Part shown: positions 1 through 64,000 of the stretch, piece by piece
Numbering within the stretch: position 1 is the stretch's first letter
How the letters are laid out: every line of letters starts with the position of its first letter
Source of the DNA: Gracilimonas mengyeensis
GTDB lineage: Bacteria > Bacteroidota > Rhodothermia > Balneolales > Balneolaceae
Assembly (NCBI RefSeq): GCF_900182705.1
Contig: NZ_FXTP01000001.1
Span: 558,001-622,000 of the forward strand
DNA length: 64,000 bases
Direction of reading: 5' to 3'
Made by a program: the position numbers and the translations under genes
The notes under the pieces: model-generated
Databases searched by the model: none
What the model saw: the letters and a program-made list of their open reading frames with translations, nothing else
What the model was told of the DNA's origin: nothing

Positions 1-836
1 TTCTTGATTTTGGAGTTATCAAATACGGCACAATGTGATTTATCGCCCAACAAACCGTCTTTTTCTTCAGGGGCTACTTTGGCAATGAAATCGGAAGAAA
101 TATGAACAGCATTGAGCTCTGCCCCGGCCGCATCGGCTACGGTTTGGTAGATTTCGTTCCAGGTGAGTACTTCATCTGAAGTGAGTTGTACAGCCTGACC
201 GATGGCTCGGGGATGTCCCAGTAATCCATTAAATCCTTTAGCAAAATCCTCGGAATGGGTGAGCGTCCATAGAGACGTACCATCGCCGTGAATAATTACC
301 TTCTGCCCCTTTTTCATCCGGTCGATGACGGTGTATTCTTCCCATCCGCCAATGGCTACGGGAATACGTTTGTCGTAGGTATGCGAAGGACGTACAATGG
401 TCACTGGAAATCCATCTTTTCGATAAGCATCCATCAACAGGTTTTCGCAATCAATTTTATCCCGGGAATACTGCCACCAGGGATTGTGCAGCGGCGTGGA
501 TTCATCAATCATAAAACCCGTAGCTGGTTTCTGATACGCAGAAGCCGAGCTGATGAAAATGTACTGCTTGGTCTTGCCGGCAAAGAGATCAATATCGGTT
601 TGCACGTGCTCCGGGGTGAAGGCAATCCAATTCACCACCACATCCCACTCATGCTCCGCCAGCTTATCACGAATGGTTCCGGGACGGTAGATATCCCCGG
701 TAATAACTTTAGCGCCTGGAATATCCACCTTAGTTTTACCGCGGTTCAACAAAAACAAATCAATGCCCTGCTGAACGGCTAAATGACTTACTGAGGTGCT
801 GATATTTCCGGTGCCACCAATGAAGAGTACTTTCAT
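1..836 (-). CDS. NAD-dependent epimerase/dehydratase (SDR family), 3' end beyond window
   Basis: The reading frame starts at the ATG complementary to 834-836 and runs off the left edge after about 278 codons without a stop. The N-terminus begins MKVLFIGGTGNIS, a Rossmann dinucleotide-binding glycine motif. A YSRDK segment near residue 120 fits the YxxxK catalytic pair of extended short-chain dehydrogenases, and the FISSASAY stretch before it supplies the serine. The substrate cannot be read from the sequence; NDP-sugar epimerases and isoflavone-reductase-like enzymes share this architecture. It lies on the same strand as nadB but 342 bases away, so it is probably a separate unit. Confidence 0.8.
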   Translation of the reverse strand, partial: MKVLFIGGTGNISTSVSHLAVQQGIDLFLLNRGKTKVDIPGAKVITGDIYRPGTIRDKLAEHEWDVVVNWIAFTPEHVQTDIDLFAGKTKQYIFISSASAYQKPATGFMIDESTPLHNPWWQYSRDKIDCENLLMDAYRKDGFPVTIVRPSHTYDKRIPVAIGGWEEYTVIDRMKKGQKVIIHGDGTSLWTLTHSEDFAKGFNGLLGHPRAIGQAVQLTSDEVLTWNEIYQTVADAAGAELNAVHISSDFIAKVAPEEKDGLLGDKSHCAVFDNSKIK

Positions 837-1178
837 GGAGAGGTTTTAGGTTCAAGGTTTTAGGTGCAAGTTAATGGTACGAAATGTGTGGCTTAGTCTC
901 ACAAAAAGCTTGAAAACTCGAGAACTTTGTAAGTTTCATCATTCGGCTCATTCATAAAAGGATAATAAAGCTGATTTACACCAGAGGCAGGTGATGGAGT
1001 TTGGCCATAGGACGTTATAAAAATTCAGCCAGTTGAAGTCATACGCTCCCATCCATTACCCCATTTCTCACCAAAAAAAATTAAGTGCCCTCGTTTATGG
1101 AAAACGGAATGATGGATTCTACAGCAGCTCAAATACTTTCTAAGAACTCAAAACTAAACACTAATAACTAATACCTCA
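837..1178. other. gene-free spacer between SDR gene and nadB
   Basis: There is no convincing gene. The left end contains the short direct repeat GGTTTTAGGTTCAAGG and GGTTTTAGGTGCAAG. The right end is an A-rich stretch of CTAA/ACTAAT repeats. A similar low-complexity spacer, with a related reverse-complement TTGAACCTA segment, occurs at about 50790-50870, so this may be decayed repeat material. No strong terminator hairpin was seen. Confidence 0.5.
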
Positions 1179-2768
1179 TCACCCAATTACGGTAGAAACA
1201 ACTTTATCCGCTAACTCAGTATAATCGGTCGTATAATGCAATCCGCGGCTTTCTTTTCGCTGCAGGGCTGACCGGATAATCAGGTATCCCACACAAATCA
1301 AATTACGCAATTCACAAAGAGGCACACTTACTCGCGTTCGGTCGTAGAAGTCTTCCACTTCATCATTCAGTAGCTCCACCCTGCGCATAGCTCGCTCCAG
1401 GCGGAGGTTACTGCGCACAATGCCTACATAATCCGACATCACACGACGAAGTTCCTCCCTGTTATGAGAAACCAGCACCCATTCTTCGGTATTCTCCGTA
1501 CCACTTTCATCCCATTCTGGTATTACTTCGTTTAGACGCAGTTTTCCAATTTCCTGAATAGCGGTATCTACCGCACGGTCTGCGAATACAAGTGATTCCA
1601 ATAAGCTATTGGAAGCCAAACGATTTGCTCCGTGCAACCCCGTGCAAGCGACTTCCCCGCATGCATACAATTGAGCGATGGAGGTTTCGCCCTTCAGGTT
1701 CGTAGAAACGCCACCGCAAGTGTAATGAGTAGCAGGTACCACCGGAATTTGGTCTTCGGTGATATCCAGTCCATACTCTAAACAAGTTTCATAAATGGTA
1801 GGAAACTCTTCTTTCACCGCTTCTGCATCCAGATGGGTGACGTCGAGAAAGACATGGTCCTCGCCTCTTTTTTTAAGCTGATCATCGATCGCACGGGCTA
1901 CTATATCACGGGGAGCCAATTCCTTGCGTTCATCGTATTGCTCCATAAAAGCAACCCCATCCGCATTGCGTAAAATGCCGCCAAATCCTCTCACTGCCTC
2001 GGAAATCAGAAAAGAACCGGCTTCCGGAATAGCCAGGCTGGTGGGATGAAACTGAACAAATTCCATGTTCTCAATTTTGGCTTTGGCGCGGTAAGCCATC
2101 GCGATGCCATCACCTGTAGCCACTGGAGGATTAGTAGTATGTTGATAGACCATTCCGGCTCCCCCGGCGGCCAATACAGTGACTTTAGCCAGTATACGGC
2201 GGACTTCATCGGCTTTTTCATCCAGCACGTAGGCTCCAAAACAGTGGATTTGATCCAGCTTTTTTACTTTTTCGCCCAAGTGATGTTCGGTCAGCAATTC
2301 CATCACAAAGTGATGTTCATGAATCTCAATATTGGGATGATTCTTCACCTTACGCACCATCACCGATTCAACCTCGAAACCGGTGGCATCGGCAGCATGT
2401 ACAATACGGTTTTCGGAATGACCGCCTTCGCGTCCCAAGTCCAGTTTTCCATTTTTCTTGGTAAACTGTACGCCGTGATCGATCAGCTCATTGATCAGGC
2501 GCGGACCTTCTTTCACCACCAGCTCCACCGCTTCCCTGTTGCAAAGCCCGGCCCCGGCTTCCAGCGTATCGGCTATATGTTTTTCAAAAGAATCGTGCTT
2601 AGTCAGAACACCGGCTATACCACCCTGAGCGTAGGCTGTGTTAGCCTCCATCATTTCTTTTTTGGTGATGATAGCTACGCTTCCATGCTCGGCGGCCTTC
2701 AGGGCAAAAGTTAGCCCTGCGAGGCCGCTGCCGATGACAAGGAAATCGTACTTATACTTGTTCTGCAT
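1179..2768 (-). CDS. nadB: L-aspartate oxidase NadB
   Basis: This 529-residue flavoprotein would oxidise L-aspartate to iminoaspartate, the first step of de novo NAD synthesis, in the cytoplasm. The N-terminus has the FAD-binding GSGLAG motif (residues about 13-18) followed by the [10 protein letters not shown] segment typical of the NadB/succinate dehydrogenase flavoprotein family. Further on are [24 protein letters not shown] and [12 protein letters not shown], all family signatures. The helical C-terminal domain with paired arginines is present and length is normal. Its start overlaps the end of prfB by 17 bases, so the two are probably co-transcribed. nadA and nadC are not in the window. 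Confidence 0.95.
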
Positions 2769-3871
2769 CCTGATCTTGCAAGAGATAGGCTTTAATAAAT
2801 TCGTCCAGATCTCCGTCCATCACTCCGTCTACATCGCTGGTTTCGTAATTGGTACGGTGATCTTTAACGCGCTGGTCATCAAACACATAACTGCGTATTT
2901 GAGAACCCCACTCGTTTTTGCTTTTGGATCCTTCCAGTTTCGCCTTTTCGGCTTCTTTAATTTCTTTTTCCAGCTCGTAAATGCGGGATTTTAGCAACAC
3001 CATTGCTTTCTCGCGGTTCTGCAACTGAGACCGCTCCTGCTGACACTCGGCCACCACTCGTTCCGTGCTTCCATCGGAAAGTTCCCCTTCCCATACTAAT
3101 CGAACACCGGTTTCCACTTTGTTTACATTCTGCCCGCCGGCTCCACTGGAGTGGAAGCGCTGCAGCTCCACCTCGCTTTCATTGATGTTCACTTCAATGG
3201 TATCATCAATAAGCGGCGCTACAAATACGGAACAAAAAGAGGTATGACGACGCGCATTGCTGTCAAATGGGGAAACGCGAACCAATCGGTGCACCCCGCT
3301 TTCCGCTTTCAAAAATCCATAGGCATTATCACCCTGTACCTCAATGGTGGCGCTTTTGAGTCCGGCTACATCGCCATCCTGGTAATCTACGACAGCAACT
3401 TTGAAGTCGTTTTTGTTGGCCCATCGGGTGTACATACGATACAGCATTTCGGCCCAATCCTGGCTTTCTGTGCCGCCAGCCCCGGGGTTGAAAGTCACAA
3501 TGGCATCCCGGTGATCGTCTTCTCCGCTCAACATATTGCGGAGCTCCATTTCTTCGAGGTGCTTTTCCAGGTTTTTCACTTCTGCTTCCAGCTCAGCATC
3601 CACTTCTTCTCCCATTTCCTGGAATTCGAAATAAACGTTGATGCTTTCGCGAAGCTCATCTAGTTTGTCCCAGCCTTCAACCAGACTTTTTTCATGGTTG
3701 AGCTGTTTCATGATGGCTTGTGCTTTATCGGGATCATCCCAAAAAGCCGGGTTCTGTGTTTGTTCGGTAAGCTCTATTATACGGACTTTTCTTTTTTCGT
3801 AGTCAAAGATACCCCCTGAGCGCGTCCACACGCTCGAAGAGTTCGTTTACATGGTCGGTATTAACTGCCAT
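2752..3871 (-). CDS. prfB: Peptide chain release factor 2 (programmed +1 frameshift)
   Basis: RF2 releases finished proteins at UGA and UAA codons. The gene is in two frames. Frame 0 starts at the ATG at 3871 and reads 22 codons to an in-frame TGA at 3805-3803. A +1 shift continues at GAC (3804) for 350 more codons, giving about 372 residues, the usual RF2 length. The product carries the UGA/UAA-recognising SPF tripeptide (in [11 protein letters not shown]) and the GGQ peptidyl-transferase motif ([15 protein letters not shown]). The in-frame ATG at 3831 lies within the frameshift leader and would bypass it, so I reject it as the start. The 3' end overlaps nadB by 17 bases. Confidence 0.97.
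3802..3817 (-). promoter_or_regulatory. RF2 autoregulatory +1 frameshift site
   Basis: On the minus strand the site reads AGGGGGTATCTTTGAC. It is an internal Shine-Dalgarno-like AGGGGG, a 3-base spacer, the slippery CTT codon and the in-frame TGA followed by C. This is the classical prfB element. When RF2 is scarce, ribosomes pause at TGA and slip +1, so RF2 controls its own level. Confidence 0.96.
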
Positions 3872-3977
3872 TATAGTTACTTAAAGATGAAATAAATATT
3901 TGGTCTGCTGTATTCATGATAGAATACAAATCCATTTATTCAGTTTGGGACATTGTTCTACACATCTGATAAACAGA

Positions 3978-4012
3978 ATAAAAGGCGGTGAGAATATCTT
4001 AATTCACCGCCT
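3978..4012 (-). terminator. Intrinsic terminator of the DUF883 gene
   Basis: A perfect 9-bp stem (AGGCGGTGA at 3983-3991 with TCACCGCCT at 4004-4012) is followed on the minus strand by TTTTATT. It lies just downstream of the DUF883 gene and upstream of prfB, separating the two. Confidence 0.85.
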
Positions 4013-4035
4013 CAATTTCACATGTGTTTAGCTAA

Positions 4036-4299
4036 TTATTTTCTGGTGATCAAAGCACCAATAACCAATCCTGCTGCAAAAGCAAGACCGAGTCCTTGTT
4101 CAGGATGTGCGCGTACATAACGACGGGCGTTGCGATATTCATGCTTTAATTCCCGCTCCAGTCCGTCGCGTTCGTAACGCAGCCGGTCAAGCAATGCATC
4201 ATACGTTTGTTCGGCTCTTTCCTGTAAAGCCTCGGTTGTATCATAAATGGTGTCTTCGATATCTTGTTTGGTCTTTGACTTATTTGTTGAGGCAGCCAT
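4036..4299 (-). CDS. DUF883/ElaB-YqjD-like small membrane-anchored protein
   Basis: This 87-residue protein has a charged, helical N-terminal two thirds, probably a coiled coil (residues 10-60), and a C-terminal anchor. The end YVRAHPEQGLG followed by a hydrophobic glycine-rich helix and terminal ITRK matches the DUF883 pattern of E. coli ElaB/YqjD. Those proteins sit in the inner membrane by a single C-terminal helix and bind ribosomes in stationary phase. Ribosome binding here is only an extrapolation. The gene is monocistronic with its own terminator. Confidence 0.8.
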   Translation of the reverse strand: MAASTNKSKTKQDIEDTIYDTTEALQERAEQTYDALLDRLRYERDGLERELKHEYRNARRYVRAHPEQGLGLAFAAGLVIGALITRK

Positions 4300-4407
4300 A
4301 ATTACACCTTTGTTTTTTAGTGAGTTCCTATTAAATATTTTCTTACTGTTTTGCTTTCATTAACACGGTATCACCGCATAATTGTTCCATTAAACGTACA
4401 ATTGCTT

Positions 4408-5166
4408 TCATTCCTCGGTATCGAGTTCTCTTATCCAAATATTCCGATAGCTTACTTCCGAATTATGATCCTGCAGCCGGATAGGTCCCGCTCCATGGGC
4501 TCCATACTCAGGTAACCCAATGTACGGCGTATGGCCTTTGATTTCCGTATTGTTTTGCACCACCACACCATTCCAGATTACAGTGATACGGGCAGGAGAA
4601 TTCAAGCTTCCGTCTTCATTAAATTTCGGAGCTGTATATGAAACATTGTAGCTTTGCCATTCGCCCGGCTTTTTGGCAGGATTTACCAGAGGCGGTGTTT
4701 GCTTATAGATGCTCCCGGCCATTCCATTTACATACGTTGGGTTTTCCCAGGCATCCAATACCTGCAGTTCATAAATGTTCTGAAAAAAGATTCCACTATT
4801 GCCCCTGTCCTGCCCCTTGTGATCCAAATTTCCGGGAGATCTCCATTCAATATAGAACTGTACACTTTTGAAAGAGTTTTTAGTTTGAATGTCACCCGTA
4901 CCCGTTTTAACTGTGAAGTGATCGCCCTCTACAATCCATGCGGCCTCACCACCTGCTGAGGATTCCCAGGCATCTAAATTATTACCATTAAATAAAATGA
5001 TAGCATCTGAAGGAGGCTGCAGGAAATGGGTTTCAGCCGGCGTTACCTTAGCAGGAACCGGTTCATACCATTCGGTGTCTTCCGGACGCATATCCACAGA
5101 ATCCTGTGCATATATATTGGATTGAACCATCCATAAACCCATCACCAACAAAAAAATTAAGCGCAT
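4408..5166 (-). CDS. Secreted DUF1080 (3-keto-disaccharide hydrolase-type) protein
   Basis: The chosen ATG at 5166 gives a 252-residue protein beginning with a signal peptide (MRLIFLLVMGLWMVQ, cleaved near IYAQ). A longer start at 5205 would place 13 extra residues in front of the signal. The segment ILFNGNNLDAWESS and the GNSGIFFQNIYELQVLDAW region are typical of DUF1080, a concanavalin-like fold found in secreted carbohydrate-active proteins, some shown to hydrolyse 3-keto-glycosides. It probably acts in the periplasm or outside the cell. No neighbouring gene points to a substrate. Confidence 0.85.
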   Translation of the reverse strand: MRLIFLLVMGLWMVQSNIYAQDSVDMRPEDTEWYEPVPAKVTPAETHFLQPPSDAIILFNGNNLDAWESSAGGEAAWIVEGDHFTVKTGTGDIQTKNSFKSVQFYIEWRSPGNLDHKGQDRGNSGIFFQNIYELQVLDAWENPTYVNGMAGSIYKQTPPLVNPAKKPGEWQSYNVSYTAPKFNEDGSLNSPARITVIWNGVVVQNNTEIKGHTPYIGLPEYGAHGAGPIRLQDHNSEVSYRNIWIRELDTEE

Positions 5167-5486
5167 AACCACGTTTACTCCGCAATTGTATAAAGATAAA
5201 AACAAAAGAGCTTTTTATATCCAACCAAACCTTTAAGGCTCAAGCCCTTTCACTAAGAAGTAGTTAGCTAATATTCAACTTCCAATCAAATCAAAGCACT
5301 CTAAAAATACCTTCTCTCGAAAACTCATTCTATTCGAAATTTCAGGCGCAAATGTGACGAATATTTATGGTATCGGTAACATCATCTTTGGAAGAAACAT
5401 CATCGCTACTCATGTCAAGTTTCTAAAAACTTGTATGCCATAGCTTTATAGATGCTTAATGATTTTACACCGTTCCATTGCTCAGT

Positions 5487-5513
5487 TAAGAAACTGCCTC
5501 TTAATGCCGATAA
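5487..5513 (+). promoter_or_regulatory. Sigma-28 (FliA)-type promoter, cassette 1
   Basis: TAAGAAAC (5487-5494), 11 bases, then GCCGATAA (5506-5513). The -10 octamer is identical to the enterobacterial sigma-28 consensus and the spacing is the same as in TAAAGTTT-N11-GCCGATAA. A short element TTAGGATTTCAG follows 13 bases after the -10 and recurs behind the other two cassette promoters. The barrel gene starts 83 bases downstream. Confidence 0.8.
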
Positions 5514-5596
5514 GAAGTAACAATGTTAGGATTTCAGTTCCACACGTCCTGAATCCCATCGAAAAACAACATAATTACATTAAAAAGATTGGTTTA

Positions 5597-6778
5597 ATGA
5601 AATCATTACAAAATACTATCAAAACTTTACTTCTTATACTTGTAGTGGGGAGCAATGCAGTTTACGCGCAGAGCATTTGGGAGCCACAGACTAATATTAC
5701 CGGATACGTATCCACCGAATTTAACTATTTCGATGATCTTGACGGTTATAATTATAACTATGGGGCCTCTGTTTCAGAAGCGGGATTGCTTATCTCTTAT
5801 CGTGCTACTTCTGCTTTTACTCTAAAAGGGGTTTTTGTATATCGCCCGGATTATGAATTCGATAAAATGTTAAATGAAGCTTACGGACAGTATGCTGTAT
5901 CCTCAGCATTAAATATTAAAATAGGGCGTTTTCTAACTCCGCTGAGTCCAATGAATACTTACTACTATGCACCGGTTAACACTAGTGCAACTTTGCCAAT
6001 GATTGTAACAAACAACGAGAATTTTCCACTAAATGTTGATGGAATCTCACTCAATGGATTCTTTGGTGATACTTTCAAAATCAAGTATGATGCCTTTGCA
6101 GGTGGATACACAAATTCTACCTGGAAGAAATCCGGAGCTATGGGCTTTTTTGGACGGGAAGTGCCCTACTTCAAAAATCAAATAAACTCGCGAAATACTA
6201 TTGATGATTCTTACAGTGGTACATACAATGTTGGATTGGGGGGCAAAATTGGGCTCTCTTATAAAACTATTGCAGAAATAGGTGCTGGTTATTTTGCTCC
6301 AAAAAAAGAAAAAGTACCTATTAGTGTTAGCCTTCCTGAAAATGCCTTGTATCCGGGTTCGCCGGCTACTGCTATTGTGGCACCCACCGGGTTTGAACGT
6401 CCTGCCTGGGGATTAAATGGAAAAGTTCAGCTTAGAAACACGACTATTGATGCCGAATACTGGACCGGCAATCTCAAAAATGATGCGATAAAATTTGATT
6501 TCACCGGAGATGGTAACAAAACGTTGCTCTCAGAGGGAGGCGATGTAGAATTGGAAGGTTTGTTTGTGCAGGCAAGTCAGCGTATCAAAAAATTCACCCC
6601 TTACGCCCGTTATGAATATCAGCACACCAACGATGTAGAGTATCAGCGGTATTCTGCCGGATTAAATTATAAGCCAAGTTTTGAGCGTACCCTCAAGCTT
6701 GAATACATGCTTTACAAGCACGATGACTCTGATACCAGCATCAACGGGTTGGTTGTTGCATATATATTCTCATTCTAA
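5597..6778 (+). CDS. Outer-membrane beta-barrel (porin-like) protein, cassette 1
   Basis: The ATG at 5597 gives 393 residues with a signal peptide (cleaved at VYAQ). Upstream in-frame starts at 5459 and 5504 are rejected because they lie before or inside the promoter. The mature part is aromatic and rich in alternating beta strands, and it ends in phenylalanine (AYIFSF), as outer-membrane barrels do. It is clearly paralogous to the barrels at 7635 and 9719, sharing the WEPQTNITGY opening and the APVNTSATLP motif. I cannot assign a named porin family or substrate. It is followed 22 bases later by a PstS-like gene with GGAG in front. Confidence 0.85.
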   Translation: MKSLQNTIKTLLLILVVGSNAVYAQSIWEPQTNITGYVSTEFNYFDDLDGYNYNYGASVSEAGLLISYRATSAFTLKGVFVYRPDYEFDKMLNEAYGQYAVSSALNIKIGRFLTPLSPMNTYYYAPVNTSATLPMIVTNNENFPLNVDGISLNGFFGDTFKIKYDAFAGGYTNSTWKKSGAMGFFGREVPYFKNQINSRNTIDDSYSGTYNVGLGGKIGLSYKTIAEIGAGYFAPKKEKVPISVSLPENALYPGSPATAIVAPTGFERPAWGLNGKVQLRNTTIDAEYWTGNLKNDAIKFDFTGDGNKTLLSEGGDVELEGLFVQASQRIKKFTPYARYEYQHTNDVEYQRYSAGLNYKPSFERTLKLEYMLYKHDDSDTSINGLVVAYIFSF

Positions 6779-6800
6779 GACTGCTTCAGTGGAGATCATT

Positions 6801-7190
6801 ATGAAGTACTTACTTTCATCAATAACTATGCTGCTTTTAACTGTTTATTCGGGTACCGCAACTGCTCAGGAATTTAAACCTGTCATAAATAAACCCATAA
6901 TTGCAGAAAGTATCTCCGAAGAAGATCTATTTAATAATTTTCTGAAAGTACGAACGAAATGGGGTGATAAAACTAAAATCACCCCTAAAGACCTGGAAGA
7001 AAAAGAGCTTAGTGCAATAGCTGTATATAACTATTGGCAACAGTCGGTATTTCCTGTTGTAAGAACTACGGCACTTAAGTGCTACGCTGGTGATTCAGAT
7101 TTCATTGAGCTTATTATGATAGCTCCTAATGCGGTTGATTCTTTTACTTCTCCAGCAGGTTCTACCAAAATTAAAGAGCCTGAGATTTAA
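6801..7190 (+). CDS. Divergent PstS-like secreted protein, cassette 1
   Basis: This 129-residue protein has a signal peptide (MKYLLSSITMLLL, cleaved near TATAQ) and pairs with the barrel gene upstream. It aligns with the 141-residue proteins at 8789 and 10858 over its first half. It lacks about 12 residues where the others carry the SATRVAFSLEVHGRSVG segment, and it has lost the GAGTAPLERSS stretch that follows WQQ. That region corresponds to the anion-binding part of PstS-like proteins, so this copy probably does not bind the same ligand. It could be decaying or have a new role. The frame is intact and followed by a strong terminator. Confidence 0.7.
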   Translation: MKYLLSSITMLLLTVYSGTATAQEFKPVINKPIIAESISEEDLFNNFLKVRTKWGDKTKITPKDLEEKELSAIAVYNYWQQSVFPVVRTTALKCYAGDSDFIELIMIAPNAVDSFTSPAGSTKIKEPEI

Positions 7191-7221
7191 TAAGTATTAA
7201 CTATTACAGAAGGGCTAAATA

Positions 7222-7269
7222 GGCCGGTGGGTAAATTCTTAAAAGAATTTGACCTCCCGGCTTTTTTTT
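7222..7269 (+). terminator. Intrinsic terminator of cassette 1
   Basis: A long stem, GCCGGTGGGTAAATTCTT (7223-7240) pairing imperfectly with AAGAATTTGACCTCCCGGC (7243-7261), is followed by eight T residues. Confidence 0.9.
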
Positions 7270-7476
7270 GAACGATCAAAGCATTTTCTCAAAACTCCTC
7301 AATTCACAGTTTTTAAAAAATAGAGTCTACAAAATCCATTCTACAGTAAATCTGTTATTGAAGGTGAATACCATTTAAATCAATACACAGAATCAGCTCT
7401 CCTCAAAAATAATTTTGCTCAAAACTGTACATAGTTGCTTTAAAAATAACCGTATTCAAGAATATGAATATTCAGT

Positions 7477-7503
7477 TAAGAAAGAATACAATCCTGCCGA
7501 TAA
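7477..7503 (+). promoter_or_regulatory. Sigma-28-type promoter, cassette 2
   Basis: TAAGAAAG (7477-7484), 11 bases, GCCGATAA (7496-7503). This has the same boxes and spacing as cassette 1. TTAGGATTCAG follows 12 bases downstream. The barrel ATG is 131 bases beyond the -10, leaving a fairly long leader. The spacer 7270-7476 in front of it is AT-rich without other recognisable signals. Confidence 0.8.
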
Positions 7504-7593
7504 ACTGAATAATCTTAGGATTCAGCGACAAAAAATAAACGGGAATATTGATACAAGCACACTAATACTACACCAAAAAAGGTGAGTCAATAC

Positions 7594-7634
7594 AACTGTT
7601 AGCTAAAACAAACATAACTTAACAAAACTCTCAC
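7594..7634 (+). repeat. Conserved 5' leader shared with cassette 3
   Basis: The segment AACTGTTAGCTAAAACA followed by CATAACTTAA and AACTCTCA directly precedes the start codon. It recurs almost unchanged at 9682-9718 before the third barrel gene, and the first codons of the two genes are also nearly identical. Cassette 1 lacks it, so cassettes 2 and 3 derive from a later duplication, or the leader is under functional constraint. Confidence 0.75.
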
Positions 7635-8765
7635 ATGGCAAACTATAAATTTACCATCATCGCATTTTTATGTGCATTCGTACTCGGTACAAGCAGTACA
7701 TATGCACAAACGGTATGGGAACCACAAACCAACATCACCGGATACGTATCTACCGAGTTTAATTATTTTGATGACCTTGAAGGGTACAATTATAACTACG
7801 GGGTTTCTGTGTCAGAAGCAGGACTACTCATTTCGTACAAAGCCACTTCCAAATTCTCATTAAAAGGAGTTTTTGTATACCGTCCTGATTTTGATTTCGA
7901 CAAAATGTTGAATGAAGCTTATGGGCAGTATGCACTATCCAATAAACTGAACATAAAAGTTGGGCGATTTTTATTACCGCTCAGCCCTATGAACAGTTAC
8001 TACTATGCCCCGGTAAATACCAGTGCAACACTTCCAATTCTGGTATCAAACCATGAATTCTTTCCCCTTAACACCGATGGTATATCTGTGAATGGTACGG
8101 TAGGAAATGACTTTCGGTTTAAATATGATGTATTTGCCGGAGGATATCGTAATTCTACCTGGATGAAAACCGGTCCGGTTGGTTTTTTTGGCGATGAGGT
8201 AACTTATTTAAAAGAAATCATGGGAAATCCGGTAAGCATTGATCCTTCTTATAACAAATCATACAACCTTGCGGTTGGTGGGAATGTAGGAATTTCATAC
8301 AAAAACTTTGTTGATGCCGGATTTAGCGTCTTCAAGCCCAGAGATGAGAAACTACCTATTGGCGTAAATCTACCTCCTGACGCTCTATACCCTGGTTCTC
8401 CCGCTACCTATGTAGTACAGGAAGTGAATTCAGTGAAAGCAACCTACGGTATCAACGCTAAAATTCAATACAACAATACCAAAGTTATTGGCGAGTATTG
8501 GTTCTCTGATTTAGAAATTGACAACTCAACTATTGACCTGGTAGGATCTTTTGTGGAGTTAAGTCATCGTATCAACAAATTTACCCCATACGCCAGGTAC
8601 GAATCCCAGATAACCGACAACGTGGACTATAATCGTATTACGGCTGGTATCAACTATAAGCCAAGTTTTGAAAGAACCCTTAAGCTTGAATATATGCTGT
8701 ACAAGCATGATGACAGTGACACCAATATCAACGGATTGGTTGTAGCATATATATTCTCATTCTAA
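7635..8765 (+). CDS. Outer-membrane beta-barrel (porin-like) protein, cassette 2
   Basis: The protein is 376 residues with a signal peptide (MANYKFTIIAFLCAF..., cleaved after STYAQ). The body is strand-rich and ends in AYIFSF, the terminal phenylalanine expected for insertion by the BAM complex. It is very similar to cassette 1 at both ends: the last 40 or so codons are nearly identical in DNA, while the middle loops differ. This pattern suggests duplication with diversification of surface loops or the channel interior. It lies downstream of a sigma-28-type promoter and 23 bases before a PstS-like gene. Confidence 0.85.
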   Translation: MANYKFTIIAFLCAFVLGTSSTYAQTVWEPQTNITGYVSTEFNYFDDLEGYNYNYGVSVSEAGLLISYKATSKFSLKGVFVYRPDFDFDKMLNEAYGQYALSNKLNIKVGRFLLPLSPMNSYYYAPVNTSATLPILVSNHEFFPLNTDGISVNGTVGNDFRFKYDVFAGGYRNSTWMKTGPVGFFGDEVTYLKEIMGNPVSIDPSYNKSYNLAVGGNVGISYKNFVDAGFSVFKPRDEKLPIGVNLPPDALYPGSPATYVVQEVNSVKATYGINAKIQYNNTKVIGEYWFSDLEIDNSTIDLVGSFVELSHRINKFTPYARYESQITDNVDYNRITAGINYKPSFERTLKLEYMLYKHDDSDTNINGLVVAYIFSF

Positions 8766-8788
8766 GAATTAAAAGATATTACACTATT

Positions 8789-9214
8789 ATGAAGTACTTA
8801 CTTTCAACATTAAGCATATTTCTGTTAACCATTACTTTAAACACTGCTACTGCTCAGGAATTTAAGGCTGTAGTAAATAAAGCTAATGCTGCAGAAAGCA
8901 TCTCAAAGGAAGATCTCTCTAAAATTTTCTTAAAAGAGCAAACCAAATGGGCGGATGGGACTGCCATCACCCCCATTGACTTAAAGGCGCAGTCTGCAAC
9001 ACGCGTAGCTTTCTCTCTGGAGGTTCATGGACGCAGCGTAGGCGCTATCCGTAGCCATTGGCAGCAAGCAGCTTTCTCTGGTGCCGGCACAGCCCCCCTG
9101 GAGCGCTCCAGCGATACAGACGTTATTGAATTTGTTAAAGCCAATCCTGGTGCCGTAGGCTATGTTTCTGCTGCCGCAGATATTTCAGAGGTTAAAGAAC
9201 TTGCTATCCAATAA
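8789..9214 (+). CDS. Single-domain PstS-like periplasmic protein, cassette 2
   Basis: This is a 141-residue secreted protein (signal cleaved near TATAQ). The mature part matches the phosphate-binding-protein-like (PBP) domain seen in small PstS homologues. It has a KWADG segment, SATRVAFSLEVHGRSVGAIR, SHWQQAAFSGAG and a closing NPGAVGYVS. True PstS proteins are about twice as long with two lobes, so this may be a one-lobe binder or an accessory to the barrel. No ABC transporter genes are nearby, which argues against ordinary phosphate import. It is in an operon with the barrel gene at 7635. Confidence 0.8.
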   Translation: MKYLLSTLSIFLLTITLNTATAQEFKAVVNKANAAESISKEDLSKIFLKEQTKWADGTAITPIDLKAQSATRVAFSLEVHGRSVGAIRSHWQQAAFSGAGTAPLERSSDTDVIEFVKANPGAVGYVSAAADISEVKELAIQ

Positions 9215-9239
9215 ATAGCATCTCTGTAAAGCAAAACAG

Positions 9240-9286
9240 GCCGGCTGGTTTATTCTAATAAGAATATTACCAGCCGGCTTTTTTTA
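9240..9286 (+). terminator. Intrinsic terminator of cassette 2
   Basis: GCCGGCTGGT plus TATTCT pairs with AGAATATTACCAGCCGGC around an AATA loop, followed by seven to eight T residues. It is similar in sequence to the cassette 1 terminator, consistent with duplication of the whole unit. Confidence 0.92.
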
Positions 9287-9568
9287 TTTCTTGTATTTAC
9301 ATAAAAAATCTGATCCTGCCGCTTTTCCTCCTCATCTTCACATAGAAAAACCAATCTAGATTCTATGCTAAAAAACTCAGTTTATTTGAGTCAGAAATGA
9401 AGTTTACCTCATACCCAAAATCAGTTTTTATTAAGATAAATTTTTGCGCAAAATTGGACAAAATTGCTCAATCAAGAGTTCAGCAATCTTACTCCCCTTT
9501 TGTAAAGTATTAAAAATATAAAGCTAAGGGCTGATATATTTTTTATTAAAAAACTCTAATATTTCTGT

Positions 9569-9595
9569 TAAGTAAGAGCAATAAAATGCCGATAA
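9569..9595 (+). promoter_or_regulatory. Sigma-28-type promoter, cassette 3
   Basis: TAAGTAAG (9569-9576), 11 bases, GCCGATAA (9588-9595). TTAGGATTTCAG follows 11 bases downstream. The rest of the 504-base spacer (9215-9718) holds the cassette 2 terminator and AT-rich DNA with nothing else recognised. Confidence 0.8.
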
Positions 9596-9681
9596 CTAGC
9601 ACAGATTAGGATTTCAGCAAAAATAATAACCAACCATTGATACGGAATACAAGTACACGACCTACGTGTGTGTATCAATCT

Positions 9682-9718
9682 AACTGTTAGCTAAAACATA
9701 ACTTAATACAACACTCTC
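9682..9718 (+). repeat. Conserved 5' leader, second copy
   Basis: This is the second copy of the leader at 7594-7634, with AACTGTTAGCTAAAACATAA intact and ending directly at the start codon. Confidence 0.75.
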
Positions 9719-10837
9719 ATGGCAAACTATAAATTTACCATCATAGCATTCCTATGTGCATTCGTCATCGGTACCAGCAGCGCTTTCGCACAAACTGTTT
9801 GGGAACCACAAACCAACATTACTGGATATGCATCCACCGAATTTAATTACTTCGATGACCTCGAAGGATATAACTATAACTACGGCGTTGCTGTTTCAGA
9901 AGCTGGTATTTTGATTAACTACAAACCCCTTTCAAATCTTACTCTTAAAAGTGTATTCGTATATCGTCCGGGATATTCTTTTGACAAAATGTTGAATGAG
10001 GTTTCCGGTGAATATGTACTTAATCCCTACTTAAATGTTAAAGTGGGACGTTTCTTACAGGCTTTAAGCCCTATGAATACCTATTACTATGCTCCGGTAA
10101 ACACCAGTGCTACACTACCTATTTTGGTGAGTAATAATGAATTCTTCCCACTCAACATTGATGGAATTTCATTTAACGGTTCTCACGGACAAGATTTCAA
10201 ATTCAAGTACGACCTTTTCGGTGGTACCTATACCAACGCCCTTTTCAAACAAACAGGTGCCTTAGGTTTCTTTGGCAACGAAGTGAACTACTTCAACGCT
10301 TTGAATGGCGCAGAACCTATTGAGTTTCCAGATTTTAGAAACATGGCTTATGCCGGTACGGTCGGGTTCTCTTTTAAAAACTACGTAGATGTAGGCGTTG
10401 GATTTTTTAATCCAAACAACGAAATCGTTGATTTCGAGATGACTTTTGCAGCGGATGAACTCTATCCTGGATCTCCGGCTGGTACCCAAGTATTTACAAT
10501 TGAAGTGGAAAAAGTAACTTATGGTGCGAACCTTAAACTTCAGTATAACAATACCAAATTGACTGGTGAAATTTGGAAAGCTGAGTTAAGTACACCCCAA
10601 GCTGATATGCCAGACTACACCACCTTCTATACAGAATTGAGCCATCGTATCAATCGAGTAACTCCTTACTTCCGATACGAAAACCAGGATGCTGGTGCTC
10701 TTGAATATGAGCGACTTACAGCAGGATTAAACTACAAGCCAACATTTGAAACAACTTTCAAAATTGAATATCTCAATTACTTAAATGAAGCTGATGATAT
10801 TCATGGCCTTGTTGCTGCATTTATCTTCTCATTCTAA
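9719..10837 (+). CDS. Outer-membrane beta-barrel (porin-like) protein, cassette 3
   Basis: The protein is 372 residues. The signal peptide is nearly identical to cassette 2 (cleaved after SAFAQ), and the protein has the same WEPQTNITGY start and APVNTSATLP motif. The second half diverges most, with more acidic residues (for example the stretch around residues 225-250), and the C-terminus is AAFIFSF. The difference in charge suggests a different permeant or ligand from its paralogues. It is followed 20 bases later by a PstS-like gene. Confidence 0.85.
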   Translation: MANYKFTIIAFLCAFVIGTSSAFAQTVWEPQTNITGYASTEFNYFDDLEGYNYNYGVAVSEAGILINYKPLSNLTLKSVFVYRPGYSFDKMLNEVSGEYVLNPYLNVKVGRFLQALSPMNTYYYAPVNTSATLPILVSNNEFFPLNIDGISFNGSHGQDFKFKYDLFGGTYTNALFKQTGALGFFGNEVNYFNALNGAEPIEFPDFRNMAYAGTVGFSFKNYVDVGVGFFNPNNEIVDFEMTFAADELYPGSPAGTQVFTIEVEKVTYGANLKLQYNNTKLTGEIWKAELSTPQADMPDYTTFYTELSHRINRVTPYFRYENQDAGALEYERLTAGLNYKPTFETTFKIEYLNYLNEADDIHGLVAAFIFSF

Positions 10838-10857
10838 TCATATTACAGGACTCAGAC

Positions 10858-11283
10858 ATGAAAAATTTATTATCACTAGTATTCTTTTTTGTTCTTGCCG
10901 CTTCTATAAACGAAGCCTATGCACAGTCATTCCAGGTTATTGTGAATGAAGCCAATGCAACCGAAAGCCTCTCTAAGCAAGAGGTATCTGATATCTTTTT
11001 AAAAGAAAAAACAAAATGGGCCGACGGAACCGATATTACCCCTATCGACCTGAAAGCCCAGTCTGCAACCCGTGTTGCCTTCTCAGTAGAAGTTCACGGA
11101 CGTAGTGTAGGCGCTATCCGTAGCCACTGGCAGCAAGCAGCTTTCTCTGGTGCCGGCACAGCCCCCCTCGAGCGCTCCAGCGATGCAGACGTAATCGAGT
11201 TTGTGAAAGCAAACCCTGGTGCCGTAGGATATATTTCCGATGGCACTGCAGCTGATGGTGTTAAAGTACTTAACGTACAGTAA
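10858..11283 (+). CDS. Single-domain PstS-like periplasmic protein, cassette 3
   Basis: This is a 141-residue secreted protein (signal cleaved near AYAQS) with the same PBP-like domain as the gene at 8789. The central part (SATRVAF through LERSSDADV) is almost identical in both protein and DNA to that copy, while the flanks differ more. Downstream sequences form only weak hairpins (GGCGGG near 11325 with CCCGCC near 11382; GCAGGAG/CTCCTGC near 11402) without a T-run. Read-through into the chemoreceptor gene is therefore possible. Confidence 0.8.
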   Translation: MKNLLSLVFFFVLAASINEAYAQSFQVIVNEANATESLSKQEVSDIFLKEKTKWADGTDITPIDLKAQSATRVAFSVEVHGRSVGAIRSHWQQAAFSGAGTAPLERSSDADVIEFVKANPGAVGYISDGTAADGVKVLNVQ

Positions 11284-11492
11284 TAACATCTCAGCATCTA
11301 TTCTATATACTGATTAAAGGCACTGTGGCGGGTCAACCAATCCGGTCTCTACGATAAAGATGAGAAGTCTTATCGGGCCCGCCCGGCCTTATTAATCACC
11401 CGGCAGGAGGCTCCTGCTCCCCCTCTCTCCTCTATACATTATACACACCAGGTTTCACTTACAAAGGTTTAGACATTTAAGGATTTTAGGCA

Positions 11493-13103
11493 ATGAACGT
11501 TTTTAACAATATTAGGCTCAGATACAAGATTCTTGTATTTCCAGCCATTTTTACATTAGTAGTTGGGGTTATTTACTATACCACCCAATGGAGTAACGAA
11601 ACGATCAGCAAGGAATTAGATACAGTACAATACTCGTACCTACCCTACAATGATTATACTAACCGCATGATTTCTACCCAGGCGGCCATCCAAAAAGCAT
11701 TACAAGACGCGGTTTCTGCCCAGGACGAAATGGCCGTGGATAACACCCAACCCCTCGCCGACCAGTTTATTATGCTTGCAGACAGTGCAAAAAAAGTAAA
11801 GGCAGATAAAGACTATGCCGTTCTCGACAGCACAATTCTGACTTTTAGTTCATATTACGATTATGGAGTAAAAGCTTCAAAATTGATGATTCAGCAGGAC
11901 TTCTCTGAAGATGTTAGTACCAACGTTCAAGCTATGATAGCGGAACAGGAAGTACTCAAAGGTCTGCTGAAGAAAGCTTCAAGCCTGGCAGTAAGCCAGT
12001 CATTTGAAAATGCACGTGCACAGCTTGGTAACCTCTCGCAAACCATCAACTCAGTTCTGTACATAAGCCTTGCCCTCTTTATTGGGATTTCCTTTTTACT
12101 TTCCCAGGCTATATCGGGGGCATTACGCAAAACCGTAAATAAAATATCCAATCTTTCTGACGGTGACTTGGGAGTTGAAATCCCCCAAAAATATCTCAAG
12201 AGAAAAGATGAAATTGGAGATATATCACGAGCCGTTGATAATCTCACAAGTCGATTACGTGAAGTGATTGTGGGCGTACAAGGTGAATCTGACCAAATAT
12301 CTGAAATCAGTCGCCAGTTGGAAGAGACATCCAACCAGATGGCGCGTGGTTCTAATGAACAAGCGGAGTTTGTGGAGGAAATTTCCAGTACCATGGAACA
12401 GGTTTCTGCCAATATCCGACAAAATGCGCAAAATGCACAACAGACCAACCTCATTTCTGGTGAGGCTAATACTCGTCTTAAAGATGTTGGTGAGAAATCA
12501 AAAGAATCGATCGCCGCTAATAAAACTATCACTAAGCGAATCAACCAGATTAATGAGATCGCATTCCAAACCAATATCCTTGCACTTAATGCTGCTATTG
12601 AAGCCGCACGTGCCGGTGAAGCCGGTAAAGGTTTTGCCGTGGTAGCAACGGAAGTTCAAGATCTTGCCGAGAAGAGCAAGACGGTAGGTGAAGAAATTGT
12701 GGAACTCACGCAAATGGCCTATGCCCTCTCTTCTAAAGCCGGAGAGGTTATGTTTGATACCATTCCCAAGATGGAAGAGACTTCTAAGCTGGTGCAACAA
12801 ATATCCCATGCCAGTGATGAGCAAAGTGAGGGTGCAAACCAGGTTAACCAGTCCATTCAGCAGCTAAATGAGCTGGCTCAAAATAGTGCTGCCTCCAGTG
12901 AAGAGCTGGCAGCATCTGCAGCCCAGCTACTGAACCAGTCAGAGCGCCTCAAGAAATCCATTGCCTATTATCGTATAGACAGAGAACACCTACAGGCTGA
13001 TATGGACGATAATGACTTTTCAATGCCTCCGGTTCCTAAAAAAACACTTCCTAAACGTCCTAAGCAGGTAAACGGGCATCGTAAGCCAGAATTTAGCTTT
13101 TAA
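11493..13103 (+). CDS. Methyl-accepting chemotaxis protein
   Basis: This is a 536-residue chemoreceptor. Membrane helices are at about 12-30 and 186-207, enclosing a mostly helical periplasmic sensor domain of about 150 residues that resembles a four-helix bundle. A HAMP linker follows (about 208-258), then a long cytoplasmic coiled coil. The hairpin tip [20 protein letters not shown] (about 350-370), which contacts CheA/CheW, is fully conserved. Methylation-type Glu/Gln pairs flank it. The C-terminus has a proline/lysine linker and ends EFSF, possibly a tether for adaptation enzymes. It lies 209 bases after the third cassette with no clear terminator between them, and I found no sigma-28 box of its own. 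Confidence 0.95.
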
Positions 13104-13117
13104 GCAAATGTTTTAGT

Positions 13118-13153
13118 CCGCAGGTTCAGCTTATAAGCTGCCTGCGGCTTTTC
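13118..13153 (+). terminator. Intrinsic terminator of the chemoreceptor gene
   Basis: CCGCAGG and CCTGCGG form the outer stem and CAGCTT/AAGCTG an inner stem, followed by CTTTT. It lies 15 bases after the stop codon. Confidence 0.88.
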
Positions 13154-13310
13154 GATGGGCCATTAGATTTCTCTGCAACTGGAAATGATGCAAGGTTACT
13201 CGTATACCTGCAAGTCATCATCAGGAAAGAAGGAGTCTAATGGTTTTTCTTTTTGAGTTTATTTTTCAGAATGTGCAAGATGAGTTAGCAGGAATTCTGG
13301 TTCAAACACC

Positions 13311-13440
13311 CTCACCAATTTACCCCCTACCGCAAGCGTCCCGCTTGTGGTAATGTTGTAAACGAACATCTTTGTGAATAGAATAATGATCCAAGCGGGA
13401 CGGTTGAACCAGTCTATGCGGTACTTACCCAATTAGTGAG
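13311..13440. repeat. Palindromic intergenic repeat, family A copy 1
   Basis: An element of about 130 bases with imperfect inverted ends (CTCACCAATT on the left, AATTAGTGAG on the right). It contains the hairpin CAAGCGTCCCGCTTG and a partner AAGCGGGACGGTTG followed by ACCAGTC. The interior is homologous to 27528-27632. The adjacent GTGAGTTCGATATAA recurs inverted near 40785. There is no coding content. Confidence 0.7.
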
Positions 13441-13455
13441 TTCGATATAAACGCG

Positions 13456-15228
13456 TTATTTAGAGACAAGCTGATCTTTGTACTGCAATTCATATAGCTT
13501 CTTGTAGATGCCTTTGTCCTTAAGGATAAGCTCCTGATGACTACCCGATTCACGGATTTCCCCTTTGTGCATCACCAAAATAGTATCGGCATGCTGTATC
13601 GTCGAAAGCCTGTGGGCAATCACAATGGAGGTGCGCCCTTCCATCATCAGGTTACTGGCTTGGGTTACCAGAGCTTCCGTTTCGGAGTCTACGCTGGACG
13701 TCGCTTCGTCCAGTATCAAAATTTCAGGATTGTACACCAAGGCCCGAACAAAGCAAATAAGCTGCCTCTGTCCCATTGATAAAGACGCCCCACGTTCCTG
13801 AAGCTCATAATCATAGCTGTTTGGTAATTTTTCAATGAACCGGTGTGCTTCTACTTTGTGAGCAGCTTCAATAACCTCATCACGGGTAATATCCGGATGG
13901 CCAAGGGTGATATTGTCAAGGATGGTTCCCGAAAATAAGGTATTGTCCTGCAATACTAAGCCAAAGTGAGATCGTAATTCATAGAGGCTTAACTCGCGAA
14001 TATCAACGCCATCCAGCTTAATGCTTCCTTTTTCTATATCGTAGAAGCGCAGCAAGATATTTATGATAGTGGTTTTTCCAGCCCCGGTAGCGCCAACAAT
14101 AGCAATATCATCTCCCGACTCAGCAGTGAAAGAAACATCTTTCAACACATAGTCTTCATCAGGATTGTACTTAAACCAGACGTTTTCAAATTCGATTTTG
14201 CCTTGTGGATTTTCAATTGTTTTGGGATTCTCGGTTTCCTTCACCTGCGTTTCGGTATCCAATACCCCAAATATTCGTTCGGAAGAAGCCAATGCAGATT
14301 GCAGCGTATTGAACTTTTCAGATAAGCCCTGAATCGGCCTGAAGAACTGCCGCGCATATTGAATAAAGGCCAGCAATACACCAAAGGTAACCCCGTCCAT
14401 AAGCGCCCTCGCGCCGCCATACCATACAATTAGTGCCATAGCCAGGCTCGCAGTCACTTCAACAATAGGCCAGAATATGGCAAAGTAGAAAATGGTTTCT
14501 ATATATGCGTCACGGTGACCGGCGTTAATCTTCTTAAACTTCTCCTGCTGTTTTTCCTGGCGATTGAACAGCTGTACGACATCCATTCCATTGATATGTT
14601 CCTGCACAAAAGAATTTAATTGGGAGATCTTATCCCTCACTTCAAGAAAAGTGACCCTAACTTTGGCTTTAAACCAGAAGGTGGCGTAGAAAAGAATGGG
14701 CAACACCGTCAGGGTAACAATACTCAGTTCCCAGCTCATGCTGAACATGAAGTACAGGATAAAGATTATCCGGAACAGGTCGCCAATGATGGTAACTACT
14801 CCATCAGATAATAACTCACTGAGCGCTTCAATATCACTAGTGGTTCGGGTAATCAGGCGTCCAATGGGGTTCTTGTCAAAAAACTGGATGTTTAGTGACT
14901 GTATTTTTTTAAAAACGGTATTACGAAGCGAATAGAGTGTATTCTGGCCAAACCAGCGCGTCAGGTAGGTATTGAATACCAACAGTATAAATTCGCCAAG
15001 TAAAGCTCCTCCCAGCAGCGTTATGATCCACCAAAGACCTTCGTAATCGTCCGTTTTGATATATTCATCAACCGCAATTTGGGTAAGCTTAGGACGGATG
15101 GTTCCCAGGTAAGAAGCTGACAACGTAAGTGCTATGGCCAACAGCACATACCAGCGGTAGGGTTTTAGAAAAAAATAAAGCCGCCGAATCAGTGTGGTAT
15201 CGACGGCTTCAGATTGTTTTTTACTCAC
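13456..15228 (-). CDS. ABC exporter half-transporter with consensus Walker B
   Basis: This is a 590-residue fusion of six-helix exporter membrane domain (about 20-310) and ATPase domain (about 340-580), resembling MdlB/BmrD subunits. Walker A is GATGAGKTT and Walker B ILILDEA with the catalytic glutamate. The signature is non-canonical LSMGQ. The gene starts with GTG at 15228, 12 bases after the RNase Z-like gene. Its defects complement those of the exporter at 16583 (normal LSGGQ, aspartate after Walker B), so the two probably form a heterodimer with one active ATP site, as in TM287/288 and BmrCD. Substrate unknown; drugs or lipids are typical. Confidence 0.92.
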   Translation of the reverse strand: MSKKQSEAVDTTLIRRLYFFLKPYRWYVLLAIALTLSASYLGTIRPKLTQIAVDEYIKTDDYEGLWWIITLLGGALLGEFILLVFNTYLTRWFGQNTLYSLRNTVFKKIQSLNIQFFDKNPIGRLITRTTSDIEALSELLSDGVVTIIGDLFRIIFILYFMFSMSWELSIVTLTVLPILFYATFWFKAKVRVTFLEVRDKISQLNSFVQEHINGMDVVQLFNRQEKQQEKFKKINAGHRDAYIETIFYFAIFWPIVEVTASLAMALIVWYGGARALMDGVTFGVLLAFIQYARQFFRPIQGLSEKFNTLQSALASSERIFGVLDTETQVKETENPKTIENPQGKIEFENVWFKYNPDEDYVLKDVSFTAESGDDIAIVGATGAGKTTIINILLRFYDIEKGSIKLDGVDIRELSLYELRSHFGLVLQDNTLFSGTILDNITLGHPDITRDEVIEAAHKVEAHRFIEKLPNSYDYELQERGASLSMGQRQLICFVRALVYNPEILILDEATSSVDSETEALVTQASNLMMEGRTSIVIAHRLSTIQHADTILVMHKGEIRESGSHQELILKDKGIYKKLYELQYKDQLVSK

Positions 15229-15240
15229 GTAATTTTAGTC

Positions 15241-16515
15241 TTAGAATCTGTCAAAATCATCATAGGATGATCTTGGAGTGATTTTTCGATGGTTTGAAGT
15301 AGAATCGTCATCTTTATCTTTTATTCCAGAACTATAGGTGCTGCTTCCGTAAGTTTTGCGCTTGTAGTTATCACTTTTACCACGGCTGCTGCTTGACCGG
15401 CTGGAACTGCTGCTTCTGGAGCTGCTTTTTCCTCGGCTGGAAGAACTGCCACTGCTTTTACGGCTGCGGAATTTCTTCTTCTTGTTACTGCTGCCGCCTT
15501 TATGGTTTTTCTTGCCACGGTAGTTACTGCTGCCGCCACCACCTTTCTTGTTCAGCTCTTTCAACTCAACTTTGGCGCTGATAATTCCACGCTCATGCAT
15601 TGGATCGGTGAATATTGGACGCAATTCGTTGGCAAGCCATGCGGGATAAAATCCTTCGCGCGCTTCCTTCAATAAGTCATGAGCATTGGTGTAGCGTGCC
15701 GAGAAGTGCCCGATTACCAACAATTTGGTTTGAGCTTCGGTAGCTACACGAGCAGCATCGGCAGTTGAAGAGTGACCGGTTTCACGGGCTTTGTCTTCCA
15801 GATCTTTTCCGAAGGTTGCCTCATGATAAAGGATGTTGGTATTCATAGCCAGTTTCACCGCATTGGGGGTGTACTTGGTATCTGTGACGTAAGCGAAACT
15901 ATCGCCAGGACGAGGATGCCCAACAATATCATACGATTTAACCACCGTTCCGTCATCCAGAGTGACATCATTTCCGGCTTTGAGCTCTTTAAACTGCTCA
16001 TCTTTGTTGATACCCATCTTTTCAGCTTTATCAGCATCAACTTTTCCGGGTTTGTCTTTCTCCTGGAACCGGTATCCCACACAAAACTTAGTGTGGTTCA
16101 GAGGGCGAGCCTCTACATAATATTCATCAGCATCTAAAACCTTTTCCGATTCAATATCTTCATCAATTTCGTTGTAATTGATGGTATAGGTAGGATCGAT
16201 GTTAGCAAATTTCAGATTGTATTCAACATACTCCTTAATGCCTTTCGGACCGATGATATTTAAGTCCTTGTCTCTGCGTTGCAATTGCAGGGTAGCCAAA
16301 AGTCCCAGAATGCCGGAAAAGTGGTCTACATCAAAATGTGTTATAAAAATAGCTTCTATTTTTGACCTCTTGATGCCGGCTTGCAACATGCGCATTTGGG
16401 TATTTTCGCCACAGTCGAAAAGAAAGACACTCCCTTCTCTCCATAAAGCTACTGAGGGTAAATGGCGCACGGCGGTTGGGGTTGCCGAGGCTACTCCTAA
16501 AGGTACTACGATCAT
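15241..16515 (-). CDS. rnz: RNase Z-like metallo-beta-lactamase nuclease with Ser/Arg/Lys-rich tail
   Basis: The first 325 or so residues match tRNA 3'-endonuclease RNase Z. They have an NTQMRMLQAGI segment, the metal site THFDVDHFSG (residues 59-68), a conserved HTKF histidine, HEATF, TGHSST and IGHFSARY. The metal motif is H-F-D-V-D-H where the family usually has HxHxDH, so the second histidine is replaced by aspartate 62. The last 100 or so residues are low-complexity Ser, Arg, Lys and Gly, likely disordered and RNA-binding, which is not usual for bacterial RNase Z. The gene sits between two exporter genes on the same strand. Confidence 0.85.
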   Translation of the reverse strand: MIVVPLGVASATPTAVRHLPSVALWREGSVFLFDCGENTQMRMLQAGIKRSKIEAIFITHFDVDHFSGILGLLATLQLQRRDKDLNIIGPKGIKEYVEYNLKFANIDPTYTINYNEIDEDIESEKVLDADEYYVEARPLNHTKFCVGYRFQEKDKPGKVDADKAEKMGINKDEQFKELKAGNDVTLDDGTVVKSYDIVGHPRPGDSFAYVTDTKYTPNAVKLAMNTNILYHEATFGKDLEDKARETGHSSTADAARVATEAQTKLLVIGHFSARYTNAHDLLKEAREGFYPAWLANELRPIFTDPMHERGIISAKVELKELNKKGGGGSSNYRGKKNHKGGSSNKKKKFRSRKSSGSSSSRGKSSSRSSSSSRSSSSRGKSDNYKRKTYGSSTYSSGIKDKDDDSTSNHRKITPRSSYDDFDRF

Positions 16516-16582
16516 TGTTTTATCTCCCGTAATGTATCATTTTTAAGGGGCTTTGCTATCATACAAACAGCCCCGGTTGTTT

Positions 16583-18376
16583 TTATATTTCTGCCAATTC
16601 TTCTTCAAGTAATTGTTTGTTATGCATGGCACTATATCGGCCGTTTTCAGCCAGTAATTGCTCGTGTGTGCCAGACTCCACGATACGTCCTTCTTCTATA
16701 TAATATATTTTATCAGCATCTTTTATCGTTGAAATCCGATGGCTGATCATAATGGTAGTTCTACCGCTGAGCTCTTGCCTTAAATGCTTTAAAATTGCTT
16801 CTTCTGTTTTCGTATCAACGGCACTTAGCGAGTCATCGAAAACCAAAATACGGGGATCCTTAATCAGAGCTCTTGCGATGGCCGTGCGTTGTTTTTGGCC
16901 ACCTGATAATGTAATACCCCGCTCACCAAGCATAGTCTTAAATTTTTTCTCAAATTCCAAAATATTCTCTTTTACCTGTGCCTTTTCTGCCGCATGTTCA
17001 ATTTGCTTTTCATCGGCTTCATTTACACCAAACGCTATATTATCTCCTATAGTGTCTGAAAATAAGAATGTTTCCTGAGGAACGAAACCCACAGCGTCCC
17101 TAATTGCTTCTAATTTCCACTTTTTAAGATCTTCCCCATCCAAAAGGATTTTTCCCTCAACCGGATCAAACAAACGTGGAATGAGCTGTACCAAGGTAGT
17201 TTTTCCAGAACCGGTACGGCCTACTATAGCAATATTCTCCCCTGATTTTATTTTAAAACTGATATTCTCAAGTACTTTTTCATCAGAACCGGGGTATGAA
17301 AACGATACGTTTTTGAATTCAATATCTCCGTTAATTTCACCATCCACACTGTGTTCGTCGTCTTCGATGTAGTTCGGTTCATTCATTAGCTCTTCAATGC
17401 GGTTCCATGAAGCGAGCGAACGCTGAAAGCGATTGGTAGTATATCCCAAAGCGGCTACAGGCCAAATCAGGTAAGCCACATAAATCAAAAACTCAGCAAT
17501 GTTACCAACAGTTAAAGTGCCTTCGATTACCATGCCCCCTCCCTTCCAAATCACAATAATGAGGGATAGCCCAATCAAAAAGTTCAGAGCAGGATGAAAC
17601 ATTGATTCAATAGCATCCAGCCGTAATTTTTTCTTGCGATACTGTTCACTTTCTTCTTCAAACAATTTTTGTTCGTGATCGGTACGGTTGTAGGACTGAA
17701 TCAATCGTATAGCTGAAAAAGTCTCTTTAGCCCGCCCGGCCAAAGTAGAATATTGCTCCTGAATAATAGTTGAATGCGTATGGATATAGCCGGTAATCCA
17801 ATATGCAAAAAATGAGATCAGCGGTAGAGGAATTAAGGCCCACAACGTAAGTTCAGGATTCACAATAAACATCATGGTAAGCACAAAACCAGCCCTGGTT
17901 ATGGTATTAATGCTATACATAATAACCGGGCCATAATAGTCCCGAACCTTGGAAACATCCTCAGTAGCCCGCACGTAGGTCTCGCCAGAAGAATTTTCGG
18001 CATAGTAACGTTGTGGCAGGTTCATAAGTTTTTTAACGATATCATTGCGGATATCAAACTCTACCCTGCGGGAGGTTACGATAAGTGTCTGGCGAGTGGC
18101 AAATAAGAGAATACCATACAGTGCCACTGTACCTATCAAGATCAGAGAATTGGTTGCGAGGATTTTTGAAGCTTCCGTAGAAAATAGAGTTTGCACAATG
18201 CTTGAGGGCACGTCAAATCCTTCTTCACCAAGGGCTTCAACCTGATCCATCGTGCGGCGAATATATACCGGAATCCACACCAAGAAAAAGTTCGAAGCCG
18301 TCAGAAAAAGAGTACCAAGAATCATGGTACTCTTATACTTTCTTAAATATTTATTTAACTCTTTTAGCGCACCCAA
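16583..18376 (-). CDS. ABC exporter half-transporter with degenerate Walker B
   Basis: This is a 597-residue membrane-ATPase fusion resembling MdlA/BmrC subunits. Six membrane helices occupy about 15-310 and the ATPase domain about 345-590. Walker A is GRTGSGKTT and the signature is canonical LSGGQ. Walker B reads ILVFDDS, with aspartate in place of the catalytic glutamate. Paired with the subunit at 13456 this gives one consensus and one degenerate ATP site, the hallmark of heterodimeric exporters. The frame opens with TTG at 18376; no ATG lies close enough to be a better start. It is the first gene of the exporter/RNase Z unit. Confidence 0.92.
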   Translation of the reverse strand: MGALKELNKYLRKYKSTMILGTLFLTASNFFLVWIPVYIRRTMDQVEALGEEGFDVPSSIVQTLFSTEASKILATNSLILIGTVALYGILLFATRQTLIVTSRRVEFDIRNDIVKKLMNLPQRYYAENSSGETYVRATEDVSKVRDYYGPVIMYSINTITRAGFVLTMMFIVNPELTLWALIPLPLISFFAYWITGYIHTHSTIIQEQYSTLAGRAKETFSAIRLIQSYNRTDHEQKLFEEESEQYRKKKLRLDAIESMFHPALNFLIGLSLIIVIWKGGGMVIEGTLTVGNIAEFLIYVAYLIWPVAALGYTTNRFQRSLASWNRIEELMNEPNYIEDDEHSVDGEINGDIEFKNVSFSYPGSDEKVLENISFKIKSGENIAIVGRTGSGKTTLVQLIPRLFDPVEGKILLDGEDLKKWKLEAIRDAVGFVPQETFLFSDTIGDNIAFGVNEADEKQIEHAAEKAQVKENILEFEKKFKTMLGERGITLSGGQKQRTAIARALIKDPRILVFDDSLSAVDTKTEEAILKHLRQELSGRTTIMISHRISTIKDADKIYYIEEGRIVESGTHEQLLAENGRYSAMHNKQLLEEELAEI

Positions 18377-18417
18377 ACCTTACAGGGATTGTCTCTATTT
18401 ATATTTATAACAGGTTT

Positions 18418-19452
18418 TCAGCTGTCAAATCGGTTAACCCATTTTTGACCCAGCCTCACACCAGAAAGATAAGCGGATTCTACGGTATTTCCGTTCATAT
18501 AAGCTCCAACCAAAGCAAGAGGTGTTTCTTTGCCCATAATTTCCATAAAATCATGTGGTAAAGGATTAATAGCCCGGCTGTATTTCCAGTAGTGAAGGCT
18601 TTTCCATTCAGGTAATGCAGCCCAACCGTCCAATATTTGTGCGAGACGATCTAAAATGATTTCCTGAACTTTTTCACGCTCTTCATTTGCATGTTTTTTG
18701 GCAAACTCCCAAGTAGTTTGTACCACCAGTGCTTTATTGGAATCTTCCTTTCTTTTGGTGTACTCGTTGGAAATCCATTGAATTATTTCATCATCACACT
18801 CCAGTGCATTCCATTCTGGCATCTCTGTATCGGCAAGATAGCCGGCCATCAGTGAAAATTGAGATTCGTATTCCACCTCATCAATCTCCCGAATCAGCTT
18901 AAGGGTCTCAATTTCGTCTATAGTTGTATTTATAAGAGCATACGCCTGGCGAGCCGGAGCAGTAATAATTACGGCATCGGCACCTTCGGTTAAAGCAGTA
19001 GGAAAATTTAGCATCCAGCTGCGTTTCTTGGTACGATTCTCACCAATATGAGTCAAGCCGCTTACTTTTTCTTCCATGCGGACATCCAGCATGCGTCCAA
19101 ATTGTTTGCAAAACTCATTCATTCCGCCGGGCGCATAATAATAAGGCGTATCAGCCTCTTTACTTTTGATGTTGCCTTTGGCATCGCGATGAGCAAAATT
19201 TCCATCCCAGGTGGTTAGAATTCCTTTCTCGGAATATTTATTTACGAGTTCGAGAAATTCCGGATCTTTGGCCTGAAAATAGGTTACCCCATGATCCAGT
19301 TTCGCCTGATTATCTTTACCGGCATAGCGGGTGGCGAGACGACCGCCATAACCACGGCTTTTTTCAAAAACTACGACCTCGTGCCCGGCTTTGATAAGTT
19401 CATTACCTGCCGCTAAACCTGAAATACCTGCTCCTATAATTGCAATCTTCAT
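18418..19452 (-). CDS. Renalase-like FAD-dependent oxidoreductase
   Basis: The protein is 344 residues and starts with the FAD-binding motif IGAGISGLAAGNEL (5-18), followed by the acidic end of the second strand (VFEKSRGYGGRLATR), a typical amine-oxidase/renalase opening. A late GAYMNGNTVESAYLSG segment forms the second FAD contact. Bacterial renalases oxidise isomeric dihydro-NAD(P). The exact substrate here is unproven, and a generic NAD(P)-binding flavoprotein is the alternative. It is cytoplasmic, with no signal peptide. It is probably independent of the exporter genes 41 bases downstream. Confidence 0.85.
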   Translation of the reverse strand: MKIAIIGAGISGLAAGNELIKAGHEVVVFEKSRGYGGRLATRYAGKDNQAKLDHGVTYFQAKDPEFLELVNKYSEKGILTTWDGNFAHRDAKGNIKSKEADTPYYYAPGGMNEFCKQFGRMLDVRMEEKVSGLTHIGENRTKKRSWMLNFPTALTEGADAVIITAPARQAYALINTTIDEIETLKLIREIDEVEYESQFSLMAGYLADTEMPEWNALECDDEIIQWISNEYTKRKEDSNKALVVQTTWEFAKKHANEEREKVQEIILDRLAQILDGWAALPEWKSLHYWKYSRAINPLPHDFMEIMGKETPLALVGAYMNGNTVESAYLSGVRLGQKWVNRFDS

Positions 19453-19521
19453 TGTTCGCTAAATTTTCCATTCTTGCCCCTGGAAACTCTGATAAGACTC
19501 CAGGTGCAACATACATGATTA

Positions 19522-20895
19522 TTATTGTTCAATTTCAAAAAGGGTTACCCGGGGCTGCACTGCTTTTTTATCTAACAGTGCGGGCCAATAAGCTACTACT
19601 CCACTGGCCTTGGGCCGTCCTCCGGCAAAACCGGTCACACCACTTGGTCCGGTGAGTATAAGTGGTGCTACCTCCATCCCAAAACGGTTCAGGTCTTCCT
19701 TGCTTTGTCCGGAAACTGAGATCCGCATCTGAATTTCATCATACTCTTGCTGTAGGGCTTCCTCCGTTACCGGCACTTCAGTGTTACCATTATAACCTAC
19801 ATACTCTTTGTGAAATTCGTCAAACTTTAAACCCAATTTTTTGGCTCTTTGCTCGAGTATTTCAGCTCCTTTTACTGCTTTTTTAAGAGCTCCTGGCCAA
19901 CAATACACCAAGGTGGCAGAAAGTTTATATCCATCGTTGTAACTGGCTGATATTTTGTAGGTGGGTGTATCGGGTTTACCTTTGATGCCGGTGACTTTAA
20001 CCCGGTTCTTACCGGCTTCTTCTACCTTCACCGAGGTGAAATCTGCAATTACATCCGGAGTAATATATTCCGAAGGATCGCCGATTTCATACAGCAGTTG
20101 TTCCTTCACCGTCATCTCGCTCACTAGTCCGCCGGTATTTTCGTGCTTGGTCACAAAAAACTCTCCGTTGGGATGAGCTTCAATGATCGGGAAACCAATA
20201 TCGGTGAAGTCTTCCACTTTTTCCCAATCTGTAAAGTTTCCTCCTGAAACCTGCGCTCCACACTCAATAATATGTCCGGCAATGGTTCCCACTGCCATCT
20301 TATCGAAATCTTCAAAATCCCACCCAAATTCATAAATCATGGGAGCCAGTGTCAATCCCGTATCGGTGACCCGGCCGGTTATTATCACATCGGCACCTTC
20401 TTGCAAGGCTTTCACAATAGGCCGACATCCGAAATACACATTGGCACTCAAAAGTTCATCTTTAATTTCGGTGATGGGACGTCCATCGTCCATGTTGTCC
20501 AAAGTGTGACCGTCTTTTACCAATTCATCAATATTTTGCAGGATGTCATCACCGTCAACAACCGCTACTTTTAGTCCGGTATAGCCTTTTTCTTTGGCTA
20601 CTTTTAGGATCTCATCCTTACATGCCAAGGGATTTACACCGCCGGCGTTGCTTATCACTTTAATGCCGTCATTTTTGATCTCTGGCAGCACCTGCTCCAC
20701 CACGTGTACAAAGTCCCGGGCATAACCCCAGTCGGCATTCCGCATTTTCTGTTTCTGCATGATAGACATGGTTACCTCAGCCAGGTAATCCATCACCAAA
20801 TAATCAATCGGACCCTTTTTTGCCTGGTTAATGGGAGCGTTTGGCAGATCGCCCCAAAATCCCTGACCCGATGCAATGCGGATAAAATCTTTCAT
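19522..20895 (-). CDS. AtuA-family (DUF1446) acyclic terpene/acyl-CoA utilisation-type protein
   Basis: This 457-residue cytoplasmic protein matches the DUF1446/AtuA family. It starts with IRIASGQGFWGD, followed by DYLAEVTMSIM, the GGVNPLAC motif, DVIITGRVTDTGL and GGNFTDWE. Family members occur in citronellol, geraniol and leucine-type degradation clusters next to biotin-dependent carboxylases, but no such partner is visible here. The reaction is not established for the family, so I assign only the family. It lies 69 bases upstream of the renalase-like gene on the same strand. Confidence 0.85.
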   Translation of the reverse strand: MKDFIRIASGQGFWGDLPNAPINQAKKGPIDYLVMDYLAEVTMSIMQKQKMRNADWGYARDFVHVVEQVLPEIKNDGIKVISNAGGVNPLACKDEILKVAKEKGYTGLKVAVVDGDDILQNIDELVKDGHTLDNMDDGRPITEIKDELLSANVYFGCRPIVKALQEGADVIITGRVTDTGLTLAPMIYEFGWDFEDFDKMAVGTIAGHIIECGAQVSGGNFTDWEKVEDFTDIGFPIIEAHPNGEFFVTKHENTGGLVSEMTVKEQLLYEIGDPSEYITPDVIADFTSVKVEEAGKNRVKVTGIKGKPDTPTYKISASYNDGYKLSATLVYCWPGALKKAVKGAEILEQRAKKLGLKFDEFHKEYVGYNGNTEVPVTEEALQQEYDEIQMRISVSGQSKEDLNRFGMEVAPLILTGPSGVTGFAGGRPKASGVVAYWPALLDKKAVQPRVTLFEIEQ

Positions 20896-21033
20896 ATAGT
20901 TTCACGGTTAGTACAACTGAAATTCGCGCTGAATATCGGGATATTTTCCGTGCATTGAAACTAAAAACCCCTGTTAGAAATGCCTACCCCTACGCACACC
21001 GATTTTATGAGGGTTAAAGGGTGTAAATGGATT

Positions 21034-22004
21034 TTATTTAATGAGCGTCATAGTTTTGGTTTTAATAGTCCCCCCAGCCTCTAAACGATAAATATAGGTA
21101 CCGGAAGAAAGCCCCCCCCCCCATCGAAATACACTTCATAAACTCCGGGGGTTTGACGCTGGCTGATCAATGTTTTTACTTTCCGTCCTGTAATGTCAAA
21201 AACCTCTAACCGCACATTTGTTGTTTCCAATACGGAATAACCGATTAAAGTAGAAGGGTTGAAAGGATTGGGATAATTTGCATTAAGCGTAATCGGACCA
21301 ATCTTACTGGCATATTCCAATTCACTCAGCTGTAGAGGTGGACTTTCATTGAAACGTATTGTAGCATGAACCGGTGGATCGAGGTTATCTTTGTATTTGT
21401 AATGAAAAATTATTCTCGGTGTATCAATCTTTTTTCCTCCGGAATTCATTAACGTATGAATTTTTGGATCGGTTCCAGAATTTCCTCTATAATATACTCC
21501 TGTTGGCATGTATTCAGCTTTTTCTAAATTCATTCTTTCAGGATATCTCAATTCAATAGTATAGATATCACCTACCATGTCATTTAAATCCAGCTCCACA
21601 ACGAACAATGAATCTATGACTTCTACCAGACTCATCTTAACCCCGGAGACTCCCAGTGTATCCTCTTCATTATTTTTATTACAGGTTAAGGTGTCTCTGG
21701 TCCCATTTAAATATTGAGATACTAATACACCGTCCAGCGTTGTAATCTCACCATTTCCTGATACATCTGCTGCTAAGGTATCCTCTATTACAATTTCACC
21801 AAAAAACCATTCGGTAGCTCCTATCGCATACCATGATATCAAACTACCATCCCTGCCCGTTACTTCTCCATCCCCGTTTACATCTCCACAAATAAAAGTA
21901 GAATCTGGATTACCCCCTCCAGGAGATTGTGCCAACACTTCGCCCAAACAAAATATCCCAATTACTAACACCCGAAAAATTTTATATATGATCATTCTCT
22001 GCAA
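21034..22004 (-). CDS. Secreted dockerin-like protein with C-terminal sorting tail, frameshifted at a C11 tract
   Basis: It begins with a signal peptide (cleaved near VLAQ, residue 26). Two EF-hand-like dockerin repeats follow, DVNGDGEVTGRDG (41-53) and DVSGNGEITTLDG (80-92), then a cohesin-like or beta-sandwich middle. The YPNPFNPST tail with YSVLETTNVRLEVFDITG is typical of type IX secretion-style sorting domains. As sequenced, the frame ends at 21081 with a garbled FLPVPIFIV. Changing the tract at 21112-21122 to 12 or 9 residues restores LSSGTYIYRLEAGG and the terminal TLIK, stopping at 21034-21036. The cause could be phase variation, decay or sequencing error. Confidence 0.8.
21112..21122. 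repeat. Homopolymeric C11 tract inside the sorting domain
   Basis: Eleven consecutive C residues (G on the coding strand) encode glycines in the sorting tail. Eleven is out of frame; nine or twelve would be in frame. Tracts of this length are prone to slippage in replication and to miscalling in sequencing. Confidence 0.9.
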
Positions 22005-22146
22005 GCTCTGTTATTTATATATCGCTAAATAACTAATTTTGCACATAAAAATCCATCAATATTGCACGTGATACTATAGTTTTTTTATACAATTAAAATT
22101 CAAGCTCAAATACATTAACACACTCTCTTTCTTCTATTTATTTATA

Positions 22147-22179
22147 TAAAAAATGCCAATTCCACTTGGAATTGGCATT
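22147..22179 (-). terminator. Intrinsic terminator of the VOC gene
   Basis: A perfect 13-bp stem (AATGCCAATTCCA with TGGAATTGGCATT) around a 2-base loop is followed on the minus strand by a run of T. The loop is very tight, but the arms and T-run are convincing. Confidence 0.88.
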
Positions 22180-22250
22180 GATAAAAACAAGCGACAAGGA
22201 TACAGTTATCGTGAAACCATCCTATAAATTTTTTTGTATCGCTCTTTTAT

Positions 22251-22634
22251 CTAATCTTCCTCATAAAAGAATTCAATCATATTTCCATCGGGATCGGAAA
22301 TAAAGAGAAAACGTCCTTTTTTACGATTTGCCGGCCCGCTCATAATAGTCACTTCTTTTTCTCTGAAGTATTTGGCCAGCTCATCAATTTTCTTGGGGTC
22401 ATCCACGTAAAAGCCAAAGTGATCTACCCGAAAATCGCGGGAGGTTGGGTCATAGCTTGTTTCGGCTTCCACAATCACCAAGGTGTCTTCTTTGCCAATC
22501 TTATACACCGCCATACTTTGTCCCATGGTCTTAACCAACTCCAAGTCCAAAATATCCCCGTAAAACTCTTTGGAGGCGTCAATGCGGTTAACTCTTATTG
22601 TTATGTGATTTAATCCGGATGGTGTAAAATCCAT
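22251..22634 (-). CDS. VOC (glyoxalase/bleomycin-resistance fold) family protein
   Basis: I chose the ATG at 22634, which starts MDFTPSGLNHITIRV just before the first beta strand. The longer start at 22682 adds 16 residues with no family match. The 127-residue product has the paired beta-alpha-beta-beta-beta modules of the vicinal oxygen chelate fold. Candidate metal ligands are His in LNHITIRV, His in VDHFGFYV and Glu in NMIEFFYEE. Glyoxalase I, dioxygenases and fosfomycin-resistance proteins share this fold, and the sequence does not distinguish among them. It is a single-gene unit. Confidence 0.8.
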   Translation of the reverse strand: MDFTPSGLNHITIRVNRIDASKEFYGDILDLELVKTMGQSMAVYKIGKEDTLVIVEAETSYDPTSRDFRVDHFGFYVDDPKKIDELAKYFREKEVTIMSGPANRKKGRFLFISDPDGNMIEFFYEED

Positions 22635-22747
22635 ATGTTGCTTGATGATTAATTCAGGTTTAGTATTTATCCGCCCAAACATACAACCGGATTTTTAAAA
22701 TCCAAAGTCTTCACTTGAAACTGATAGTGTAGGTGTCATTTATTAAC

Positions 22748-22781
22748 AAAAAAAGCCGCTCCCTTTATTTTAGGAAGCGGC
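22748..22781 (-). terminator. Intrinsic terminator of the SCO/chemoreceptor unit
   Basis: On the minus strand GCCGCTTCC pairs with GGGAGCGGC, followed by seven T residues, 31 bases after the chemoreceptor stop. Confidence 0.92.
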
Positions 22782-22811
22782 CGGTACCGTACATCTTACC
22801 CTTAGAATTAA

Positions 22812-24329
22812 TTAAAAATCGAGTAACTCCATTTCCTCTCGTTCACTGCGTTTGCCAGAACGGCGGGCAGACTGCTGTGATTTACTTACACCATTATTCC
22901 TTCTTGGAGTTGAGTAGTTATGGCTTTGTGTAGCTGACACGTTATTTGCCAGAGCCATACCATCGAGTGAACCTATGTTCTTCTGTACTTTTGCATTGAT
23001 ATCTCGAATTGCAGTTTTAAGTACGTGAATCTGGCTTTGTAGTTCTTCAGCTGTAGAGGCATTGTTCTCTGCCATCTCTGAGGTATTCTCGGTTGTATTG
23101 GCAATGTTCTGAATAGTGAGTTTCAACTCATCCAGGTAGGCCACTTGTTCACCGCTTGACTGATGAACATTTTCAATCCAGTCCATGAGCTCCTCAATCT
23201 GCTGGTTAATTTTTTCGGAAATACCCACTCCCTGCTCTGCTTTCTCGAGATTGTCGGTAATCATATCACGAATTTGATTTGCTGCATCGGCTGTTTTCTG
23301 GGCCAGTACGCGAACTTCCTCCGTAACTACCGCAAATCCGGCTCCTGCTTCACCTGCTCGGGCTGCTTCTACCGCAGCATTCAAAGCCAATAAATTGGTT
23401 TGTGAAGCAATGCTGTCAATTAAGTTAGTGATGGATGAAATCTTATTGCTTGAGTCTTTCAATTCAACCATAGAAGAGTTCATATCCGCCGTGTTGGATG
23501 AAATGGTTTCCATTTTGCCCTTCACCGATGCCGTCTTGTCGTTCATATCGGCTATTTTTTGGTTCATCATATTGATGGACTGATTAGATTCTGTAACAGC
23601 CTCACTATTTGCATGGGCGTCCATGGCAAGGCGTTGCCCTGAATCAGATATAAAATCTGCAGCCTGGCTGGTATAATTCACAGAATCATCCAAATCATCC
23701 ATGATATCGAATACTTCTGCATTATTTAAGTATTCATTGGTCAGATTCAGAATGATATTGCTAAAAGCCACTACTTCAATAATTACAAAAACAGCGTGCA
23801 ATGCTACAATGCCCCATCCACAACCATAATCAAACACCATAAGTGGCGTACCTGCAATGGTAAATTCGTACATCTGGGCTGCATTAAAAACCGCATGATG
23901 GACTGCAATGGTTGTCCCAGCTGCAATTAATGGCAGTATGTCTTTGTAACGGATCAAAAATGCAATGGCTACAAATATGTGAAAGTGCATTTCTATTTTC
24001 CCCAGGTTCTGTTGAATAAAGATCATGGAAAAGGCCATAAATGCCGCACCCATCGTAGCTCTGCTCCACGCACTTCCCGGGCTTGATTTGTAGGATGCAT
24101 AAGCAATTCCATAAATGATACCACCTCCAATAAAACCGAGCAGATAGGTGCTATAAAAAAAGGCCGTTATGGTTGATGCCGCTACCCAGTGAAATAGGAG
24201 CAACTTTAGCATAAACTGATCTGCCTCTACAAAAGTAGCGTACAAATTTTGCCGTACTCCGGCTGATAAATCATTTTTATACGATGGAAAAAGGGTTTCC
24301 ATCCATGTTAACTGTTTCATTGTTTCCAT
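22812..24329 (-). CDS. Methyl-accepting chemotaxis protein with multi-helix membrane sensor
   Basis: The protein is 505 residues. The first 210 or so form about five or six membrane helices rather than the usual two, and no large periplasmic domain is apparent. One pair of helices carries several histidines ([16 protein letters not shown] and IAVHHAVFN), which suggests a metal, heme or redox sensor buried in the membrane. No clear HAMP domain separates sensor and signalling parts. The cytoplasmic hairpin tip [20 protein letters not shown] is canonical. A good Shine-Dalgarno (AAGGA) precedes the ATG at 24329. The gene starts 48 bases after a SCO-like gene and shares its promoter. Confidence 0.93.
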
Positions 24330-24377
24330 TACTTCCTTAAATGTGATTTTTGTATGTATTCCTGTTTATACCGTTAC

Positions 24378-24935
24378 CTACAATGCGCTGATAATTGCGT
24401 GTTCTAAAGTTTTTTTGTCAGATATGTTTGCTAAAACCCGGCTTATTCGCCATTTACCTTCTTTCTTATTCAGAATATAAAAATGATCCGTGTGGTCAAT
24501 ATCGTATGGATTGACAGGGTCAGATTTAATTCTGAGCGAGAAGTCTTTTTTTAATTTTTCCAATAATTCTGCATCTGTATTTATCCCGCGAATATCATTC
24601 GAGAATGATTTTCCATAGGTCTCGGCCCGGTTTAGCTGCGTTTGAGCATTGATATCTACAAACGTTATACCTGCTGAAATTCCAGGGCGTTCAGTCCTAA
24701 GGCTATCCATTGCCCCTGCAGCTTTTATTAAGGCATTGGGACAAATAAACGAACAGCCCGCATATCCAAAAAAAACGACCTCCACCTGATTCCCGGAATT
24801 TTCCAGAAAAGGTACTCCTTCCACTACCCTTTTCTCCAAAGGGTGCCGCTCCCCAAAAAATGATAATCCAGCAAACAATACAGCCGGCAGTATCAACAGA
24901 GCAGTAAGTAGTAAGGGAGGTAGTATTTTTTTCAT
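24378..24935 (-). CDS. SCO1/SenC-like periplasmic thioredoxin-fold protein
   Basis: The ATG at 24935 gives 185 residues. The longer frame from 25001 is rejected because it begins upstream of the sigma-28-type promoter at 24956-24982. An N-terminal signal or anchor helix (MKKILPPLLLTALLI) is followed by a thioredoxin-like domain. FFGYAGCSFICPNAL has the CxxxC pair of SCO proteins, and DHTDHFYILNKK supplies the conserved histidine. SCO proteins bind copper for cytochrome oxidase assembly or handle thiol redox. No oxidase genes are near; the partner here is the chemoreceptor downstream, so a sensory role is plausible. Confidence 0.8.
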   Translation of the reverse strand: MKKILPPLLLTALLILPAVLFAGLSFFGERHPLEKRVVEGVPFLENSGNQVEVVFFGYAGCSFICPNALIKAAGAMDSLRTERPGISAGITFVDINAQTQLNRAETYGKSFSNDIRGINTDAELLEKLKKDFSLRIKSDPVNPYDIDHTDHFYILNKKEGKWRISRVLANISDKKTLEHAIISAL

Positions 24936-24955
24936 ACACTTTTCGTTTGTCTGAG

Positions 24956-24982
24956 TTATCGGGGGAGCCGAAAAAAGATTTA
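24956..24982 (-). promoter_or_regulatory. Sigma-28-type promoter of the SCO/chemoreceptor unit
   Basis: On the minus strand: TAAATCTT (24982-24975), 11 bases, CCCGATAA (24963-24956). Seven of eight -10 bases match the consensus and the spacing is exact. The SCO start codon is 21 bases beyond the -10, which sets the start at 24935. Confidence 0.7.
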
Positions 24983-25257
24983 GCTTAGAAAAATCACCCA
25001 TCTCCTATCTTGTTGCTACCTCTAATTGACTGTATCACAATAAGAAAGCCCCTGCCTGTACATATTCCATTCTTTTTATTAAAAAATTTTAATGTTTTAA
25101 AAGAGGCTAAACTGTTCTGAAATTCATTTCATTCCTTTGTCGAAAATCTCTCCTGACCTTTACAGCCTGTATTACTTCGTGATAGTACGGTAAAGCATTT
25201 GTATTTTGGCTGGTCGAATTGGATATTTGTCCACCTTTAATAAACCCATTCTTAACT

Positions 25258-25941
25258 GTGTCCACCTTATATATTGTTGCGACCCCTATTGGTAACCTAC
25301 AGGATTTTTCGCCCCGAGCGGTAGAAGTCCTGAAATCTGTAGAATATATAGCCTGTGAAGACACCCGCACTTCCGGCAACCTTTTGCAACATTTTGGTAT
25401 TGATAAACCCACCTTCTCTTTTCACCAACATAATGAACACCGTAAAGTCGGCCACCTGATGAACATCCTGGATGCCAATCAAGATGTGGCGCTAATCAGT
25501 GACGCGGGCATGCCTGGCATATCTGATCCGGGCTTTTTGGCCACAAGGGCAGCCAAGCAAGGCGGACACAACGTCACCGTTATCCCGGGACCCGATGCCG
25601 CCACAACCGCCGTAGTCGCCAGTGGACTTCCCTGCGACCGTTACATCTTTGAGGGATTTCTTCCCCACAAGAAAGGACGCCAAAAGCGCCTCAAACAACT
25701 TTCAGAGGAAGAATTAACTATTATCATATACGAAAGTCCAAACCGGTTGCTGAAATTGTTGGGAGAAATTGAAAAACACTTTGAACCGGAACGTCTGGCA
25801 GCGGTAGCGCGAGAACTCACCAAGAAGTTTGAAGAAGTAGTCCGTGGAACTATTGCTGAGTTGAAAACCGAATTTGAAAACCGTGACGCCATTAAAGGCG
25901 AAGTAGTGGTGGTAATTTCAGGCAAGGGCTATTCGGAATGA
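25258..25941 (+). CDS. rsmI: 16S rRNA (cytidine-1402-2'-O)-methyltransferase RsmI
   Basis: RsmI methylates the ribose of C1402 in the ribosomal decoding centre using SAM. LYIVATPIGNLQDFSPRAVE at the N-terminus, CEDTRTSGNLLQHF, SDAGMPGISDPG and the VIPGPDA segment are strong family signatures of tetrapyrrole-methylase-fold RsmI. I placed the start at GTG 25258, giving 227 residues and the usual short lead before LYIVATPIG. A TTG at 25219 would add 13 residues. The stop overlaps the lnt start (ATGA), so the two are translationally coupled. Confidence 0.93.
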   Translation: MSTLYIVATPIGNLQDFSPRAVEVLKSVEYIACEDTRTSGNLLQHFGIDKPTFSFHQHNEHRKVGHLMNILDANQDVALISDAGMPGISDPGFLATRAAKQGGHNVTVIPGPDAATTAVVASGLPCDRYIFEGFLPHKKGRQKRLKQLSEEELTIIIYESPNRLLKLLGEIEKHFEPERLAAVARELTKKFEEVVRGTIAELKTEFENRDAIKGEVVVVISGKGYSE

Positions 25942-27479
25942 ACATGAAAGCGTGGCTGGATAATAATTGGGTAATTTCTATTGCTGCAGGCATTTTGTTG
26001 GGATTGAGCTTCCCTCCCATCAATCTGTCTTTTTTAAGCATTCCGGCTTTCATCCTTTTTTTTCATCTCTCCTATACATCTGATTCTTATAAACAACTGG
26101 CCTACTACAGTTATGCAGGCTTTGTAGTGTGGAATCTCATTGGAACCTATTGGCTAATGATGGCCACCGTGCCAGCAGGCATTGCTGCTATCCTGGCCAA
26201 CAGCGTGATTATGACCATCCCGCTTTGCCTGGGACGATTCTTTGCCCAAAAGTCCAATTCACCGGTAGTAATTGCTGTACTACAATCCGCCGCCTGGGTG
26301 AGCTATGAGTTCTTACATCATCAATGGGATTTGGCCTGGACCTGGTTGTCTATTGGCAATGCCTGGGCCAACTGGACGGGCATTATTCAATACATATCCA
26401 TAACTGGCTTTTTGGGAATTTCTTTTTGGGTGATGTTAACCTCGGCCCTCACTTATCAGTTTATTCAACATCAACAAAAAAGACTGCTTTACGCTGCAGT
26501 CGGAGTGTTTTTGATCTTTCCCATCTGGTCTTTTTTAATGTATGAAGAAGTCCCTGAAGATCTTGGAAATGATACTGTTGAAGTAGCCATCATCCAGCCT
26601 AATCATGATTCTTACCAGGATTTTGGTGGGATGAGCGGCCTGAATGAAGTGGTCGACAGCCTGTTTGCTTTATCCGAACGAACCATCACCCCGCAAACCG
26701 ATGTGGTTATCTGGCCCGAAAATGCCATTGACGGCTACATATTTACCAACTCACCTACCGCTGCCCGCATTGCCGATTCAGCCCGCAGCTGGAACACCGG
26801 CTTCCTGGTGGGAACCGGTCTCTACAAAACCTATACCGATTCTACCGAAAAACTCTACCGTGGCACTTATCGCGGTCAACCATACAACATATTCAATGCC
26901 GCACTATTTGTGGAAGCTGATGGCAGCATCTCTGATTACGAGAAAGCCAACCTTGTCCCCATCGTAGAGCGTATTCCATTTGTAGAGACCCTCTCGGTGC
27001 TGGATGTTTTCAATTGGGTGGATTGGGGAAGTATAGCAGGCTTTGGCAAAGGCACCACGCCAGATATGCTTTCCGGTGATTCATTTTTGACGCCCGGACT
27101 TATCTGTTACGACTCGGTCTATCCTTCCTGGATAAGAGAATATGTTCGCCAAGATGCCACTTTCCTCACCATCATAACCAACGACGGCTGGTGGGGTAAC
27201 ACCAGCGGACATCATCAACACTTTGCGTACGCCCGCCTGCGTGCTATTGAATTCGATCGATGGATTGCCCGCAGCGCCAACAACGGTATTTCAGGAGTGA
27301 TAGCTCCCAATGGCGCCATCATTCAAAAAACAGACTACTGGGTACGCACTGGCTTCACGGAAACCATCCAAAACCGGGATACCAAAACCATCTATACCCG
27401 TTTTGGAGACTGGCTGCCTATGTTGCTTCTGGGACTGACTGTTTTGAGTTGGGTGTATTTTTGGTTTGAAAGGGATTAG
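25938..27479 (+). CDS. lnt: Apolipoprotein N-acyltransferase Lnt
   Basis: Lnt adds the third acyl chain to lipoproteins at the inner membrane. The 513-residue protein has about six membrane helices in its first 190 residues, a nitrilase domain facing the periplasm and a final membrane helix (MLLLGLTVLSWVYFW). The catalytic triad can be placed at Glu of VVIWPENAIDG, Lys of DYEKANLVPIVERIP and Cys of PGLICYDSVYP. A substrate-loop region TNDGWWGNTSG is also conserved. Lipoprotein targets in this window include the GH2 at 30474 and SusD at 60599. It overlaps rsmI by 4 bases. Confidence 0.95.
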   Translation: MNMKAWLDNNWVISIAAGILLGLSFPPINLSFLSIPAFILFFHLSYTSDSYKQLAYYSYAGFVVWNLIGTYWLMMATVPAGIAAILANSVIMTIPLCLGRFFAQKSNSPVVIAVLQSAAWVSYEFLHHQWDLAWTWLSIGNAWANWTGIIQYISITGFLGISFWVMLTSALTYQFIQHQQKRLLYAAVGVFLIFPIWSFLMYEEVPEDLGNDTVEVAIIQPNHDSYQDFGGMSGLNEVVDSLFALSERTITPQTDVVIWPENAIDGYIFTNSPTAARIADSARSWNTGFLVGTGLYKTYTDSTEKLYRGTYRGQPYNIFNAALFVEADGSISDYEKANLVPIVERIPFVETLSVLDVFNWVDWGSIAGFGKGTTPDMLSGDSFLTPGLICYDSVYPSWIREYVRQDATFLTIITNDGWWGNTSGHHQHFAYARLRAIEFDRWIARSANNGISGVIAPNGAIIQKTDYWVRTGFTETIQNRDTKTIYTRFGDWLPMLLLGLTVLSWVYFWFERD

Positions 27480-27501
27480 AGCTATCTATATATCTAAATA
27501 C

Positions 27502-27682
27502 AACACGTTTACCGGTTATCAATATTCCCCTGCCTACCACAAGCGTCTCGCTTGTGGTTTGTTGGGATAAGACAACTCAGATATATACGAAGTGGTACAA
27601 GCGAGACGCTTGCACCAGTCGGTTTGTAAAAACGCTTTAAGGATTTACTTTTTCATGTTTTCTTTTAACCGGTAAACACGTT
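27502..27682. repeat. Inverted-repeat-bounded intergenic element (MITE-like), family A copy 2
   Basis: The element is bounded by a 12-bp perfect inverted repeat, GTTTACCGGTTA at 27507-27518 and TAACCGGTAAAC at 27666-27677. Inside are hairpins CAAGCGTCTCGCTTG and CAAGCGAGACGCTTG and an ACCAGTC segment homologous to 13311-13440. It fills the convergent gap between lnt and the toxin gene and may act as a two-way terminator. No transposase is encoded. Confidence 0.7.
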
Positions 27683-27693
27683 AAACACAACAC

Positions 27694-27963
27694 TTACAGG
27701 TTTTTAATCATCTCTTCATAATCATGATGATTACCTATCCAAAACCAAATCATAGTATCATTTTTCTTAACGCCAATAGCTCGATAATCCATACTAACTC
27801 TAACAGAATACACGTCTGGATTATCGATGATCTTTTTAAATCTCAGGCTTGGATGGGAAGGATCTTGTTTAAAAAATTGATAGGCTTTCCGAGCCTTTTG
27901 TTTTATCTCTTCAGGTAATTTCTGATAATTCTCCCAAAATCCACCAGTTGTATGAGAAATCAC
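27694..27963 (-). CDS. RelE/ParE-superfamily toxin
   Basis: The 89-residue frame starts with GTG at 27963, overlapping the antitoxin stop (GTGA). The pattern FWENYQKLPEEIKQKARKAY, then DPSHPSLRFKKI, DVYSVRVSMDYRAIG and a final WFWIGNHHDYEEMI fits RelE-fold toxins, which are mostly ribosome-dependent mRNA interferases or gyrase poisons. The SVRVSMDYRAI segment holds the basic residues expected in the active site. Chromosomal pairs like this often stabilise nearby DNA or act in stress. The target is not deducible. Confidence 0.85.
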   Translation of the reverse strand: MISHTTGGFWENYQKLPEEIKQKARKAYQFFKQDPSHPSLRFKKIIDNPDVYSVRVSMDYRAIGVKKNDTMIWFWIGNHHDYEEMIKNL

Positions 27964-28178
27964 AACTTGTTGGTATCGAGTTTATCCGTTTTGCCAGCAT
28001 CATACTCTTTCAAGGCCTCTTCAGCTACATTAGTAAGTGTTTTTTGAGAGCTTTTATATAATTCATTCCATCTCTCTTCACTTTTCATTTCCTCTAAGAT
28101 AAATGCAGCAAAAGATTCTTTCTCATCATCTGCTAAATTAGAGAATTCTTTCAGAGCTTTTTCAATTGTTTCACTCAT
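27960..28178 (-). CDS. Antitoxin partner of the RelE-type toxin
   Basis: This 72-residue acidic, helical protein ends in a lysine/aspartate-rich tail (AGKTDKLDTNKL) that could wrap the toxin. I do not recognise a DNA-binding family; the first 50 residues look like two helices. It is called an antitoxin from its size, its place before the toxin and the 4-base overlap. The pair is monocistronic with respect to the BamA-like gene upstream, 148 bases away. Confidence 0.75.
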   Translation of the reverse strand: MSETIEKALKEFSNLADDEKESFAAFILEEMKSEERWNELYKSSQKTLTNVAEEALKEYDAGKTDKLDTNKL

Positions 28179-28326
28179 GACAAATACCGGTTTGTGAGTT
28201 ATATGTACATTAAATCAGGCGTCATTAACCAGGTAACCAGAAATCAATTAATATTGAAATATTTCTAAGATACCAATAAAATGCAACGGCCATTACTTTT
28301 TTCAGATCCATGCTTCAATAAAAAAT

Positions 28327-29985
28327 TCACAACTCCGTCCGAATTCCAAAGTGTACTTTTCCATTTGCAAGACTTTGTTCGGGAGAAATGGCATAGGTGA
28401 AAGTCAGCCGCCCGATGCGGGTTTGATAACTGAGCCCAAAGCCAGTAGAGTATAAATAATCCGTAGTTTCGAAATCGCTGGTTTCTTCGGTGAGTAATCG
28501 GGGGCGTTCGTATCCACCTGCAGCACAAAAGGCAAACAAGTAGGAACTCCGGTTCATCAAAAAGCGATACTCCACATCTCCCCACAACATGGTGCCCGCC
28601 CGGAATTGATCTTCCGCATATCCCCGCAATGAATTGGCCCCACCAAAGCGCATCAAATCATTAATCGTCACTTTATCTGCCTCCAGGAAAAATCCGTGAA
28701 GTGAAGTAGCAATCACACTATTTTCGAATATTGAAAAGTAATTATAAGCCTCTGCTGAAAGCATATTTTGTGTAAAACTTCCGGTAGAATCTTCCTGTAA
28801 ATCCTTGTTGGCAATACCGAGACTTACAACAAATCGATTACCTGTAGTTGGTACATCCGGATTATCCAGGCTGGAATACTCAAAACCCAAACGCGCGATT
28901 CGTTTCTGTCCGTCTGGTTCTACTACCAGCGGCACATTGGAGCCTGAGGTGGTTGCCTGAAACGAAATCCCTCCTGTCAGCCGAAAGACCGGCGAAACCC
29001 GGTAATAACCATCCAGAACAAACTCGCGGGATTGATAGGTAGTATCATTTTGATACAGCTGGAAACCCGCAGAAACGCCGATGGGAATGTTGCCAATCCA
29101 GTCCTGGGAAGCCCCCAGGTCAAGTTCACTGGTTTCCGGGCGAAGACGCTGGTATCGAAAGTTTAAACCGTTGCCCTGTGCCAGCACATTCCAAAGGGAT
29201 AGCTCCACATCGCCCACAATTTGTCCGTTCCCGCTGGCATCGGGTACATAGCCCAACAGGCCATCAAACTGGTTTAGAGAGCGCTCCTGCACCTCAAATA
29301 CCAACACCGGTTCCCCATTTCGAAGTAGCACTTGTCCTTCTCCCACATTCCTGAATAATTCACTGGCCATTAAGTTGGTTCTCAAAAGCCGAAGGTATAA
29401 CGGGGTGATGGGCTGCCCCGGCCTAAAACGAGAAATCTTCCTCAGATAATCCCGAGAATTCGATTGTGCCCCGGTAAAATAGATATCCGAGACTACCGCT
29501 CGTTTTCCGGTCTCAAAAGCTATCGCTACGGTTAGTTCGCATTCTGCTTCTTTTATATTGAAATGGGTGATGGTTGATTTGGCAAAAGCATATCCCTGGC
29601 TAACCAAATCATTTATTTTTTGCTGAATAATCTCCTCGAGATAAGCGTCAGAATAAGGTTCATCCGGATAGATCACCTGCAGGCTGTCAATTCCTGAATA
29701 TTTGATGCTTAGTTCTTCGAGGCTAAACCGGCAGCCTCTGGCAACTTCAGCTCTTTGTTCATCAACCAACTCAATATCAGCATTCAAATAACCTTCCGAG
29801 GCAAACCATTTGAGCAGCATGGTCTGTATTGCAGAGGTATCTTCTTGCAGAGATGTAATTAACGAATCGGGAACTGAAAGCACTTTGCCATCCTGCATCA
29901 CCTGGAAAGAATCTTCAGATTGCTGGCCATACACCAGCAAAGGCAGAAATAGCAACAAAAGGATGTGGCTTATTTTTGAATACAT
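28327..29985 (-). CDS. BamA/TamA-like (Omp85, surface antigen D15) outer-membrane protein
   Basis: The 552-residue protein has a signal peptide (cleaved near VYGQ). An N-terminal region carries POTRA-like repeats (about 30-230; for example YFTGAQSNSRDYLRKISRFRPG), followed by a 16-strand-type barrel. The barrel part holds a LIRFGG-like motif (LMRFGGANSLRGYAEDQF), equivalent to the VRGF/Y motif in loop L6 of Omp85 proteins. The protein is shorter than BamA and lacks five POTRAs, so it is closer to TamA or a short Omp85 of unknown cargo. No operon partner is visible. Confidence 0.88.
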   Translation of the reverse strand: MYSKISHILLLLFLPLLVYGQQSEDSFQVMQDGKVLSVPDSLITSLQEDTSAIQTMLLKWFASEGYLNADIELVDEQRAEVARGCRFSLEELSIKYSGIDSLQVIYPDEPYSDAYLEEIIQQKINDLVSQGYAFAKSTITHFNIKEAECELTVAIAFETGKRAVVSDIYFTGAQSNSRDYLRKISRFRPGQPITPLYLRLLRTNLMASELFRNVGEGQVLLRNGEPVLVFEVQERSLNQFDGLLGYVPDASGNGQIVGDVELSLWNVLAQGNGLNFRYQRLRPETSELDLGASQDWIGNIPIGVSAGFQLYQNDTTYQSREFVLDGYYRVSPVFRLTGGISFQATTSGSNVPLVVEPDGQKRIARLGFEYSSLDNPDVPTTGNRFVVSLGIANKDLQEDSTGSFTQNMLSAEAYNYFSIFENSVIATSLHGFFLEADKVTINDLMRFGGANSLRGYAEDQFRAGTMLWGDVEYRFLMNRSSYLFAFCAAGGYERPRLLTEETSDFETTDYLYSTGFGLSYQTRIGRLTFTYAISPEQSLANGKVHFGIRTEL

Positions 29986-30174
29986 GCCTCTAAACTACAT
30001 CCTTTTTTGCTGAGCTGCATGTGGGTTTTGGGGCTTCATTTCAAAGCGATTTAAGCATCTCGTCTATAGCACCAAAACCCATCCTGACTCTACCCCGAAT
30101 TTCGGGGCTTCCCTAACGCACAAGTGCGCCAAGGAAGGAGACGTTTTTAGGACTTTTGTGGCGGGATGTATGTA

Positions 30175-30293
30175 AATTCAGGAAAAGAGATAAAGGCCAA
30201 TGCTAAGAAGCAGCATTCAGCCAAACACTCACCTCCAAGTCCTCTTGCCCTCGTGGACTTGTTCCTTAGGGAAAGAGACAGAGTTAGGGCCTG
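30175..30293 (-). repeat. Intergenic repeat, family B copy 1
   Basis: On the minus strand this reads CTCTGTCTCTTTCCCTAAGG, then ACAAGTCCACGAGGGCAAGAGGAC, with an AGCATTGGCCTTTATCTCTTTTCC tail. It is homologous to 36629-36742 and 38717-38835 on the plus strand. It lies in a 488-base gene-free spacer (29986-30473). The rest of that spacer holds a CCCCGAAATTCGGGG-type palindrome and an AACGCACAAGTGCGCC palindrome similar to one at 38880, and no convincing gene. Confidence 0.65.
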
Positions 30294-30473
30294 TTTGCTA
30301 AAGCTTTATTGCTCGAACCCACCCATCGGTCAGAAGGGCTTGGAGCCGTCGGACCGGGATACATAAACCCACCTCAACGACCTGACGGCTGGCTTTCCTA
30401 AATGTACTTACCATCCTGCCCCGAACCCACGGAGCCTTCCGATCGATGGTTAAGGCTTGAGCTGCACGATAAA

Positions 30474-33245
30474 CTAATCCACCGTAGTAATTTCTACCGT
30501 GGTTCCTTCTACCCCTTCGCCTTCAGCTGTTACAGTAATGGTTCCGGTTTCACCGGGGATACCACGTACAATAGCCAGAGCCAATCCATTAAAGGCTTTT
30601 CGGGTTTTGGAGGGAAATGGCGTAAAATTGGTAGGATCACCGTTATCAGTGGCTACAATTTCACCGGGTCCTTCAATGGAGAAGGTAATTTCATTATCGG
30701 CAACGGGTACGGTTCGTCCCTCTTCATCCACCACTTTCACAGTGATGAACGATAAGTCTTTACCGTCAGCAGCAATTTCATTGCGATCTGCCGTGGCATT
30801 TAAGACACTTGCTTTGCCCGTGGTTTCCACTACATCCTCTGCCCACTTCTCGCCGTCTTTATAGGCCACTACTTTCAGTTCACCGGGTTCGTAGGTAACA
30901 TCATCCCAGCGCAAGCGATATTCAAATTCGCCCTTTTGTTTTCGTCCCAACGATTCGCCATTTAAGAACAATTCGGCTTCATCGCCGGAGGTAGCCACGT
31001 GAACGGGTGTAACTTCCCCTTCGCGGCCCGGCCAGTTCCAATGAGGGAAGATATGTGCCATGGCATGATCCGGTCGCCAGCGGGCCTGGTAAATATAGAA
31101 GCGGTCTTTTTTGAATCCCGCTAAATCCACGGTTCCAAAGTAGGAACTCCGGGAAGAATAATAAGGCGTGGGTTCTCCAATATAATCCCAACCCGACCAT
31201 ACAAATCCACCCGCCACATATGGATGCTGATCAATCGAGCGGAACACTTTATCAGCCGAAGAGCCGAAATCTACCGTATATAATTCATAAGCACTTACAT
31301 AACCGGTTTCCGGGTTACCGCCTTTGCCCGGACTAATGGGTGAACTGACCGCATCCACTACCGGAAACAAATACGTTCCCCTGCTGCTTACCGCGGCCGC
31401 GTTTTCACTGCTCACAATCACACGATCCGGGTACGTTTCTTTGAAGGACGGATACAATGGCGGTGTGGTTATTCCCTGATCTCTTAAGTGAGAATATTCC
31501 CCATCATTCCGGATTCCTTCTCCCTGGTAATTCAAGCTGATCACTTCCACCGGATCGGGGAATTCCATAGGCGGTTTGGCATAGTTCATGGAAGCGGTGG
31601 TTAAGCGGGTCGGATCTTCATCTTTCATGATTTTCCGAAGCTTCATCGCCAGGTCGGCACCGTCCTGACCAGTGTATTGCTCGCCCACTTCATTGCCGGT
31701 ACTCCACAGAATTACTGAGGGATGGTTTTTATCCCGACGAACCAATGCTCTCAGGTCCTGCTCGTGCCAATCGGGGAAGATCAGGTGGAAATCCAGTGGT
31801 GTTTTCTTGCGCTCCCAAACGTCAAAGCTCTCATCAATTACCAGCAAGCCCATGCGATCGGCCAATTCAAGCTGCTCGGGTGCCGGTGGGTTATGCGCCG
31901 TTCGGATAGCATTTACCCCCATTTCCTGCATGACCTCCAACTGCCGTTCAGCTGCTCGGGTATTAAACGCTGCGCCCAAAGCTCCTAAGTCATGATGTAA
32001 ATTCACCCCTTTTAAATGGATGTGTTCCCCATTTACAACCACTCCACGTTCAGGATCCATCTCAATGGTACGAATCCCAAACTCTGTTTCATATTGATCC
32101 ACAATTTCGCCGTTCACTTTTATGGTCGTAACGGCTTCATACATGTTTGGGGTCTGAGTTGGTGCAGGTCCCCATAACTTTGGATTTTCTAAAACAAGTG
32201 AGCCTGAAACTTTAGCACTTCCATTTGCCGAAACTTGTGTTTCAAAAGGATCAAAATGAGCAACAGCTCCCCCTTTTCGGTTTCCTTCTTCATCCAATTC
32301 GTAAACCTCAGTTTCAGCTACAGCCGTTTGATCTGAATCAGAATCATTATCAATGGTAACTTCCAAATCTATGGTAGCTGATTTTTCAGAAACTTCAGGG
32401 GTGGTGATATAGGTGCCCCACTGCGCCACATGCACCGGCTCGGTTTTGGTCAGCCACACATTGCGGTACAATCCACCACCGGGATACCAGCGGGAAGATT
32501 CTGGAGGATTATCCAAACGGATAGCCAGTTGGTTTTCCCCACCGGGTTCTACGTACGGGGTCAAGTCTAATCGATACGATGCATAGCCAAAAGGCCAGCC
32601 TCCCACCAGGTTTCCATTCAACCATACCATAGAATACGACATCGCTCCGTCGATATCCAAGAAAATAGACTTGCCGGCGTCAGAAGCCGGGATATCCAGA
32701 TCTTTACGATACCAGGCTACGCCAGGACTTGGAAGTCGTCCCATACCTCCGGTTACTTCGGCATCAGGCCCTTCAAAGAAAGGTCCCTCAATGGCCCAGT
32801 CATGGGGCAAGGTCACGGCCTCCCAGCTGCTGTCGTCAAAATCAGCCTGTACGAATGGGAAGTCGCTGCCAGGATTTCCATCGGGTCGCTCATACCTCTT
32901 AGCCGGATCTTTGATAAAATCATTACCGGATGGCATAATCCAGGGCTTCAATACTTTGTCTGAGGACTCCACCTCCTGAGCCTCCGTAGGTTTGGTATCG
33001 GCATCCTGAGAATCATCATATTCCCCAATTTCGGGACGCACATCATAAATTAAGCTATCGGCATCTTCGGCTGATTCATACTTCATAAACCGCCAGCCGT
33101 CATTAATAGAAATTCGTTCGCGGGGTGATTGATCGCCTGTAGAATTTTGACAAGCCATCAAGCCCGTAACAAGGCCTACAAAAGCAGCTATTAACAAAAA
33201 CCGGGAGGTACTTTCTTTCAAGTTTTGCATTAAATAATGATTCAT
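30474..33245 (-). CDS. Glycoside hydrolase family 2 lipoprotein (beta-galactosidase-like)
   Basis: The 923-residue enzyme carries a lipoprotein signal (LVTGLMAC, cysteine near residue 32), so it is probably anchored in the periplasm or at the surface. Domain order is jelly-roll sugar-binding (about 90-260), immunoglobulin-like (270-390), TIM barrel (400-690) and C-terminal beta-sandwich and invasin-like domains (710-923). The acid/base Glu is in ILWSTGNEVGEQ and the likely nucleophile in VIVSSENAAAVS. The extra C-terminal domains match the large Bacteroidota beta-galactosidase/beta-glucuronidase types. Starts at 33245 or 33230 are both possible. It lies 70 bases after the CE15-like gene. Confidence 0.92.
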   Translation of the reverse strand: MNHYLMQNLKESTSRFLLIAAFVGLVTGLMACQNSTGDQSPRERISINDGWRFMKYESAEDADSLIYDVRPEIGEYDDSQDADTKPTEAQEVESSDKVLKPWIMPSGNDFIKDPAKRYERPDGNPGSDFPFVQADFDDSSWEAVTLPHDWAIEGPFFEGPDAEVTGGMGRLPSPGVAWYRKDLDIPASDAGKSIFLDIDGAMSYSMVWLNGNLVGGWPFGYASYRLDLTPYVEPGGENQLAIRLDNPPESSRWYPGGGLYRNVWLTKTEPVHVAQWGTYITTPEVSEKSATIDLEVTIDNDSDSDQTAVAETEVYELDEEGNRKGGAVAHFDPFETQVSANGSAKVSGSLVLENPKLWGPAPTQTPNMYEAVTTIKVNGEIVDQYETEFGIRTIEMDPERGVVVNGEHIHLKGVNLHHDLGALGAAFNTRAAERQLEVMQEMGVNAIRTAHNPPAPEQLELADRMGLLVIDESFDVWERKKTPLDFHLIFPDWHEQDLRALVRRDKNHPSVILWSTGNEVGEQYTGQDGADLAMKLRKIMKDEDPTRLTTASMNYAKPPMEFPDPVEVISLNYQGEGIRNDGEYSHLRDQGITTPPLYPSFKETYPDRVIVSSENAAAVSSRGTYLFPVVDAVSSPISPGKGGNPETGYVSAYELYTVDFGSSADKVFRSIDQHPYVAGGFVWSGWDYIGEPTPYYSSRSSYFGTVDLAGFKKDRFYIYQARWRPDHAMAHIFPHWNWPGREGEVTPVHVATSGDEAELFLNGESLGRKQKGEFEYRLRWDDVTYEPGELKVVAYKDGEKWAEDVVETTGKASVLNATADRNEIAADGKDLSFITVKVVDEEGRTVPVADNEITFSIEGPGEIVATDNGDPTNFTPFPSKTRKAFNGLALAIVRGIPGETGTITVTAEGEGVEGTTVEITTVD

Positions 33246-33315
33246 GTTTTTCTGGTTAATAAATAAATCTGTTATTGAAATTTATCCGTCTGATATAAAA
33301 AGTAGTTTCTGCCAT

Positions 33316-34647
33316 TTATTCAAAATAAGATCGGGCATACTCAATAAAGTAAGACCAGTTTGGCCCTGTGGTATGTCCGCCTTCGTGCTGACGAAAAGCG
33401 ATCTCGCCTTCATCCAAATTGGCACCTAAAGGCGGAAAGTTATCGGTTGGAAGTCCACCGGCGCCTAAAAGCTCATACACCGGGCTGGCGTGCACTCCGG
33501 CCAAAAACATGCCTTTGGCATCCACCCAGGTGCCTTCAACATCAGGGGCTCCAACGCTTATAAACACTGGCCGGGTTGCACAAATGACAATGAGTTGATG
33601 GGCATCTACTGGCAGGTCGTCCACGGTAAGCGGTCCAGCATACTTGATAAAATTTCCAGCAAACCAATGGTACTCAGCAGAGCTGGCTAAATTCTCCACT
33701 TGTTCGCCCAAATTACGTCTTAATATTTTGGTTCCGCCTGCCCCGGAGGATCCTATAAAACCAATCGCTAACCGCGGCTCATAGGCCATGGCAACTATAG
33801 CCGCTTTTCCATAGCGCGAGAGTCCTTCAATACCCACACGATCCGCATCCACATTCGAATCAGTTTCCAGGTAATCGAGCGTTCGACTGGCACCCCAGGC
33901 CCATGCCCGTAATGTTCCCCAATCTTCAGGATCGCGGCGCTCTCCTTTATTGGTGAGACCGATAATGCCCTCTGTAAGTCCCGCTCCGTTATCCGCCTGG
34001 TAGCTCGTGGGAATAAGTTCTCCATATGCCCAGCCTTGTTCAAGCAGTTGTTCCTTCCAGGTGGGTCCCTCCCCTGATCTTGGAGGCGTAAATCCTTCCG
34101 GCCAGTTCCAGCCAAAATGAATCATAGCGGGTACCGGCTTTTCAGCATTTTGGGGAACCGTGAGCGTAAAATCGATTTCTACCTCAATCTCAGGATATGA
34201 GCTGTTATCTATCACTCCTCGTAAAGTTTTTACTGTGACCGGGTAATCCCCTTCCAGCGTGTCCGCTTCATTAATGATTTCCCAATTCACCTCAGGAATA
34301 TTGTCTGGCAGGCGGCCATACATCTCGCGGTTAAACAGCTCTCTGATTTCAGCTTCCCGACGCTGCCAGTCTTGTGCATTATCAACCTTGGTTCCATCTT
34401 CAAAAACCAGCGGGTCAGGCAGTGTATATTCGCGCACATTAGCTTCTTTGGAATTGGCTGCATTCGGAGCTTCCGGATTGCCTGATGGACCGTGTCTAAG
34501 TTCAGAGATCCCCAATTTGTCCATCATGGCCTGATGATATTCGCGGCTGAGTTTATTCAGGCTATCGCGGGCTTGTTGGGAAAATTGAGCGAAAACACTT
34601 CCGTATAATCCCGTTAAAAAAATCAGCAGGCAGCAAAGCTTCTTCAT
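33316..34647 (-). CDS. CE15-like glucuronoyl esterase / acetylxylan esterase-type hydrolase
   Basis: The 443-residue secreted protein (signal cleaved near VFAQ) shows an alpha/beta-hydrolase fold. The nucleophile serine is in EGLSRYGKAAIVA, the GxSRxGK motif of family 15 carbohydrate esterases, and the late histidine is in HEGGHTTGPNW. CE15 enzymes cut ester bonds between glucuronoxylan and lignin. With the GH2 gene just downstream it suggests breakdown of decorated hemicellulose or algal glycans. Distinguishing it from related acetyl esterases would need an alignment. Confidence 0.85.
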   Translation of the reverse strand: MKKLCCLLIFLTGLYGSVFAQFSQQARDSLNKLSREYHQAMMDKLGISELRHGPSGNPEAPNAANSKEANVREYTLPDPLVFEDGTKVDNAQDWQRREAEIRELFNREMYGRLPDNIPEVNWEIINEADTLEGDYPVTVKTLRGVIDNSSYPEIEVEIDFTLTVPQNAEKPVPAMIHFGWNWPEGFTPPRSGEGPTWKEQLLEQGWAYGELIPTSYQADNGAGLTEGIIGLTNKGERRDPEDWGTLRAWAWGASRTLDYLETDSNVDADRVGIEGLSRYGKAAIVAMAYEPRLAIGFIGSSGAGGTKILRRNLGEQVENLASSAEYHWFAGNFIKYAGPLTVDDLPVDAHQLIVICATRPVFISVGAPDVEGTWVDAKGMFLAGVHASPVYELLGAGGLPTDNFPPLGANLDEGEIAFRQHEGGHTTGPNWSYFIEYARSYFE

Positions 34648-34807
34648 AACGAAGGGGGGTCAGGCTTTTGTTTATTTAAATCCGCAGTTTGATAATGCCA
34701 AAATTCCCACAGACTTACAAGATTTTTTGCCCTCTAAATTGATCACTTTTTGTTCTTTGTTTGAGGAAAAAATCTCAACTCAAAATAAAAGAATGTCTTC
34801 TTTTCTG

Positions 34808-34855
34808 CTCGTTGCGGAACTCTGATCCGCAATGCCTTCCGGAGGCTCTGCCTCT
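34808..34855. repeat. Double-hairpin intergenic repeat with TCT loops, family C copy 1
   Basis: Two consecutive hairpins, TTGCGGA...TCCGCAA and GAGGC-TCT-GCCTC. The equivalent element at 50562-50611 has different stem sequences that still pair and keeps a TCT loop. The surrounding 532-base spacer (34648-35179) has no gene. It also contains the hairpin CCCCGCCCTTAAGGACGGGG (35000-35019) and the element at 35111. Confidence 0.7.
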
Positions 34856-35110
34856 ATTATTTTGATAATCCCTATCGATGTTCGTCAACAAAATCCTGTG
34901 CACATACGCCCTTCATTGACACATATAGCCCAACCTCCGATTACGTTCAAAATCATTGCCCCCAACCGGGCGGAGGTTCTTGCTTTGTTTAACTTCATCC
35001 CCGCCCTTAAGGACGGGGCTATTTTCTTTTGTGGCTATGCGACTTTTTAAAATTCCATAACCTTGTGAATCCTGGAAATGCTGCACATCCCGGTTCATAC
35101 ATTATGTAGT

Positions 35111-35151
35111 TGAACCAAGATTTACAGGATTATAGGATTAGCAAGATTTTT
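35111..35151. repeat. TGAACC-AGATTT-GGATT intergenic repeat, family D copy 1
   Basis: TTGAACCAAGATTTACAGG followed by ATTATAGGATTAGCAAGATT. A diverged copy lies at 50646-50686. In both places it follows a family C double hairpin by 40-300 bases. Confidence 0.65.
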
Positions 35152-35179
35152 GGCGAATAAATTTAAAGTTGAGGAATTC

Positions 35180-36529
35180 TCACTCCACCTTCTCCCCAAC
35201 CAGTTCATTTCCGTTGATGATCAGGATCATCTTGTTCGCTTCAAAATGAATACCCAGTTCTCGAGTGTAAGCCAGGCCCAAGGTTCCATCCTCATGTTTT
35301 GCCAATACCTCTTCATTCATAAATAACTTTCCATCCACATTGCGAAGTCGAACCTGACTTGATTCCATCTGCAAATACGTCTTCATCTGCTCGGGATCAA
35401 ACTGATAGAGCCCTAAATGCTCTTTATATTCAGCCGGATTAGCCAACTGCTTGGATTCCGGCGGAGTTACATCCTGTCCCAGACTGCTCAGGTATAAATC
35501 CCTCAGGATATCCAACACCGGTGTATTTCCCCAGTTGGACACGACGGCAATAAACAGCCCCGGTTCCGGCTCACGGATCATCACACTTTTGGTTCCATAT
35601 CCGCTGCCGGCGGCCATCCGGATGGTATCATCCCCAAACTGCTTGATAGAAAACGCATAGCCCTCTGCCTCGTTCTCACTCGTTTGTACATGAGCTTCAA
35701 ATAGCTTTGCCTGAAGTGTATCCGGCAAAAGCTCCCCTTTTTCCAGCGCCAGCATAAACCGGTACAAATCATCCGGCGTAGAATACAAGCCACCGCCGGC
35801 GGTAGGACCTATAATTTTGGTGCGCTGCGCTTCTTCAATGCCGTGAACGCCCAGGGTATATGGTACCGCCTGTTGAGCTACCACGGTACGTCCCTGGTAC
35901 ACACCCGTATTTTCCAATCCAAGGGGTTCAATAATATTTTCCGTGATGAGCTCCGAGTATGATTTCTCACCAACTGCTTCCAGAATAGCTCCTAACAAAA
36001 TGAAACCGGCATTGGAATACTGATATTCTTCACCCGGCTCAAAAAGCAATTCCAGTTCATTCACTTTCCGCACCTGCTCTTCAAAAAAGAGCTCCTCCCA
36101 GGCATTTAGTCCCGCTTCACGGGGCAAACCTGAAGTATGCGATAGCAATTGATGCACGGTAATCTGATCTTTCCAGGGAGCAGTCAATCCAGAAAGGTAT
36201 GCTCCTATCGGAATGTCCAAATCAATCTTTCCGGCTTGTACCATTTTCAGAACTGCAACGGCGGTAAAGGTTTTGGAGATAGAGTTGATGGAATTACGAG
36301 TAGTGGGCGTGTTGGGAATCTCAAAACTTCGATTGGCTAGTCCATAGCTTTGTTGGAACACCTCTTCGTCATCAAGCACCACTTTTACGGTGCCCGAGAA
36401 GCCATGTACTTCTTCATAGGCTTCCAATAGCTGACCGTAATCGGGAGAATCATTCGTTTGTTGGGCCGTCGCACTAAGCGTTGAAAGAAAAAGAATGGAT
36501 ACTGCAAAGAGGTATTGTACTAATCTCAT
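35180..36529 (-). CDS. Secreted serine hydrolase (class C beta-lactamase/esterase family)
   Basis: The 449-residue protein has a signal peptide (cleaved near ATAQ). The catalytic SxxK tetrad is in INSISKTFTAVAVL (about residue 84), and a YSNAGF motif supplies the tyrosine of YxN. The C-terminal 90 or so residues form a separate lipocalin-like beta domain, common in this family. Members act as D-aminopeptidases, esterases or penicillin-binding-like proteins; true beta-lactamase activity is not implied. It is a single gene with repeat-rich flanks. Confidence 0.88.
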   Translation of the reverse strand: MRLVQYLFAVSILFLSTLSATAQQTNDSPDYGQLLEAYEEVHGFSGTVKVVLDDEEVFQQSYGLANRSFEIPNTPTTRNSINSISKTFTAVAVLKMVQAGKIDLDIPIGAYLSGLTAPWKDQITVHQLLSHTSGLPREAGLNAWEELFFEEQVRKVNELELLFEPGEEYQYSNAGFILLGAILEAVGEKSYSELITENIIEPLGLENTGVYQGRTVVAQQAVPYTLGVHGIEEAQRTKIIGPTAGGGLYSTPDDLYRFMLALEKGELLPDTLQAKLFEAHVQTSENEAEGYAFSIKQFGDDTIRMAAGSGYGTKSVMIREPEPGLFIAVVSNWGNTPVLDILRDLYLSSLGQDVTPPESKQLANPAEYKEHLGLYQFDPEQMKTYLQMESSQVRLRNVDGKLFMNEEVLAKHEDGTLGLAYTRELGIHFEANKMILIINGNELVGEKVE

Positions 36530-36628
36530 GTATGATTGGATTATATTCTGGGAAATTATGCGAGCACCGGTACGTGCAGATTTGATTCTTGTTACTATCA
36601 GAATTCAAAGTCTTTTTTATTGATTACC

Positions 36629-36742
36629 GGCCCCTTTCTCTTTCCAAAACGGACAAGTCCGCCAGAGCAAGAGGACATGGTGAAGACCTACAAAACCATT
36701 TTTGGTATTTCGACCTTGGTCATTTTGGCTTTTTCCGTTTAT
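36629..36742 (+). repeat. Intergenic repeat, family B copy 2
   Basis: CCCTTTCTCTTTCC, then CGGACAAGTCCGCCAGAGCA, then AGAGGAC, followed after about 30 bases by CTTGGTCATTTTGGC. It is homologous to 38717-38835 and, inverted, to 30175-30293. An open frame that crosses it (36536-36901) is not a gene. Confidence 0.65.
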
Positions 36743-36799
36743 GAATACCTGGCAATTCCAAACTCCTGCCAGCGCTTCCCGCCCGAAGTTTTAATTTAC

Positions 36800-37294
36800 C
36801 TATCCTACATCATCCTTCACTTCACCGGCTTTATCTTCATCCAGCTTTTTTTTCTTGATGGGTTCAGCAAATCGCAAAATCAAAAAATTGACAAGGGATA
36901 GCAGTAAAGCAATTTCATACATACGAAAAGCTACTGAAACGCCTATCGCGCCGGTGTTCCAGATACTGGCTGCCGTGGCCGTGCCCCTGATATTTCCTTT
37001 AGATTTCAAAATTGCACCGCCCCCAATAAAGCCCATCCCAGTGATAATACCATAGGTAACCCTGGCGATGGATCCATCGGTATCAAAAATAGAAATTCCG
37101 ATAAGCATGTAGCCACATGAGGCAATAGAAACCAGTGGGAATGTCCGTAGTCCGGCTGAACGGGCAGTCTTCTCCCTGTTAAGCGCAACCGGTAAGGCAA
37201 AAGCAAAGGCTACCAGCAACAAGGTTAGATTGCTTAGAATAAGCTGTAAGTCAAACTCCGAAGTAAACCAATATGAAAGTTCATCAAATCCCAT
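36800..37294 (-). CDS. MgtC/SapB family inner-membrane protein
   Basis: The 164-residue protein has about four membrane helices. The signature NREKTARSAGLRT and the segment GIITGMGFIGGGAIL with TAASIWNTGAIG are diagnostic of MgtC/SapB. MgtC proteins modulate ATP synthase or magnesium homeostasis in low magnesium and acid stress; environmental homologues are mostly uncharacterised. The usual C-terminal ACT-like domain is absent, so this is the short SapB-type form. The 3' end borders repeat B. Confidence 0.9.
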   Translation of the reverse strand: MGFDELSYWFTSEFDLQLILSNLTLLLVAFAFALPVALNREKTARSAGLRTFPLVSIASCGYMLIGISIFDTDGSIARVTYGIITGMGFIGGGAILKSKGNIRGTATAASIWNTGAIGVSVAFRMYEIALLLSLVNFLILRFAEPIKKKKLDEDKAGEVKDDVG

Positions 37295-37403
37295 AATCCA
37301 TTGACCTTTATAATTTTACTTAACTTTTGTGATTTCAATTCAACAGGTCTCTCAACCTTGTATCAGCTGTTTTCCAGTCTTCGTTAAACGACCAAGTACG
37401 AGC

Positions 37404-38609
37404 CTATTGACTGTCTTCTCCTCCTGACCCTGCAGAGATGGTCTTATCCTGTCCGGCTCCCAGACCAAACAGCAACTGCAAAGCAGCCACGACCAAAAGC
37501 AAAATCAACGGAGGTGACCAGCTGTCAAACCAATCGTGCAAGGCGCCAAAGAGCGCCGGTCCGGCTGCTGCCACCAGGTAACCCACGGATTGAGACATCC
37601 CTGAAAGTCCAGTGGTGGTTTCTGAGTCCCAGGTACGCATCACCATGAACAAAAGCGCAAGTCCAAAGCTGCATCCCAGACTAAAGCCAATTAACACGGC
37701 CCATAGCGGAACAAAGGTGGTTCCAGGAATCAGGAATCCGGCAATACTGACCAATTCCATCAGGCAAACGCCCCAGACAATGCCTCGCTGGTCTGGCCTT
37801 TTTTCAGCATAAACAGGCAAAATGATAGTGCCCAATACACCGAAGGCCTGAGATAACGAAAGCATCCATCCAGCCTCGTTGGGGTTCATACCCTGGCTGA
37901 TTAAAATTTCCGGCAGCCAAGCCAACACCACATAAAACAGAAAAGACTGCAGACCCATAAAAAGTGAGATCTCCCATGCCAGCCGGGAACGGCCTAAAGT
38001 CTTCAGAGATTTACGAATACGTACACTTCTGTCGGGCCGGGTATGATGTTTTAACTGGGGAATCCAGAAAATGATCCCTATCACTGCAATCACAGCCCAA
38101 ATTCCCAAAGCATATCGCCATCCCAGGCCCAAATCCTCAGCAATGGGAACGCTGACTCCAGCAGCTATAGCAGCCCCCAATCCCATCAGGCTGGAATACA
38201 AACTGGTCATCCAGCCTTTACGATGAGGAAAATCCCTCTTTACCAGGCTGGGCAACAGCACATTACCCAATGCAATGCCCACACCCAATAACAGGGTTCC
38301 GCCAAAAAGCGCTGCAACAGGCACCAGTGAGCGTACGGCTATCCCAATTGTGATTAATCCTAAAGACATTCCCAGAGCTCCTTCAATGCCCCAACGGCGT
38401 GTAAACAACGGCGTGAGCATAGACAAGAACCCAAAACAAAGTAGCGGAAGTGTGGTTATCATGCCTACCGCGCCGTGTGAAAGTGCGGTAGATTGTTGAA
38501 TGGCGTTCGCCAAGGGCCCCACGGCTGCTAAGGGTGAGCGTAAGCTAAGAGCTATAAAAACTATGCCGGCTATGAGCGTTATCCGGCCAATAAGGGATTC
38601 TCGATACAT
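37404..38609 (-). CDS. MFS transporter, CynX/NimT type
   Basis: The 401-residue protein has about twelve hydrophobic helices and a short cytoplasmic loop in the middle (about 190-205). The opening LRSPLAAVGPLANAIQ and GVGIALGNVLLPSLVKRDFP are characteristic of the CynX/NimT (cyanate and nitroimidazole) branch of the major facilitator superfamily. Substrates of this branch are mostly unknown. It is monocistronic, 109 bases upstream of the MgtC-like gene on the same strand. Confidence 0.9.
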   Translation of the reverse strand: MYRESLIGRITLIAGIVFIALSLRSPLAAVGPLANAIQQSTALSHGAVGMITTLPLLCFGFLSMLTPLFTRRWGIEGALGMSLGLITIGIAVRSLVPVAALFGGTLLLGVGIALGNVLLPSLVKRDFPHRKGWMTSLYSSLMGLGAAIAAGVSVPIAEDLGLGWRYALGIWAVIAVIGIIFWIPQLKHHTRPDRSVRIRKSLKTLGRSRLAWEISLFMGLQSFLFYVVLAWLPEILISQGMNPNEAGWMLSLSQAFGVLGTIILPVYAEKRPDQRGIVWGVCLMELVSIAGFLIPGTTFVPLWAVLIGFSLGCSFGLALLFMVMRTWDSETTTGLSGMSQSVGYLVAAAGPALFGALHDWFDSWSPPLILLLVVAALQLLFGLGAGQDKTISAGSGGEDSQ

Positions 38610-38716
38610 TAAAAACTTCTATCCAGTTCTGAGTATTAAAACGGGTAAAGTACCGGTGTTTGGACTTAATTACAGGGATTGATTTGTAAGGGATGTGTTA
38701 ATGATCTTTGGCTACA

Positions 38717-38835
38717 GGACCCTTTCTCTGTCTCTTTCCCTAGCGGACAAAATCCGCCTGGGCAAAAGGACTCCCGGATGAGCTCACAATCCGTTTTCGT
38801 TATTTGGGCATTGGTCATTTTCCCTTTTCATGATG
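38717..38835 (+). repeat. Intergenic repeat, family B copy 3
   Basis: GACCCTTTCTCTGTCTCTTT, then AGCGGACAAAATCCGCCTGG, then AAAAGGACT, with GGGCATTGGTCATTTTCCC at the end. It is the best match to copies at 36629 and 30175 (inverted). The remainder of the 523-base spacer (38610-39132) has an AACGCACTTGCGCGTT palindrome near 38880 and an AT-rich promoter region for the next gene. Confidence 0.68.
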
Positions 38836-39132
38836 ATGCTTGCAAACCGTATCAGAACTCATACACGGGTCTCCTTACTTAACGCACTTGCGCGTTAGTG
38901 ATTGAACAAAGATTGGTCTACTTGCGAAGGCACCTTAGTTTTTGCCTGGCTGTAGATATTCCTCCCCAAAAATGCAGCAAAATCCGTATTTAGATGTTGT
39001 ATTAATACTCTTTTTTCTTGACGGTATGGCATCCGAATTATATTTTAGTTTTATTAAAAAACGTTAATAATAGGTTTCGTGTTCTTAAATAGTATAGATA
39101 AAAAATAATCGGTCGCAATTAAATAAGTTGGT

Positions 39133-40587
39133 ATGCCTGAGACATTTAATGTGTTATTGGTCGAGGATAATGAAAAACATCAGATTATTATCCAGCATGA
39201 ACTGGATAAAGTAGATCTGGATATTGACTGTACCTGTCTTTTTTTAAAAGAAGATTTTATTGAGCATTTATCTTCACAACCTGTTGATTTGATCATCTCC
39301 GATTTTAAGTTGCCTAACTTTAGTGGTATGGAAGCCCTAAAGATGAAGAAAGAGCTAAAACCGGAAATACCTTTCATTTTTATTTCTGGTATGATGGGGG
39401 AAGATTTAGCCGTTGAAGCTATGCTGGCTGGGGCTTCAGATTATGTAATGAAGGAGGACATGCGCCGGCTAAACCCTGCGGTTAAACGTGAATTGCAACA
39501 TCATTACAAGCAGGCCCAGAATCAGAAAAAACTGGCTGAGACGGAAGAAAAGTATAAGTCGCTGGTCCATTCTCTGGATGCCATTGTATGGGAAGCGGAT
39601 GTTGATCCCCTCAGGCTTACGTTCATAAGTCCAAAATTTGAGCCTATTCTTGGATTTAATCATGTAGAATGGAATTCTGGTAATCGCTTCTGGTTGGACA
39701 AAGTACATCCAGATGACTATGGAGAAGTGAAAGATTTCTATGAAAAAGCTTCTTCAGCCGAGGGGGACTATCAACATGAGTTCAGGTTTATAAGGCAAGA
39801 TGGAAAAGTTGTTTGGTTGATGGATTCTGTAACTACTTTATGGGTACAGGATTCGCTTAAAATGCGCGGACTGATAATAGATACCAGCGTTCAGCACCAG
39901 CGGGAAGAAAAACTTAAAGAGGCGCTGAAAGAGAAGAAAAGCCTGCTTTCTGAAGTCCATCATCGCGTTAAAAATAACCTGGCTGTTATTTCCGGAATGA
40001 TGCAGCTGCAATATTTCAGTGAATCAAATCCCGAGGTACAAGAAAAGTTATTATCCAGTGTGGGACGAATTAAAACCATGGCACTAATCCATGAGATTCT
40101 TTATCACTCTGAAAGTTTTGGTAAACTCGATGCCGGATCTCACCTCCGGGATATTGTAGACTTGTCTAAAGATCATGCGAATTTTGAATCCTACAATATT
40201 TCTATTCAATCCGAACGCATTTATTTAAATATTAATCAAGCCGTCCCCTTTTTCCTGATTGTTCATGAAGTGATTGATAATACATTTCAACACGCCGTCC
40301 CCAACTCTGCAAACCATACAATTGATATTCATATCAAAACCAATAAACAACAGGTAAATCTGCAGATTACTGATTCAGGAAATCAACATAGTGTGGACTT
40401 GCCACATGATTTCTTAGAGAATGATTTATCCGAATCTGGACTTGGTATAACTATTATCAAAGAATTAACACGGCAGTTATGCGGTAACTGTTCCTATTCT
40501 GCCACTCAAGACGGTACCACTTTTAGCTTAGCGTTTGCTAAAGAAGACCAGCAAAAGGGCAGTACGGCCAATAGTCTGGTATTGTAG
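39133..40587 (+). CDS. Receiver-PAS-histidine kinase (HisKA_2 type)
   Basis: This is a 484-residue cytoplasmic signalling protein. An N-terminal receiver domain (1-125) has the acidic pair in LLVEDNEK and the phospho-acceptor Asp in LIISDFKLPNFSG. A PAS domain follows (about 145-265), then a HisKA_2 kinase with EVHHRVKNNLAVISGMMQLQ and a HATPase core ending GLGITIIKELTRQL. HisKA_2 kinases often serve general stress or light signalling. Having the receiver at the N-terminus means it is itself a phosphorelay target. No partner gene is adjacent. Confidence 0.93.
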   Translation: MPETFNVLLVEDNEKHQIIIQHELDKVDLDIDCTCLFLKEDFIEHLSSQPVDLIISDFKLPNFSGMEALKMKKELKPEIPFIFISGMMGEDLAVEAMLAGASDYVMKEDMRRLNPAVKRELQHHYKQAQNQKKLAETEEKYKSLVHSLDAIVWEADVDPLRLTFISPKFEPILGFNHVEWNSGNRFWLDKVHPDDYGEVKDFYEKASSAEGDYQHEFRFIRQDGKVVWLMDSVTTLWVQDSLKMRGLIIDTSVQHQREEKLKEALKEKKSLLSEVHHRVKNNLAVISGMMQLQYFSESNPEVQEKLLSSVGRIKTMALIHEILYHSESFGKLDAGSHLRDIVDLSKDHANFESYNISIQSERIYLNINQAVPFFLIVHEVIDNTFQHAVPNSANHTIDIHIKTNKQQVNLQITDSGNQHSVDLPHDFLENDLSESGLGITIIKELTRQLCGNCSYSATQDGTTFSLAFAKEDQQKGSTANSLVL

Positions 40588-40620
40588 AAAAATTAGTTAA
40601 CGTCAGTTCAATATAAAACT

Positions 40621-40758
40621 CGTCATTGCGAGTCCCGACGCTTAGGGAAGCAAATACCGGGCCTGTGGCGCACACTTGTGTAGGTAGCAATCTTCCGGAT
40701 AATGCCTATGAGCTTTGTTCGGAGATCGCTTTGTTCCCGATTTCTCGGGACGATGACC
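40621..40758. repeat. CGTCATTGCGAG-type intergenic repeat, family E copy 1
   Basis: It begins CGTCATTGCGAGTCCCGACG and ends TCTCGGGACGATGACC, forming an imperfect long palindrome. Short inverted GTTCAATATAA/GTTCGATATAA ends lie outside, at 40610 and 40785. A related unit is at 52432-52606. It has no coding content and lies between two convergent kinase genes. Confidence 0.65.
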
Positions 40759-40803
40759 AGCCTATTTTTACATCATTCTTATATCGAACTCACATTAGTT
40801 AGT

Positions 40804-41988
40804 TTAATAATGTGCCTTTGCATGCTTTAAGGTTTTTGCATCCTCCGGAGAAGGAACGGGAATGGTAAGAGTAATGGTAGTACCCTCGCCGAGTTTACTT
40901 ACTACTTCCAGCTTGCAATTATGAATTTTTGCCAGCTGGTGGGATAACATCAATCCAAATCCGCTGCCATTCTTATTGATTTCATTTTTGTTTCTGGGAT
41001 GAAATTTTGAAGAGAAAAGAGAATCAATTGTTTCTTCATCCATTCCTATGCCATAATCGGTAACAGCAATCGTATAAGCCGCTTCCCCTTCCTGCAAGCT
41101 GATGTCGATGTCAGCCCCCGGTTCACTAAATTTTATAGCGTTAGATAAAATATTACGCAGGATGGTAGCTATATATCTTTCATCAACAAATATTGGATGT
41201 TCCTGCTCATACTTCAGGTTTATATTCATATCCTTTTTAGTCAGCTGGTATTCCATCAACTCCAGTACATTGTTTATAAGCTTAACAGAGCTAACTTCCT
41301 CCTTTTGTACCATCAATTCACCGGATTGCATTCGTGCCCAGTTCAGTAAATCCGAAAGCAACATCCATACATCCTTGGAAGACTGATGAATCATACTTAT
41401 GAACTTTCCAATCTTGGGATCAGGCTCGCTTTTCTCAAAGTCTTCCAACAATATCCTGGTAAGCCCGGTAATGCCATTTAATGGCCCCCTGAGATCGTGC
41501 CCAATCACCGCATACAATCTATCACGGGTAGCTATGAGATCCTCCAGCTGGTTATTCTGCTTCCGGAGTTGGTCTTTGGCCATTTTCAGGGATACGTGGG
41601 TTTCAACCCTGGCCAGTAACTCACTACTGTTAAAAGGTTTGGTTACATAATCAGCCCCGCCCAGTTCAAGGCCGAAGTTAATATTTTCCTGTTCCGCTTT
41701 AGCAGTCAAAAAGATTACGGGTATTTCGGCCAGATCAGGATCTCCCTTTAGTTCTTTACAGACTTCAAAACCGTCTTTTTCCGGCATCATCACGTCCAGT
41801 AGAATAAGATCCGGTTTCAAGTTTCTTACACTACTTAGCACCTGTAACGGGTCGTTCAAAGCTGCAATTTTATAACCCTCATCCCGCAGGGTGGTACCAA
41901 GCAGTTGCAAATTCTTGGGGATATCATCCACAATCAAGATCAGCGGGGTTTTATCTGGTTCTAACTCCATCATCTGTTTCTCATTCAT
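40804..41988 (-). CDS. Response regulator-histidine kinase hybrid
   Basis: The 394-residue protein has a receiver domain (about 14-130; LILIVDDIPKN, phospho-acceptor in LILLDVMMPEKDG, late YVTKPF). A HisKA dimerisation helix carries histidine in AVIGHDLRGPLNGITGL (about residue 165), and a HATPase domain ends in GSGFGLMLSHQLAKIH. It has no membrane segment, so it is a soluble relay kinase. Its start is 3 bases after the stop of the 1285-residue kinase, so the two are almost certainly one operon. The receiver is a candidate for phosphorylation by that kinase. Confidence 0.95.
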   Translation of the reverse strand: MNEKQMMELEPDKTPLILIVDDIPKNLQLLGTTLRDEGYKIAALNDPLQVLSSVRNLKPDLILLDVMMPEKDGFEVCKELKGDPDLAEIPVIFLTAKAEQENINFGLELGGADYVTKPFNSSELLARVETHVSLKMAKDQLRKQNNQLEDLIATRDRLYAVIGHDLRGPLNGITGLTRILLEDFEKSEPDPKIGKFISMIHQSSKDVWMLLSDLLNWARMQSGELMVQKEEVSSVKLINNVLELMEYQLTKKDMNINLKYEQEHPIFVDERYIATILRNILSNAIKFSEPGADIDISLQEGEAAYTIAVTDYGIGMDEETIDSLFSSKFHPRNKNEINKNGSGFGLMLSHQLAKIHNCKLEVVSKLGEGTTITLTIPVPSPEDAKTLKHAKAHY

Positions 41989-41991
41989 TAA

Positions 41992-44900
41992 TTAAGAAAG
42001 TTCTTTGCTTAATTTTTCATCGAATCTTTCAAACGTTTCAAGCAAGTGCTGAATGTGTTTCGTATCAAACACCTGAGCTGCACCTAAAAGTTCTGCTGCA
42101 AACAAACTTAATGAGGTAATATTAAGCTCATCGCCGATTGATAATATACTTTCTGCAAATGCCTCACATTCATCTATAAGAATTGCGTTGCGGTTTAACT
42201 GATTAAAAGGAAGATGTATTTTCTCTTCCCAAACTTTTTGCAATTGTTCTGTTTGTCGACTTGTCAATTTTTCCTCTCCCAAGGGTATGTTATCCTCTTT
42301 TTCTTTTTGGGTTTCCCCCACACTCAGTTGTCCACTGCTTTCTGCGCTATAGCCCAAAAAGCCGCCTATCTCCAGCAATAATTCCCGCTGGGTAACCGGT
42401 TTTCTTAAAAACCCATTAAAACCTTGTTCACGTGCTATCTCTTTATAAGTATTGAACCCAGAAGCGGTCAATGCTACCACTACTGCTTCTTTATTTTCTT
42501 GTTTGATGAGCTTTAGAGCCTCCAACCCATTCATACCGGGCATCTTAATATCCATCAGTATGAGATCAAATTCATACTGAGAACACAGGGCTACTGCCTC
42601 ACTGCCCGATTCCGCTTCTATTATTTCCAGCGGTTGATCTGTAAGATACTCAGCCACAAGATCCCGATTCACTTTTATGTCATCAGCTATCAGGATTCTT
42701 CCGGGATTAAGTTTTATATCTTTGGCAGAATGTATATCCGCCTCATAAACGGGGACCACCGACGAAACCACGACATTATTTATGGCAAGAGTAAAAGTAC
42801 TTCCCTCACCAAGTGTGCTTTTTACCGTAATTTCACCGTCCATTTTCTCAGCAAGGTTTTTACTAATAGAGAGCCCAAGACCGGTACCCCCAAAACGATT
42901 TGAAATCTCCCTACCCTCTTGTTCAAAAGCATTAAAAATACGGTCCAGCTTTTCTTCTTTAATACCAATACCGGTATCGGTTATTGCAATAGACAGATCC
43001 ACACTACTGGCATCTATTTCTTCCATATCGGCCGTAACATTGATTTTCACACTACCCTCTTCTGTGAATTTGACCGCGTTGCCAATCAAGTTGAATAGGA
43101 TTTGCTGTACATGACCGTCATCCATCAGTAAAGATTCCGGAATGGTATCATCAACCTCCAGCTCCAGCCCCAAACCTTTTTGATCGGCTTTCACCGAGAA
43201 AGTATCCACAACCTCTTTCACCACTCTGCTTACATTCGTGGGCACTAATTGGATTTCTTCCGCTCCGGCTTCAATTTTTGACAAATCAAGAATATCGTTA
43301 ATGAGTTTAAGCAACAGCTTGCCACTGCTGGCAATATTCTCAAGATACTGTTTCTCCTTAGGGGTACTGGCCGTTTTTTCCAATAGTTCAGTAAAGCCAA
43401 GAATAGAGTTCATAGGGGTACGAATTTCATGGCTGATATTTGCCACAAACTGGCTTTTAGCCTGGTTGGCAAGTTCAGCTTCCTCTTTTGCCTGGACTAA
43501 TTTGTTCTCCATTTCCTTACGGTCAGTCAAATCCTGGAACACGCCTACCATCTTAGTAACTTCGCCTTTGGCATTGGTTTTTACCGAACCAATTGCACGC
43601 ACCCATTTATGGTTTCCTTTTGCAGATACAAATGGTAGCTCCAAATCCCATCCTTCTTTTGTTTCTATGGAACGATTTATAGCTTTGGTTATGGTCTCAC
43701 GCGCCTTGCCATGATAATAGCTGATTCCATCCGCTACTTTTACAGGAGTTCCAACAGGAATTTCATGAATATGGTATACCTCATCACTCCAAAATAAATC
43801 TCCACTCTGAACATCAAATTCCCAGCCGCCTACATTGGCCATACCCTGGGCACTATTTAGTAGTCTTTCCAGCCTTTTTTGTTCAGTCACATCCTGAAAG
43901 GTACCTCTCAGTTTGTATACTTTATCATCTTCAACCACAGCTTTACCAATGGCTCTAACCATTCTCTCATTTCCTTTGGCCGTTACAAAAGGCAGCGTTA
44001 AATCGTATGGTTTACGAGTTTCAATGGTTTTCTCGATACATCGCTGAATTTTCTCTTTTGCTTCTCCGGGGAAAAAACTCAACCCCTCTTCTACTTTTAA
44101 ATCCTTGCCTATAGGTAGTTCGTGTATACGATATACCTCATCGGTCCAGAATAATTCACCGGATTCCAGAGTATATTCCCAGCCTCCTACATTGGCCATA
44201 ATTTGCGAATCATCAAATAGTTCGGCTGTGGTTTCCTGTCGGGTTACATCCTGCAGAGCACCTACCAATTTCTTCGCCTCCCCATTTTCCCATAGGGCCT
44301 CGCCGATTATACGAACCGTTTTATATGTTCCTTCCGATGTTTTAAGATTCGCTTTTAGATCAAAGCTTTCATTCTCAAGCATTGCTTTCCTAAAAGCTTC
44401 TTCAATCTTCTTCTTTGAATCTTTGGAAAAAAAGGTGATACCATTCTCATAATGAATATCTGAACCCGGTGGCATACCAAAAATACTGCGTACTTCATCG
44501 GTTACCTGCATCATGTTTTCTGTTAAATCCCACTCCCAACCACCTACAAGGGCAAGTGTTCTGGATTTTTTGTGCAGCAACTCAATATTTTTCCGGGGCG
44601 TGATGTTTCGCGATGTCGTTTGAAGGTGTACAATCTCCCCCTCATCATTGGTGATAATTTCCGTGGAGGTATCAAACCAAAGATAGCTTCCTTGTTTGTC
44701 CCTGATTCGGTATTCGAAAGATTTGGTAGGATTCTTTTCAAGTGCCTTTTGATGAGACTCGCTTTGAATTCTTTCTAAATCATCGGGATGAAACAATTCG
44801 TAGGGGGAAGTGCCTAAAAGCTCTTCAGGGGCATATCCTAAAATTTTATTTACTGAAGGAGACACATATTCATAGGTTCCATCCGGCTTGTGCAAGGCAA

Positions 44901-45849
44901 TCATGTCGGAAGTATTTTCCGCTACCAGCTGAAAATGTTCTCTGCTTTCTCTTAGCTCTTCTTCAATTTTCTCACGTTCCAGTATTACTCCCAGCCAGTC
45001 TGATATTAACTGTATGATATCCCTGTCTGCAGTACTGAATCCGTCATTGGGCTGGGTTGAAGAAAAATTCAACGTTCCATATAGCTCTCCTTTCACATAG
45101 ATAGGGATACCAATGTAAGACTCCAGTTTGAAGAATTCATAACAGGGATGATGAGCGTGCTCTGATTCTCCCATATTGGATATGTCCAACACATCGTCTT
45201 TCTCGACGGTAATATGACAATAGGTGTTTCTAAAATCGAAACGCATATCGGTTTCAAGCTCACTGTCTTCCGGGTAATAATGGCGCACATAGTAGCTATC
45301 GTCGATAATCTGGCTTACGATCCCTACTTCCGTGCCAAGCAAATTATTTGTGAGCTGCAAAGTTTGTTGTATCTGCTTTTGAAGATCAAAACTTTCCTGA
45401 TGCAAAATTTTTACCAAAAGTTCCAGCCGATCGTTCAAATGGGTCAGGCTATCTTCTTGCTTTTTAAAGATTGTCTTATCGTAGATTAGTCCCAGGTAGC
45501 CTAACACCTCATCTTTACTGCTAGTAACAATTTTACCTACTGTTTCTCCGGTAAATACTTCCCCCGACTTTCTTCTGTAGTCCTTTTCATAATGCGAAAC
45601 CTTTTTTGACGGCTCCGGCTTAAACACTTTATGGGTATCCAGGAAATCTTCTTCACTTGCATAAATAAATTGCGTGGTTTTGCCACGGGCTTCATCCAGG
45701 GTATATCCAAATATATCAGTAAATGCCTGATTTACAGCGATAATTTCCCTTTTGGGATTGGCAAGCACGGCTGCATCCGGCAGGATTCTAAAAATGGACC
45801 ACAAGAACTCCTTGTCCAAGTATTCCAAAGTACTTTTTTTGTTGCTCAT
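41992..45849 (-). CDS. Multi-PAS/GAF hybrid sensor histidine kinase
   Basis: This is a 1285-residue soluble protein. Domain order: PAS (10-130), GAF (about 150-300), PAS (305-425), three further similar PAS modules each starting with GGWEW/Y/F (about 430-790), HisKA with FVANISHEIRTPMNS (about 825), HATPase, receiver (phospho-acceptor in LILMDIKMPGMNG), and a helical C-terminal domain. That last domain resembles the histidine-phosphotransfer fold but I see no HxLKG-type histidine. The three tandem PAS modules look like internal duplications. A sigma-28-type promoter 43 bases upstream suggests expression with motility genes. Confidence 0.94.
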   Translation of the reverse strand: MSNKKSTLEYLDKEFLWSIFRILPDAAVLANPKREIIAVNQAFTDIFGYTLDEARGKTTQFIYASEEDFLDTHKVFKPEPSKKVSHYEKDYRRKSGEVFTGETVGKIVTSSKDEVLGYLGLIYDKTIFKKQEDSLTHLNDRLELLVKILHQESFDLQKQIQQTLQLTNNLLGTEVGIVSQIIDDSYYVRHYYPEDSELETDMRFDFRNTYCHITVEKDDVLDISNMGESEHAHHPCYEFFKLESYIGIPIYVKGELYGTLNFSSTQPNDGFSTADRDIIQLISDWLGVILEREKIEEELRESREHFQLVAENTSDMIALHKPDGTYEYVSPSVNKILGYAPEELLGTSPYELFHPDDLERIQSESHQKALEKNPTKSFEYRIRDKQGSYLWFDTSTEIITNDEGEIVHLQTTSRNITPRKNIELLHKKSRTLALVGGWEWDLTENMMQVTDEVRSIFGMPPGSDIHYENGITFFSKDSKKKIEEAFRKAMLENESFDLKANLKTSEGTYKTVRIIGEALWENGEAKKLVGALQDVTRQETTAELFDDSQIMANVGGWEYTLESGELFWTDEVYRIHELPIGKDLKVEEGLSFFPGEAKEKIQRCIEKTIETRKPYDLTLPFVTAKGNERMVRAIGKAVVEDDKVYKLRGTFQDVTEQKRLERLLNSAQGMANVGGWEFDVQSGDLFWSDEVYHIHEIPVGTPVKVADGISYYHGKARETITKAINRSIETKEGWDLELPFVSAKGNHKWVRAIGSVKTNAKGEVTKMVGVFQDLTDRKEMENKLVQAKEEAELANQAKSQFVANISHEIRTPMNSILGFTELLEKTASTPKEKQYLENIASSGKLLLKLINDILDLSKIEAGAEEIQLVPTNVSRVVKEVVDTFSVKADQKGLGLELEVDDTIPESLLMDDGHVQQILFNLIGNAVKFTEEGSVKINVTADMEEIDASSVDLSIAITDTGIGIKEEKLDRIFNAFEQEGREISNRFGGTGLGLSISKNLAEKMDGEITVKSTLGEGSTFTLAINNVVVSSVVPVYEADIHSAKDIKLNPGRILIADDIKVNRDLVAEYLTDQPLEIIEAESGSEAVALCSQYEFDLILMDIKMPGMNGLEALKLIKQENKEAVVVALTASGFNTYKEIAREQGFNGFLRKPVTQRELLLEIGGFLGYSAESSGQLSVGETQKEKEDNIPLGEEKLTSRQTEQLQKVWEEKIHLPFNQLNRNAILIDECEAFAESILSIGDELNITSLSLFAAELLGAAQVFDTKHIQHLLETFERFDEKLSKELS

Positions 45850-45891
45850 AGGACCTGATACTTGTTCAACCTAATATTTGATATTGCCTCT

Positions 45892-45918
45892 TTATCGGAA
45901 ATCATTTTAGTTTCCTTA
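45892..45918 (-). promoter_or_regulatory. Sigma-28-type promoter of the hybrid kinase operon
   Basis: On the minus strand: TAAGGAAA (45918-45911), 11 bases, TCCGATAA (45899-45892). The -35 core TAAG is the same as in the barrel cassettes and the -10 matches in seven of eight positions. The rest of the 322-base divergent spacer (45850-46171) is AT-rich with no gene seen. Confidence 0.62.
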
Positions 45919-46171
45919 AAGCTTTTTTTCGATAGTTCAGAAATAACTCCCCTACCCTCTCTATAACTATCTTTGAAAATACTTGCTATCAATACAGGCT
46001 ACTGATTATCGCTAATGTATAAATCCACAACTACAACACAAAAAATTGAACAACCAATTTGTTTTTTAGCCTCTTTTCATTGTTAGAATTATCTCAGAAA
46101 TTCTCTTTGTATCAGATGAAACTTTTGTTGAACCAATCCTTATTGCATCCAAAATCAACATTTTATATCGC

Positions 46172-46606
46172 ATGACTCTCCGCGAATACATTAAGAAAAG
46201 AAATGGTCTTCCGCTCGGTGCTTCCGGCTCATTAAAAGCTATGCTGAGGCGATCCCTTGGTGCGTCTTCACCACGACAGTTTTGGCAGTACTGGAATCCA
46301 ATCTTCGGTTATTACCTTGGCAAATATGTGCATGGGCATGTCAGAAAAGTGTTGCCCTCTTCTCTTTCCCTGCTTATCACTTTTGTAGTTAGCGGGTTGA
46401 TACATGACCTGGTTACCTTTGCAGTAAGTGGCTCTACTTCTTTCTTTTTTGGGATCTGGTTTTTATTCCTTGCCCTGGGCCTGCTTGCCGGTGAACTATT
46501 CAATTGGGACCTATCCAAACTCTCTCTTCCTGGACGGATGGTGGTCAACATAGCATACCTGTCAGGCTTTTTCGTACTCAGCTTTGCATTGGTTTATGGA
46601 TTTTGA
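46172..46606 (+). CDS. Short MBOAT-like acyltransferase-related membrane protein
   Basis: The 144-residue protein has about three membrane helices. The segment SLGASSPRQFWQYWNPIFGYYLG followed by VVSGLIHDLVTF resembles the central region of membrane-bound O-acyltransferases, whose conserved histidine is in the SGLIHDL position. Whole MBOAT proteins have 8-11 helices, so this is either a minimal stand-alone family or a fragment. The frame is clean, with no sign of decay on either side. Substrate and activity unknown. Confidence 0.65.
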   Translation: MTLREYIKKRNGLPLGASGSLKAMLRRSLGASSPRQFWQYWNPIFGYYLGKYVHGHVRKVLPSSLSLLITFVVSGLIHDLVTFAVSGSTSFFFGIWFLFLALGLLAGELFNWDLSKLSLPGRMVVNIAYLSGFFVLSFALVYGF

Positions 46607-46660
46607 AATTCCACGTAACAGGATTACAACTGTGCACTCAATTCCATAAAACAAAGGGTT

Positions 46661-47344
46661 TCAGCCCAATAAAAATACGGTCACGATCAGGTAGCATGAA
46701 GAAAGCAGGATACTAAGCGGTATCATTACTTTTCTCTCTTTAGCACTTTTGGAGTTGAAATTTCCAATGATGCTAAGCAAAAAAATCCCCGTCAAAATAA
46801 ACACCGTGATTCGTGATATAGCTTCCGGGATGATGCTCGAAAAACCGGTAGCAGCAAGTACAGAGAATCCGGCAAAAATCAGTATCAGAAATGAAATAAA
46901 ACTTCCCAATCGCAGAGATAAGGGAAGCTTTTTATGAAAACCTCCCCAGGCCCATTCTCCCCATTGTACTCCAAGTACAAGTAACATCTGAAAAACAGCC
47001 AGTAAGAAGGTTAAGAAGGCTGCAAAAATACCTGCGGTCCTTTCCAGCCTTAAAGACTGTTGATATGTTGATGCTACTACAGTCGCTGTATCCGATAAGC
47101 TTACGGTACACTCCGTGGTACTCATTGTGTAGCTTGAGTTCACTATAATTACATCGTCAGATTCCTTATAGTGCAGTAAATTACCGGTATCAAGGGTATG
47201 CCTTACCGCTTCTACCGATTGCCCCTCATTAAACATGGAGCACAAAATGCGCACTTCCTTCTCGGCTTCAAACCAGTACACCACCCCTGCCACATAGATT
47301 AAAAAAAGCGCAATGCCTAAAATAGTTAGTATTGTTTTATACAT
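46661..47344 (-). CDS. Four- to five-helix membrane protein of unknown function
   Basis: The 227-residue protein starts with a membrane helix (MYKTILTILGIALFLIYVAG). A soluble segment of about 75 residues follows, containing two cysteines (residues 35 and 80), then four hydrophobic helices (about 105-225). I recognise no family. The region between helix 1 and helix 2 should be periplasmic, where the cysteines could pair. It converges with the MBOAT-like gene, 54 bases apart. Confidence 0.7.
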   Translation of the reverse strand: MYKTILTILGIALFLIYVAGVVYWFEAEKEVRILCSMFNEGQSVEAVRHTLDTGNLLHYKESDDVIIVNSSYTMSTTECTVSLSDTATVVASTYQQSLRLERTAGIFAAFLTFLLAVFQMLLVLGVQWGEWAWGGFHKKLPLSLRLGSFISFLILIFAGFSVLAATGFSSIIPEAISRITVFILTGIFLLSIIGNFNSKSAKERKVMIPLSILLSSCYLIVTVFLLG

Positions 47345-47641
47345 CCTTTTTCCGTCAAGATAGTAAATCGTTTAATACGGGCCCCAGCTAATTGCAGAAA
47401 CCCGGTACAAGTCCGTCTAAAAGCTACCGGAATTGTAAAGAATAAAGGCTACTTAATTCATCAAATATTCATAAATGTTTTGAGGACATTTTTGCCGTTT
47501 TGAGATGGTGAATTTTTACAAAAAAATTACACCAAAACTTCTACTTCATAAACCGATTATTAATGTTGGTTTTACCCTTCCTATAGCTTTATACCCTGCC
47601 CATTCACCAGCCCTTAATCGTTAATAAAAACGATTTACGGG

Positions 47642-47668
47642 TAAAGAAGATCATGCTCAAGCCGATAA
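47642..47668 (+). promoter_or_regulatory. Sigma-28-type promoter of the chemoreceptor-barrel fusion
   Basis: TAAAGAAG (47642-47649), 11 bases, GCCGATAA (47661-47668). Both the TAAAG core and the complete -10 octamer match the consensus. It is the best-scoring of the six sites by eye and lies 87 bases before the start codon. Confidence 0.85.
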
Positions 47669-47755
47669 TGTAGAAAGAAATTTTATCAGTAAAATCATTG
47701 CCCCTAAAAGCTGTTTTGGATGCTCGCTTTTATGGGCATAAGGAGTAACAATATT

Positions 47756-50512
47756 ATGAATCATAAGCTATCCATTAACCAGAAAATGTGGATTACTGCC
47801 AGTCTCATTTCCATCATGTTTCTGCTTCTTCTATTCTTCTTTAACAGAACTCTTAGCAAGTCTGAAAATATCGGAATTTCCAATGCTTCTGAAGTGATGT
47901 ATGAGGACCAGAAAGACAAAGTTAAAGTGGCTACCCATAGCATGGCACTTTCTCTTGGAGAAATCATCAAATCTGAACAGGATGATCAACAGCAATTAGA
48001 AATTATCCGGGGTGCAGTGGACCCTATTCGCTTTGAAAGCGATCAATCCGGCTACTTCTTTGTTTATCATAAAACAACGGTGGTTGCCCTGCCCCCAAAG
48101 AAAGAATTGATTGGTAACGACCTTAGTGACTCTAAGGATACCCAGGGAATATATTTTGTACGGGAGCTTTATAAAGAAGCCAAAAATGGCGGAGGATTTG
48201 TGGATTATGTATTCCCCAAACCAGGCGCAGGTGATCAACCCAAAATTGGCTATGCAGAAATGATTCCGGGTACCGATTATTGGATAGGGACCGGCGTTTA
48301 CCTGGATAATATAGCCACAACAAGAGCTCACATTGAAGAGCAGATCGGCGAAGCGGTTCGTTCCCAAAACCTGATTATGTACCTGTTCGTGGTTCCCTTG
48401 TTTCTTGGAATTTTAGTGGCTCTATTCTTCATTTCCAGGAGTATTGTAATCCCACTAAGAAAAGTATCGGAAAACTTAAGTGATGCTGCCAACCAGGTTT
48501 CTTCGGCCTCGGCCATGGTGTCACAATCGGGACAATCTTTGGCTGAAGGCTCAACACAACAGGCTGCTTCCATTCAGGAAACTTCTGCTTCTCTCTCTGA
48601 ATTGAACAGTAAGACCCATGAAAACAGTGAGAATGCCCGGCGGGCTGATCACTTTATGCAGGAAACAAATACCGTAATAGAATCCGCCGACCAGGAAATG
48701 AAGAACCTGGCTATTTCTATGACTCAAATTTCGGAATCAAGCAATGAAATACACCGGATTATTAAAACGATTGATGATATCGCCTTTCAAACCAATCTGC
48801 TTGCATTAAATGCGGCCGTTGAGGCTGCCCGTGCCGGAGACGCCGGAGCAGGTTTTGCCGTGGTTGCCAGCGAAGTTCGAAGTCTTGCCGTACGTGCAGC
48901 AGAATCAGCCCGAAACACCACACAGCTTATAGATACCACTTCAAAGCGTATTCAGGAAGGCGAAGAATCTGCCGAACGAACAAAAGTAGCCTTCTCCCAG
49001 ATTCAGGACTCCTCTTCTAAAGTTGCGGATATCATCGCAGAGATTTCAACAGCCTCGGAAGAACAAGCCAACGGAATTGAACAAATCAGCACAGCGGTAA
49101 ATGAAATGAATACCGTAACCCAGCAAAATACTGCCACCGCTGAGGAAGCCGCTGGCTCTTCGGAAGAAATGGCCGCCCAGGCTAAGGAAATGGAGAATAT
49201 GGCCGTTGAACTCAGCCTGGTAGTGAACGGAAATCAAAACCAGTCGGCTTTAAAAACATCTTTTAGCCCGTCGCTGAAGAGCTTTGCCCCGGGTAAAAAA
49301 TCATGGGCCCTGCGCTCCTTCCTGATACTGCTCTTTGCCACTTTTGGATTGGCAAAGGCCCAGACGGTAAAGATAGGTGGCTTCGTATCCAGTGAGACCT
49401 ACTTTGACAGCAAAGAAGGCATAGCCTCACGCGAGTCAAATGTGTTATTGTTCTCCAAAAAGCCCATGTATGATAACCTGGGCAACGACCTCACCGATGT
49501 ACGGTCGTTTCACATGGTATCCTTTAACAGCCGCCTGCGGGCATCTGTTTCAGAGGTTGAAGCCTTTGGAGCCAAAAGCAGTGCCGTCATTGAATTCGAC
49601 TTCCTTGGCACCGGCGAAAGCTTCGTTAATATGCCCCGCATGCGCCATGCCTATGTCAATCTTGACTGGGAGAAAAGTAGCCTGCTGATGGGACAATACT
49701 GGCACCCCATGTTCAATCCCATCTGTTTCCCTCAGGTGATGGGCTGGGGTGGCGCAGCGCCTGTAAACGTTCTATCCCGCAACAACCAAGTGAGGTTTAC
49801 TTACCAGCTTAGTCCCAGTGTTTCTGCTAATATCAGTGCCCTATCTCACCGGGATTTCACCAGCAACGGTCCGGACGGTTATTCTTCCAAGTACATCCGC
49901 AATAGTGGTATCCCGGAAATGAACCTTCATATGGAATATAAAAACGAGTCGATCATGGCCGGCTTTACCTCTGGGTTCAAGTCTATCAAACCGAGAACGG
50001 TTACCCCGGCCGGTTATAAAACCGATGAAACTTTACAAAGCTGGCACGCAAACGCATTTATCACCTACACATCAAAGAAGATACATGCCAAGTTCACCAC
50101 TATCTACGGGCAAAATATGACCAACTTCCTGATGATTGGCGGTTATGCTGAAAAAAGTGTGCAGCCTGAAAAAATCACCTACACCAACCTGACCACCTCC
50201 TCCTATTGGACGGAAATAAGCAGTCGCGGGGAAAAATTCAAAGCCGCCCTTTTTGCCGGATATACGATCAATCATGGCGCCAGCGAAACCATTATTGGCT
50301 CTACTCCTGTGTTCTACGGCAGAGGCACGGACATTGCCTCCATATACCGCATCGCTCCTCGTATCACCTTTAAGAATGGCCCGCTGTTGTGGGGACTGGA
50401 ATACACCTGGACTTCAGCAGCCTACGGCACACCCGATATAAAAGGAAAAGTGCGTAATACGGAAGATGTATCCATGTACCGCATTCAGATAGCCGCTATT
50501 TATACTTTCTGA
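47756..50512 (+). CDS. Chemoreceptor fused to an outer-membrane beta-barrel
   Basis: AGGAG precedes the ATG at 47756 by 10 bases, giving 918 residues. Domains: membrane helix (12-30), single-Cache sensor (about 45-195, with SGYFFVY and [13 protein letters not shown]), second helix (206-230), HAMP, and chemoreceptor signalling coiled coil with tip [20 protein letters not shown] (339-358). It then does not stop. A lysine-flanked hydrophobic segment, [23 protein letters not shown] in two parts (514-525, 526-536), looks like an internal signal peptide with an AKA cleavage site. A 383-residue strand-rich barrel ending AAIYTF follows. Topology is consistent: cytoplasmic signalling domain, third crossing, barrel exported. 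Processing into two proteins is an inference. Confidence 0.88.
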
Positions 50513-50529
50513 TAGAAAACCCTTACTTT

Positions 50530-50562
50530 ACAACCCGGTCTTATAATTCCAGGCCGGGTTGT
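50530..50562 (+). terminator. Probable terminator hairpin after the fusion gene
   Basis: ACAACCCGG and CCGGGTTGT form a 9-bp stem 18 bases after the stop codon. There is no long T-run after it, so its strength is uncertain. Confidence 0.6.
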
Positions 50563-50611
50563 CCTCGTTACGAATGTCTCGTTCGTAATGCCTGCTGGAA
50601 CCTCTGGTTCC
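50562..50611. repeat. Double-hairpin intergenic repeat with TCT loops, family C copy 2
   Basis: Hairpins TTACGAA...TTCGTAA and GGAACC-TCT-GGTTCC. Compared with 34808-34855 the stems differ on both arms so that pairing is kept, while the flanking CTCG and AATGCCT and the TCT are conserved. The spacer 50513-50861 otherwise contains family D copy 2 and an A/C-rich tail, and no gene. Confidence 0.7.
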
Positions 50612-50645
50612 AAGTAGATGATTAGGAGCTAAAGCGGACATCATA

Positions 50646-50686
50646 TTGAACCATGATTTTGGGGATTTAAGGATGAACAGGATTTG
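50646..50686. repeat. TGAACC-GATTTT-GGATT intergenic repeat, family D copy 2
   Basis: TTGAACCATGATTTTGGGGA, then TTTAAGGATGAACAGGATTTG, related to 35111-35151. Confidence 0.65.
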
Positions 50687-50861
50687 AAAAAATCATCCAT
50701 CAAACATCGGTCCGTCGGTCTATCGCACATCTATTGAAAAACATCTCTCAATTAGAAAAGCCATCATTCATTTATCCCTCCAGGATTTATAACCCAAAGC
50801 ACACAATACTAACCACTCATCATTCACAACTACTTACACCTTGAACCTATAATCTTGTCCC

Positions 50862-51491
50862 TTACCCCTCACTTATTCTATAGGCACAACGCCTGCCATC
50901 ACTCAACAGATGCTCTACCCGGGTTACCTGTACATCCTCTCCAAGTAAGGCTTTGAAGGTTTGCAATTCTGCCCGGCAAAAGCCCTGACATGCTTTGGCC
51001 GCCAAGCAAATGGGACAATGGTTTTCAATAAAAATAAATGCATCATCTTCTTCTTTATACTCCGCCATGTATCCTTCACGGCTTCGGATTTCTGCCAGTT
51101 TCTCAATGCGAGTTTCCAGACTTGAATACTCATTGATTTCGGCAGAATACCGCTCTTGCATATTTTTTTCATGGCGGGATATAACCTGATCTACCGCTTC
51201 TTCACCCAAAGTATCGCGCATCATTTGTATAAGATTGGCAGTAAGCTTTGCGTGGGCATCGGGAAAACGGTCGTGCCCTTTTTGAGTCAACGACCAAATT
51301 TGCTTTGGTCGGCCGCGCCCTTCGGCTACCGATTTTGACTGCACCAATCCCTCCTTTTCCAGCTTCAACAGATGGAAACGGGCACCTTCGGTCGTAATCT
51401 TTAAGGAATCAGCTATCCCGGATATAGATTTAGGACCGCCTCGCTTGAGGATTTCCAGAGCTTTTTCATTTTCTGCTAATTGCGTCTGCAT
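50862..51491 (-). CDS. SufR-like winged-helix regulator with cysteine cluster
   Basis: ATG at 51491 gives 209 residues; an upstream in-frame TTG at 51500 is less likely. A winged helix-turn-helix (about 15-75; SISGIADSLKITTEGARFHL) is followed by a helical linker and a C-terminal cysteine set. The cysteines are in ENHCPICLAAKACQGFCRAE plus a last one in RRCAYRI. This arrangement matches iron-sulfur-sensing regulators related to SufR. It is divergent from superoxide dismutase, suggesting that oxidation or loss of the cluster relieves repression of that gene. An inverted repeat between them is the likely operator. Confidence 0.85.
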   Translation of the reverse strand: MQTQLAENEKALEILKRGGPKSISGIADSLKITTEGARFHLLKLEKEGLVQSKSVAEGRGRPKQIWSLTQKGHDRFPDAHAKLTANLIQMMRDTLGEEAVDQVISRHEKNMQERYSAEINEYSSLETRIEKLAEIRSREGYMAEYKEEDDAFIFIENHCPICLAAKACQGFCRAELQTFKALLGEDVQVTRVEHLLSDGRRCAYRISEG

Positions 51492-51604
51492 TGTGCACAA
51501 GAATTAATCGATAGAATTGCCTTTTATATTACTGAATTCGTGTTGAACAGTAAATTCATCACCCTTCTTAAAAACTTATACCAGTGATAAAGAGTAATTA
51601 TACT

Positions 51605-51632
51605 AATAAACAAAGTGATTATTTTGTTTATT
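51605..51632. promoter_or_regulatory. Candidate operator overlapping the sodB promoter
   Basis: A perfect 10-bp inverted repeat, AATAAACAAA (51605-51614) and TTTGTTTATT (51623-51632), with an 8-base spacer. TTTG at 51623 and TACTTTG at 51645 resemble the -33 and -7 boxes of Bacteroidota housekeeping promoters. A regulator bound here would then cover the -33 region. Confidence 0.6.
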
Positions 51633-51681
51633 GTAATTCTTTGGTACTTTGTCTGGCGAATCGAAACCAATCAAACACATT

Positions 51682-52290
51682 ATGAGTTACGAATTACCTG
51701 AACTTTCATTTGAATACGATGCCCTGAAACCTTCCATTGATGCCAAAACCATGGAAATCCATCACACCAAACACCACCAGGGTTACACCAACAAATTTAA
51801 TAATGCCATTGAAGGCACTGATCTTGAAGATCAGGACATCGAAGAGATCTTCAGTTCTGTGTCCAAGCATTCAACGGCCGTAAGAAATAACGGTGGCGGA
51901 TTCTACAACCATTCTCTATTCTGGAGTATCCTGGCCCCTAACGCCGGTGGAAGTCCTGATGGTGAGCTGGCTGAAGCCATCGATAAAGCCTTTGGTTCTT
52001 TTGATGCCTTTAAGGAAGAATTCGCGAGCGCTGCAGGTTCCCGTTTTGGATCTGGCTGGGCCTGGTTAATCGTGAATGCTGACGGTGAACTTGAGATCAC
52101 ATCTACTCCAAATCAGGATAATCCACTTATGGATGTTGCCGACGTACAGGGAACGCCTATCCTGGGACTGGACGTGTGGGAACATGCCTACTACCTCAAC
52201 TACCAAAACAGACGTCCCGATTACATCAGTAGCTTCTGGAATGTAGTGAACTGGGATAAAGTGGCTGAATACTATAACGAAGCCAAATAA
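51682..52290 (+). CDS. sodB: Iron/manganese superoxide dismutase
   Basis: ATG at 51682 gives 202 residues starting [20 protein letters not shown], the family N-terminus. A TTG-initiated frame from 51649 adds a non-family leader. Metal ligands are His in [12 protein letters not shown], His in [11 protein letters not shown], and Asp and His in [16 protein letters not shown]. Fe and Mn forms are hard to separate by eye. The [12 protein letters not shown] and [10 protein letters not shown] regions are typical. It detoxifies superoxide in the cytoplasm. It is a single gene with its own terminator. Confidence 0.96.
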
Positions 52291-52310
52291 CAAGTTACTT
52301 GTTGATACCG

Positions 52311-52349
52311 GCAGGGTTGTCAATACTGATTTGACAGCCCTGCTTTTTT
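52311..52349 (+). terminator. Intrinsic terminator of sodB
   Basis: GCAGGGTTGTCAA pairs with TTTGACAGCCCTGC, followed by six T residues, 20 bases after the stop. Confidence 0.93.
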
Positions 52350-52377
52350 ATTGGTCTCAGCCTAGAGTTAAAAACCC

Positions 52378-52669
52378 TGCACTTTCAGTGCAGCACTTTA
52401 GTATTCCGAAAAAATCTAATTCGTGCATTTAGAGTCATTCTGAGGCCCCGAATCAGTCGGGGCGAATAAACTTAGCCACGCAATGATTACCAGTTTTTTA
52501 CAGGCAATAGCGAGGGTTCCACTGGAGAAGTAGTGTATGAAATTGCTGGAAGATGCTCCGCAAAATGCAAGGTCCTTCGTCCCGAGTTATTCGGGATCAG
52601 GATGACCATGATGGTAAAGAAACCGGGACTTTCAGTCCCAACCCAAACCTCTGCACTTTCAGTGCAGAG
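52378..52669. repeat. Constant-loop hairpins (TTTCA) flanking a family E repeat
   Basis: Three hairpins share the loop TTTCA with different stems: CTGCAC-TTTCA-GTGCAG (52378-52394), GGGAC-TTTCA-GTCCC (52625-52639) and CTCTGCAC-TTTCA-GTGCAGAG (52649-52669). Between them lies a family E unit (52432-52606) with GGCCCCGAATCAGTCGGGGC and the ending CCCGAGTTATTCGGGATCAG. The whole spacer between sodB and the DUF2480 gene is made of repeats. Confidence 0.7.
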
Positions 52670-52696
52670 TGATTTAGTTAACCGCTTCACTGTCCT

Positions 52697-53227
52697 ATGA
52701 GTAATACAAAAAATTCTCCATCTGATCCCATCAGAAATAAAATTAAAGAAAGTCCTCTGATCGTATTAGATTTGGAGACCTATAAGCCCGATGGACTTAT
52801 AGAAAATTTTGACATGGCCTCCCTATTGGAAAAAGGACTGGTTGCGCGACGAGAGCCATTCAATGAAATGCTGGAAAAGGTAAATTGGGATCATTACACT
52901 GATAAGCACGTAGCCGTACATTGTTCTACCTCTGCTATTTTGCCACCCTGGCCTTATTTGCAGGTGGCTAGTGCATTGCAACCGGTGGCTCGCTCAGCTG
53001 GTTTTGGAACGCGGGAAGATTATCATATGGAGTTATGGAAAAGCAATATTAACAAATGGGATAATCAGCAATTTGAAGGCGAAAGGGTGATCCTGAAAGC
53101 CAATAAAAATATACCGCATGAGATTTACCTGACAGCTGGCTATCGGTTGCGAAAGGTCGTTCAAACGCTTATGTATGGTATGCCAGCCAATACGGTTCCT
53201 GTTTTTAAACGAAAAATTTCTAAATAA
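52697..53227 (+). CDS. DUF2480 family protein
   Basis: This is a 176-residue cytoplasmic protein matching DUF2480, a family nearly restricted to Bacteroidota relatives. Landmarks are SPLIVLDLETYKPDG, a central HYTDKHVAVHCSTSAILPPW and the end YGMPANTVPVFKRK. Function is unknown. It starts a same-strand run with an FMN reductase-like gene 13 bases later and a CbiX-like gene, which may be an operon for a redox or metal task. Confidence 0.88.
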   Translation: MSNTKNSPSDPIRNKIKESPLIVLDLETYKPDGLIENFDMASLLEKGLVARREPFNEMLEKVNWDHYTDKHVAVHCSTSAILPPWPYLQVASALQPVARSAGFGTREDYHMELWKSNINKWDNQQFEGERVILKANKNIPHEIYLTAGYRLRKVVQTLMYGMPANTVPVFKRKISK

Positions 53228-53240
53228 TTAACATCAACGC

Positions 53241-53804
53241 ATGCTACTTTTTAACGGATCTCTCCACAATGTTGACCAGGACGAAAACTCTTTTCTTGCC
53301 ACTGTTTACGATCACGTTTTACAGGAATCTCAGGATAATGATTTAGATGTTAACCAAGTGGACCTTTCCAAAACAGAGGTACCCTTTTTCGACCCTTATG
53401 ACCAGACGGCACCTGAACACGTGGAACATCTGATCCAGCAGTTTAGCACAGAAGAGCTTCAGATTTGGATTGCTCCCTTATATCATGGAAGTATACCCGG
53501 CGTGATGAAAAACGCATTGGATTGGCTTCAGCTTACCAGCAAGAATGAATCTCCCTATCTAACCGACAAAAAAATCGGGCTGATTTGTATTTCCGATGGT
53601 ACTTTCGGGATTCAAGGCATAAACGCCATGACGGCTATAGCCCACACTTTGCGCGCCTGGGTACTCCCCTACTCTATTCCCATCAATAAGCTGGAAGCAC
53701 AGGTTCGAAATCCAGATCACCTTGCCAGCTATTACCGGAGTAAAATCAAGCTCATGGTACAGCTGTTAAAAGAGGAAAGCCTTAAAAATTCACAGTCTGT
53801 CTAA
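53241..53804 (+). CDS. NADPH-dependent FMN reductase-family flavoprotein
   Basis: The 187-residue flavodoxin-like protein opens with LLFNGSLHN (FMN phosphate loop region). It contains WIAPLYHGSIPGVMKNALDWLQ (in the pattern P-x-Y-x-G-x-x-P-x-x-x-K-N-x-x-D-W), diagnostic of the FMN_red family. Members reduce quinones, azo dyes, chromate or free flavins. Cytoplasmic, 13 bases after the DUF2480 gene, so probably co-expressed. Confidence 0.87.
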   Translation: MLLFNGSLHNVDQDENSFLATVYDHVLQESQDNDLDVNQVDLSKTEVPFFDPYDQTAPEHVEHLIQQFSTEELQIWIAPLYHGSIPGVMKNALDWLQLTSKNESPYLTDKKIGLICISDGTFGIQGINAMTAIAHTLRAWVLPYSIPINKLEAQVRNPDHLASYYRSKIKLMVQLLKEESLKNSQSV

Positions 53805-53874
53805 ACTGCTGAGAAAGGAACCCTATACCTTCAAACTTTCTTATTATAAAGCCAAACATCATTTACCAAAGTCA

Positions 53875-54780
53875 ATGAATCAACCGGAAAACACCTCTAA
53901 TACAGGCATCTTAATTATGGCCCACGGCGGAGGTACTACCTGGAACCGTATGGTGAAAGAAGCAGCCCGGCCTTTGATTAAGAAGTATCCCGTGGAATTT
54001 GCCTGGGGCATGGCCAATTTTGTGTCTATTCAAAAAGCCGTACAGAAGCTCGAGACTCAGAGCATAGACCGTATTTTGGTGATTCCGCTGTTTATTTCGA
54101 AGCACAGTCCTATTCTTCGTCAGGCCGAGTATTTGCTGGGTTTGCGGGATGAACTGGCCGACCCGCCCATGCCGGTAATGCACTATACGGATGAATTTGT
54201 GGAGATGTCTGGGGTTGATATTGATGATTCCCATTTCATGCACAACATGCTCTTTCCGCCAAGCCTTAACCCGGTGGAAATCAACACGCCGGTAGAGTTT
54301 ACTGATGCCTTGGATGATCATCCAATAGTCGCTCAAATTTTGCGGGATCGTATTCTTGCACTTAGTAAACATCCTGAACAGGAAACGGTGGTGTTGGCCG
54401 CTCACGGACCCAATGGCGAAGAAGATAACACCGGCTGGGTACAGAGTATGGAATCATTGGCCGCCCAGGTCCAGGAAATGCAACGGGAAACGGGTGCAGC
54501 ATTCAGGCATATCACAGCGCTTACCGTTCGGGATGATGCCCCGGAAGCTATTCATGAGCAGGCCAAGCAGCACCTAAGAGCTGCTGTAAGACAAGGAAAT
54601 ATTTCCGGTGAAGCCATTGTGATCCCGGTTTTTCTCTCTCCCGGTGGAAGGGAAAAATCCATCACAAAACGTCTGGAAGGTTTGAGTTTTAAATGGAGCG
54701 GAGAAACCTTACTGCCTGATGCCCGGCTAACCGATTTTTTAGTAGAAAGTGTGAAAGAGGCTTATTCACGTCAAAGTTAA
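53875..54780 (+). CDS. CbiX/SirB-like chelatase-family protein (two-domain)
   Basis: The 301-residue protein contains two related halves of the sirohydrochlorin chelatase fold. The first has GILIMAHGGGTTWN and IDRILVIPLFISKHSPI (12-115), the second ETVVLAAHGPNGEED and EAIVIPVFLSPGGREKSI (165-280). The histidine of each MAHGG/AAHGP motif is the usual metal-inserting residue. CbiX and SirB insert cobalt or iron into sirohydrochlorin. No cobalamin or siroheme genes are nearby, so the metal and substrate are undecided. Confidence 0.82.
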   Translation: MNQPENTSNTGILIMAHGGGTTWNRMVKEAARPLIKKYPVEFAWGMANFVSIQKAVQKLETQSIDRILVIPLFISKHSPILRQAEYLLGLRDELADPPMPVMHYTDEFVEMSGVDIDDSHFMHNMLFPPSLNPVEINTPVEFTDALDDHPIVAQILRDRILALSKHPEQETVVLAAHGPNGEEDNTGWVQSMESLAAQVQEMQRETGAAFRHITALTVRDDAPEAIHEQAKQHLRAAVRQGNISGEAIVIPVFLSPGGREKSITKRLEGLSFKWSGETLLPDARLTDFLVESVKEAYSRQS

Positions 54781-54968
54781 CCCCCTATCTTACAAAACCC
54801 TTTCCTGATAGTGCCTCTATCTAAAGGTTTGGAACAAGCTTTAAAATTGATTTCATTACTTTAGTTTGCTCTTCTGTGTTATCGAGTCAAACCTCATCAA
54901 TGATGCCTCCAATAATTCAGCCTTATCATGATGAGGGTCAATAATTTCCATCATTTAAAAAAATCATA

Positions 54969-54994
54969 GGGTATCCACTTTCTGAATCGTATTA
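54969..54994 (+). promoter_or_regulatory. Putative ECF-sigma promoter of the sigma gene
   Basis: GGGTA (54969-54973), 14 bases, CGTATTA (54988-54994), within ATAGGGTATCC and ATCGTATTAACT. The same two boxes with identical spacing lie before fecR (55975-56000). The start codon is 95 bases downstream. The rest of the 308-base spacer (54781-55088) shows nothing else. Confidence 0.65.
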
Positions 54995-55088
54995 ACTAAT
55001 GTAAGGGCCATATTTATTGGGATATTTTATAAATATGTACCTGTTGGATAGATTACATTAGGACAAAGCATTCTTGCGGAATGGACAC

Positions 55089-55697
55089 ATGGAACAGGAC
55101 GAAGTAAAATTTCTTGTCAGAGGTTTGGCGGAAGGTGACGAGTGGGCTTTTAAGAATATCTTTCTTCTCTATTATGAGCCACTTTGCAACTTTTGCTGGC
55201 GCTATACCAAATCAAAAGCTATTTCAGAAGATTTGGTGCAGGAAATGTTTGCTGATGTTTGGCATAACCGTGCTGTCTTCGATCCTAATAAATGTATAAG
55301 ACTGTATCTATATAAGGCCGTTAAGAATAAAGCCCTCGATTACCTGGACCACCAAAGAGTGATCAGAGAATATGAGGAGGAGCAGCAAAAACAAAATACA
55401 GGGATTGACGAACAGGGAAGTTTTCATCAAGATAATGAACAGTTCATTATTGCAGCCCGAGAAGCTATTTATAATCTGCCTCACCGTACTCAACAAATTT
55501 ACATCCTAAGTCGGGAAGATGGATTCACCTATCCCGAAATTGCAGATATCATGGACATCTCTACAAAAACAGTAGAAGCCCATATCAGCAAAGCACTGGA
55601 TATGCTACGGATTCGACTACGTAAATTGTTTCCGGAACAGGTAACAGAGCGAACCATCGCCAAAATATTCTCCTTTCGATCAACGGGCACAAAATAA
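55089..55697 (+). CDS. ECF sigma factor, FecI/sigma-70 region 2 and 4 type
   Basis: ATG at 55089 gives 202 residues; a TTG at 55074 is less likely. Region 2 is at about 10-85 (YYEPLCNFCWRYTKSKAISE, then EDLVQEMFADVWHNR) and region 4 at about 125-180 with the helix-turn-helix EDGFTYPEIADIMDISTKTVEAHISKA in two parts (residues about 140-166). It belongs to the Bacteroidota family of ECF sigmas paired with FecR and a SusC receptor. It should direct transcription of the downstream polysaccharide locus when FecR is inactivated. Confidence 0.93.
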   Translation: MEQDEVKFLVRGLAEGDEWAFKNIFLLYYEPLCNFCWRYTKSKAISEDLVQEMFADVWHNRAVFDPNKCIRLYLYKAVKNKALDYLDHQRVIREYEEEQQKQNTGIDEQGSFHQDNEQFIIAAREAIYNLPHRTQQIYILSREDGFTYPEIADIMDISTKTVEAHISKALDMLRIRLRKLFPEQVTERTIAKIFSFRSTGTK

Positions 55698-56034
55698 CAC
55701 CCCTGGCTATTAGGGGTAGCAATGAAGGCTACTTCTTCTTTCACTGGTGCTTTTTACTATTTGCCTGTCTGTCCCCTTCTATTCCAATAAAAACCAGTTC
55801 CACCTGCAATTCTTTTTCTGAACTGCTGCACTCAGTTTCAGATAAAACCTACCTATAAAGATTTTTTTGGATTTAGGGAGCCAATAAACCAGCAGCTACC
55901 GTTGAAATCACTGAGACTACCCGGATTCATTTACCAGGTAAGTTCATTTCATTCCAAAAAAATAAAAAAGCATAGGGTACTCGCTTCTTTGCTCGTATTA
56001 CTTACAGAGTCAATTGACAACACCACAGATTTAA
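55698..56034 (+). other. Spacer between ECF sigma and fecR
   Basis: This gap of 337 bases has no gene. A CCCCT...AGGGG hairpin just after the sigma stop (about 55702-55718) may be a weak terminator. The second ECF-type promoter lies at 55975-56000. An in-frame run at 55902-56087 overlaps the promoter and fecR start and is not coding. Confidence 0.6.
55975..56000 (+). promoter_or_regulatory. Putative ECF-sigma promoter of fecR-susCD
   Basis: GGGTA (55975-55979), 14 bases, CGTATTA (55994-56000), within CATAGGGTAC and GCTCGTATTACTT. The fecR ATG is 35 bases beyond. With the copy at 54969 it defines a shared motif for this sigma factor. Confidence 0.68.
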
Positions 56035-57078
56035 ATGAAAACAGAACTTTTATACAAATACTTGACCGGGGTTTGTACGGAATCTGAAGAAGAAGAGATT
56101 GAAGACTGGTTAAAGCAATCCCCTGAAAACAGAAAGAAAATGAGTGATTTAAAAAAAATACTGGAGGTTTCGCCGGGCAAAATGATTCATGTTGATTCTG
56201 AAAAAGCCTGGGATTCCTTCAGTCATACTCACTTGGGGCAAAAGAAAACATTTCAGAAACGAATCCCCGCAAGGAAGCCTGCCTTTAACAATAGAATTGA
56301 CCGTAAAAAGAGTAATAGCCTTAGATATTTTGCCTACGTAGCAGCCGCAGCCGTACTGGTGATTATTAGTTCGCTGTTTTATGCACAAACCTCTACGGTG
56401 CAAGAAACTGTCAGCCAGGAATTGGTTAGCCAGGAAATTACGACCCAGCGGGGACAGCGCACTACCGTACGCCTTTCAGACGGCACCCTCATTCACTTAA
56501 ATGCGGAAAGTAAACTGAGTGTACCTCAGGACTATATGAAAAACAACCGGTTAATTCGCCTGAACGGTGAGGCCTTTTTCGAAGTCACCCCTAATAAAGA
56601 GAAGCCATTCATTGTACAAACAGGAAAGTCAGTTACCCGGGTTTTGGGTACCAAGTTTAATGTAACCGCCTACCCCGATGCCGAACAGGTACAGGTGGTA
56701 GTGGCCGAAGGGAAAGTAGCCTTTGGGGCTAAAGACGATGTAGATACCCCTGAAGTGCAGTTAACGAAAAAGCAACGCGGGGTAATTAACGAAAAGGGGG
56801 AGGTCATGGCCTCGAACATAACTGATCTGGGATTGTACCTGGATTGGAGCAGGGGCTTGCTCACTTTTAAAGATGCCCCCCTCGAAGAGGTCGAAAAGAA
56901 ATTAGAACGATGGTACGATGTGCAAATAACGTTCGATAAGAACATTTCGAATGAAGACAGGCGCCTCACAGGCTCATTTAAAGATGTGTCTATGACGAGT
57001 GTGTTTAATTCAATCGCATTATCTCTTGACCTGAAGTATGCGGAAGATGGTAGAGAGATTGCATTCTCTGCCCGGTAG
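56035..57078 (+). CDS. FecR-family anti-sigma factor
   Basis: The 347-residue protein has a cytoplasmic sigma-binding N-terminus (1-95), one membrane helix (about 101-119, YFAYVAAAAVLVIISSLFY), and a periplasmic FecR domain (about 135-235, with LSDGTLIHLNAESKLSVP and VLGTKFNVTAY). A C-terminal DUF4974 domain follows (about 265-345; LEEVEKKLERWYDVQI). It holds the ECF sigma until the N-terminal signalling domain of SusC contacts the periplasmic part. It lies 53 bases before susC. Confidence 0.95.
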   Translation: MKTELLYKYLTGVCTESEEEEIEDWLKQSPENRKKMSDLKKILEVSPGKMIHVDSEKAWDSFSHTHLGQKKTFQKRIPARKPAFNNRIDRKKSNSLRYFAYVAAAAVLVIISSLFYAQTSTVQETVSQELVSQEITTQRGQRTTVRLSDGTLIHLNAESKLSVPQDYMKNNRLIRLNGEAFFEVTPNKEKPFIVQTGKSVTRVLGTKFNVTAYPDAEQVQVVVAEGKVAFGAKDDVDTPEVQLTKKQRGVINEKGEVMASNITDLGLYLDWSRGLLTFKDAPLEEVEKKLERWYDVQITFDKNISNEDRRLTGSFKDVSMTSVFNSIALSLDLKYAEDGREIAFSAR

Positions 57079-57131
57079 AAATACTGAGCAGCTAAATATG
57101 TCAATCTAAAACAATTGTTGGAAATACTTTT

Positions 57132-60100
57132 ATGGAAAAAACAGTACAAAATTTAGTTCTAAAACGAATTAGAAAACTACTGCTCCTTGGCACCATATTG
57201 CTTATAAGCTCCATCACAGCTGTTGGACAAGCTCACAGGGTGGCACCTGTTGACCAGATTAGCAGCCTGTTTCCCGGAGTACAAATCAATCAGGATATAT
57301 CAGAATCTTCCATTCTTAATAAACTTATTTCGGTGGAATTCCAGGATATACCTTTGCTGGAAGCCATTAACATCATTTCAGAAAAGGCAAACCTGGAAGT
57401 GGTATACAATAGTAAGACCTTACAGTCTATCAACCGCACCATAAACTTTAAAAGTGAACAAATAACCCTTGAACAAGCTCTTTGGCAAACACTTGACGGT
57501 ACAGGCTTACGTTTTGCTGTTGCGGACAATAAGCAGTTAATACTTCTCAAGAGAACTTTTGAGGAAGAAAAGGTTATCGACGCCTTTCGGGAAACGGTAA
57601 CCGGTCAGATAACGGATGGAGATACCGGAGAACCTCTCCCCGGTGTTAACATTGTAATACTGGGAACCACCAACGGTACTTCTTCTGATATTGACGGCTC
57701 CTACAGCCTGTCGGTTGAAAGTTTACAAGATACCCTGGAATTCTCTTTTCTCGGTTATCAAACTCAACGGGTTCCTATAAATGGACGTACCACCGTAAAT
57801 GTTACTATGCAGCCTCAGGTTATTGAGGGTGATGAGCTGGTTGTGGTAGGTTACAGCCAACAACGGGCTGAAGACCTCACCGGCTCTGTGTCACGGGTTC
57901 AGGGTGCTGAAATTAAAAAAGCCCCGGTAACAAACGTAAGCCAGGGTTTAGCAGGACGTCTGCCCGGTGTAGTTGCTATCTCCAATACCGGTGAACCTGG
58001 TTACGATGGTGCAACCATTCGTATTCGCGGACTTAATACCTTCGGTAATGCCAATCCCCTGGTAGTAGTAGACGGTGTACCCGGACGTTCTCTGGATCGC
58101 ATCGACCCCAGCACGGTTGAAAGCATTTCCGTACTGAAGGATGCTTCTGCTGCCATCTACGGTGCACAGGCAGCTAACGGGGTTATTCTCATCACCACCA
58201 AAAGAGGAACCAGCGGCAAGCCTACCATCAACTTCTCTTATAACCAGGGTTTTGCACGGCCAACAACCGTTCCGGATATGGCAAATTCAGCTCAATACGC
58301 TACCCTGCTAAATGAGATCGATATGTATGCAGGCAACCCAATGCGATACACCTCAGAGGAAATCGAAACATTCAGAGACGGTTCCGATCCCTGGAATTAT
58401 CCCAATACCGACTGGTTTGATGAAACCTTAAAGCCATGGTCACCCCAATACAACGGGAATTTATCCATTGATGGCGGCACTGAAAATTTAAAATATTTTG
58501 TAAGCGGTTCCACTAAAGGACAGGACGGTTTCTACGAAAACAGTGCTACAAATTACAATCAGTACGATTTACGGTCTAACTTAGACTTTAAAGTAAATGA
58601 CCATATCGATCTGACTTTTAACGCTTCAGGACGATATGAAGACCGAAATTATCCGGTACGTTCTGCTGAGAATATTTTCCGTATGCTCATGCGCTCCAAG
58701 CCTAATATGCCAGCCTACTGGCCAAATGGGCTTCCCGGACCCGATATCGAATATGGTGATAACCCTGTAGTTATCAGTACCGATGCTACCGGTTATAACG
58801 AAGACCGTAGATACATCGTTAACTCAGATTTTGGGATAGATGTTGAAATACCCTGGGTTGATGGACTCTCGGTAGAAGCCAATGCTTCTCTGGACAAATA
58901 CATCCGTTTCCAAAAAGTATGGCAGACCCCCTGGTACCTCTACAACTGGGACGGCCAAACCGTAGATGAAAACGGCGAGCCTGTTCTCGTTCGAGGTAAA
59001 AAAGGATTTGATGATCCCCGGCTTGCCGAAAACATGGAGGACAGTCATAACATCCTTCTCAGTGGATTGGTTAACTATGAAAAAACCATCGCCAACGACC
59101 ATAAAATTAACCTGTTGGGTGGTGTAGAACGCATCACAGCCAATGGCGACTTATTTGACGCTTACCGCCGATATTACATTTCAACCGCTATCGATCAGTT
59201 ATTTGCCGGTGGCCGGGATGAAATGAACAATGGTGGTTCGGGCTGGGAACAAGCACGACTGAACTACTTTGGAAGGGTTAACTACCGCTTCAAAAACAGG
59301 TACCTGGCTGAATTTGTATGGCGATATCAAGCCTCCTATATCTTTGAAGAATCCAGTAGATATGGTTTCTTCCCGGGTGTATCTTTGGGATATCTTATTT
59401 CCGAAGAAAACTTCTGGAAGGATAATATCTCCATCGTCAATTTTGCCAAAATCAGGGCTTCTATTGGTGAAACCGGTAACGACCTGATTGCGCCCTATCA
59501 ATTCCTGGCCTCTTACCAGTTTAACGATTTATCCTTCATTACTGACGGAGGTAATTCGTTCAACAAAGCCCTTATGGAAGGGGTAGCACCGAACCGTGGG
59601 GTAACCTGGGAAACCGCCATTCAGCGCAACGTAGGTATTGATCTTGAATTTTTTGACGGACAACTGGCCTTAACCACGGACTATTTCTACAACACCCGGG
59701 ATGATATCCTGTGGGCAAGAAATGCTTCCGTACCCTTTACCGCTGGTCTGGATCTACCTGATGAAAACATTGGTAGAGTTAGAAACCAGGGGGTCGACTT
59801 TAGTCTTGAATACACCCAGGAACAATCAACAGGCCTCTCCTACTCGATTGGCGTAAACGGAGTGTATGCCAAGAACAAGATTCTGTTTTGGGACGAACCC
59901 CCTGGGGGACCAGAATATCAGCAATCAACAGGGCGACCTATTGGTTCTGATCTCTACTACCGGGCCATCGGTGTTTTCCAAGACCAAGAACACGTTAACT
60001 CCTACCCTCATTGGGATGGAGCACGACCTGGCGACATCATTTTTGAAGATTACAACAATGACGGTGTAATTGATGCCAACGACCGTGTACGTGATGACAG

Positions 60101-60587
60101 AAGCCGCACTCCAACCTTTACGGGAGGCGTAAACCTGGCCATGGCTTACAAGGGATTCGATCTGTCGGTACTGTTCCAGGGAGCAGCTGGTGGCGTATTC
60201 TACCAATCTACCGAATCGGGTGACTTTGGTAACTTCCTTGAAAGTTTCTACGAAGAACGTTGGACGGCCGAAAATCCAAGCAGCAAACATCCGCGTACGT
60301 ACAACCGCTCTGGCGTTTACTGGGTAAATCAGGCCAATACCTACTGGCTGCACAAGACCGATTACATTCGATTGAAAAACATCGAATTGGGTTATACCCT
60401 GCCGGTCAACTTCACCAGTGCATACGGCATTCAAGATGTACGTCTCTATCTCAGCGCATTCAACTTGTTCACCTTTAGCCCAGACATGAAGGACTTCGAT
60501 CCTGAAACAGTCAATGACCGGGCCGCAGCGGGATATAACTATCCGCTGAATCAGGTGGTGAACTTTGGTGTAAGTCTAACTTTTTAA
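57132..60587 (+). CDS. SusC/RagA TonB-dependent transporter with STN signalling domain
   Basis: The 1151-residue outer-membrane transporter has a signal peptide (1-33). A secretin/TonB short N-terminal (STN) domain (about 68-140, VEFQDIPLLEAINIISEKA) connects to FecR. It is followed by a carboxypeptidase-like beta-sandwich (VTGQITDGDTGEPLPGVNIV, about 155-235), plug (GRLPGVVAISNTGEPGYDGA, VVVDGVPGRSLDRI) and a 22-strand barrel ending VSLTF. It imports glycans with TonB energy. The STN domain and upstream sigma/FecR pair show a trans-envelope induction loop. The substrate is not deducible, but the GH2 gene downstream suggests beta-linked glycans. Confidence 0.96.
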   Translation: MEKTVQNLVLKRIRKLLLLGTILLISSITAVGQAHRVAPVDQISSLFPGVQINQDISESSILNKLISVEFQDIPLLEAINIISEKANLEVVYNSKTLQSINRTINFKSEQITLEQALWQTLDGTGLRFAVADNKQLILLKRTFEEEKVIDAFRETVTGQITDGDTGEPLPGVNIVILGTTNGTSSDIDGSYSLSVESLQDTLEFSFLGYQTQRVPINGRTTVNVTMQPQVIEGDELVVVGYSQQRAEDLTGSVSRVQGAEIKKAPVTNVSQGLAGRLPGVVAISNTGEPGYDGATIRIRGLNTFGNANPLVVVDGVPGRSLDRIDPSTVESISVLKDASAAIYGAQAANGVILITTKRGTSGKPTINFSYNQGFARPTTVPDMANSAQYATLLNEIDMYAGNPMRYTSEEIETFRDGSDPWNYPNTDWFDETLKPWSPQYNGNLSIDGGTENLKYFVSGSTKGQDGFYENSATNYNQYDLRSNLDFKVNDHIDLTFNASGRYEDRNYPVRSAENIFRMLMRSKPNMPAYWPNGLPGPDIEYGDNPVVISTDATGYNEDRRYIVNSDFGIDVEIPWVDGLSVEANASLDKYIRFQKVWQTPWYLYNWDGQTVDENGEPVLVRGKKGFDDPRLAENMEDSHNILLSGLVNYEKTIANDHKINLLGGVERITANGDLFDAYRRYYISTAIDQLFAGGRDEMNNGGSGWEQARLNYFGRVNYRFKNRYLAEFVWRYQASYIFEESSRYGFFPGVSLGYLISEENFWKDNISIVNFAKIRASIGETGNDLIAPYQFLASYQFNDLSFITDGGNSFNKALMEGVAPNRGVTWETAIQRNVGIDLEFFDGQLALTTDYFYNTRDDILWARNASVPFTAGLDLPDENIGRVRNQGVDFSLEYTQEQSTGLSYSIGVNGVYAKNKILFWDEPPGGPEYQQSTGRPIGSDLYYRAIGVFQDQEHVNSYPHWDGARPGDIIFEDYNNDGVIDANDRVRDDRSRTPTFTGGVNLAMAYKGFDLSVLFQGAAGGVFYQSTESGDFGNFLESFYEERWTAENPSSKHPRTYNRSGVYWVNQANTYWLHKTDYIRLKNIELGYTLPVNFTSAYGIQDVRLYLSAFNLFTFSPDMKDFDPETVNDRAAAGYNYPLNQVVNFGVSLTF

Positions 60588-60598
60588 ATTGAATTGTC

Positions 60599-62377
60599 AT
60601 GAATAAACAAAAAAACATACTTATCCTGACACTAATCCTTTTATTTACAGCGTGCAGCGATGGCTTTCTGAATGTACAGCCACAAGATCGTTACTCGGAT
60701 GCCGCTGTTTGGAGTGATCAGGCTTTAGCCACAGCATTTGTAAACGATATCTATATGGGCCTGCACTATGGCTTTCAGGTAGAAATGTTAGACTCTTTTA
60801 GTGACATTTCTATGACCAAACGTGCAGAAACACTGCCCATCGTAACCAGTGATTTAACGGAAAGTTACCTTAGTATCTTAGATCCTAACCACTGGCTTAG
60901 CAGCTTCGAAAATCTCAACTGGAACAGCCTTTATGAGAATGTTCGTGCCTGTAACGTATTTTTCGAGAATATCGAAAATTCTGAATTAGAAGGACCGGAA
61001 ATCGAGCGCCTTAAAGGCGAAGTACACTTTCTGCGAGCTTACAACTATTATTATTTGATGAGCTTGTTCGGTGGCGTGCCTATTATCGATCAACCCTACG
61101 CTCCTACCGATGACCTGGCAGTGCCAAGAGGTACGCTCGAAGAAACCGTAAACTTTATTGTTGCTGATTTAGATGCTGCAGCCAACCTGCTGCCCCTAAC
61201 CGGCGACAAAGCCCGTGCCACACAGGGAGCTGCTATGACCCTAAAATCCAGGGTACTGCTTTATGCTGCAAGCGACTTGTTTAACTCTGGCGCATCCTGG
61301 AGTTCCGGTTACAGCAACCCCGAGTTGGTAAGCTACACCGGGGGCGACAGAACCGCCCGCTGGCGTGCGGCCCAAGAAGCTGCTAAAGCCGTAATAGACC
61401 TGGGTGTATACAGCTTGCATGGCGGAACCAACCCTGCCTCAGCTGAAGAAGCAACAGAGAATTACATCAATATCTTCCTCAACCACAGTACTCAAGAAGA
61501 TATCTTCATTTCCTACTACGACAACATCAACAGAACAGACTGGCAAACACCAGATCCCGGTTTGCACTATGGCCCTAACGGCTACCATAACTGGGGTAAT
61601 AACACGCCTCTGCAACGCTTTGTTGATTCTTATGAAATGATTGATGGCAGCGAGTTTGACTGGAACAACGAGGAACACAGCACGGCTCCTTATGAAAACA
61701 GAGACCCCAGATTCTATGCAACAGTTCTTTACGACGGTGCAGACTGGCGTGAACGTCCTGATGATGTAGCCGCTTCTGATCCTGAAGGGGTAATCCAAAC
61801 AGGATTCTTTGAAAACGAAGATGGCACCTATACTCCCGGCCTGGATACCCGTCAAAGTCCTTTCGAAGACTGGAACGGTACCTACAGCGGATATTATCTG
61901 CGCAAATTCATTGATCCTTCTATTGATCATCAATACGAGCGACAAAACCTCCCATGGAGACAAATGCGTTATGCCGAGGTATTGTTGAACTACGTAGAAG
62001 CCAGTATTGAACTGGGTCAAGAAGCCGAAGCCAGACAATATTTGAACATGATTCGACAAAGAGCCGGTATGCCAGATGTTCCTGCCACCGAATCTGGTGC
62101 AGACCTTATGGATCGCTACAGAAACGAGCGCAAAATTGAGCTTGCTTACGAGCAACACCGCTTTTTCGATATTCGTCGATGGATGATTGCACCTGACGTG
62201 CTTTTAGATGCACGCGGAGTGGACATCCGTTACCCCTACGGTAGCGATACGCCTACCTACACGGTTATTGACATCGGTTTTATGACTCGTGATTGGAAAG
62301 ACAAAGCATATTTTTTACCCATACTTCTGGATGAATTGAATAGGAATGACCTTCTTATTCAGAATCCGGGATATTAA
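60599..62377 (+). CDS. SusD/RagB glycan-binding lipoprotein
   Basis: The 592-residue lipoprotein (lipobox LLFTAC, cysteine 19) is rich in helices with TPR-like repeats. It contains the SusD landmarks FLNVQPQDRYSD, LRAYNYYYLMSLFGGVPI and RNERKIELAYEQHRFFDIRR. It caps the SusC barrel on the cell surface and captures glycan. It starts 11 bases after susC, so translation is closely coupled, and a strong terminator follows. Confidence 0.96.
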   Translation: MNKQKNILILTLILLFTACSDGFLNVQPQDRYSDAAVWSDQALATAFVNDIYMGLHYGFQVEMLDSFSDISMTKRAETLPIVTSDLTESYLSILDPNHWLSSFENLNWNSLYENVRACNVFFENIENSELEGPEIERLKGEVHFLRAYNYYYLMSLFGGVPIIDQPYAPTDDLAVPRGTLEETVNFIVADLDAAANLLPLTGDKARATQGAAMTLKSRVLLYAASDLFNSGASWSSGYSNPELVSYTGGDRTARWRAAQEAAKAVIDLGVYSLHGGTNPASAEEATENYINIFLNHSTQEDIFISYYDNINRTDWQTPDPGLHYGPNGYHNWGNNTPLQRFVDSYEMIDGSEFDWNNEEHSTAPYENRDPRFYATVLYDGADWRERPDDVAASDPEGVIQTGFFENEDGTYTPGLDTRQSPFEDWNGTYSGYYLRKFIDPSIDHQYERQNLPWRQMRYAEVLLNYVEASIELGQEAEARQYLNMIRQRAGMPDVPATESGADLMDRYRNERKIELAYEQHRFFDIRRWMIAPDVLLDARGVDIRYPYGSDTPTYTVIDIGFMTRDWKDKAYFLPILLDELNRNDLLIQNPGY

Positions 62378-62399
62378 AAATATGTTTAGTTGAGATAGG

Positions 62400-62450
62400 A
62401 AGATTGGGGATAGGATTAAAGTGGCTTTTTCCTTCCCCAATCTTATTTTT
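62400..62450 (+). terminator. Intrinsic terminator after susD
   Basis: AAGATTGGGG (62400-62409) pairs with CCCCAATCTT (62435-62444), followed by ATTTTTTATT. It separates the regulatory/transport genes from the GH2 gene. Confidence 0.88.
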
Positions 62451-62578
62451 TATTATTGTTATTGGCGAGATAAAGACTTTTCTACAGGTATTAAGATCAT
62501 AACCTGACTTTTTTATCATCCCCTTTTTTAAAAAAGCGACCGCTTCCACTCTTAAAAGATTATTTCACAAGATTATCA

Positions 62579-64000
62579 TGAATATGAGGCTCCTAAAAAA
62601 TTTATATAAGTTTATACCCCTACTTTTTCTCTTTTTCAGCTATCAGACTGTGTTCGCACAGCAAACTCAAACCGTCTATCTCTCGGGCACCGGTGCTGAG
62701 GATACCAAGGAATGGGAATTCAAATGTTCAGAAGGAAGATACTGCGGAAGCTGGTCTACCATTGAAGTGCCCTCCCATTGGGAGCAACAAGGCTTTGGAG
62801 AATACAACTACGGACACGTTCCCTTCGATCAGCGGCTGAAAGAAACCGGAACCTACCGGTATGACTTTGAAGTACCAGAAAGTTGGGAAAACAATACCGT
62901 AAAAATTGTTTTTGAAGGCGTGATGACTGATGCCCGTGTCAGTATTAACGGCCAGTCAGCCGGTGAAAAGCACCAGGGAGCCTTTTATCCTTTTGAATAC
63001 GATATCACTCCTCTTTTGAATTTTGGGGAAGAAAACACGCTGGAAGTGGTTGTTGATAAATTTTCAGCCAACATGTCTATTAATTGGGCTGAACGTCAGG
63101 CCGACTACTGGGTATTCGGTGGTATTTTTCGACCCGTTTTCCTCGAAGTACTTCCCCAACAATATATTGACCGCGTTGCCATCGATGCTAAAGCAGACGG
63201 TTCGGTCAAAACAGAAGCCCACCTTGCAGGTATCGAGGACGCGACATCGGTAACCCTGAATATTCAGAATACAGATGGAGAAACACTGGCTTCTTTTTCT
63301 AACGATATTGATAAACAAGAAAATGTAGCTCTTATTAATGGCACCTTTGAAAATCCAAAATTGTGGTCGCCCGAGTTTCCAAACCTGTACCATTTTCAGT
63401 TCCAGTTAAAAGATCAGAGCGGCAATGTAATCCACAGCGTCAGCGAACGCATGGGCTTCCGGACGGTGGAAATACGTGCCCAGGATGGCATTTATGTGAA
63501 TGGCGTGAAAGTGAGACTTAAGGGCGTAAACCGGCACACTTTCCATCCCGATTACGGCCGGACCTCCAGCAAAGCCTTCAGTATTGCCGACGTGAACCGC
63601 ATCAAAGATATGAATATGAACGCGGTTCGTATGGCGCACTATCCCCCTGATCAGCACTTTTTGGAAGCCGCTGACTCCATTGGATTATTTGTATTGGATG
63701 AATTGGCGGGCTGGCAACATCCGGGTTACGATACCGAAGTGGGCCGAAAGCTTCTAAAGGAAATGATTTATGACGACATGAATCACCCTTCTATCGTATT
63801 GTGGGATAACGCCAATGAAGGCGGATGGAATCCGGCTTACGACGAAGACTTCAAAAAACTGGATATCCAAAAAAGGGAAGTAATCCATCCGTGGGGCGTA
63901 CATGAAAAGATTAACGCCGCTCACTACTTCAATTACAACTACCTTTCGATGGATAATTTTGCTCCACGAAAGATCTTCCTCCCCACTGAATTTCTCCATG
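62579..64000 (+). CDS. Glycoside hydrolase family 2 enzyme, 3' end beyond window
   Basis: The frame is open from ATG 62579 to the window edge (474 codons). A signal peptide (cleaved near VFAQQ) is followed by the sugar-binding jelly roll (about 40-195), immunoglobulin-like domain (200-290) and the start of the TIM barrel. GVKVRLKGVNRHTFHPDYG opens the barrel and the acid/base Glu is in IVLWDNANEGGWN. The nucleophile lies beyond the window. It differs from the GH2 at 30474, which is a lipoprotein with another domain order. It is probably the glycosidase of the SusCD locus despite the terminator between them. Confidence 0.9.

What the first reader, a model, noticed from the sequence alone, without database searches (positions are those of the whole stretch)
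47756..50512. Chemoreceptor and outer-membrane barrel encoded as one uninterrupted protein
The sequence shows a complete chemoreceptor (two membrane helices, Cache sensor, HAMP, conserved signalling tip). It is joined in frame to a lysine-flanked hydrophobic segment with an AKA|Q signal-peptidase-like site, and then to a 383-residue barrel ending in phenylalanine. The membrane topology works: the signalling domain ends in the cytoplasm and the internal signal re-enters the membrane outward. I infer either a polyprotein cleaved into receptor and porin, or a receptor permanently tied to a channel. I do not know of a described chemoreceptor with an outer-membrane barrel. The fusion also suggests that barrels and chemoreceptors cooperate in this organism.
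Basis: partly seen in the sequence, partly recalled or inferred. Interest (0 to 1): 0.88.

Follow-up and report, generated by a model that had tools for sequence, protein, structure and literature searches.

The report
Chemoreceptor fused to carboxylate porin
In one bacterium a sensor for small food acids and the outer-membrane channel that probably admits them are written as one gene, whereas relatives carry them as two genes, sometimes side by side; the two halves are most likely cut apart after synthesis, although a sequencing slip is not excluded.

Summary
The 918-residue frame at 47756-50512 is real in this assembly: a sCache_2 chemoreceptor (residues 1-493), a 20-residue tail, an in-frame signal peptide (514-535, AKA|Q) and a 383-residue barrel predicted as a DcaP-like porin (Z 29.4 to 6eus). 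No HAMP was detected. Among 107 genomes with a strong porin match, only this one has the porin in a fused frame; no match to porin or sensor was found in nine congeners. Two-gene versions exist: chemoreceptor then porin in a same-family genome; a Cache sensor overlapping its porin by 4 bp in a Bacteroidales; porin beside sCache chemoreceptors, sometimes CheW, elsewhere in the phylum. Many other copies sit with acetate or lactate genes. So the porin is probably a small-carboxylate channel whose pairing with carboxylate sensors recurs. Best explanation: two genes fused in frame, and signal peptidase separates receptor from porin. A permanently tethered receptor-channel is contradicted by geometry: three residues separate the cleavage site from the first strand. 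Caveats: one assembly, no reads; the barrel keeps the fewest conserved positions of 76 porins (narrowly); its sensor pocket departs from the acetate type; an internal start or a one-base error is not excluded.

The parts
47756..50512 (+). whole fused reading frame, 918 residues plus stop
   Evidence: open throughout, single full-length locus in the genome
47756..49234 (+). chemoreceptor part, residues 1-493 (to about the end of the helical bundle)
   Evidence: Pfam; listing of the C-terminal ends of 14 other chemoreceptors; GC3 0.428
47918..48340 (+). sCache_2 sensor domain, residues 55-195; pocket residues Y,F,L,V,Y,F,K against Y,W,H,F,Y,W,K of PscD
   Evidence: PscD contacts from PMC5062169 (passages)
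48659..49120 (+). MCPsignal domain, residues 302-455
   Evidence: 7.4e-45; PDB matches 3zx6, 1qu7
49199..49201 (+). in-frame ATG (M482) with GGAG just upstream: possible internal start for the porin
   Evidence: sequence
49235..49294 (+). short tail, residues 494-513; its last codon GGT (G513) stands where a start Met would be expected
   Evidence: GC3 0.55
49295..49360 (+). internal signal peptide, residues 514-535, KK n-region, A-K-A|Q site
   Evidence: sequence; hydropathy 2.55 against family median 2.6
49361..50509 (+). mature DcaP-like porin, residues 536-918, C-terminal Phe
50530..50562 (+). 9-nt inverted repeat (ACAACCCGG / CCGGGTTGT) just after the stop, perhaps transcript end
   Evidence: read directly; not reported by the terminator scan, whose loop limit is 8

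Best explanation
Two neighbouring genes, a carboxylate-type sCache_2 chemoreceptor and a DcaP-like small-carboxylate porin, have become one reading frame, probably by an in-frame loss of the receptor's stop, the intergenic DNA and the porin's start codon (inferred: KK follows a Gly codon where many relatives have M-K-K). The frame is translated as one precursor. Residues 1-493 assemble as an ordinary inner-membrane chemoreceptor whose bundle returns to the membrane; the 20-residue tail then hands the KK...AKA segment to the Sec machinery as an internal signal. Signal peptidase I cuts after A535, so the receptor keeps the signal as a third membrane helix (or loses it), and the released barrel goes to BAM and inserts as a porin. 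One gene thus makes the channel that admits a small carboxylate and the receptor that senses it in the periplasm. Shown here: the frame, the domains, the predicted fold, the recurrent two-gene pairings. Inferred: cleavage, insertion, ligand.
For: Open frame and intact domains; predicted porin fold, DcaP best by a clear margin. Signal segment as hydrophobic as the family's own (2.55 against median 2.6), basic KK n-region as in the M-K or M-R starts of 10 of the 19 other rows of A1. Unfused pair in a same-family genome: chemoreceptor, then porin after 51 bp (63 bp to its ATG); Cache sensor and porin overlapping by 4 bp in L053, whose porin lies in the fused porin's own four-row clade. Same-strand Cache/MCP gene within 1.5 kb in 13 of 70 porin loci: nine within 51 bp, four about 0.8 kb away behind a symporter; CheW in 3. 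Of the seven neighbours examined (L143-L149) all are sCache_2-HAMP proteins and six show the MCPsignal domain; in L146 the contig ends first. Carboxylate link: SSF/ActP symporters, acetate-CoA ligase, lactate permease and FAD dehydrogenase beside other copies. GC3 shift inside the frame, best at residue 459, within 2 log units 408-517, which includes the junction; 0 of 2000 shuffles as strong: two genes of different make-up. Porin single in G000 and not found in nine congeners.
Against: Fusion seen in one assembly only: 1 of 107 genomes with a porin match of 200 bits or more (union). The fused barrel matches 41 of 52 family-conserved positions, the lowest of 76 porins, though others come close (42 of 52, 43 of 52 twice); its nearest relative G062 has 49 of 54. 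Five of the eleven departures lie at 667-677, so relaxed constraint or decay is possible. The sensor pocket keeps 3 of 7 PscD contacts while 19 of 22 sCache_2 domains scored in 18 genomes keep 7. No reads, transcripts or proteins were available.
Confidence: 0.5

Rival explanations
1. Sequence or assembly error: in the cell the two genes are separate and overlap slightly, and a one-base indel near 49305 in the draft joins them.
For: An out-of-frame ATG lies at 49303, at the head of the signal segment; the porin is a separate gene in every other genome with a strong match; draft genome of 33 contigs. A mechanical frame fusion that looks like a frame slip in the upstream gene was met in G274.
Against: The KK n-region lies upstream of that ATG and in the porin frame, as in relatives' M-K-K starts. 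The receptor frame is right to about the end of the bundle. ATGs in other frames are expected by chance over such a stretch.
Confidence: 0.22
2. Real fused frame, but the porin is made from an internal start (M482, M479, M472 or GTG 490) inside the receptor's 3' end, so two products arise by initiation rather than by cleavage of one precursor.
For: In-frame ATGs at residues 472, 479, 482 and GTG at 490; GGAG stands just before the M482 codon.
Against: These codons lie in or at the end of the receptor bundle and need no second role; the leader before the cleavage site would be 46 to 64 residues long. Translation was not tested.
Confidence: 0.15
3. Real fusion but a dead end: the receptor works and the porin half is decaying or not inserted.
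For: Lowest match to conserved positions of 76 porins, branch length 0.96 against a median of 0.32; no genome found shares the fusion; no porin match in nine congeners.
Against: 383 codons open with the C-terminal Phe, GQYWHPM core and a confident predicted fold; its sister in G062 has as long a branch (1.01) and is intact beside lactate genes.
Confidence: 0.1
4. A receptor permanently tied to its channel across the envelope.
For: None beyond the continuous frame.
Against: Only three residues lie between the cleavage site and the first predicted strand (starts at residue 539), so an uncut protein could hardly have the signal helix in the inner membrane and the barrel in the outer membrane (periplasm width recalled, about 15-20 nm).
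Confidence: 0.02

Closest known systems
sCache_2 chemoreceptors such as PscD (5G4Y) and the Vibrio parahaemolyticus receptor (4EXO/2QHK)
   Same: sCache_2 by profile and PDB matches 2qhk 2.9e-14, 5g4y 1e-10; equivalents of PscD Tyr90, Tyr143, Lys156 kept.
   Different: PscD His103, both Trp and Phe126 replaced; a porin continues the frame; short tail, while 9 of 14 other receptors listed end in ...DF.
DcaP porin (6eus) of Acinetobacter
   Same: Best structural match, Z 29.4, 2.8 A over 323 residues; DcaP3 of A. baumannii is needed for growth on several di- and tricarboxylic acids (PMC12338516, abstract).
   Different: Pfam DcaP does not hit this barrel (0 families) and hits 6 of 20 members of the alignment; the mature protein starts with strand 1, without the N-terminal extension that I recall for DcaP; genomic context points to mono- rather than di/tricarboxylates.
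Two-gene receptor-porin pair of G046 (L075) and porin-sCache receptor loci of G287, G160, G232, G156, G441, G354, G188
   Same: Same two protein families next to each other on one strand.
   Different: Separate genes; porin of G046 is in another porin clade; in the other seven the porin comes before the sCache receptor.
Bradyrhizobium fbcH cytochrome b/c1 polyprotein (recalled; searches listed no usable text)
   Same: A bacterial membrane protein joined to an exported protein through an internal, cleavable signal peptide (recalled).
   Different: Subunits of one respiratory complex, not a receptor and an outer-membrane channel (recalled).

Membership tests
sCache_2 methyl-accepting chemotaxis protein | sCache_2 ligand domain between two membrane helices | tested here: met
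   (3.4e-23); hydrophobic segments starting at 11 and 206
sCache_2 methyl-accepting chemotaxis protein | MCPsignal domain | tested here: met
   (7.4e-45)
sCache_2 methyl-accepting chemotaxis protein | HAMP linker | tested here: inconclusive
   no HAMP at E up to 1; none listed for the G046 receptor either, at E up to 1e-5
PscD-type C2/C3 carboxylate pocket | seven contacts Y90 W92 H103 F126 Y143 W145 K156 (PMC5062169, passages) | tested here: not met
   3 of 7 kept; the G046 receptor and the paralogue on contig C7 keep 7 of 7
DcaP porin | Pfam PF19577 | tested here: not met
   window barrel 0 families at E up to 0.1; 6 of 20 members hit, best 2.5e-6
DcaP porin | DcaP barrel fold | tested here: met
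   6eus first, Z 29.4, next 24.6; on a predicted model
DcaP porin | homotrimer | not testable with these tools
   monomer model only
Signal-peptidase-processed polyprotein | internal signal peptide with small residues at -3 and -1, N-terminus inside | tested here: met
   AKA|Q by sequence; hydropathy; no signal-peptide predictor was available
Signal-peptidase-processed polyprotein | one precursor, two mature products | not testable with these tools
   needs immunoblot or proteomics

The most novel reading that the evidence does not exclude
A chemoreceptor-porin polyprotein: one gene yields, after signal-peptidase cleavage, the periplasmic sensor for a small carboxylate and the outer-membrane channel that supplies it. 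It is the extreme form of a porin-chemoreceptor unit that, read most simply, has formed at least three times in this phylum, in which the outer-membrane channel decides which ligand a receptor can see.
Probability: 0.35. Interest if true: 0.75.

Novelty: new variant of a known kind. Interest (0 to 1): 0.52.

Why it matters
Chemotaxis work usually treats the outer membrane as a passive sieve. A porin that repeatedly sits beside carboxylate chemoreceptors, and here in the same frame, suggests that selective outer-membrane entry may be a tuned part of sensing. The fused gene gives a clean test: is the precursor cut, and does the receptor respond without its porin.

Tried and rejected
Another fused porin: none found. 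In some searches the other matches of 200 bits or more lie in frames of 540 residues or less (55, 37 and 60 rows including G000's; 107 different genomes). The 1013-residue frame of G274 (weak match) is a ChlI/Mg-chelatase (ComM-like) gene whose recognisable part ends at residue 412; the frame runs on, I judge out of frame, into a porin with its own Met: not a comparable fusion.

Truncated MBOAT gene upstream as a sign of local decay: dropped; the three frames upstream of 46172 show no long remnant, and I take it (recalled) for a short MBOAT-like family.

PscD pocket as a mark of porin-linked sensors: dropped, since unlinked sCache_2 domains in the same genomes mostly keep it too (19 of 22 scored keep 7 of 7; 2 of the 24 loci, L198 and L199, were not found by the local model and were left out).

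Lactate as ligand because the sister porin of G062 lies behind lactate permease: left open; G000 has no match to that permease (7 of 92 genomes have one).

Synteny of the flanks in congeners: no informative neighbours. Promoter and terminator scan: 9 promoter-like sites against 6.7 (sd 2.8) in shuffles, 2 terminator-like against 4.0: no use.

Literature: ten searches. No paper on a chemoreceptor-porin fusion or on this operon appears among the titles and abstract starts listed; several lists were cut (for example 12 of 65, 15 of 39). Only PMC5062169 (passages) and PMC12338516 (outline with abstract, and passages) were opened. The library holds open-licence papers only.

Full report
What is there. 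The frame from 47756 to 50512 is uninterrupted and the only full-length match in its genome. Pfam finds sCache_2 at 55-195 and MCPsignal at 302-455; no HAMP, and nothing on the C-terminal part. The three strongest hydrophobic segments start at residues 206, 11 and 522. The C-terminal ends of 14 other receptors from this genome, its genus, family and order were listed: they are long and polar, and 9 of 14 end in ...DF. Here the bundle ends near 493, a 20-residue tail follows, and then [23 protein letters not shown]. The genome lies in the same order as two records titled Balneolia bacterium: the contig lengths 60308 and 11959 of G027 and G035 equal those of L050 and L052; this is an inference from lengths.

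The barrel. Residues 538-918, folded with 23 relatives, give pLDDT 84.2 and pTM 0.82, with 17 strands of eight or more residues. Foldseek puts DcaP (6eus) first at 3.5e-16; the second look gives Z 29.4, 2.8 A over 323 residues, with OmpF-type porins next at 24.6 and below. Pfam DcaP hits 6 of 20 members of the family alignment but not this one. NCBIfam has no match at E up to 0.001 for the four porins that I gave it.

Relatives. In the order search 13 of 128 genomes have the barrel, in the phylum sample 127 of 394 (many weak), in the class 45 of 244, in the class of G441 67 of 341. Counting matches of 200 bits or more, these last three calls give 107 different genomes, and only G000 has the barrel in a longer frame. 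Nine same-genus genomes show no match to the barrel or to residues 1-245 of the receptor (7 of 244 in the class have a match, G000 included).

What the porin goes with. Among 70 porin loci with flanks of up to 1.5 kb, 34 have an SSF symporter on the same strand and no Cache/MCP gene, 13 have a Cache or MCP gene, 5 another carboxylate gene (acetyl-CoA synthetase, FAD dehydrogenase or MFS), 1 is the fusion and 17 have none of these; 3 have CheW. The loci are the best 30 of each of three searches, so they are not a random sample. Of the 13, nine stand within 51 bp of the porin and four about 0.8 kb away behind a symporter; the proteins of those four and of L235 were not typed further. In the one locus typed (L077) NCBIfam names the symporter VC_2705 family and the ligase acetate-CoA ligase. 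In G062 the order is lactate permease, FAD dehydrogenase, porin. The Cache neighbours of L143-L145 and L147-L149 are sCache_2-HAMP-MCPsignal proteins; in L146 the contig ends before the signalling part. In G046, same family, the porin's ATG stands 63 bp behind the chemoreceptor's stop (51 bp to an earlier TTG). In L053 a Cache-GAF-PAS sensor overlaps the porin by 4 bp. In 18 genomes chosen because they have the porin (some because of the pairing), 13 of 24 sCache_2 domains lie within 5 kb of it (positions).

History. In a tree of 76 porins (from 79 loci; short and identical ones dropped) the fused porin is sister to that of G062 (99/88), in a clade with L053 and L051; the G046 porin is in another clade (100/86 with G116), and the porin-first loci in a third. 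Read most simply the pairing has arisen at least three times; an old pairing lost many times is not excluded. GC3 is 0.428 in the receptor, 0.55 in the tail, 0.609 in the signal peptide and 0.571 in the barrel, against 0.445 (sd 0.060) for 36 frames of the window, this one included. The best change point is residue 459, interval 408-517, not reached in 2000 shuffles.

Results against. The fused barrel keeps 41 of 52 conserved positions, the fewest of 76, with others at 42 and 43; five of the eleven changes are at 667-677, between the GQYWHPM core and the SRN motif, where I would expect (recalled) the constriction loop. The sensor has Y,F,L,V,Y,F,K where PscD and 19 of 22 scored sCache_2 domains have Y,W,H,F,Y,W,K (contacts from PMC5062169, passages read); G188's porin-linked receptor shows nearly the same departure. 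So the ligand is likely a carboxylate but probably not bound as acetate is in PscD.

Mechanism. The receptor bundle runs out from the membrane and back (recalled), so its C-terminus lies close to the inner membrane and a 20-residue tail can hand the signal segment to Sec. Cleavage after A535 frees the barrel. Without cleavage the barrel could not reach the outer membrane, because strand 1 starts at residue 539 in the model. Hence a tethered receptor-channel is very unlikely, and a working porin needs cleavage or an internal start. M482, with GGAG upstream, is the best internal start.

Artefact. An out-of-frame ATG at 49303 leaves open that a one-base error joined two genes. Against it, the KK n-region precedes that ATG in the porin frame. 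Only reads or PCR can settle this.

Noticed in passing
L003, L005, L006, L007, L008, L012, L022 (C-termini): Chemoreceptors of this genome and its relatives often end in a conserved acidic tail such as LIPFDDDDDFSDF (7 of the 14 others listed have LIPF or LIPL), perhaps a docking site for CheR/CheB like the enteric pentapeptide (recalled).
   Followed up: no
L147:666-1154, L150:8135-8623, L146:5663-6139: A CheW-like gene directly before the porin in three genomes of family f25, so the porin sits inside a chemotaxis operon (Pfam CheW confirmed for L147 only).
   Followed up: partly
e.g. L065:7442-7861, L071:7390-7809: A protein of about 139 residues with a CxxC zinc-ribbon-like start stands just before the porin in loci of Lutibacter and other flavobacteria (cluster cl4, ten loci), perhaps its regulator.
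   Followed up: no
L162:2317-5346: In G274 a ComM-like gene runs on into a weakly related porin gene, giving a 1009-residue mechanical frame.
   Followed up: yes
L150:6904-8085 and L161:1023-1304: Porins that look broken: a TAA inside the match in G146 and a 93-residue fragment beside FAD dehydrogenase and lactate permease genes in G079.
   Followed up: no
L149:7945-9864: The porin-linked receptor of G188 has nearly the same unusual sensor pocket (Y,F,L,V,Y,Y,K) as the fused one.
   Followed up: partly
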